A stretch of DNA of 39,160 nt from Collinsella tanakaei YIT 12063 (GTDB lineage Bacteria; Actinomycetota; Coriobacteriia; Coriobacteriales; Coriobacteriaceae). The stretch covers positions 236,959-276,118 of the forward strand of contig NZ_JH126469.1 in assembly GCF_000225705.1 (NCBI RefSeq), given 5' to 3'. Below the pieces are notes generated by a model, which had not been told where the DNA came from, did not search any database, and saw only the letters and a program-made list of their open reading frames with translations. Shown here piece by piece: positions 1-39,160 of this stretch; the first letter of the stretch is position 1; each line of letters begins with the position of its first letter. The translations under genes and the position numbers were made by a program.

Positions 1-1
1 C

Positions 2-835
2 GCCGCCGCGATCGCCGCGCAGGAGATCGAGCGCACCTACGGACCTCTGGCGTGCAAGGCGCTGCCGGCGCTGATGGAATGGCTCGCCCTGCGCTCCGAC
101 CTCGATTCTCTTGCCGGCCAGACCCAGGCCGTGACCATGATGACGGTCCACTCCGCCAAGGGTCTGGAGTTCCCCGTGGTCTTTGTCGCCGGTTTGGAGG
201 AGGGCATCTTCCCGCACGTCGCCGGCTTTGGTGGATCGGATGACCCGGGCAAGTTGGAGGAGGAGCGTCGCCTGGCCTACGTCGCCATCACGCGTGCGCG
301 CAAGAAGCTGTTCCTCACCTATGCTGCTACGCGCCGCACCTACGGCTCCACGCAGGCAAACCCGCGCTCGCGGTTCATCAACGAGATTCCCGAGGTGGAT
401 ATCGAGTTCTCCGGCGTGGGGTCCGCGGGCTTTGAAGGCGTTGGCTGGGAGAAGCGCGGCGACCGCCGCGGTACCTACGGATCGGGAACCGGCAGCGAGT
501 ACGGTGGTAGCGTCTTTGGTTCCTACACCCGTTCGACCGGTCGCACGCAGCGCCACACCGGTGTGAGCCCGGATGCGGGGCGCAAGCCGTCCACGTTTGG
601 ATCGGGCGCTCCTCGTCCGCGAAAGGCCGCCGCTTCGCCCGCCGTGGAGCAGCGCCGTCCCGACGCCGCCAAGGCCGCCGAGACCTTTGCCCCCGGCGAC
701 CAGGTGAGCCATAAGACCTTTGGTCCCGGTACGGTCATCTCTGCCGCCGGCGACATGATCGAGGTTCAGTTTGAGAAGAGCGGACAGACCAAGAAGCTCA
801 TGAAGGGCTTTGCGCCCATTGTGAAGATCAGTTAG
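2..835 (+). CDS. pcrA: ATP-dependent DNA helicase PcrA/UvrD, C-terminal part (5' truncated by window)
   Basis: Superfamily 1A 3'-5' helicase used in nucleotide excision repair and in clearing the replication path. The frame is open to the left window edge, so only about 277 C-terminal residues are present. Motif V is seen as TVHSAKGLEFPVV followed by GLEEGIFP. Motif VI is seen as EEERRLAYVAITRAR, whose arginines contact ATP. After a Gly/Ser/Arg-rich low-complexity linker comes the PcrA-type C-terminal Tudor-like domain (GDQVSHKTFGPGTV ... LMKGFAPIVKI), which in this family contacts RNA polymerase. That domain separates PcrA/UvrD from Rep. The gene ends on a hairpin terminator and converges with the GntR gene. 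Confidence 0.93.
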   Translation, partial: AAAIAAQEIERTYGPLACKALPALMEWLALRSDLDSLAGQTQAVTMMTVHSAKGLEFPVVFVAGLEEGIFPHVAGFGGSDDPGKLEEERRLAYVAITRARKKLFLTYAATRRTYGSTQANPRSRFINEIPEVDIEFSGVGSAGFEGVGWEKRGDRRGTYGSGTGSEYGGSVFGSYTRSTGRTQRHTGVSPDAGRKPSTFGSGAPRPRKAAASPAVEQRRPDAAKAAETFAPGDQVSHKTFGPGTVISAAGDMIEVQFEKSGQTKKLMKGFAPIVKIS

Positions 836-908
836 GGTTTGCGAGCTTTAAGGGTGGGCTGGCTTGAATTGGAGCCCTGTGCGCTCACCCGCTTGATAGC
901 GAATGACT

Positions 909-951
909 AGCATGCCGGATCGCGTAGCGTGGTCCGGCATGCTGCGTTTTT
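909..951 (+). terminator. Rho-independent terminator of pcrA
   Basis: Perfect 11-bp inverted repeat AGCATGCCGGA (909-919) and TCCGGCATGCT (933-943), 13-nt loop, then a T run at 947-951. It overlaps the stop codon of the convergent gntR gene, so the end of that gene lies inside the T run. Confidence 0.85.
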
Positions 952-1726
952 AGCAGAGCCGGCGCAGCGTGGTGCCGTGCTCGTCCATGCTGATGCCCAG
1001 ACGGTAGCCGTCGCCGCGTGCGTAGACGGACGAGAGCTCGAAGGGGCGGTCGTATGTGTCATATGAGACGCGCAGGCAGTGCAGGGCCGCAGCACCCGTG
1101 GGGACCGCTAGAAGCTTTGCCTCCGCAGCGTCCAGGGTGACCGCTTCATAGATGTCTTCTGCGCGAGCGGGTATGATGCGCGCGTGCTCCGCCAGGTAGG
1201 CGTAAAGCGAGCTGGTGACATCGTTTTGGGTGAGCGAGGGGCAGAACTCGCAGGGGATGTAGGACGTTTCCAGGCGCAGCGGCCGGTTGTTAGCGAGGCG
1301 CAGCCTTCGCGTTTGCCACAGCTGGGTGCCGGTGTGGACCTTAAGGGAGCGGCAAACGAGCTCGCCGCCCTTGATTTTCTTAAAGTTGATCAGGCGCGAG
1401 GACGGGGTTTTGCCCGCGTGGGCCATCTCGTCGCTGAAGCCTATCATGACGTCGATGCCCTCGGCAGAGGTGGCGACGGGGAAGGTGCCCTTACCGCGCC
1501 TGCGCGTCACATGGCCTTGGTCCACCAGGTCTTGAAAGCAGCGCCGCACGGTGGCGCGCGAAAGCCCCAGCGCTTCGCAGATCTGCTGCTCGGTGGGAAG
1601 CGCTGTTCCTTCTGGGAACGCGCCTATTGCGATGAGCTGGAGCAAGCGCTGTTTAAGCTGCTGGTAAAGTGGGGTGGGCGAGGTGTCATCAAGCGGGATG
1701 CGGCACAGTTCCTCTAGCGCGTTCAT
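950..1726 (-). CDS. GntR-family transcriptional regulator with UTRA effector domain (HutC subfamily)
   Basis: 258-residue DNA-binding repressor. The N-terminal winged helix-turn-helix is at about residues 15-85 (TPLYQQLKQRLLQLI, LPTEQQICEALGLSRATVRR, then the wing RRRGKGTF). A UTRA ligand-binding domain follows at about 95-255 (LINFKKIKGGE; LRLANNRPLRLETSYIP; near the end RPFELSSVYARGD). UTRA domains usually bind sugars, sugar phosphates or amino-acid-derived ligands; which one here cannot be read. The gene stands alone between nrdB and pcrA. A perfect palindrome between its own -35 and -10 boxes argues for autorepression. Its other targets are not evident in this window. Confidence 0.9.
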   Translation of the reverse strand: MNALEELCRIPLDDTSPTPLYQQLKQRLLQLIAIGAFPEGTALPTEQQICEALGLSRATVRRCFQDLVDQGHVTRRRGKGTFPVATSAEGIDVMIGFSDEMAHAGKTPSSRLINFKKIKGGELVCRSLKVHTGTQLWQTRRLRLANNRPLRLETSYIPCEFCPSLTQNDVTSSLYAYLAEHARIIPARAEDIYEAVTLDAAEAKLLAVPTGAAALHCLRVSYDTYDRPFELSSVYARGDGYRLGISMDEHGTTLRRLC

Positions 1727-1739
1727 CGTGGCCTCTTCG

Positions 1740-1767
1740 ATAGTAAAGGTATGTACATACCGTACAA
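1740..1767 (-). promoter_or_regulatory. gntR promoter with operator palindrome filling the spacer
   Basis: On the minus strand: -35 TTGTAC (1762-1767), 16-nt spacer, -10 TACTAT (1740-1745). The spacer contains the perfect 14-bp palindrome GGTATGTACATACC (1748-1761). GntR/HutC proteins bind short palindromes built on GT-N-TA-N-AC, which GTATGTACATAC resembles. A repressor there would cover both promoter boxes. The start codon is 14 bases downstream of the -10 box, so the mRNA leader would be very short or absent. Confidence 0.65.
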
Positions 1768-1811
1768 AACTATCTTATTCTACGCCTCGCCACCCGTTCT
1801 CGTCCTTAGTT

Positions 1812-2876
1812 TTACAGGTCGTCGATCAAGGCGGTCGATTTGGCATAGGCGGTCGACTTTGCCTCGAAGAAGTCCGTCTTTACCATGTTGGCGTTGCTGT
1901 ATTGGCCCACCCATGCCATGTCGGCGGGCTCGCGCTGGTTGTCCTCGAACAGGTAACCGTAGCCTAGCGAGCTCCAGCGAAGATTTCCCAGATAGCGGAT
2001 GTAGTCGGTCACCATCTGGCGGGTGAGGCCCTCGATGGCGTCGCCTATCACGTAGTGGCCCCAGGCGATCTCCTGCGCCACGCCCTCCTCTAGCATGGCG
2101 CGCAGCACCTCGATGTTCTCGGGGGTGAAGAGCTGCGGCTCCTCCTTTTGAAGCTCCAAGATCATGGAGCGGAACAGCCACAGATGCGTGTTCTCGTCCC
2201 TGTTGATATAGCGGATCTCTTGCGCGCTGCCGGGCATCTTGCCCATGCGCGCCAGGTTGTAGAAGAACATGAAGCCGGAGTAGAAGTACACGCCTTCCAG
2301 GATGTAGTTGGCCATCAGCACCTTGAGCAGGGTGAAGGCATCCTTCTTCTCTTGGAACTCGTTGTACCGCTCGCCAATGAAGGTGTTGCGGGCAAGCAGG
2401 CGCTCGTCGGTCTTCCACTGGTAGAGGATGTCGTTTCGCTGCTCGGGACTGCAGATGCTGTCGAGCATGTAGCTGTAGCTCTGGCTGTGCACGCATTCTT
2501 GGAACGACTGGATGTGCAGGCACAAATTGACCTCGTTGGCGGTGATGTACTCGCTGATGTTGGGCAGGTTCGCAGTCTGCAGCGAGTCCAAGAACACCAG
2601 GAAGGAGAGGATCTTGTCGTAGGCGGTGCGCTCGGCGACGCCCAGGTTGGGGTAGTCCTTTACGTCCTGGGTGAGGTTGATCTCTTCCGGAATCCAAAAG
2701 TTGTTCATGGCCTGTCGGTACCAGCTGGAGACCCAGGGGTACTTGAGGTTGTTGAAATCGTTGAGGTTGGTGGTGTTGCCGCCGATCATGCGGCGCGCGG
2801 TTACGTCCGTATCGCCCTGGGGGTTGAACAGCGGCTTGTGCACCAGCGGCGCGTCGGTTTTATAAGAAGAGCTCAT
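1812..2876 (-). CDS. nrdB: Class I ribonucleoside-diphosphate reductase, beta (radical) subunit
   Basis: Small subunit of aerobic ribonucleotide reductase; it carries the di-metal centre and the radical that starts catalysis in NrdA. 354 residues from the ATG at 2876, which has GGGAGG four bases upstream; a TTG 12 bases further up lies at the Shine-Dalgarno sequence and is unlikely. Metal ligands can be assigned: Asp97 (FLDS), Glu127 and His130 (QECVHS), Glu194 (ILEGVY), Glu228 and His231 (RDENTHL). Tyr134 in HSQSYSY sits at the tyrosyl-radical position, so this is not a Phe-type (Chlamydia-like Ic) subunit. It lies 95 bases downstream of nrdA on the same strand and presumably shares its transcript. 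Confidence 0.95.
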   Translation of the reverse strand: MSSSYKTDAPLVHKPLFNPQGDTDVTARRMIGGNTTNLNDFNNLKYPWVSSWYRQAMNNFWIPEEINLTQDVKDYPNLGVAERTAYDKILSFLVFLDSLQTANLPNISEYITANEVNLCLHIQSFQECVHSQSYSYMLDSICSPEQRNDILYQWKTDERLLARNTFIGERYNEFQEKKDAFTLLKVLMANYILEGVYFYSGFMFFYNLARMGKMPGSAQEIRYINRDENTHLWLFRSMILELQKEEPQLFTPENIEVLRAMLEEGVAQEIAWGHYVIGDAIEGLTRQMVTDYIRYLGNLRWSSLGYGYLFEDNQREPADMAWVGQYSNANMVKTDFFEAKSTAYAKSTALIDDL

Positions 2877-2930
2877 GGGGCCTCCCAAATGGTGTGTGAT
2901 CTAGCGTGCAGGGTGGGCGGACGGGTCAAG

Positions 2931-2957
2931 GCGGGCGGGGCGGGCGGGGCGGGCGAG
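2931..2957 (+). repeat. Tandem 9-bp GCGGGCGGG repeat with G-quadruplex pattern
   Basis: Three head-to-tail copies of a 9-base unit (the third with one G-to-A change) in the nrdA-nrdB spacer. The + strand, which is the template strand for nrdAB, carries five consecutive G3-4 tracts separated by single C (2933-2953). The mRNA would be C-rich here. Confidence 0.7.
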
Positions 2958-2971
2958 GGCGTGGACGAGCT

Positions 2972-5560
2972 TTAGCTGGAGCAGCTCTCGCATTCCTCGA
3001 CTTCGAGCGATTTGCTGCGGACATAGTAGATGGTCTTGACGCCGGCTCGCCATGCCTCCAGGTACAGATTGAGGACTTGGCGCATAGTGTAGTCGTTGGT
3101 GATGTAGAGGTTCATGGACTGGGCCTGGTCAATGTGGCGCTGGCGAACGCCGGCGGCGCGCACGCTCCAGGTTTGGTCGATGTAATGCGCGGGCTTGTAG
3201 TACCAGTAGGTCTGGGGAGACAGGCCCGGCGCCACGCGCGGCAGCATGCTGCCCTTTTTCTCTTCCAAGAAGAATTTGCGCATGACGGGGTCCACGCCCG
3301 CGGTGGTGCCGGCGATGATGGAGGTCGAGCTGGTGGGGGCGATCGCCAGCAGGTAGGCGTTGCGCATGCCATGCTCGCTTACGCGCCGCGCCAACTGCTG
3401 CCATTCCTGGTCCACATACTCGCGCTTTTCAAAATAGGCGCCGGTCTGCCAATCGCTGCCGTCGAACAGCTGGTAGCTGCCGCGCTCTGCCGCAAGGTCG
3501 CAGGATGCCTCGATGGCGAAGCGGTTGATGTCCTCAAAGACCTGGTTTGCAAAGGCCAGGTGCTCCTCGCTCTCCCAAGAGATGCCGGCCTGCGCCAGCA
3601 TGTGGTGGTAGCCGGAGACGCCCAGGCCAATCGCGCGGTAGCGCTTGGTGGTGAGTTCGGCGTAGGGGAGCATGTAGTAGTTGAGGTCGATGACGTTGTC
3701 CAGGGCACGCACCACGGTGTGGATCACCTGGCGCATCTTGTCGCGGTCGCGCACCGGCAGGTGGCCTAGCGACAGGCTTGCCAGGTTGCAGACCACAAAG
3801 TCGCCCGGACGCGTGGTGCGGACCACCACGGTGTCGCCATCTTGCGTCTTGACCTCGCAGGAGACCTCCTCGATGGCGCTCATGTTCTGCGCGATCTCCG
3901 TGCAGAGGTTGGAGCAGTAGATAATGCCCGCGTGCGGGTTGGGGTTTGCGCGGTTGACGGCGTCGCGCATGAACGTGAAGGGCGTGCCGGTCTCCACGGC
4001 GCTTTTAAGGATAAGGCGGACGAGGTCCTTGATGGTGATAGTGCGCTTGGCGATGCGGGGGTCCGCCACGCAGTCCAGGTAGCGGCGCTCCCACTCGTCC
4101 CCATAGTAATCCTCGAGCGCGTAGCCCTTGATGGCGAGGATGTCATGCGGGCACATGAGGTGCCAGGGCTGGTCCAGGTCTTCTTGCGCCATGCGCCAGA
4201 ACAGGTCCGGATAGCACACGGCGGGGAAGACGTCGTGCGCCTTCATGCGGTCGTCGCCGTTGTTGGTGCGCAACTGCAAGAACTCCGGCAGGTCGCGGTG
4301 CCAGGCGTCCAGGTAGACCGCTACGGCGCCCTGGCGCATGCCCAGCTGGTCCACGGCCACGGCGGTGTCGTTGATGACGCGGATCCAGCGGATCACGCCG
4401 CCGGCCACGCCGGCGAAGCCGCGGATGGATCCGCCGGTGGCCCGGACCTTGCCAAGGTACATGCCCATGCCGCCGCCATATTTGGATACCTGGGCGAAGT
4501 TGTCGATGCTGCGGTAGATGCCCGTGAGGCTGTCCGGCACGGTGTCGATGAAGCAGCTGGAGAGCTGGTGGTAGGGCTTGCGCGCGTTGGACAGCGTGGG
4601 GGTGGCCATGGTGACCTCGAGGCGCGAGAGCATGTTGTAGAAGCGCTCCACCCAGCCCAGGCGATCGGTTTTCTCGTTCATGGCCAGGTGCAGGGCGATA
4701 CCCAGGTACATCTCCTGCGGGCTTTCCAGCAACTGGTGGTCGCGCGTACGGATTACGTAGCGCTTGAGCAGCAGGTCAAGGCCAGCATAGGCGAAGAGCT
4801 CGTCACGGGAGTCATCGATGAGGCGTGCTGCGTCGTCGATCTCCTCGCGGGTGTAGGCGGCAAGGATATAGTCGCCGTAGAGGTCCTGGTCCGTAAGGTA
4901 GCGCAGCTTTGCGTAGAGGTCGACGAGTCCCAGGCGCTCTTGGGTTGAGGCGAGTTCGCGGTGCGCGCGGAAAGCCAGCAGGCGCCCGGCGATCATCTCC
5001 CAGCGCGGGGCCTCCTGACAAGTGAGCTCGACCGCTGCCTTGATTAGGGAGTCCAGACGTTGCTTGATGCTCATGCCGGGTTTCGCGAACGAGGAGAAGC
5101 GGTGCTCGAGATGCTCCAGGCTATAGGCGGGGTCTGTGAAATCGCGCTCGATGCGCTCAAGGCAGGCGACCAGATCGGGCACCCCAGCTGTCTGGGCGAG
5201 AGCCTGGCGCAGCCCGCGCCGCTCCGCGCGGTGGTGACGGTAGAGGATGTATGCCTTCGCGACGTCGTAGAACCCCTGCTCCATAAGGGCGCGCTCGACC
5301 AGGTCCTGGATGCCTTCGACGCCTTCGACGCCGCGGGCGATCATGGACGACTCGACTGCCTGGAGCAATTGATCGAGCTGGTTGTCATCGACTTGCGCGC
5401 CAAGCTCTGCAAAGGCGCGCGACATGGCGGTTTTGATCTTGGAGCCGTCGTAGGGCTCCGTGCGCCCGTCGCGCTTGGAGATGGCGAGGTCGCGAATACC
5501 GTCGGGGCCCTCGCTGGCGCATGCGGCGCTTCCCGCGCGGTCGGGTGTGGTGTTGTCCAT
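2972..5560 (-). CDS. nrdA: Class I ribonucleoside-diphosphate reductase, alpha (catalytic) subunit
   Basis: Catalytic subunit converting NDPs to dNDPs. 862 residues; the ATG at 5560 has AAAGGTG about eight bases upstream. One N-terminal ATP-cone (about 24-115: ISKRDGRTEPYDGSKI ... AKAYILYRHHR) gives overall activity control by ATP/dATP. Catalytic residues in the barrel: Cys336 (QLSSCF), then Asn551, Cys553 and Glu555 in SNLCTEI. The radical-path tyrosine pair is in IYYVRSKS near the C-terminus. The tail ends ECESCSS, with the Cys857/Cys860 pair that shuttles electrons from thioredoxin or glutaredoxin. Transcribed together with nrdB and divergent from brnQ. Confidence 0.96.
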   Translation of the reverse strand: MDNTTPDRAGSAACASEGPDGIRDLAISKRDGRTEPYDGSKIKTAMSRAFAELGAQVDDNQLDQLLQAVESSMIARGVEGVEGIQDLVERALMEQGFYDVAKAYILYRHHRAERRGLRQALAQTAGVPDLVACLERIERDFTDPAYSLEHLEHRFSSFAKPGMSIKQRLDSLIKAAVELTCQEAPRWEMIAGRLLAFRAHRELASTQERLGLVDLYAKLRYLTDQDLYGDYILAAYTREEIDDAARLIDDSRDELFAYAGLDLLLKRYVIRTRDHQLLESPQEMYLGIALHLAMNEKTDRLGWVERFYNMLSRLEVTMATPTLSNARKPYHQLSSCFIDTVPDSLTGIYRSIDNFAQVSKYGGGMGMYLGKVRATGGSIRGFAGVAGGVIRWIRVINDTAVAVDQLGMRQGAVAVYLDAWHRDLPEFLQLRTNNGDDRMKAHDVFPAVCYPDLFWRMAQEDLDQPWHLMCPHDILAIKGYALEDYYGDEWERRYLDCVADPRIAKRTITIKDLVRLILKSAVETGTPFTFMRDAVNRANPNPHAGIIYCSNLCTEIAQNMSAIEEVSCEVKTQDGDTVVVRTTRPGDFVVCNLASLSLGHLPVRDRDKMRQVIHTVVRALDNVIDLNYYMLPYAELTTKRYRAIGLGVSGYHHMLAQAGISWESEEHLAFANQVFEDINRFAIEASCDLAAERGSYQLFDGSDWQTGAYFEKREYVDQEWQQLARRVSEHGMRNAYLLAIAPTSSTSIIAGTTAGVDPVMRKFFLEEKKGSMLPRVAPGLSPQTYWYYKPAHYIDQTWSVRAAGVRQRHIDQAQSMNLYITNDYTMRQVLNLYLEAWRAGVKTIYYVRSKSLEVEECESCSS

Positions 5561-5580
5561 GGGTGCACCTTTCGATGTGT

Positions 5581-5644
5581 CGGGCAGGCGATGCCCGGTT
5601 GAATAACGTTTCCTTTGGCTAACTCATGCTATCAAAAGAATAGC
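5581..5644 (-). promoter_or_regulatory. nrdA upstream region: leader hairpin and short palindrome
   Basis: Two symmetric elements precede nrdA: CGGGCA/TGCCCG with a five-base loop (5581-5597), about 20 bases above the start codon, and GCTAT/ATAGC with a seven-base spacer (5628-5644) in an AT-rich patch where the promoter probably lies. No convincing NrdR box pair is present, so the regulator is unknown. Confidence 0.35.
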
Positions 5645-5780
5645 AATAGTGGGATGGTCGCTTGGTTGAATTGCTGTGTGCACGTTATGAAGGCGCTGCG
5701 GTGGTACAGTGGAAAGTCACGCAATGCGGTGATAGATGCAGGTTCGCGTACGCGCGATTGGATGTGAACGGAGGCCCGTG

Positions 5781-7100
5781 GTGGCCGCAAAAACCTTATC
5801 GCCCAAGCAGTCGCTGTTTGTAGGCGTCACCTTGTTCTCGATGTTCTTTGGCGCGGGCAACCTTATCTTGCCGCCCTTGGTTGGTCTTCAGGCCGGCGCG
5901 CGGGGCATCCCGGCGATGGTCGGCTTTTTGATCACGGGCATCGGCCTGCCGGTGCTGGGAATTGTCGCCGTCGCTCTAGCGGGTACCATCCGCGATCTGG
6001 CATCTCGCGTGCACCCTGTTTTCGCCCATATCTTTGTGGCGGCGGTCTATCTGGCTATTGGTCCGTGCCTGGCGATTCCGCGCACCTCGTCCACATCATT
6101 TGAGATGCTGCAGCCGCTGCTGCCCCAGCACCTTCCGCTTGAGGCGGTGCGCCTGGCGTTTTCCGTTCTCTTCTTTGTTGCTGCGTATCTTTTGGCCATG
6201 CATCCCGGCCGCTTGACGCGCCTGCTGGGACATGTGACGGGGCCCGCGCTGATAGTCCTTATTGTCGCCGTGGTAGGGGCGGCCATCTTCAACCCGGACC
6301 CCGCGGGCGTCGCCGCCGCGCAGGAGTCGTACTCGTCCGCACCCGCTATGCAGGGATTCTTGGTTGGCTACCAGACCATGGACCTTCTGGCGTCGCTTAC
6401 CTTTGGCATCGTTATCGCTACCAATATCCGCGAGCTGGGCGTTACGGATGACGCGGGCCTTACGCGCGAGGTTTCGCGCGCCGGCCTGTTTGCGGGCGTT
6501 CTTATGGCGCTCATCTACTGCGGCCTGGCGGTTGTGGGCGCTAACCTTAGCGCCGCCATGCCCGATCTCACCAACGGCGCCGCCATTCTCACGGCGTCCG
6601 CGTCGCTGCATTTTGGCGTTGTGGGGCTAGTCGTTGTCGCGGCGATCTTCTTGCTTGCGTGCCTCAATGTGTGCATTGGCCTTATCAGCTGTTGCGGAAC
6701 GTATTTTGCAGACGAGTTTCCGCGCGTGCCATACCGCGTTTGGGCGGCGGGATTCGCCATGTTCTCCTGTGCGGTCTCCAACCTTGGGCTCGACGCGATC
6801 CTGGCGTTCTCCGTGCCGCTGCTCAACGCCCTATACCCGGTTGCTATCGTGCTGGTGGTCATGGGCATGCTGCATAAGGTATGCGATCGCTACCCGCGCA
6901 TGTGGCAATGGGTTGTTGGCCTTACCGCAACCGTCAGCGTCGTCGTGAGCGCGCGCGATGCGTTCTTCCCCGGCGCGCTGCCCATGCTCGACGTGCTGCC
7001 GCTTGCCTCCTTTGATCTGGAGTGGCTGCTGCCGGCGTTGGCTGCCGCGGTGATCGGGGTTGTCCATTCCCGTCTTCGCCCGGTTGGGACGGCGGCTTGA
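5781..7100 (+). CDS. brnQ: Branched-chain amino acid:cation symporter, BrnQ/LIVCS family
   Basis: Membrane transporter importing Leu, Ile and Val with Na+ or H+. 439 residues, almost entirely hydrophobic, with about 12 apparent membrane segments. The N-terminus shows the family signature (LFSMFFGAGNLILPPLVG). I chose GTG 5781 because GGAGG lies six bases upstream (5770-5774); the frame also extends 15 codons up to 5736 without a ribosome-binding site. The body contains the LIVCS features GYQTMDLLASLTFG and CLNVCIGLISCCGTYF. It is divergent from nrdA and ends at a terminator shared with convergent manA. Confidence 0.9.
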   Translation: MAAKTLSPKQSLFVGVTLFSMFFGAGNLILPPLVGLQAGARGIPAMVGFLITGIGLPVLGIVAVALAGTIRDLASRVHPVFAHIFVAAVYLAIGPCLAIPRTSSTSFEMLQPLLPQHLPLEAVRLAFSVLFFVAAYLLAMHPGRLTRLLGHVTGPALIVLIVAVVGAAIFNPDPAGVAAAQESYSSAPAMQGFLVGYQTMDLLASLTFGIVIATNIRELGVTDDAGLTREVSRAGLFAGVLMALIYCGLAVVGANLSAAMPDLTNGAAILTASASLHFGVVGLVVVAAIFLLACLNVCIGLISCCGTYFADEFPRVPYRVWAAGFAMFSCAVSNLGLDAILAFSVPLLNALYPVAIVLVVMGMLHKVCDRYPRMWQWVVGLTATVSVVVSARDAFFPGALPMLDVLPLASFDLEWLLPALAAAVIGVVHSRLRPVGTAA

Positions 7101-7130
7101 TCAAGGCGCTCCATCGCCCGCACATATAAA

Positions 7131-7165
7131 GAAACAGGGGTCCTGGCATATGTCGGGGCCCCTGC
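7131..7165. terminator. Shared hairpin terminator between brnQ and manA
   Basis: CAGGGGTCC (7135-7143) pairs with GGGCCCCTG (7156-7164), nine pairs including one G-U. On the minus strand the stem is followed by a T-rich run (complement of ATATAAAGAAA), so it works best for manA. The + side has only CTGCTT. Confidence 0.65.
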
Positions 7166-7206
7166 TGCTTGGGACGGTTGAGCTATGCGGTGCTGTTGCC
7201 GCGCGC

Positions 7207-8139
7207 TTACAGGTGGCTGGTTACCAGCTGCATGATGCCGCTGAGCTCGACGGCGGCGGTGGTGGAGGGAACCAGCAGGTGGCTGCCTGCTTTAACGGAA
7301 ACTCCGCACACGGTGCCCTCGCCGTCGATGACGGAGACGCACATAAACGGCCAGCACTGCTCAAGCTCGCGCTCGCCTTCGACGCGCACCAGTTCCACGG
7401 TGTAGTTGTCGTTGCTCTCGAGCACGGTCACGCCGTTGGATTCCGACGCGGTGATGGTGCCGCTCTTGGGCGAGGTTGCCTGGTAATCGATAACGTCAAG
7501 GGACTGCTGCAGGTGCAGGGGACGAGGATTGCCCTCGTCGTCCAGACGATCGTAGTCGTACACGCGGTAGGTGATGTCGCTGGATTGCTGGGTTTCCAGA
7601 ATCAGCGTGCCGGCCTTGATGGCGTGCACGCAGCCGGGGTCGATTTGGAAGAAGTCGCCCTTGTGGATGGGAATCTCGTTCAAAAGATCGCCCCAACGGC
7701 CCTCGTCCACCAGCTTTGCGAACTCATCGCGGGACGCGGCGCGCTGTCCCACAATGATGGTGGCGTCCGCATCGCAATCCAGTACGTACCAGCACTCGCG
7801 CTTGCCCAGCGAGTCGTTCTCGTGCTCGGCGGCGTACGCGTCATCGGGATGCACCTGAATGGACAGGTCGCCGGCAGCGTCGATAATCTTGATCAACAAG
7901 GGAAAGCGATCGCCTTCGATATCGCCAAAAAGGTCGCGGCGTTGATCCCACAGCTGCGACAGCGTCATGCCCTCGAACTCTGGATTCAGCACGGGGCAGT
8001 CGCCGTTGGGGTGGGCAGAGATGGCCCAGCATTCGCCGGTTTTATCAGACGGAATGTCATACCCATATGCGTCGCGCATACGAGAACCGCCCCAGATCTT
8101 CTCGTGGAACACGGGCTTGAGTTCGATGATGTCTGCCAT
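7207..8139 (-). CDS. manA: Mannose-6-phosphate isomerase, class I (cupin, zinc enzyme)
   Basis: Interconverts mannose-6-phosphate and fructose-6-phosphate, feeding PTS-imported mannose into glycolysis. 310 residues, the size of the short Firmicutes-type ManA. Zinc ligands are visible: His97 in SIQVHPDD, Glu115 in KRECWYVL and His172 in DPGCVHAIKAG. The start (FHEKIWGG) and the conserved LETQQSSDITYRVYDYDR segment are typical. The ATG at 8139 follows AGGAG four bases away. It is the first gene of a minus-strand unit; the first of two palindromes (8289-8306) lies about 150 bases upstream and could control it as well as the divergent yitT-like gene. Confidence 0.95.
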   Translation of the reverse strand: MADIIELKPVFHEKIWGGSRMRDAYGYDIPSDKTGECWAISAHPNGDCPVLNPEFEGMTLSQLWDQRRDLFGDIEGDRFPLLIKIIDAAGDLSIQVHPDDAYAAEHENDSLGKRECWYVLDCDADATIIVGQRAASRDEFAKLVDEGRWGDLLNEIPIHKGDFFQIDPGCVHAIKAGTLILETQQSSDITYRVYDYDRLDDEGNPRPLHLQQSLDVIDYQATSPKSGTITASESNGVTVLESNDNYTVELVRVEGERELEQCWPFMCVSVIDGEGTVCGVSVKAGSHLLVPSTTAAVELSGIMQLVTSHL

Positions 8140-8223
8140 GATTCTCCTAACTTCCTAAGCATGGCCATAGGCAGCATTATATGAGTGCGTTTTGATGCGA
8201 GCGCGGGTTGCCCGCGAATGGGG

Positions 8224-8242
8224 AGATTGTCAGCAACAATCT
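8224..8242. repeat. Short inverted repeat in the manA upstream region
   Basis: AGATTGT-cagca-ACAATCT, seven-base arms with a five-base loop, in the manA/yitT intergenic region. There is no adjoining T run, so it is not a terminator; it may be an operator or a leader hairpin. Confidence 0.4.
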
Positions 8243-8288
8243 TTCGTGCGCGATGGTCGGTCGTCCAGCTGCGTGATGCGCTCACTAA

Positions 8289-8306
8289 TAGTCCGAAATC
8301 AGACTA
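8289..8306. promoter_or_regulatory. 18-bp palindromic operator candidate, copy 1
   Basis: TAGTCCGAAATCAGACTA: perfect TAGTC/GACTA arms around an imperfect core. It is the near-exact reverse complement of copy 2 at 8348-8365 across the central 14 bases (13 of 14). Consensus TWGTCYGAAWTCRGACWA. Confidence 0.6.
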
Positions 8307-8347
8307 ATGGAGAACGTGTGGACGAATAGGGGTCGCTCTTTTCGCAG

Positions 8348-8365
8348 TTGTCTGAATTCGGACAA
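8348..8365. promoter_or_regulatory. 18-bp palindromic operator candidate, copy 2, overlapping a possible yitT promoter
   Basis: TTGTCTGAATTCGGACAA, centred 59 bp from copy 1. Its first six bases could be a -35 box (TTGTCT), 17 bases before TACGCT (8371-8376). A bound protein would cover the -35 region of the downstream membrane-protein gene. Confidence 0.6.
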
Positions 8366-8413
8366 AGCGATACGCTGGAGCGGCACGTCAGTTGTTATGG
8401 GGGATTGATACCG

Positions 8414-9157
8414 ATGTTGGGGTCGGCGCGTACCATGCGCATTAAGCGATTGATTAAAAAAGTAGCCATCATCTTGCTGGGCGCCGCCATCTTCACTTTT
8501 GGCGTCCACAACATCCATGAGGTCACGGGCATTACAGAGGGCGGCGTCATAGGCCTTATGCTCTTCCTCAACAAGTGGTTTGGCATCCCGTCATCCATCG
8601 CTTCGCCGGTACTCGACATCATCTGCTACGCCATCGCGCTCAAGATGCTGGGCGGTAAGTTCTTGGGATGGTCTGCCGTCGCGACGGCGGCGGTCGCCGG
8701 TTTTTACCGCGTGTGGGAGAGCTTCCCGCACATGTTGCCGGACCTTTCCGCCAACCCGTTTGCCGCGGCGGTCCTCGGCGGTCTGTTTGTGGGCGTGGGC
8801 GTGGGCCTGGTGGTTCGCCAGGGCGGATCGGCGGGCGGCGACGACGCGTTGGCGCTTTCTATTTCCAAGGCCACCGGTTGGCGCGTTGGCCGCTGCTACC
8901 TGTTCACGGACCTTACGGTACTGGCCCTCTCGCTCACCTACATTCCCGTGGTCAGCATCGCTTGGTCGCTGGTAACGGTGACCATTTCCTCCGCGGTCAT
9001 CGACATTGTGACTGAGGTCTCTTGGGATCATGTGGAGGAGTTGGGCGAGGCGATTCGCGAGCGCCGCAAGCCGTGCTTCAGCGCGCTGGGCGAGGTCGAG
9101 AACGCCGTTTCCGCGAGGACGGCAGCGCTCGAATCTTGCGAGGGCAAGACCGAATAG
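8414..9157 (+). CDS. YitT-family integral membrane protein lacking the C-terminal DUF2179 domain
   Basis: Membrane protein of unknown biochemical role; YitT relatives are widespread in Firmicutes and Actinobacteria. From ATG 8414 (GGGGGA about ten bases upstream) it has 247 residues and about six to seven hydrophobic segments. Family hallmarks: TEGGVIGLMLFLN after the first helix and GVGLVVRQGGSAGGDDALAL in the middle. Canonical YitT proteins continue into a soluble DUF2179 domain; here the chain ends in a short charged tail, as in the shorter subgroup. The frame is open up to 8348 (TTG), but that codon lies inside the operator palindrome and has no ribosome-binding site. ATG 8435 is another possible start. 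Confidence 0.8.
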   Translation: MLGSARTMRIKRLIKKVAIILLGAAIFTFGVHNIHEVTGITEGGVIGLMLFLNKWFGIPSSIASPVLDIICYAIALKMLGGKFLGWSAVATAAVAGFYRVWESFPHMLPDLSANPFAAAVLGGLFVGVGVGLVVRQGGSAGGDDALALSISKATGWRVGRCYLFTDLTVLALSLTYIPVVSIAWSLVTVTISSAVIDIVTEVSWDHVEELGEAIRERRKPCFSALGEVENAVSARTAALESCEGKTE

Positions 9158-9182
9158 CGCGAGCACGCGATGCTCTCGGGGA

Positions 9183-9216
9183 AAAGGGGTCGACGGGGCT
9201 GCTCGTAGACCCCTTT
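9183..9216. terminator. Bidirectional terminator between yitT-like gene and rpiR
   Basis: AAAGGGGTC (9183-9191) and GACCCCTTT (9208-9216), nine perfect pairs with short A/T runs on both sides, placed exactly between two convergent genes. Confidence 0.75.
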
Positions 9217-9226
9217 CGCATGTGCG

Positions 9227-10138
9227 CTACCGCATGCGGTTCATCATGATGCCGGCGTATTCAGCGGGGCTGAGCCGCGGGGGCTGAAGGGCGGGGAGGC
9301 TCGTGTGGGGAAGCGAGCGCGACAGGAAGTCGCTGCCGCGTTCCCAGTCGAGCGCGAGCATGCAGCCGAACAGGGAGTCGAGCACGTATTGCACGGCGAT
9401 ATGGCTGGCGAACTGCGTGATGCGGTCTTGCAGGCTCTCTTGATCGCTGACGTGCAGGTATGCGGCGAGGCCGGGGTTGAGGCGTTCCGCCCGCGGCGTT
9501 CCAATGAGCACGGCGGGGACCTTGCGATCGGCAAGAATGGGCAGAAGCGTCGCCAGGTTCGGCCCAAGGCCAGAGTAGGAGATGAGCAGCGCCGCGTGCG
9601 ACGCGTCGGATGCTAGCGCCGACCACGTCTGGCGCTCGAGGCCCTCATGGCAGGTAGCGGCGTGCCCGCATGAGAGCAGGCGGTCGCAGAACATCTGCGC
9701 GGGATAGAGGTTGTGCGATTGCGTGTAGATATCGACGACGCCGGCTTGGTTGAACAGACCGGCGGTGCGGTCCATGGCGGCGGGGTCCAAAAGCTCCCGC
9801 GTATCGCGCAGAGTCGACTCGTAGACGGCGGAGATGCTCTCGAGGACCGTCTCGGCATCATCGTCCTGCAAGAAGGGGAAGTTGATGTCGACGGCTGCCG
9901 AGCGGTGCTCGCGCAAGGCCTGGGCGCGGGCGAACTCCACCTTGAGTTCTTTGAATCCCTCGAGTCCTATCTTCTTGCAGAAGCGATGGACGCTGGGAAT
10001 CGATACGTGCGCTGCGACGGCGAACTCCTTGATGCTGTAGCCCTGCAGGCGCGGACCCAGGGACCGTGCCGTGGACGCCAGCTGCTGCTCTGTGGGAGTG
10101 AGGCCCCGGGCGTTCTCGATGCGCCTCATGATATCCAT
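9227..10138 (-). CDS. MurR/RpiR-family transcriptional regulator (HTH + SIS domain)
   Basis: 303-residue sugar-phosphate-responsive regulator. N-terminal HTH_6 domain at about 1-75 (YSIKEFAVAAHVSIPSVHRF then CKKIGLEGFKELK). SIS sugar-isomerase fold at about 125-255, with ALLISYSGLGPNLATLLPIL as the phosphosugar-binding segment. It is divergent from the two 6-phospho-beta-glucosidase genes and shares an AT-rich 169-bp control region with them, so it is most likely their regulator. The effector is probably a phosphorylated beta-glucoside or glucose-6-phosphate (inference). ATG at 10138 with AAGGAG five bases upstream; a second ATG three codons in is possible. Confidence 0.9.
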   Translation of the reverse strand: MDIMRRIENARGLTPTEQQLASTARSLGPRLQGYSIKEFAVAAHVSIPSVHRFCKKIGLEGFKELKVEFARAQALREHRSAAVDINFPFLQDDDAETVLESISAVYESTLRDTRELLDPAAMDRTAGLFNQAGVVDIYTQSHNLYPAQMFCDRLLSCGHAATCHEGLERQTWSALASDASHAALLISYSGLGPNLATLLPILADRKVPAVLIGTPRAERLNPGLAAYLHVSDQESLQDRITQFASHIAVQYVLDSLFGCMLALDWERGSDFLSRSLPHTSLPALQPPRLSPAEYAGIMMNRMR

Positions 10139-10163
10139 GGCGACTCCTTACACAAAATGTATC

Positions 10164-13220
<3,057 letters not shown>

Positions 13221-13243
13221 GCACGGCAGTGCTTTTTGGTTTT

Positions 13244-13284
13244 GGCCGCTCGCAGCATGTCCCGTGCGCTGCGGGCGGCCTTTT
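13244..13284 (+). terminator. Rho-independent terminator of the bgl operon
   Basis: GGCCGCTCGCAGC (13244-13256) pairs with GCTGCGGGCGGCC (13268-13280), 13 pairs with one G-U, 11-nt loop, then TTTT. Confidence 0.88.
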
Positions 13285-13361
13285 CATGATGCGGGCGCAA
13301 GCGGACGGGTTTTCTCGTCCATAGCTTGATGTGCCCACGGGTAAGGGGAAAGGGGACGAGC

Positions 13362-14204
13362 ATGTCTAACGGTAAGATCATCTTCCTCGATGTCGACGGC
13401 ACCATCACCAACTACGAGAACTTCATTCCGCAAAGCTGCAAGGACGCCATCAAGCGGGCGCGCGCCAACGGGCACCGCGTCTACATGTGCACCGGGCGCA
13501 GCAAGGCCGAGAACCCGCAGGAGATCTGGGATATCGGCTTTGATGGCATGATCGGCGGCAACGGCTGCTACGTGGAGAGTGATGGCGAGGTGGTCATGCA
13601 CCAACTCATCACCGCGGACCAGTGCCGCCATATTGTGGATTGGTTGCACGGACGCGGCCTGGAGTTTTACCTGGAGTCCAACAACGGCCTGTTCGCTAGC
13701 GAGCACTTCAGGGAGGCGGCTGCCCCCGTCATGACGCTCTACGCCAAGGGCAAGGGCGCGAGCGACGAGGATGCCCAGACCTCTGCCCATGCGTTCATGG
13801 ATACGCTTACCTACGGCGCCGAGCTCTACCGCGACGACCTCAACAAGGTGAGCTTCATCCTCTCCAGCTACCAGGACCATCTGGATTCCGTGGACGAGTT
13901 CCCCGATTTGGTGGCGCGTACCTGGGGCGGCAAGGGAGAGCACGCGCTCTTTGGCGACCTGGGTGTAAAGGGTATCGACAAGGCGCATGCCGTGCGCGTG
14001 CTGGTGGAGCACCTGGACGCGGACATGGCGGATACCGTTGCCGTGGGCGATGCCGCCGTGGACACCCCCATGTTCGAGTGCTGCGGAACCAGCGTGTGCA
14101 TGGGTTCGGGCGGAGAAGAGGCCAAGGCCGCTGCGGACTGGGTGACCACGGATGTGGACGATGACGGCATGTGGAACGCGTTTTCGCACCTGGGCCTGAT
14201 CTAG
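13362..14204 (+). CDS. HAD-superfamily (Cof type, IIB) phosphatase
   Basis: Probable sugar-phosphate or other small-metabolite phosphatase, cytoplasmic. 280 residues from ATG 13362 (AGGGGA upstream; an in-frame TTG at 13326 has no ribosome site). HAD motif I is FLDVDGT with nucleophile Asp10 and acid Asp12. Motif II is CTGRS (Thr44). Motif IV is VGDAAVDTPMF (Asp230, Asp234). The large middle region is the IIB cap of the Cof group. It follows the bgl operon terminator, so it probably has its own promoter. The substrate cannot be told from sequence. Confidence 0.88.
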   Translation: MSNGKIIFLDVDGTITNYENFIPQSCKDAIKRARANGHRVYMCTGRSKAENPQEIWDIGFDGMIGGNGCYVESDGEVVMHQLITADQCRHIVDWLHGRGLEFYLESNNGLFASEHFREAAAPVMTLYAKGKGASDEDAQTSAHAFMDTLTYGAELYRDDLNKVSFILSSYQDHLDSVDEFPDLVARTWGGKGEHALFGDLGVKGIDKAHAVRVLVEHLDADMADTVAVGDAAVDTPMFECCGTSVCMGSGGEEAKAAADWVTTDVDDDGMWNAFSHLGLI

Positions 14205-14214
14205 AGCGGCTTCG

Positions 14215-14243
14215 TTCGCATAACGGATGCATCGCGGTAAAAT
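14215..14243 (+). promoter_or_regulatory. luxS promoter
   Basis: TTCGCA (14215-14220), 17-base spacer, TAAAAT (14238-14243). The predicted start near 14250 coincides with the first base of a nine-pair stem. Confidence 0.6.
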
Positions 14244-14248
14244 GGCAT

Positions 14249-14295
14249 GAGCGCCCCGTGGCGGTTCCGCGAAAAGCGGACGCTCAGGGGCGCTC
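14249..14295 (+). other. Structured leader RNA of luxS
   Basis: GAGCGCCCC (14249-14257) pairs perfectly with GGGGCGCTC (14287-14295). Inside is a second hairpin, TCCGC-GAAAA-GCGGA (14266-14280), giving a two-storey stem at the very 5' end of the transcript, 35 bases above the start codon. It has no T run, so it is not a simple terminator. It does not match the SAH-riboswitch consensus I know. It could be a 5' stabilising stem or an unrecognised regulatory RNA. Confidence 0.5.
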
Positions 14296-14330
14296 GTTCA
14301 CATCTATACCCGTAACGCCAAGGAGCCGCT

Positions 14331-14831
14331 ATGCCCGCAATGGAGAAGATCGCTAGCTTTACCGTCGACCACCTCACGCTGGAGCCGGGCGTGTACGTAT
14401 CGCGCGTTGACCGCGATGAGGCGACGGGTTGCACGGTCACCACGTTTGACCTGCGTATGACGGCGCCCAACCGCGAGCCGGTCATGAATACCGCCGAGGC
14501 GCACACCATCGAGCACCTGGGCGCCACCTTCCTGCGCAACCACCCCCAGTGGGCAAGCCGCGTGGTCTACTTTGGCCCCATGGGGTGCCGCACCGGTTTT
14601 TACCTGGTGGTCTTTGGCAAGGTGACGTCGCGCAAGATCTTGCCGCTGGTGACCGCGCTTTTTGAGTTTGTCGAGGGCTTCGAGGGCGAGATTCCCGGCG
14701 CCCGTCCAGAGGAATGCGGTAACTACCTGGATCAGAACCTGCCCATGGCAAAGTGGCTGGCAACGCGCTACCTGGATAAGACCTTGCGCGTGGCGGATGA
14801 CGCGCATCTTTCCTACGGCTGCGGCCGCTAG
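14331..14831 (+). CDS. luxS: S-ribosylhomocysteine lyase (autoinducer-2 synthase)
   Basis: Cleaves S-ribosylhomocysteine to homocysteine and DPD, the precursor of AI-2; part of the activated methyl cycle. 166 residues. Metal ligands His58 and His62 and catalytic Glu61 lie in HTIEH, metal ligand Cys129 in ECGNY, and catalytic Cys86 in GPMGCRTGF. AAGGAG is six bases before the ATG. The gene has its own promoter and a structured leader, and is followed after 15 bases by an HPr-like gene. No pfs/mtnN or metK is in the window, so the rest of the methyl cycle is elsewhere. Confidence 0.96.
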   Translation: MPAMEKIASFTVDHLTLEPGVYVSRVDRDEATGCTVTTFDLRMTAPNREPVMNTAEAHTIEHLGATFLRNHPQWASRVVYFGPMGCRTGFYLVVFGKVTSRKILPLVTALFEFVEGFEGEIPGARPEECGNYLDQNLPMAKWLATRYLDKTLRVADDAHLSYGCGR

Positions 14832-14846
14832 GCGAAAGACCGGGCT

Positions 14847-15119
14847 ATGAAGACGTTTGAACATACCATTACCGATCCCCAGGGTTTCCACGCGCGTCCC
14901 GTGGTGCTTGTCGCCTCCGAGGCTGGCAAGTGGAGCTGCGACATCACCGTTGCCGCGAGGCGCGCCGGCGAAGATGCTGCAGGCTCCCCTGTGCCCGCGC
15001 GCGATCCGCTGGCGTTGATGGCGCTCGACGCAAACGCGGGCGATACCTTGGTGGTGGTGCTTGATGGCGTGGACGAGTGCGAGGCGGAGCAGGGTATGCG
15101 CTTGGCGTGTACGTTCTAA
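14847..15119 (+). CDS. HPr-like phosphocarrier domain protein with Asp at the regulatory-serine position
   Basis: 90-residue protein aligning with PTS HPr. The phosphorylatable His15 is kept in GFHARPV at exactly the usual position. The region matching KSIMGVMSL of HPr reads RDPLALMAL, so the Ser46 target of HPr kinase is replaced by Asp53, after a roughly seven-residue insertion. The end (GDTLVVVLDGVDE) fits the last beta strand, and the final helix is shortened. It could be a dedicated or regulatory HPr paralogue rather than the general PTS carrier. It lies 15 bases after luxS, so probably co-transcribed. No clear terminator follows. Confidence 0.75.
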   Translation: MKTFEHTITDPQGFHARPVVLVASEAGKWSCDITVAARRAGEDAAGSPVPARDPLALMALDANAGDTLVVVLDGVDECEAEQGMRLACTF

Positions 15120-15184
15120 CGGCCCTTGCCCGGCTCCTTTGTCCAAAGACGCTAAAGATTGCAACTTGGTTGAATTTGAAGCTT

Positions 15185-15227
15185 GCGGCTGCTCCATTTA
15201 GGTGGAGCGTCCGCTTGTGCATATAAT
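15185..15227 (+). promoter_or_regulatory. gatCAB promoter -10 box with upstream hairpin
   Basis: A perfect TATAAT lies at 15222-15227, 34 bases before gatC. Immediately upstream is a hairpin, GCGG/CCGC outer and GCTCCA/TGGAGC inner stem (15185-15214), occupying the place of a -35 box; no good -35 is seen. The hairpin has no T run and may be an operator rather than the end of the luxS transcript. Confidence 0.45.
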
Positions 15228-15261
15228 GGTGAACATTCGTATGCAAGCGGAAGGAGCGCCC

Positions 15262-15573
15262 ATGGCACTCACCGAGAAGGACGTGCGCGGCATAGCGGAC
15301 TATGCGTGCATCGCCCTCACAGAAGAAGAACTCGCGGATATGACCGCCTATATGAACGATGCCGTCTCGATGCTCGAGCCCATCTTGCAGTATGCGGACG
15401 AGGACGTGGCGCCCACGTTCCATCCCATCGGCGACCTGTCCAACGTGATGCGCGCCGACGCGACCGACGCTGATCGCGCGCTGCCCGTGGACGAGGCGCT
15501 GAAGGACGCCGCCAGCACGCGCGGCCGTTCGTTCCGCGTGCCCTCTATTCTTGGCGAAGGGGGAGACCAGTAA
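15262..15573 (+). CDS. gatC: Asp-tRNA(Asn)/Glu-tRNA(Gln) amidotransferase subunit C
   Basis: Small structural subunit that clamps GatA and GatB. 103 residues from ATG 15262, with GGAAGGAG about six bases upstream; longer in-frame starts reach into the promoter and are rejected. Typical GatC pattern: LTEKDVRGIADYACIALTEE, a middle YMNDAVSMLEPI helix, and a C-terminal LPVDEALKDA ... FRVPSIL tail. Its stop codon TAA overlaps the gatA ATG (TAATG), so the two are translationally coupled. Confidence 0.93.
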   Translation: MALTEKDVRGIADYACIALTEEELADMTAYMNDAVSMLEPILQYADEDVAPTFHPIGDLSNVMRADATDADRALPVDEALKDAASTRGRSFRVPSILGEGGDQ

Positions 15574-17066
15574 TGCTATCGCTCGATACCCTTAGCGCCC
15601 AGCAGATCGCCGCCGGCGTCGCCGCGGGCGATTTCTCCGCAACCGAGGTCGCGAACGCCGCCCTTGCCGCCATCGATGAGCGTGAGGGGGCCGTTCAGGC
15701 ATTTTTGCAGGTATCGCCCCAGCTGGCGCTTGACGCCGCAGCGCGTATCGATGCCGCTCGCGCGGCTGGCGAGGCCCTGCCCCCGCTGGCGGGTGTGCCG
15801 CTTGCCATCAAGGACAACATGAACCTGGTGGGTACCCGTACCACCTGTGCCTCCAATATGCTCGCCAACTACGAGAGCGTCTACACCGCCACGTGCGTGC
15901 AGCGCATGCTGGACGCCGGCTGCCTGCCCGTTGGCAAGGCGAATATGGACGAATTCGCGTTTGGCTCCTCAACGGAGAGTTCTGCGTTCCATCCCACCAA
16001 CAACCCCTGGGACGTTGAGCGCGTGCCGGGCGGCTCTTCGGGCGGATCTGCCGCGGCGGTCGCTGCCGGCGAGGTTGCCCTGTCTCTGGGTTCTGATACC
16101 GGCGGATCGATTCGCCAGCCCGCATCGTTCTGCGGCGTGGTGGGCATGAAGCCCACGTACGGCGCGGTGTCGCGCTACGGCGTGGTCGCTTTTGGCAGCT
16201 CGCTAGATCAGGTGGGCCCCTTTGGCCGCACGGTCGCCGACGTGGCGCTCGCCATGAACGCGCTGGTGGGCGCGGGTCGCGACCCCTATGACGGAACGTC
16301 CCAGGATTTCGCCGTCGACTTCTGCGAGCACCTGGAGGACGGCGTCGCCGGCAAGCGCATCGGCATCATCCCCGCCTTCATGGAGGCCGAGGGTCTGACC
16401 GCAGAGGTGCGCCGGGCAGTCGAGAAAGCTGCCACGGAGTTGGAGGCCCAGGGCGCGCAGCTGGTCGAGGTCGACCTTCCGCATCTGGATGCCGCCATCG
16501 CCGCGTACTACGTCATCGGCCCCGCTGAGGCGTTCTCCAACCTGGCGCGCTTCGACGGCGTGCGCTACGGTTTCCAGGAGGAGGGTTGTTCCAACCTGGC
16601 AGACCAGAGCTCCCGCTCGCGTGCTCGCGGCTTTGGCATGGAGGCCAAGCGCCGCCAGATGTTGGGCGCCTACCTGCTCTCCAGCGGCGTCTACGACAAA
16701 TACTATTACGCGGCCCAAAAGGCCCGCACCCTCATCACCCGCGACTACGCGGCGGCGTTCGAGAAGGTCGATGCGATTCTCATGCCCGCGGCGCCCCGCA
16801 CCGCGTTCAGGCACGGAGAGATTTCCGATCCCACGCAGATGTACCTGTCCGATCTATACACTATCTCGCTCAATATCGCCGGCAACGGCGGCGTATCCGT
16901 ACCGCTTGGGTTGGGCGAGGACTCCGGCCTGCCCGTTTCCGCTCAGCTGGTGGTGCCCGCGTTCAGCGACCGCAAGCTGCTGACCATTGCCCGCGCGCTC
17001 GAGCTCGCCTTTGGTTCTTCGCCCGTAGCGCCGGATTTCGCAGGGAAGGGAGGTGAGCTCGCATGA
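15573..17066 (+). CDS. gatA: Asp-tRNA(Asn)/Glu-tRNA(Gln) amidotransferase subunit A (glutaminase/amidase)
   Basis: Amidase-signature enzyme that releases ammonia from glutamine and channels it to GatB. 497 residues. The Ser-cisSer-Lys triad is readable: Lys80 in AIKDNMN, Ser155 in PGGSSGGS and Ser179 in SDTGGSIR, each one position from the Staphylococcus aureus GatA numbering. Start codon overlaps the gatC stop; stop overlaps the gatB start (ATGA). The complete set suggests that Gln-tRNA and possibly Asn-tRNA are made by transamidation. Confidence 0.97.
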   Translation: MLSLDTLSAQQIAAGVAAGDFSATEVANAALAAIDEREGAVQAFLQVSPQLALDAAARIDAARAAGEALPPLAGVPLAIKDNMNLVGTRTTCASNMLANYESVYTATCVQRMLDAGCLPVGKANMDEFAFGSSTESSAFHPTNNPWDVERVPGGSSGGSAAAVAAGEVALSLGSDTGGSIRQPASFCGVVGMKPTYGAVSRYGVVAFGSSLDQVGPFGRTVADVALAMNALVGAGRDPYDGTSQDFAVDFCEHLEDGVAGKRIGIIPAFMEAEGLTAEVRRAVEKAATELEAQGAQLVEVDLPHLDAAIAAYYVIGPAEAFSNLARFDGVRYGFQEEGCSNLADQSSRSRARGFGMEAKRRQMLGAYLLSSGVYDKYYYAAQKARTLITRDYAAAFEKVDAILMPAAPRTAFRHGEISDPTQMYLSDLYTISLNIAGNGGVSVPLGLGEDSGLPVSAQLVVPAFSDRKLLTIARALELAFGSSPVAPDFAGKGGELA

Positions 17067-18730
17067 AAGAGCTCTCCGAGGTTCTAAAGGATTGGGAGGC
17101 CGTCATCGGCCTGGAGATCCACACCGAGCTCACCACGCTCGATACCAAGATGTTCTGCGGCTGCAAGCTCAGCCATGATGACGAGCCCAATGCCAACGTA
17201 TGCCCGGTCTGCCTGGGCCTTCCCGGCGCCCTGCCCGTGCCAAACAAGCGCGCGATCGAGTTCATCGTCAAGGCGGGCCTGGCGACCAACTGCCAGATCC
17301 AGAAGCACTCGATGTTCTATCGCAAGCACTATTTCTATCCCGATATGGCCAAGAACTTCCAGACCACTCAGGGCCCTATCGCATTTTGCATGCACGGCCA
17401 TCTTGACCTGGAGGTTACGGGCCGCGGCGCGGCCGAGCGCCCGGAATGCGCCTTTGGAGAGGACGAGGCCAAGAGCCTTGCCAGCGCCAGCGCCAATGCC
17501 GTGGGCCTTTCCACCAGCATGAACGAGCAGATGCCCGAGAGCGCCATCCATATGGCGGGCTATAGCGCGGACGAGCTCTCGCTGCCGCAGCGCCATGAGG
17601 ACGGCAGCTACAGCGTTCCCATCCGCATCCTGCGCATCCATATGGAAGAGGACGCCGCAAAGATGAACCATCTGGGCGGCGAGGAGGGTCGCATCACCGC
17701 GGCTGCCGAGAGCCTGGTGGACTACAACCGTTGCGGCACCCCGCTGATCGAGCTTGTAACCGAGCCCGACCTGCGCACTCCGGAGGAGGCCCGCCTCTTT
17801 ATGGAGAAGCTCCGCCGCATCTTCCTCACGCTAGGCATCTCTGATTGCTCCATGGAGCACGGTTCCATGCGCTGCGACGGCAACGTGAGCCTGCGTCGCC
17901 GCGGCGATACCCGCCTGGGAACCAAAACCGAGCTCAAGAACCTCAACAGCTTCAAGGCGCTGCACGACGGCCTCGCCTATGAGATCTGCCGCCAGGCGGA
18001 GGTACTTGAGGAGGGCGGCATCATCTACCAGGAGACCCGTCACTGGGAACCCAGCCGCAAACGCACCGTGGTGATGCGCGTCAAGGAGACCGCGGACGAC
18101 TACCGTCTGTTCCCGGACCCGGATCTAGCTCCGTTCGACCTTTCGGACGAGTTCATCGAGCACTGCGCTTCCGAGCTGCCAGAGCTTCCCGATGCCAAGC
18201 GCGACCGCTTCGAAGGCGATTTCGGCATCAAGCGCGCCGACGCCGAGCTGATCGCCGGCGATCCCGCAACGGCGGCGTTCTTCGAGCAGGCGGCAGAGGG
18301 CCTTGCCGGTAAGGCGGCGCAGGTGGTTGCCAACCTCATCGTCAACGAGATGGCTGGTTATCTCAAGGCGGCGGGTACCTCGCTGGAGGACAGCGGCATC
18401 GCGCCCGCGCAGGTGGCATCGCTGGCGAAGCTTTTGGCCGAGGATGCCATCAGCTCCAACCAGGCTTACGAGGTTTTCGAGGCAATGGCCCAAAGCGGCG
18501 ACGATCCGGAGAAGATCGTGGACGAGCGCGGCATGCGCCAGGTGAGCGACGCCGGCGCCCTGCAGCCCATCGTGGACCAGGTGCTTGCCAACTGCCCGGA
18601 CCAGGCCCAGCAGTACCGTGACGGCAACCAGAAGGTTATCGGTTTCTTGGTGGGTCAGTGCATGAAGGCAAGTCGCGGCAGCGGCAACCCCAAGCTGTTC
18701 AACGAGCTGCTGCGCGCTTCGCTGAGCTAG
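17063..18730 (+). CDS. gatB: Asp-tRNA(Asn)/Glu-tRNA(Gln) amidotransferase subunit B
   Basis: Kinase and amidotransferase subunit that phosphorylates Glu/Asp on the mischarged tRNA and transfers ammonia. At 555 residues it is longer than the usual 475-500. GLEIHTEL opens the catalytic domain. The zinc cysteines are Cys32, Cys34, Cys47 and Cys50 (FCGC ... CPVC). DYNRCGTPLIELVTEPD and GTKTELKNLNS are conserved core motifs. The C-terminal helical and YqeY-like tRNA-binding tail is complete. The ATG overlaps the gatA stop, with GGGAGGTGAG upstream inside gatA. A hairpin terminator ends the operon. Confidence 0.97.
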   Translation: MKELSEVLKDWEAVIGLEIHTELTTLDTKMFCGCKLSHDDEPNANVCPVCLGLPGALPVPNKRAIEFIVKAGLATNCQIQKHSMFYRKHYFYPDMAKNFQTTQGPIAFCMHGHLDLEVTGRGAAERPECAFGEDEAKSLASASANAVGLSTSMNEQMPESAIHMAGYSADELSLPQRHEDGSYSVPIRILRIHMEEDAAKMNHLGGEEGRITAAAESLVDYNRCGTPLIELVTEPDLRTPEEARLFMEKLRRIFLTLGISDCSMEHGSMRCDGNVSLRRRGDTRLGTKTELKNLNSFKALHDGLAYEICRQAEVLEEGGIIYQETRHWEPSRKRTVVMRVKETADDYRLFPDPDLAPFDLSDEFIEHCASELPELPDAKRDRFEGDFGIKRADAELIAGDPATAAFFEQAAEGLAGKAAQVVANLIVNEMAGYLKAAGTSLEDSGIAPAQVASLAKLLAEDAISSNQAYEVFEAMAQSGDDPEKIVDERGMRQVSDAGALQPIVDQVLANCPDQAQQYRDGNQKVIGFLVGQCMKASRGSGNPKLFNELLRASLS

Positions 18731-18758
18731 GGGCTTATTCTCATAATGCGTTAGTTCT

Positions 18759-18800
18759 GCGCCGTTGAGCCTCATGGAGGTTCGGCGGCGCTCCTTGTTT
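18759..18800 (+). terminator. Rho-independent terminator of gatCAB
   Basis: A continuous 15-pair RNA stem (18759-18773 with 18777-18791, three G-U pairs) and an ATG triloop, then TCCTTGTTT. Confidence 0.8.
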
Positions 18801-18966
18801 GAAAGCGGAAGGGGGTCGTCTTAGTACCTGATAGGTAACCTTTCAAAAGTGTAATCAGATGCTGTCGCGCGAGGGGAGTGGGAAGGGCACAATATCCCTA
18901 ACGGATGGCCCTGCCGCTAGGGAGCGCCTTTGCACGCGCCCGCGGCTTTAAGACGATTGGTCGACT

Positions 18967-19647
18967 ATGATCGGCAAGATGGTAAAGCGTGTGCTGTTGG
19001 GACTTGCCCTGATTGCCGGATTGGCATGCGCTGTGGTGGGCGTGCGCGGCTACCAGATGTATCGATCGGCTTTGCAGGAAAAGAGTATCGAGGAAGCTGT
19101 GGTGGAGCTGCACGCGCAGCCCGGCTACACGTCTGTCGATGAGTTGCCACAGGTATATCTGGACGCGGTGGTCGCTATCGAGGACCACCGTTTCTATACC
19201 CATTGCGGCATCGATATCATCTCTATCTGCCGCGCCGCATGGAACGACCTGCGAACCATGAGCTTAGAGGAAGGCGGCAGCACCATAACGCAGCAGGTTG
19301 CCAAGAATCTCTTCCTTACGCAGGAAAAGGAGTTTACGCGCAAGGTCGCCGAGGTCTTCCTAGCATTCGATCTAGAAGCTACCTGTAGCAAGCGCGAGAT
19401 ACTTGAGCTGTACGTGAACTCCTCCTATTTCGGTTTGGGATGCACGGGCATAGGCCAGGCGGCACCCCAGATGCTGGGTGTCGTGCCCGGGGATATGACG
19501 CTGGAGCAGGCGGCGTTGATGGCAGGTATTCCCAACGAGCCTTCGCTCTACTCCTCAGACAGACAGGCGGCGGAGGCGCGTCGCGACGTGGTGCTCATGC
19601 AGATGGAGAAATACGGGCTCATGCCCGGAGTGGCAACGGCGTCTTAG
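18967..19647 (+). CDS. Monofunctional peptidoglycan glycosyltransferase (GT51)
   Basis: Polymerises lipid II into glycan strands on the outer face of the membrane. 226 residues: cytoplasmic Lys/Arg start, one membrane anchor (about 8-28), then a GT51 domain. Catalytic Glu72 is in AIEDHRFYTHCGID. GGSTITQQVAKN (103-114) and RKVAEVFLAFDLE with the second Glu are intact, and KREILELYVN follows. It stops right after the GT51 fold, with no transpeptidase domain, as in MtgA. No convincing ribosome-binding site precedes ATG 18967 or the alternative ATG 18979, so the start is uncertain. Confidence 0.88.
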   Translation: MIGKMVKRVLLGLALIAGLACAVVGVRGYQMYRSALQEKSIEEAVVELHAQPGYTSVDELPQVYLDAVVAIEDHRFYTHCGIDIISICRAAWNDLRTMSLEEGGSTITQQVAKNLFLTQEKEFTRKVAEVFLAFDLEATCSKREILELYVNSSYFGLGCTGIGQAAPQMLGVVPGDMTLEQAALMAGIPNEPSLYSSDRQAAEARRDVVLMQMEKYGLMPGVATAS

Positions 19648-19721
19648 CGGTAGAAACCCCTTCAACAACATAATTAGGCGTTCAGACGGCTCCCGCTGCT
19701 GTTGGGGTGAGCAGTTGTGAA

Positions 19722-28503: not shown

Positions 28504-28899
28504 ATGGCTGAGAACACCGTTGTTTACTACGGCACCGGCCGTCGCAAGAACGCCGTGGCCCGTGTCCGCATCGTCCCTGGTACCGGTAAGGTTACCGTCA
28601 ACAAGCGTGATGCCGCTGAGTATTTCGGCCGTCAGCAGCTTCTTGAGGGTGCCCTTGCTCCCTTCAAGGTGACCGATACCGCTGGCGCTTTCGACGTTAT
28701 CGCTCTGTGCGATGGCGGCGGCATCTCCGGTCAGGCTGGCGCTCTGCGCCTCGGCATCGCTCGCGCTCTTCTGAACGCTGGCGACTACCGTGCTGACCTC
28801 AAGCGCGCTGGTTTCCTCACCCGCGATTCTCGCGTGGTCGAGCGCAAGAAGTACGGCCTGAAGAAGGCCCGTCGCGCTCCGCAGTTCTCCAAGCGCTAA
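28504..28899 (+). CDS. rpsI: 30S ribosomal protein S9
   Basis: Small-subunit head protein whose C-terminal tail reaches the P-site tRNA. 131 residues: [21 protein letters not shown] at the start, then [19 protein letters not shown]. The tail is [12 protein letters not shown], ending in the conserved Ser-Lys-Arg. The ribosome-binding site GGAGG lies inside the end of rplM. Terminated by a 13-pair hairpin. Confidence 0.98.
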
Positions 28900-28926
28900 T
28901 CTTTCCTTATTGGAAGATACGTATGG

Positions 28927-28963
28927 ACGGGATCTACCGATTTATCGGTGGATCCCGTTTTTT
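28927..28963 (+). terminator. Rho-independent terminator of rplM-rpsI
   Basis: ACGGGATCTACCG (28927-28939) and CGGTGGATCCCGT (28946-28958), 13 pairs with one G-U, then six T. Confidence 0.92.
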
Positions 28964-29143
28964 CTATTTTTGATGCTATTGAGCTGCTTGTGTCGCATAA
29001 GCGGAGATGGGTGGCTTTGGAATGGAATAGCCATCACGCGAACGGTATCAAATAATCGGCGTATGCTATCTCGCACGTTCCCAATGATGTACCATAAATA
29101 TATCTGCCAGTACGGTCTCTGCACGGGTGATCGAGGGAGAAGA

Positions 29144-29641
29144 ATGTTCAGTAGCCTATTCAAGTCATTTGGCCTGTCGGGGCGAAGCATTGTACTGCGT
29201 GCGCCGCTTGAGGGAGATGTCATCCCTCTTTCCGAGGTGAACGATGAGACGTTTGCCGCGGGATACCTTGGTCAAGGTGTTGCCATTAGGCCGACAGGTG
29301 ATCGCGTGATCGCTCCGACCGCCGTCAAAATCGAAGCGATTTTCCCTACTGGTCATGCGGTGGCATTCCGAACCGTAGATGGCTTGGACGTGCTTATACA
29401 CGTTGGTTTGGAAACGTATAACCTCGAGGGCCGTCATTTTAAAGTTCATGCGGCTCCCGGTGATATGGTCACGGCTGGTGAGACGCTCATCGAATTCGAT
29501 CGACAGGCTATTGTCAACGAGGGTTATGATATTACGGTCCCCGTTCTCATCAGGAACGCGGTTGAGTTTGCAAGTATTAAAGGTGATGTGGGAGACCACG
29601 TTACCGAACTTGACCAGCTGATTGTCGCTAAAAGTCGATAG
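29144..29641 (+). CDS. PTS glucose-type IIA component (EIIA-Glc / Crr-like, stand-alone)
   Basis: Passes phosphate from HPr to a sugar-specific IIB domain. 165 residues from ATG 29144 (GGGAG six bases upstream); the frame is open another 78 codons upward, but that part is terminator and leader DNA. The two active-site histidines are His71 (PTGHAVAF) and the phosphorylated His86 (LIHVGLETY), 15 apart as in E. coli Crr (75/90). The GRHFKVHAAPGDMVTAG block follows. It lacks IIB and IIC domains, so it must serve permeases elsewhere. It sits 27 bases before nagB; shared transcription suggests N-acetylglucosamine or glucosamine use. Confidence 0.92.
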   Translation: MFSSLFKSFGLSGRSIVLRAPLEGDVIPLSEVNDETFAAGYLGQGVAIRPTGDRVIAPTAVKIEAIFPTGHAVAFRTVDGLDVLIHVGLETYNLEGRHFKVHAAPGDMVTAGETLIEFDRQAIVNEGYDITVPVLIRNAVEFASIKGDVGDHVTELDQLIVAKSR

Positions 29642-29668
29642 GAAGCCGGTCAAAGAAAGGGGTCACGC

Positions 29669-30400
29669 ATGATCAGGATCGTTCGGGTTCGCGACTATGA
29701 GGATATGAGCCGCCAGGTTGCCAATATCATCTCTGCGCAGATTATTCTCAAGCCTAATTGCGTTCTTGGCCTGGCTACCGGCTCTACTCCCATTGGTGCG
29801 TACCAGCAGCTTGTCGAGTGGTACAAGAAGGGCGACGTTGACTTCTCCCAGGTGAGCAGCTATAACTTGGACGAGTATCGCGGTCTCAACGGTGATGACC
29901 CCCAGAGCTACCGTTATTTCATGAACGAGAACCTGTTCAATCACGTGAACATCAATATCGAGAACACCCATGTGCCCGATGGCTCCAATCCCGATGCTGA
30001 TGCCACTTGCGCCGAGTACGATGCCATGGTTGCGGCTGCGGGCTACCAGGATCTTCAGCTTTTGGGCATTGGCAACAACGGTCACATTGGCTTCAACGAG
30101 CCCGACGATCACTTCTCCTACGGCACTCATTGCGTCGACCTTACCGAGAGCACGATCGAGGCCAACAGCCGCCTTTTCGATAAGATCGAGGATGTCCCGC
30201 GTCAGGCCTATACCATGGGTACCCACACCATCATGAGCGCTCGTGCCATCGTGGTCGCCGCTAACGGTGAGAAGAAGGCCCAGGCCGTTCATGATATGGT
30301 TTATGGACCCATTACCCCCAGCTGCCCCGCTTCCATTCTCCAGCTGCATTCCAACGTTATCCTGGTCGCTGACGAGGCCGCCCTTTCTCTGTGCAAGTAG
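29669..30400 (+). CDS. nagB: Glucosamine-6-phosphate deaminase
   Basis: Converts glucosamine-6-phosphate to fructose-6-phosphate and ammonia, the last step of amino-sugar breakdown. 243 residues, the short bacterial form without the E. coli C-terminal allosteric tail. Phosphate loop LATGSTP; catalytic Asp68 in NLDEYRGL; His139 and Glu144 in GNNGHIGFNEP. The residue matching E. coli Asp141 is Asn137, as in many Gram-positive NagBs. AAAGGGG precedes the ATG. Follows the IIA gene; ends at a strong terminator. Confidence 0.95.
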   Translation: MIRIVRVRDYEDMSRQVANIISAQIILKPNCVLGLATGSTPIGAYQQLVEWYKKGDVDFSQVSSYNLDEYRGLNGDDPQSYRYFMNENLFNHVNINIENTHVPDGSNPDADATCAEYDAMVAAAGYQDLQLLGIGNNGHIGFNEPDDHFSYGTHCVDLTESTIEANSRLFDKIEDVPRQAYTMGTHTIMSARAIVVAANGEKKAQAVHDMVYGPITPSCPASILQLHSNVILVADEAALSLCK

Positions 30401-30459
30401 GTCCTCTAGTCGCATAGCGTCTGGGTTGAGCTTGTTTTCACGACCTTCATAAAGACCAT

Positions 30460-30498
30460 GAAGCGTCCTCACCGTTTCGGTGGGGGCGCTTCTTTTTT
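30460..30498 (+). terminator. Rho-independent terminator of IIA-nagB
   Basis: GAAGCGTCCTCACCG (30460-30474) pairs with CGGTGGGGGCGCTTC (30478-30492), 15 pairs with two G-U, triloop TTT, then six T. Confidence 0.92.
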
Positions 30499-30538
30499 CA
30501 CCATACATGGGAAATGTCGGGTCGATATTACCGTTTTA

Positions 30539-30834
30539 TTGACAAAAACATCGCGCCTTTGAAAATTAAGCATCTTGCGGTCGCGGTGAATGGGAAAAAA
30601 GATGCAAGCGGAATATCAAAATCGAAACAATATAAGCGTAAAGCACTAACATTTACTGATGGTATGGCAGGAAATGGTGCACGTATCGCGCGGAGGGGGC
30701 GCTGTGCGGCATGCGGGGTTCTTACAAAGATAGCTCTCGAATCTTACTGTCTATTGAAAGTGAGAAATTTCCAAACGCGGCTGACGCGCGCTGGGCCATA
30801 CCCTTACATCAAGGAGCGCATGGAGGGAGATAAA
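30539..30834 (+). promoter_or_regulatory. Promoter and long AT-rich leader of the STAND/SARP regulator
   Basis: A consensus TTGACA -35 (30539-30544) is followed after 17 bases by AAAATT (30562-30567), a weak -10. The next 267 bases are AT-rich at first and carry an open frame continuous with the regulator, but its codon use is poor and it lacks family similarity, so I treat it as leader. No hairpin stands out. Confidence 0.4.
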
Positions 30835-33800
30835 ATGGGAACCAGCGCAGAGACGGTCGGGGATTCAGTGCAGACGGTTGACGAGCAAGCAATTCAAGTT
30901 CAATCAGCGCATAAGGCAGATGCGGGGCTGCCTCAACAAAAAAGGGTGGCTATGGTACCGCGCGAACAGCTTATGAGGTCCATTTCCGCCATGGGTCGAG
31001 ACGCGGGGATTGTGTTGGTGCAGGCTCCTGCTGGATTTGGAAAAACGTCGCTGCTATTGCTGTATAGCGCTTGGGTCAAAGAAGATCCTCAACGTGGACA
31101 GGCGCGGCTTATCGATGCGTCGCGCCGCGAGATCAAAGGCGTAATCGAGTTCTTGGACGATGCGGCTCACGAATCAATTGCCGCGGTCCGACCGTTGCTG
31201 GGTTTGGACAACGTGTCGGTGAAGAACAAGGACGAGGCGCAAGAGCTTGCTTCGGCAGTGCGAGCTTGCCGTGAAGCGGGGTGTGAAATCGTGCTTGTTT
31301 GCGAGCCTGGCCAGGCCGAGCTGGTTACCGCTTTGGGCGACTCCGCCAAGGTGGGGGCAAGGCAGCTGTGTGTGCAGCCGCAGGAATATGCGACGTGGAT
31401 AAAGACGCTGATGATCGATAGCACGCTCGATGCTTATCGCCTGACGGCTGGAATACCGTCGCTGGTCTCCGCCCTTCAGACGATCGCGGGAGAAAAAAGA
31501 TCTTCTGAACTGCTCGAGCGTGAAGTGGAGCGGGTTGTGGGTTCCGTATTGAAGGCTTTGAGCGGCAGGAGAGATTCCCTGTACCAGACGATATGCCTGC
31601 TGTTGCTTTTGGGGTCTGGGTCATTGCGCGAGATTCGACGCGGGGGATGCCGCGTTCAATCGCGCCAAATGCAGCGGCTTATGCATGACTATCCGATTGT
31701 GGTATATGCGCCGGATACAGAAGAGTTCAGCTGCCTTGGAGAGCGTGATGCGGCTTTGGGCAGGTTGCGAGCGGCGATCGCGCGTCGACATCCAGAGTAT
31801 GTTGAGAGGGCGGTTCGCATTCTTTTGCGCGTGGATCGCGTGGACGATGCCGTGCGGCTTATGGAGTCATTTATGGATGTCGCTCGGCGCGTGGAAGCTA
31901 TTGCCAGCAGGCCGATGGCGTTCGCATTCGCGGGACATGCCTCGTTTGTGCGCTCGGCTATGGTGGAGGCTGGTGAGGAAGCGTGTTGTCGCGCCGGCTT
32001 GGGGCTCGTGCTCGCCAGTTGGGCATGCGCGCTCATAACCGGGGAATATCGTACGGCGAGAAATGCGGCGGATCGATTAGCGCGCGAGGCGATGAGAATC
32101 AGTCGAGAGGTCGATGCGGATGAATGGGATAGGGCACTCGCATTCAACGAATACTGGGGTGGGGGAGCAGGCACGGCATTACCGGTTTTATCAAAAGAGA
32201 TGCAAAAGCGTGCGACATACGGTGCTGCCGTGCAGCTACGTCGCGCTCGTCATATTACGCGGTCGCTGATAGAACGGGGACGAGTGCCCGTTGGCGAGCA
32301 TCGGGAACATGAGGCAACGTGTCCAAATGCACTTGACGTCCCATCGATGCTGCTGGAGATGGCATTCGATCTGGGCCAGATAATGTGTGACGGGCCGAGC
32401 GTTCAAGGTGAAGTCGATGCCCGCTTGCAGGATGAGATAGCAAGGGCGAGCGAAAAGAGATTGGAGGCGGTGGTAAACCGTCTTCGCGCCGTTGCGGCGA
32501 TGGGGCGCCTTATGGCAGGTAGACCGGTGGTAGATGAGCGCGCGTTTGTAGATGCGGAGAGAACGTCGCTGCGCGAGTCGGACCATACGGCACAGCTGTT
32601 TTGCACCGTGGCACAGGGTTGGATGGACTTCTCTATGGGGCAGCAACTCAATGCGAGTTTTAGAGCCCAGCAAGCGGGCAAGACCGCTCCAGATGACCTT
32701 GCGTTTGTGCGCGCCTGGGCCAAGCTGCTTGAATGCGCCACACGTTTGCGGTCCACATCGAGGATGATCATTTCCCAAGAAGCAGACTTGCTCGACTTAT
32801 CCGCAGAGACGGACGATGCCGCGGATGCATGGACTACGACGCTGCTGCTATCTGCCGCGCACCATGATGCCGAGCTTTCAGCTTGGTTCTCCATGCATCG
32901 CGACATATTGCTGGCGAAATGGTTGAGGCCGCAGGTTAGATTGGCTATGTTTCATCTGGGCGAGATGTCCGCCGCGGTGCGGCGGCTTGTGCCTCCCTCT
33001 ATGGTGGATAAGTTTCAGCTGGGAGATGCCGCGGTGCGCAATGCCGAGCTTGAAGTGCTGGATGCCGTGCTGGAGCCCCAGATAGGTCAGATTTCTATCA
33101 GGCTCTTTGGCGGGCTCAGGGTGGAGCGAAACGGCCATGTGTTGACGGGGCATGATTGGAAGCGCAAGCGGGCGAGCGTGCTGGCGGCACGTTTGGCGCT
33201 GGTGCTGGGATCGTATATCGGTAGGGGTCAGCTCATAGATGAAATGTGGCCCAACTCAACATACAAGCGCGCCCGCCAGAATCTCTACGGGGCGATCACG
33301 GCCTTGATTCAAGCGCTGGGACAACAGCAAGATGGCGTCCAATACGTAATCAAGCAGGGTAAAAGCATCGGTCTCAATGCGGAATTCGTAACAACGGACC
33401 TCATGCAGTTCGACATACTGGCACGCCAGGTTCTTCTCAAGCGCACGGGTATGACCAACAGACAACTTATCGATGCGTGCCTCAAAATGGAGCAGATCTA
33501 CACCGGTGCGCTATACGTTCCGGACTCCGGTGATGTCACCTGTTTTGTCAGGCTGAGGCGCTCCTACCAATCTAAATTTATCGACTGCATGGTGCGCGGT
33601 ATTGATTTGTCGATAGAGGAGAACGATTTGCCATCGGCAACGTGGCTTGTGGAGGCTGCCCTTAAACACGAGCCAACGCGCGAGGACGTGGTGCGGCACG
33701 CTATGACGGTTTACAACCTCAACGGCAGGAAGCGCGAGGTGGTCGAACTGTATGGCAGCCACCTGTATTACCTTCATCACGAGCTGCATATGGAGCCCGA

Positions 33801-33864
33801 AGACGAGACGCGCCTCCTGTATGAGAACATCATGGGTGAGAAGAGGGTGAACGAGTTGCTCTAG
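30835..33864 (+). CDS. Large STAND-ATPase regulator with C-terminal SARP-type DNA-binding and BTAD domains
   Basis: 1009 residues from ATG 30835 (GGAGGGAG five bases upstream); ATG 30820 with AAGGAG is also possible. N-terminal MalT-like NTPase: Walker A QAPAGFGKTS (about 63-72), a Walker-B-like RPLLGLDNV and a later IVLVCEPG strand. The middle, about 300-740, is helical and repeat-like, resembling the TPR/sensor part of MalT and AfsR proteins. An OmpR-type winged helix at about 750-835 (ISIRLFGGLRVERNGH; KRKRASVLAARLALV; LIDEMWP) leads into a bacterial transcriptional activator domain to the end. Domain order is the reverse of AfsR/SARP proteins. Signal and target are unknown. Its stop overlaps the yhbY stop. 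Confidence 0.82.
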   Translation: MGTSAETVGDSVQTVDEQAIQVQSAHKADAGLPQQKRVAMVPREQLMRSISAMGRDAGIVLVQAPAGFGKTSLLLLYSAWVKEDPQRGQARLIDASRREIKGVIEFLDDAAHESIAAVRPLLGLDNVSVKNKDEAQELASAVRACREAGCEIVLVCEPGQAELVTALGDSAKVGARQLCVQPQEYATWIKTLMIDSTLDAYRLTAGIPSLVSALQTIAGEKRSSELLEREVERVVGSVLKALSGRRDSLYQTICLLLLLGSGSLREIRRGGCRVQSRQMQRLMHDYPIVVYAPDTEEFSCLGERDAALGRLRAAIARRHPEYVERAVRILLRVDRVDDAVRLMESFMDVARRVEAIASRPMAFAFAGHASFVRSAMVEAGEEACCRAGLGLVLASWACALITGEYRTARNAADRLAREAMRISREVDADEWDRALAFNEYWGGGAGTALPVLSKEMQKRATYGAAVQLRRARHITRSLIERGRVPVGEHREHEATCPNALDVPSMLLEMAFDLGQIMCDGPSVQGEVDARLQDEIARASEKRLEAVVNRLRAVAAMGRLMAGRPVVDERAFVDAERTSLRESDHTAQLFCTVAQGWMDFSMGQQLNASFRAQQAGKTAPDDLAFVRAWAKLLECATRLRSTSRMIISQEADLLDLSAETDDAADAWTTTLLLSAAHHDAELSAWFSMHRDILLAKWLRPQVRLAMFHLGEMSAAVRRLVPPSMVDKFQLGDAAVRNAELEVLDAVLEPQIGQISIRLFGGLRVERNGHVLTGHDWKRKRASVLAARLALVLGSYIGRGQLIDEMWPNSTYKRARQNLYGAITALIQALGQQQDGVQYVIKQGKSIGLNAEFVTTDLMQFDILARQVLLKRTGMTNRQLIDACLKMEQIYTGALYVPDSGDVTCFVRLRRSYQSKFIDCMVRGIDLSIEENDLPSATWLVEAALKHEPTREDVVRHAMTVYNLNGRKREVVELYGSHLYYLHHELHMEPEDETRLLYENIMGEKRVNELL

Positions 33865-34160
33865 ACCAGCTTGATCTTCTCGATATCATCGCGGCTGCTC
33901 TCGCGGTACAGCGAGAAGCGATGGCCAATGACTTGGACCACATCGGCGTTGGTGCGCTCGGCGAGCATATCGGCGGCCTCACGGGCTTCAAGGTCGCTGC
34001 CGTCCTGCACCGCGCACTTGATGAGCTCGCGGTTTTCAAGAGCGGCCTCGGTCTCCTTGACTAGAGCGTCGGTGATGTCGAATTTGCCAATATGGATGAT
34101 GGGATTGAGGTGATGGGCGAGGCTGCGGAGCTGACGAACCTGCTTGCCGGTAAGTGCCAT
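33861..34160 (-). CDS. yhbY: RNA-binding protein YhbY (CRS1-YhbY domain), ribosome assembly factor
   Basis: 99-residue single-domain RNA-binding protein associated with pre-50S particles. Conserved features: LTGKQVRQLRSLAHHLNPI, IGKFDITDALVKETEAALE, then RELIKC and the late VIGHRFSLYR strand. The usual Gly after the first Lys block is present (HIGK). It ends in the same CTAG as the convergent regulator gene (33861-33864). The ribosome-binding site is weak. In other bacteria it often neighbours obgE or nadD, which are not seen here. Confidence 0.92.
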   Translation of the reverse strand: MALTGKQVRQLRSLAHHLNPIIHIGKFDITDALVKETEAALENRELIKCAVQDGSDLEAREAADMLAERTNADVVQVIGHRFSLYRESSRDDIEKIKLV

Positions 34161-34248
34161 GTGGATCTGCTCGCTTTCTGAGCTGGTGGTTGATGCTGGA
34201 ATACCACATTATCGCAGCATGAAAGGGCAAAAGGGCGAGGTGGTTGAG

Positions 34249-34277
34249 TTCGCAAAGAAATCGCAAGCATATATAGT
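34249..34277 (+). promoter_or_regulatory. nrdJ promoter
   Basis: TTCGCA (34249-34254), 17 bases, TATAGT (34272-34277), giving a start near 34284. A 10-bp palindrome, CAACATGTTG (34299-34308), lies about 15 bases downstream of that start and could be an operator. The -35 hexamer is the same as at luxS. Confidence 0.55.
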
Positions 34278-34314
34278 GGTGGAATTAAGTAATTAACACA
34301 ACATGTTGATACCG

Positions 34315-34417
34315 CGGTCGCGCACCGTTTGTATTGCCGCGCGCGACCGTTCACCCGTCGGCCATTGTCCCTGTGCCCTCGATTGGGTACACAAGCCCTT
34401 ACCGGCCTTACACGGGT
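34315..34417 (+). other. Structured leader RNA of nrdJ
   Basis: Two folds in the roughly 165-base leader. Stem A: CGGTCGCGC (34315-34323) with GCGCGACCG (34341-34349), nine perfect pairs. Domain B is nested: ACCCGT/ACGGGT (34353-34358, 34412-34417), then GGCC/GGCC (34360-34363, 34404-34407), then TGTGCCC/GGGTACA (34372-34378, 34385-34391). It ends 34 bases before the start codon. The conserved B12-box of the cobalamin riboswitch is not present. Confidence 0.5.
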
Positions 34418-34451
34418 CGCGATTACGGGAGAATGAGGGTTGGGTGAGATC

Positions 34452-37400
34452 ATGGCTACCACTATGGATGAGTTGATCACGCGACGTTTTACCGGTGCGC
34501 TCAACGACCCCGCCTATGCGGGTAAAACTGTGTACGACTTGTTCGAATGGTCCAAGCGCGACGTGCACCTCACGGATTACAAAACGGGCCGCGTGCTGTG
34601 CGATATGCAAGACCTGGAGTTTCCCTCGTCCTATTCTCAAAACGCGGTCGACATCATTGCTTCAAAGTATTTCCGCCGCGCCGGCGTCCCGGTGACCGGG
34701 CATGAGGTGTCTATGCGGCAGGTCGCCCATCGCATGGTCGATTTCTGGGTTGCCGCGTTGGTGGACGAGGGCATGGTCAAGGAGGGCGAGCAGGCGCAGA
34801 TAGTCTATGACGAGCTTGTTTACATGATCTTGGATCAGCGGTTCGCCCCAAATTCTCCCCAGTGGTTCAACACGGGCCTCAAGCGCGCCTACGGTATCGC
34901 GGGTGAGTCGCAAGGTATGTATTACGTGGACGAGGATTCGGGCGAAGTGGTCGAATCTCTCGATAACTATAGCCGTACGCAGGCAAGCGCATGCTTCATT
35001 CTCTCCATACAGGATAAGCTGCTGGGCGAGCACTCGATCTCAGAAGAATACGTGACGGAGACCAAGCTCTTCCGTGGCGGTTCGGGTACTGGGTCAAACT
35101 TCTCCGCGCTTCGAGGGGAGGGGGAGCGCCTTTCGGGCGGCGGCGTATCCAGCGGAGTCATGAGCTTTCTACGTGGATTCGACCGCAATGCGGATGCAAT
35201 CAAAAGCGGAGGCACCACGCGCCGTGCCGCCAAGATGGTCTGCCTGGATATTGACCATCCGGACGTGGAGAGCTTCATAACCTGGAAGGCCCGTGAGGAG
35301 GATAAGGCGCTGGCCCTCATCAAAATGGGGTACGACGGCGACATCAACGGCGAGGCGTATTCCACGGTCTCCGGTCAAAACTCTAATAACTCCCTGCGCA
35401 TCGATAACGCGTTTATGCAGAAGGTCGCCCTGCTCGATCAAGATCCAGAGGCAACGTACCAGCTTAAGGGTCGCGTGGACCGTTCGGCGGACCGCGAGGT
35501 CTCGGTGGCGCATATCTGGGATGTGTTCAACCAGTCGGCATGGCGTTGCGCCGATCCCGCTCCGCAGTTCGATGACACGTTTAACGATTGGCACACCTGC
35601 CCTGCGGGCGAGGACGGTGTTGTGGGCGCTGCGTATAACCGGCTCAACTCCACCAACCCTTGTGGCGAGTACGCATTTTTGGACGATTCCAGCTGCAATC
35701 TGGGCTCCATCAACGTCTACCGTTTTTATGACCTGGCCACGGGGGCGTTCGATATCGATGGGTTTGTGCATGCGGTCAACATGGCTCAGCTAGCGCTCGA
35801 GGCTTCTATTGCCTGGGGCCAGTTCCCCACGCGGGATATCGCCCGTAAAACCTATCGATTCCGCGCAACCGGTTTGGGTATCTCAAATTTGGCGAGCTTG
35901 CTTATGGCCAAGGGTTTGCCCTATGATTCGCCGCGCGCCCGGGCCCTCTCCGCCGCCCTTGTTGGCGTTATGACCGGGCAAAGCTACACGGCCTCCGCGA
36001 TAATGGCCCGTACTACGGAGCCCTTTGTATGCTATGAGATTAACAAGCGCCATATGGCACGCGTCATCCGAAACCATGCCCGCGTCGCGGGCGCGCGCGA
36101 CGACGCCTTCGAGGGGCTCGGTATAGAGCCCGCGCGCATCGATTTCGACCTCCTTCTTGATATGGGTGAGGACTATCTTGCGAACAAACTGGTAGAGAGT
36201 TGGACCTATGCCGAGGAACTGGGCGGGCGCTACGGCTATCGCAATGCGCAGGTGAGCGTGTTGGCTCCTACGGGCACCATCAGCTTCGCCATGGATTGCG
36301 CCGCAACGTCGATAGAGCCGTTCTTCAGCCACATGGCGTACAAGAAGCTTTTTGGCGGCGGGTTCATGACCATCGCCAATCCAGTGATCGCAGACGCCCT
36401 CGCGCGTTTGGGGTACACGTCCGCGCAAGTGGACGATATTTTGTCATACGTGCAAGCGCTCGATGAGGCGGGCATGGTCAAGGATGGAAAGGTCGAGGGA
36501 GCGCCCCATCTCAAGCCCGAGCACCTGCCCATTTTTGATACCGCCAACGTGTGCGGCACGGGGACGCGGTTCATCGCGCCGCAGGGACACGTGCTGATGG
36601 TCGCCGCCCTTACCCCACTGGTTTCCGGCGCCATATCAAAGACGGTGAACCTGCCGGCTTCCGCTACGGTGCAAGACTTCAAAGACGTAGTCATGCTGGC
36701 GTGGCAGACGGGATGCAAGGGTATCACCCTGTATCGAGATGGCTCCAAAAACGCCCAGCCGCTCAACACCAGGCTTGAAGACCAAGGGGCGGGCAAGTTG
36801 GAGGACCTTGGCTATCAGGCGCTGTTACAGCACGCGCGCGAAGCAACCGCCGAGCTTGAGGAGCTCCGCTCTCAAGGGCAGAGCCGGGCGCACCGCACGC
36901 GCGTGGTGGGCATACGCTCCGGTCGCACGCATCTGGCCCAAGTGGACGGCGTCAAGATCTACACCACGGTGAATCGCGACGCGGCGGGAAAGATATCCGA
37001 GGTGTTCGTCACCACGGACCGCGAGGGCACCACCATCATGGGGCTGCTCAACTCGCTATCGAAAACCATTTCGGTGATGCTGCAGTATGACATTCCGCCG
37101 CAGAGCATCTCCAAGATGTTGCGTGGCCAGAAATACGAGCCATATGGTTTTGTCCAGAGTCATCCCAACATCAAGTACGTAACGTCCATCTCCGACCTCA
37201 TCTCAAAGATCATCGATATCGAGTTGGGTGACTACACGCGCGTTCAAGTTAAGCCGGCGGGCGTCTGCGTGCCCGCGGGGTTAAGCGAGGAGGACGAGGT
37301 CGCCACCGTTGCTACGGCGAGTGCGGCATCTGGTGCAGAGGATGAGCTGGAGCCGGTGGTGACGCCCGAGGCCATGGAGCATCTGCGCGAGGAGAAAGAG

Positions 37401-37607
37401 GACGAGCTGCGCGAAGAGGTGGGCTCGGTCGATATGGGCGATTTTTACACCTCTGCCTTTGTGAACGAACGGGCGCGCGAGGCGGCCCAGCATGGCGAGC
37501 GGCTCTATGACGACAGCAGCTGTCCTATGTGCGGCAGCTCGCGCATGGTGCAAAACGGCACGTGCAAGGTGTGCCTTGATTGCGGTACCACAACGGGCTG
37601 CAGCTGA
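34452..37607 (+). CDS. nrdJ: Adenosylcobalamin-dependent class II ribonucleotide reductase
   Basis: Makes deoxynucleotides with a cobalamin-derived radical, independent of oxygen. 1051 residues from ATG 34452 (GGGTGAG just upstream; TTG 34440 also in frame). The catalytic Cys404 and Glu406 lie in NSTNPCGEYAF. Other class II marks: FAPNSPQWFN, FRGGSGTGSNFSALRG, and APTGTISFAMDCAATSIEP. After the barrel come a TSCPD-like region (THLAQVDGVKIYTTVN) and a C-terminal zinc-finger tail with CPMCGSS and CKVCLDCGTTTGCS, whose last cysteines re-reduce the active site. The large size matches the NrdJ form of anaerobes. It works alone, with no beta subunit. Confidence 0.95.
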   Translation: MATTMDELITRRFTGALNDPAYAGKTVYDLFEWSKRDVHLTDYKTGRVLCDMQDLEFPSSYSQNAVDIIASKYFRRAGVPVTGHEVSMRQVAHRMVDFWVAALVDEGMVKEGEQAQIVYDELVYMILDQRFAPNSPQWFNTGLKRAYGIAGESQGMYYVDEDSGEVVESLDNYSRTQASACFILSIQDKLLGEHSISEEYVTETKLFRGGSGTGSNFSALRGEGERLSGGGVSSGVMSFLRGFDRNADAIKSGGTTRRAAKMVCLDIDHPDVESFITWKAREEDKALALIKMGYDGDINGEAYSTVSGQNSNNSLRIDNAFMQKVALLDQDPEATYQLKGRVDRSADREVSVAHIWDVFNQSAWRCADPAPQFDDTFNDWHTCPAGEDGVVGAAYNRLNSTNPCGEYAFLDDSSCNLGSINVYRFYDLATGAFDIDGFVHAVNMAQLALEASIAWGQFPTRDIARKTYRFRATGLGISNLASLLMAKGLPYDSPRARALSAALVGVMTGQSYTASAIMARTTEPFVCYEINKRHMARVIRNHARVAGARDDAFEGLGIEPARIDFDLLLDMGEDYLANKLVESWTYAEELGGRYGYRNAQVSVLAPTGTISFAMDCAATSIEPFFSHMAYKKLFGGGFMTIANPVIADALARLGYTSAQVDDILSYVQALDEAGMVKDGKVEGAPHLKPEHLPIFDTANVCGTGTRFIAPQGHVLMVAALTPLVSGAISKTVNLPASATVQDFKDVVMLAWQTGCKGITLYRDGSKNAQPLNTRLEDQGAGKLEDLGYQALLQHAREATAELEELRSQGQSRAHRTRVVGIRSGRTHLAQVDGVKIYTTVNRDAAGKISEVFVTTDREGTTIMGLLNSLSKTISVMLQYDIPPQSISKMLRGQKYEPYGFVQSHPNIKYVTSISDLISKIIDIELGDYTRVQVKPAGVCVPAGLSEEDEVATVATASAASGAEDELEPVVTPEAMEHLREEKEDELREEVGSVDMGDFYTSAFVNERAREAAQHGERLYDDSSCPMCGSSRMVQNGTCKVCLDCGTTTGCS

Positions 37608-37633
37608 TTGGGATGAGAACGCTTGCCAACGCG

Positions 37634-38518
37634 CTAGTCTTGGTGCGCGGGCTCGGACGGGTTCCAAGAGATGAATGCCCAGTGGACCATGCGCACGTGG
37701 TCTAACGTGTAGCGTCCCTGCGGTTTGCCTTTTGAGCCGGGCTGCCCTGCCTGCGGGTTCTCTATCATATGGGCGGCGATGTAGGAGCGAAGCTCATCGA
37801 GTTTGTCCTCGTTGCCGCCTTCGAGCATGCGAGCAAAGTCGGCAACGCCCTCATCCAGAGAATCAAAGGTGTCGCGTCGCGGCGAATGGATGTAGGAGAC
37901 CTCGGGGAGCCTTCCCATGCCAATCAGGATATTGAAGGCGTAGACAAAGTCATGGCTGCGCGTGACGCTTGCGCCTATCGCGTTCATAACGTGTTCGTCG
38001 TAGCGTGGGCTGGCGTTTGCAACCAGGGTGATACAGCAGCGCCTGCGTGCCGTGCTGTCAAGTTTTACCAGCGAGCTCTCAAGGTCCGCGGTGGCAATCG
38101 ATCGGCTTGCGAGGGCGACGTCCACGCTCTTGGGCCTCATGCCGGCCTCATCCCAGTCCTCGTCCCATGCAAGCAGTTTGGTGTCGACAAGCTGATCAAC
38201 TTGGAAGTGTTGAGCGCCTTCTCGTACAACATCGAGCATGGGCTTTGAGAAATCGCAGGCGAGCACGGAGCAACCCTGTCGGGCGAGCGGGATGGCTAGA
38301 GAGCCGCCTCCGCAGCCCATATCGAGCACGCTCTCGCCATGGTGTATGTCTGCGAGCTTTAGGAAGTCGCGTGCGTATGGGTGAGTCTCGCGCGGTTTGA
38401 AGTGCTTGGCGCGCTTATCCCAAAATGATGGATCGTCGGCGGAGCGGCGATCGGCCTGCAACGCCTTCCATTCCTGGTTCCAATCGGTGGAAAGCAGGGC
38501 CGATCGCGGATTGCGCAT
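37634..38518 (-). CDS. Class I SAM-dependent methyltransferase, substrate unknown
   Basis: 294 residues from the ATG at 38518, with GGGAGG five bases upstream; the frame stays open 75 codons further toward the insertion element but without a start signal. SAM-binding motif I is VLDMGCGGGSLAIPLA (64-79), followed by VLACDFSKPML with the acidic ribose-binding residue. The N-terminus (NQEWKALQ ... FWDKRAKHF) is shared with a group of small-molecule methyltransferases common in gut anaerobes. Substrate cannot be told. Convergent with nrdJ, only 26 bases apart and without a visible terminator. Confidence 0.85.
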   Translation of the reverse strand: MRNPRSALLSTDWNQEWKALQADRRSADDPSFWDKRAKHFKPRETHPYARDFLKLADIHHGESVLDMGCGGGSLAIPLARQGCSVLACDFSKPMLDVVREGAQHFQVDQLVDTKLLAWDEDWDEAGMRPKSVDVALASRSIATADLESSLVKLDSTARRRCCITLVANASPRYDEHVMNAIGASVTRSHDFVYAFNILIGMGRLPEVSYIHSPRRDTFDSLDEGVADFARMLEGGNEDKLDELRSYIAAHMIENPQAGQPGSKGKPQGRYTLDHVRMVHWAFISWNPSEPAHQD

Positions 38519-38763
38519 GATTCCTCCCGGGAGTTGTAAGCGGGCGCTATTACTTGCATTGGGCTCAATTATGCCACGGGAAAAACGGGATGCTCGACCA
38601 TCGATTTCCGTGCGGACCTTTGGCTTGAGTACTGAAGGCGATGCGAGACGATATGAGTTGAACATTGGGAGCCCCTCCCCTTGCAGCTCTATCGTGGGTC
38701 GGGCGACAATGGTCGTAGCGCCAACCGTGGCCGCGCGCCACATGCGACGGAGAGGGGCCCGCC
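38519..38763 (+). mobile_element. Methyltransferase upstream DNA and left-end non-coding part of the IS110-family element
   Basis: The border between chromosome and element is not marked by terminal repeats, as is normal for IS110. Close to the transposase, GCCCCTC (38671-38677) can pair with GAGGGGC (38752-38758), which contains the transposase ribosome-binding site. Between them are GTGGC-CGCGC-GCCAC (38727-38741) and a GGCG/CGCC hairpin. IS110-group elements encode their bridge RNA in this upstream position, so it may be here; this is inference. Confidence 0.5.
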
Positions 38764-39160
38764 ATGTCCAATTATGTCACAGCCATCGGTCTCGACGTCC
38801 ACGCGAGGAGCATCTCCGCATGCGCCTTCGACCCCATGACCGGCGAGGTGTCCCGCGCAAGGTTCGGATACGACCCCGCGTCGGTCGCCGAGTGGGCACT
38901 GGGGTTCGAGTCGCCCAAGGCGGTGTACGAGAGCGGCCCGACCGGCTTCCACCTCTGCCGCGCCCTGAGGGCGCTCGGCGTCGACTGCGCCGTAGGCGCC
39001 GTCTCCAAGATGCACCGGCCGGCCGCCGACCGCGGGCGCAAGAACGACCGGCGCGACGCCGAGTGGCTCGCCAGGCTCCTCGCCTGCCGCAACGTCGTCG
39101 AGGTGTGGGTGCCCGACGAGCGCACCGAGGCCGCCCGCGACCTCTCCCGCGCCCTGGAGG
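38764..39160 (+). CDS. IS110-family DEDD transposase, N-terminal part (3' truncated by window)
   Basis: Recombinase that moves the element through an RNA-guided mechanism in this family. The frame from ATG 38764 is open to the window edge, 132 codons. The RuvC-like DEDD domain is clear: first Asp in AIGLDVHARS, Glu in VYESGPTGFHLCRALRALG, and the third and fourth acids in KNDRRDAEWLARLL. GGAGAGGGG lies upstream. The Tnp_20 domain with its catalytic serine and the right end are outside. Very GC-rich and intact as far as seen, so it may be active. Confidence 0.9.
   Translation, partial: MSNYVTAIGLDVHARSISACAFDPMTGEVSRARFGYDPASVAEWALGFESPKAVYESGPTGFHLCRALRALGVDCAVGAVSKMHRPAADRGRKNDRRDAEWLARLLACRNVVEVWVPDERTEAARDLSRALE

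What the first reader, a model, noticed from the sequence alone, without database searches (positions are those of the whole stretch)
30835..33864. STAND ATPase fused to a C-terminal SARP/BTAD DNA-binding module
The protein joins a MalT-like P-loop NTPase at the N-terminus, about 440 residues of helical sensor-like sequence, and an OmpR-type winged helix plus BTAD at the C-terminus. SARP regulators of the AfsR kind place the DNA-binding part first, so the order is inverted. It may represent a Coriobacteriia regulator group with unknown signal. The gene is solitary, behind a roughly 270-base AT-rich leader.
Basis: partly seen in the sequence, partly recalled or inferred. Interest (0 to 1): 0.55.

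Follow-up and report, generated by a model that had tools for sequence, protein, structure and literature searches.

The report
Likely DNA-uptake master switch in Coriobacteriia
A large, apparently unstudied regulator protein found in most sampled Coriobacteriia (a class of bacteria common in the gut) is probably the switch that turns on the genes for taking up and recombining foreign DNA, a process whose control is little understood in this phylum.

Summary
ORF 30835-33864 (+) encodes 1009 aa: a MalT-like STAND NTPase, a long helical sensor-like region, and a C-terminal OmpR-type winged helix plus BTAD that superposes on AfsR (Z 19.6) and EmbR. The order is inverted relative to AfsR but is MalT's, and also occurs in a Chloroflexi protein, so architecture alone is not unique. 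What is new is its reach. It occurs in 65 of 65 genomes of the family and 363 of 396 sampled from the class. Many orthologues have SARP-type operators upstream (direct repeats, 11-bp period). A motif trained only on those upstreams also marks comEA and recA promoters across genera; control promoters are null. Genome-wide scans in some genomes find such operators before comEA-comEC, recA, rpsF-ssb, yraN-comM(-dprA), Flp-pilus cpaB and nuclease-like or toxin-antitoxin genes; in one Gordonibacter-like genome up to nine tandem units precede the same core genes. Best reading: a SARP-type activator of a competence (DNA uptake and recombination) regulon. That this protein, rather than an OmpR-type response regulator, binds the repeats is inferred. 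The window's own genome shows no clear site, and its recognition helix lacks a conserved Arg/Lys.

The parts
30835..33864 (+). STAND-sensor-BTAD regulator gene, 1009 aa
30949..31794 (+). STAND/MalT-like NTPase module (residues about 39-320)
   Evidence: profile match to MalT 8bob; CED-4 and MalT fold matches within residues 30-346
31024..31050 (+). Walker A, APAGFGKTS (residues 64-72)
   Evidence: K70 in 53 of 57 aligned rows
31195..31209 (+). Walker B-like strand LLGLD (residues 121-125)
   Evidence: D125 in 49, E in 7, Q in 1 of 57 rows; predicted strand 121-127
31450..31458 (+). GxP motif (GIP, residues 206-208)
   Evidence: G206 and P208 invariant in 31 family sequences; that GxP is a STAND hallmark is recalled
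31795..33078 (+). helical sensor-like region (residues about 321-748)
   Evidence: secondary structure of the model
33085..33378 (+). OmpR-type winged helix (residues about 751-848)
   Evidence: AfsR/EmbR superposition
33262..33318 (+). predicted recognition helix (residues 810-828); I825 replaces the conserved Arg/Lys
   Evidence: R or K in 55 of 57 rows; exceptions are this protein (I) and L061 (T)
33397..33843 (+). BTAD (residues about 855-1003)
   Evidence: Pfam BTAD, best stretch 908-999; model
30460..30492 (+). intrinsic terminator ending the upstream (nagB) unit
   Evidence: 15-pair stem plus T run
30539..30566 (+). single promoter-like match (TTGACA-16-GAAAAT); weak evidence, 0.6 expected by chance
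30493..30834 (+). leader; only a sub-threshold Rfam match nearby and no recognisable 11-bp-repeat operator in this genome

Best explanation
The protein is a signal-gated, SARP-type transcription activator whose regulon is natural competence: DNA import (ComEA-ComEC, Flp pilus), single-strand handling (SSB, RecA, DprA, ComM, YraN) and accessory nuclease-like and toxin-antitoxin genes. The STAND NTPase plus helical sensor holds the C-terminal winged-helix/BTAD module off until an unknown signal and ATP allow assembly; the assembled protein then lays several DNA-binding domains side by side on tandem 11-bp repeats whose last unit lies about 9 bp before a -10 hexamer, and recruits RNA polymerase as AfsR does. 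In two families the regulator gene carries the same repeat upstream in reversed orientation, probably for feedback. Shown by computation: domains, fold, near-universality in the class sample, operators, neighbouring genes, spacing to a -10-like hexamer, shared motif between regulator and target promoters. Inferred: that this protein binds them, the direction of control, ATP gating, competence as phenotype.
For: Fold and domains. Distribution: 65 of 65 family genomes, 363 of 396 class genomes, one BTAD match in the window's genome. Regulator upstreams: 11-bp period in 21 of 35 sequences against 10.0 (sd 2.8) in shuffles; fitted motif sum 284 against 195 (sd 11.6); leave-one-out, 16 of 31 at p<=0.05, 15 of the 16 in one orientation. 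Transfer of that motif: comEA in 30 genomes, sum 256 against 104 (sd 10), 22 of 30 at p<=0.05; recA in 29 genomes, 237 against 114.5 (sd 8.7), 20 of 29; control upstreams (nagB, yhbY and one other), 182.6 against 185.5 (sd 12.4), 1 of 55. Genome-wide: G048 23 matches against 0 for the reversed pattern, G055 24 against 1, G053 10 against 1, G050 9 against 2; neighbours include ComEA-ComEC, RecA, RpsF-SSB, YraN-ComM, an endonuclease IV type, CpaB. Second family: G090 83 against 1, G109 23 against 4, G177 16 against 1; G090 arrays precede ComEA, RecA, RpsF-SSB, YraN with a ComM-DprA fusion, CpaB, AbiEi and Gp49/HigB-like toxins. Third family: RecA, YraN, ComEA (Pfam) and the regulator gene itself in four genomes. 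TAnnnT 9 nt after the last unit in 8 of 40 sites against 0.47 per offset by shuffle, never above 4; the AfsR paper gives 8 bp, and repeats 11 or 22 bp apart (PMC10936776, passages).
Against: No recognisable site in the window's own genome: own gene 3.8 (p 0.63), comEA p=0.065, recA p=0.16; the one genome-wide match (1 against 1 control) lies inside a guanylate-kinase-like frame. Genome-wide enrichment is plain in only 4 of the 12 family genomes tried, 3 of 11 genomes of the second family and few of 16 in the third (G121 13 against 2, G172 7 against 0; G103 4 against 7, G111 3 against 9), so unit sequences differ or sites are fewer. 15 of 31 regulator upstreams, 8 of 30 comEA and 9 of 29 recA upstreams are not significant. 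In the 20 distant genomes the regulator's own upstream shows no array by eye, except one site in L060. OmpR-family response regulators also bind 11-bp direct repeats (recalled), so geometry does not name the protein. CpaB in G055 lies on the reversed side of its site. Four of 57 orthologues lack the Walker A lysine. No expression, binding or transformation data exist here.
Confidence: 0.65

Rival explanations
1. The 11-bp repeat regulon is real, but an OmpR/PhoB-type response regulator binds it; the STAND-BTAD gene is only one regulon member and acts elsewhere or downstream.
For: OmpR-family winged helices also bind 11-bp direct repeats (recalled); the regulator gene's site is turned the other way from most target sites (TCTGAC in the gene's direction in 15 of 16 significant regulator sites, 3 of 22 comEA and 0 of 20 recA sites); no array upstream of the gene in most distant genomes.
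Against: The repeats sit at this gene across genera of two families; the protein has the fold that binds such repeats and is the only BTAD match in the window's genome; arrays of up to nine units fit a multimeric STAND scaffold (inference); distribution is class-wide.
Confidence: 0.23
2. The regulon serves a DNA-damage or phage-stress response rather than competence for transformation; the regulator is the same.
For: RecA, SSB, an endonuclease IV type, toxin-antitoxin and AbiEi genes are included.
Against: ComEA, ComEC, ComM-DprA and Flp-pilus CpaB serve DNA uptake and transformation (roles recalled); in the window's genome recA has in addition a LexA-like palindrome by eye, so damage control has its own site.
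Confidence: 0.2
3. The protein regulates something local (amino-sugar use with nagB, or secA-prfB), as its position suggests.
For: nagB lies within 1.5 kb in 33 of 43 family loci; SecA lies downstream on the same strand in 12 of 20 distant loci.
Against: Position differs between the family and the rest of the class; a terminator separates it from nagB; nagB upstreams lack the motif.
Confidence: 0.05

Closest known systems
AfsR and other large SARPs (Streptomyces)
   Same: OmpR-type winged helix plus BTAD with an NTPase and a helical-repeat part in one chain; direct repeats of 11-bp period just before the -10 (PMC10936776, passages)
   Different: Domain order inverted; predicted targets are competence genes rather than antibiotic genes; core gene of a class
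MalT / LAL regulators
   Same: STAND NTPase at the N-terminus, helical sensor, DNA-binding at the C-terminus; profile match to MalT
   Different: SARP-type DNA-binding module instead of LuxR-type helix-turn-helix
EmbR (Mycobacterium tuberculosis)
   Same: OmpR-type winged helix plus BTAD fold (Z 18.5)
   Different: EmbR has the DNA-binding part first and an FHA domain (recalled), no STAND NTPase
Competence master regulators ComK, SigX/ComX, TfoX/Sxy
   Same: Same kind of target set (recalled for those regulators): comEA-comEC, recA, ssb, dprA, comM
   Different: No match to those families in Pfam or NCBIfam; different mechanism
Chloroflexi STAND-BTAD protein (L089)
   Same: AAA at the N-terminus, TPR, BTAD at the C-terminus
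   Different: Distant (21% identity); targets unknown

Membership tests
SARP (AfsR/EmbR type) | OmpR-type winged helix followed by BTAD | tested here: met
   Pfam BTAD; AfsR Z 19.6, rmsd 3.8, 250 aligned; EmbR Z 18.5, rmsd 3.2, 244 aligned; profile hits
SARP (AfsR/EmbR type) | DNA-binding module at the N-terminus | tested here: not met
   Module at about residues 751-1003 of 1009
SARP (AfsR/EmbR type) | Binds direct repeats of 11-bp period about 8 bp before the -10 | tested here: inconclusive
   Such repeats exist upstream of the gene in relatives and of predicted targets, but binding was not tested
STAND / MalT-like | P-loop NTPase with Walker A, Walker B and GxP motif | tested here: met
   Motifs; MalT profile match E=6.7e-11 over profile 20-390
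MalT / LAL subfamily | C-terminal LuxR-type (GerE) helix-turn-helix | tested here: not met
   No GerE match at E<=10; BTAD instead
OmpR-type response regulators | Receiver domain with winged helix | tested here: not met
   No receiver domain in Pfam at E<=10
Competence regulators ComK, SigX, TfoX | Homology to those families | tested here: not met
   No such family among the Pfam or NCBIfam matches

The most novel reading that the evidence does not exclude
A STAND-sensor-SARP protein is the ancient, nearly universal master regulator of natural competence in Coriobacteriia. It switches on a conserved DNA-uptake and recombination regulon by assembling along arrays of up to nine tandem 11-bp operators, so that its signal-driven multimerisation is counted out on DNA; operator sequence drifts between genera while target genes and the 11-bp period stay fixed.
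Probability: 0.5. Interest if true: 0.9.

Novelty: new variant of a known kind. Interest (0 to 1): 0.8.

Why it matters
Control of competence in Actinomycetota is an open question: the 2026 Micrococcus luteus paper states that little is known about it and that the upstream signals or regulatory cascade in M. luteus remain to be identified (PMC12849477, abstract). The listings of my searches (several of them capped, e.g. 10 of 1,085 papers) showed no competence regulator for Coriobacteriia. If right, this gives one gene, one operator grammar and a target list to test, and possibly a way to make gut Coriobacteriia such as Collinsella and Gordonibacter genetically tractable. It would also extend SARP-type regulators from antibiotic control to DNA uptake, with an inverted STAND architecture.

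Tried and rejected
Architecture as the novelty: rejected, because the same order occurs outside the class and in MalT. nagB or secA as the controlled neighbour: rejected as the main reading. RNA element in the leader: Rfam gave only one sub-threshold match, over the terminator. First genome-contig scan with the single protein found no relative; the second, with alignment A1, gave named relatives. Site in the window's own genome: looked for in its regulator, comEA and recA upstreams and genome-wide, not found; the single pattern match there is inside a coding frame. Lag-11 scan of 20 distant ComEC loci: above the shuffle maximum only in G177, G109 and G090. PDB search with the single sequence found nothing. 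NCBIfam on recurrent 310-360 aa target proteins found nothing. The frame of L122 was misread and is not used. Paper search was badly set (whole-word 'coriobacteri' cannot match) and says nothing about the class; one search repeated the point and its listing (10 of 13) showed no relevant paper. The helical middle was not folded alone, so no claim is made about a new fold.

Rows dropped or chosen before counts: four near-identical upstreams (L041, L036, L008, L037) were dropped; the upstream set itself is 35 of the 43 family loci then held (most of the near-identical C. aerofaciens group left out); the comEA test used the 30 of 65 genomes for which loci were returned; the recA test used 29 chosen genomes. 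Target neighbourhoods were read for all 12 non-own loci of G048, all 17 of G055 and the non-own loci of G050 (but for one site close to its own gene), G052, G049 and G051; those of G053, G047, G056, G062 and G063 were not read. In the second family only G090 was read; G109 and G177 only at comEA. In the third family 17 loci were read. G048, G055 and relatives were chosen for the first scan because their regulator upstreams looked strongest, so enrichment there is not a random sample; likewise the second pattern was read off comEA promoters of the second family. Genomes are related, so per-genome p values are not independent.

On the second check of this report I changed: counts for SecA and nagB neighbours, the phylum loci read, the group name for the 11 genomes, and the limits of paper listings; I added, and lowered the novel case from 0.55 to 0.50 and the best explanation from 0.66 to 0.65 because orientation and unnamed-gene exceptions are now stated.
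Full report
OBSERVATION. Pfam finds BTAD at the C-terminus (E=1.3e-7). The NTPase is weak in the single sequence but firm with a class-wide profile: MalT chain 8bob over profile positions 20-390, E=6.7e-11; EmbR 2.9e-11; AfsR 5.1e-4. AlphaFold with 17 sequences gave pLDDT 82.6 and pTM 0.65. Foldseek and VIA-align place residues 745-1005 on AfsR (Z 19.6, rmsd 3.8, 250 aligned) and EmbR (Z 18.5), and residues 30-346 on CED-4 (Z 15.6), other STAND proteins and MalT (30-232, Z 12.2). The gene is its own unit: a strong terminator closes the nagB side and the next gene, yhbY, is convergent. nagB and yhbY are confirmed by Pfam; rplM, rpsI, nrdJ and EIIA are names given by eye.

DISTRIBUTION. All 65 of 65 genomes of the family match; in 63 the match is one piece at 36-43% identity, in G011 it is broken, in G054 split over two contigs. 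In a sample of 396 genomes of the class 363 match at E<=0.001 (301 of 314 of good quality); outside the family the listed matches run mainly over residues 750-1003, in open frames mostly of 850-1140 aa. Twenty distant members read in full are single frames of 862-1211 aa, all with the C-terminal module; the NTPase part is matched at iE<0.01 in 14 of 20. Named relatives are Collinsella aerofaciens, C. tanakaei, C. vaginalis, Enorma, Candidatus Coprousia and Limicola and, more distantly, Gordonibacter and Denitrobacterium. The six distant genomes closest to the two Gordonibacter proteins (L049, L050, L052, L057, L059, L062) have 48-66% identity to them; I call these Gordonibacter-like. In the window's own genome it is the only BTAD match and has no paralogue at E<=0.1. 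In the phylum sample, which includes class members, 180 of 296 genomes match the profile, outside the class mostly over the BTAD part. Of eight loci outside the class whose frames I read, seven have BTAD first and one (L124) last. A Chloroflexi protein also has it last (L089).

NEIGHBOURS. In the family, nagB lies within 1.5 kb in 33 of 43 loci and yhbY in 34 of 43. In 13 of 20 distant loci a SecA gene lies in the fetched stretch (cluster by similarity; one member checked by Pfam); in 12 it is downstream on the same strand, in two of those with other picked frames between, and in L057 it is on the other side. In five of them a release-factor gene follows (PCRF and RF-1 domains). Neither neighbourhood is conserved throughout.

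THE LEAD. Reading the upstream regions showed repeats such as TCTAACCaataTCTGACCagaaTCTGACCggggTCTGACC. A period of 11 was the strongest of periods 7-30 (21 of 35 sequences against 10.0, sd 2.8, in shuffles). A two-unit motif fitted to 31 upstreams scored 284 against 195 (sd 11.6) in shuffles treated the same way. Leave-one-out on both strands: 16 of 31 at p<=0.05, 15 of them with TCTGAC in the gene's direction. The window's own gene is not among them (p 0.63).

TRANSFER TEST. The motif learned on the regulator's upstreams alone was then applied to other genes. comEA upstreams of 30 genomes: sum 256 against 104 (sd 10, maximum 132), 22 of 30 at p<=0.05. recA upstreams of 29 genomes: 237 against 114.5 (sd 8.7, maximum 143), 20 of 29. 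Control upstreams (nagB, yhbY and one further neighbour, 55 sequences): 182.6 against 185.5 (sd 12.4), 1 of 55. At comEA and recA the site is turned the other way from the regulator's (19 of 22 and 20 of 20 significant sites). The sequences are related, so these are not independent tests, but the controls come from the same genomes.

GENOME-WIDE. YCTRACNNNNNYCTRAC, against the same pattern read backwards: G048 23 to 0, G055 24 to 1, G053 10 to 1, G050 9 to 2, G052 4 to 1, G063 4 to 1, G047 2 to 0, G049 2 to 2, G051 1 to 0, G062 1 to 2, G056 1 to 3, G000 (the window's genome) 1 to 1, the last inside a guanylate-kinase-like frame. Genes next to the sites, one member of each checked by Pfam or NCBIfam: ComEA (SLBB and HHH_3; comE model below its cut-off) with ComEC, a cluster seen in four genomes; RecA in two; ribosomal S6 with SSB in two; UPF0102 (YraN) with ComM; an endonuclease IV type; Flp-pilus CpaB (on the reversed side of its site); SpaA-type surface protein; PrmC; a weak Phd-type antitoxin match; and a recurrent family mostly of 320-390 aa, one with an MTES_1575 nuclease-like match below its cut-off. 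Several sites have no named gene downstream.

OPERATOR GRAMMAR. Read toward most target genes the unit is GTYAGA every 11 bp, in several promoters with four units. A TAnnnT hexamer starts 9 nt after the last unit in 8 of 40 sites (2 more at 10); shuffles average 0.47 per offset and never exceed 4. The AfsR structure paper describes SARP promoters as direct repeats 11 or 22 bp apart with the last repeat 8 bp from the -10, bound side by side by SARP protomers (PMC10936776, passages only).

SECOND FAMILY. In several genomes of the family that holds the Gordonibacter-like ones, comEA is preceded by 11-bp arrays with another unit (GCTGGA/GCTTGA). Lag-11 self-similarity over 4.8 kb exceeds the shuffle maximum in 3 of 20 distant ComEC loci (G177, G109, G090). 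GCTKGANNNNNGCTKGA in 11 genomes of this family: G090 83 to 1 (20 places, up to nine units), G109 23 to 4, G177 16 to 1; the other eight are at 0-5 to 0-3. In G090, 12 of the 20 places have a named gene beside them: comEA (Pfam), RecA, YraN with a fused ComM-DprA, S6-SSB, CpaB, SpaA, AbiEi, three Gp49/HigB-like toxins (one just below cut-off), DUF559, and an MTES_1575-like protein on the divergent side. The core is the same gene set as in G048 and G055, under a different sequence with the same period. ComEC is present in all 20 distant genomes searched.

THIRD FAMILY. Among 16 genomes of another family the first pattern is rarer (G121 13 to 2, G172 7 to 0, G132 6 to 2, G115 5 to 1, G136 4 to 0; G103 4 to 7, G111 3 to 9, the other nine 0-3 to 0-3). 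Yet sites lie before recA in G172 and G136, YraN in G103, G111 (by eye) and G115, ComEA in G115 (Pfam), and the regulator gene itself in G136, G111, G103 and G172, again reversed. G172/G136 and G103/G111 are pairs of close relatives. Sites in G066 (one of two read), G132 and G121 had no convincing gene.

WHICH PROTEIN BINDS. The case for the STAND-BTAD protein is its SARP fold, the repeats at its own gene in two families, its solitary status as BTAD protein and its distribution. The case is not closed: OmpR-type response regulators bind similar repeats (recalled). In the window's protein the recognition helix has Ile at 825, where 55 of 57 aligned proteins have Arg or Lys; AfsR R87, R94 and K95 in that helix contact phosphates, though I did not align residue for residue. 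This could explain why no site is seen in this genome, but G017 and G022 also lack clear sites and keep the Arg, so I treat it as a hint.

MECHANISM. Most likely: signal plus ATP releases or assembles the STAND scaffold; several C-terminal modules bind neighbouring repeats; the module nearest the -10 engages RNA polymerase. The reversed site at its own gene may give negative feedback or drive an unseen divergent transcript. Four of 57 orthologues lack the Walker A lysine, so hydrolysis is unlikely to be needed everywhere.

LITERATURE. Searches (98 badly set; 23, 70, 97 and 101 list only part of their hits). Seen: listings; passages of PMC10936776 and PMC8467076; abstract and outline of PMC12849477; title and start of abstract of PMC4322843 on Flp-pilus-dependent transformation in Actinobacteria. 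None of the listed papers treats competence control, or this protein, in Coriobacteriia; the library lacks most subscription journals.

VERDICT. Real gene, correct domain reading; architecture a variant, not unique. The likely role as competence master regulator of a whole class is, as far as these searches show, unreported, and it is directly testable.

Noticed in passing
L334, L335, L341, L342 (G090): Tandem 11-bp arrays precede Gp49/HigB-like toxin genes and an AbiEi gene: toxin-antitoxin modules appear wired into the same regulon as DNA uptake.
   Followed up: partly
L339:386-2428 (-): A single frame fuses ComM (Mg_chelatase) and DprA (DNA_processg_A) domains in a Gordonibacter-like genome.
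   Followed up: no
L168, L188, L193, L201, L351 and others: A recurrent family mostly of 320-390 aa, two members with a sub-cut-off MTES_1575 restriction-endonuclease-like match, sits beside these operators in several copies per genome; the other members tested have no Pfam or NCBIfam match.
   Followed up: partly
L019, L020, L045, L060: Orthologues without the Walker A lysine: the NTPase may be inactive in some lineages.
   Followed up: no
L047, L048, L061, L062 (distant class members): The regulator gene often lies upstream of secA (and in some loci prfB); in several deep lineages HD-GYP-like genes and a small membrane protein (by eye) lie upstream.
   Followed up: partly
L356 (G103) and L350 (G090): An AhpC-like peroxiredoxin gene lies near a site in two families (by eye).
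   Followed up: no
window 33861-34160 (-): The yhbY gene overlaps the end of the regulator gene by four bases, tail to tail.
   Followed up: no
G011:C68:17053-19976: The orthologue is broken, with a TAG inside, in one genome of the genus.
   Followed up: no
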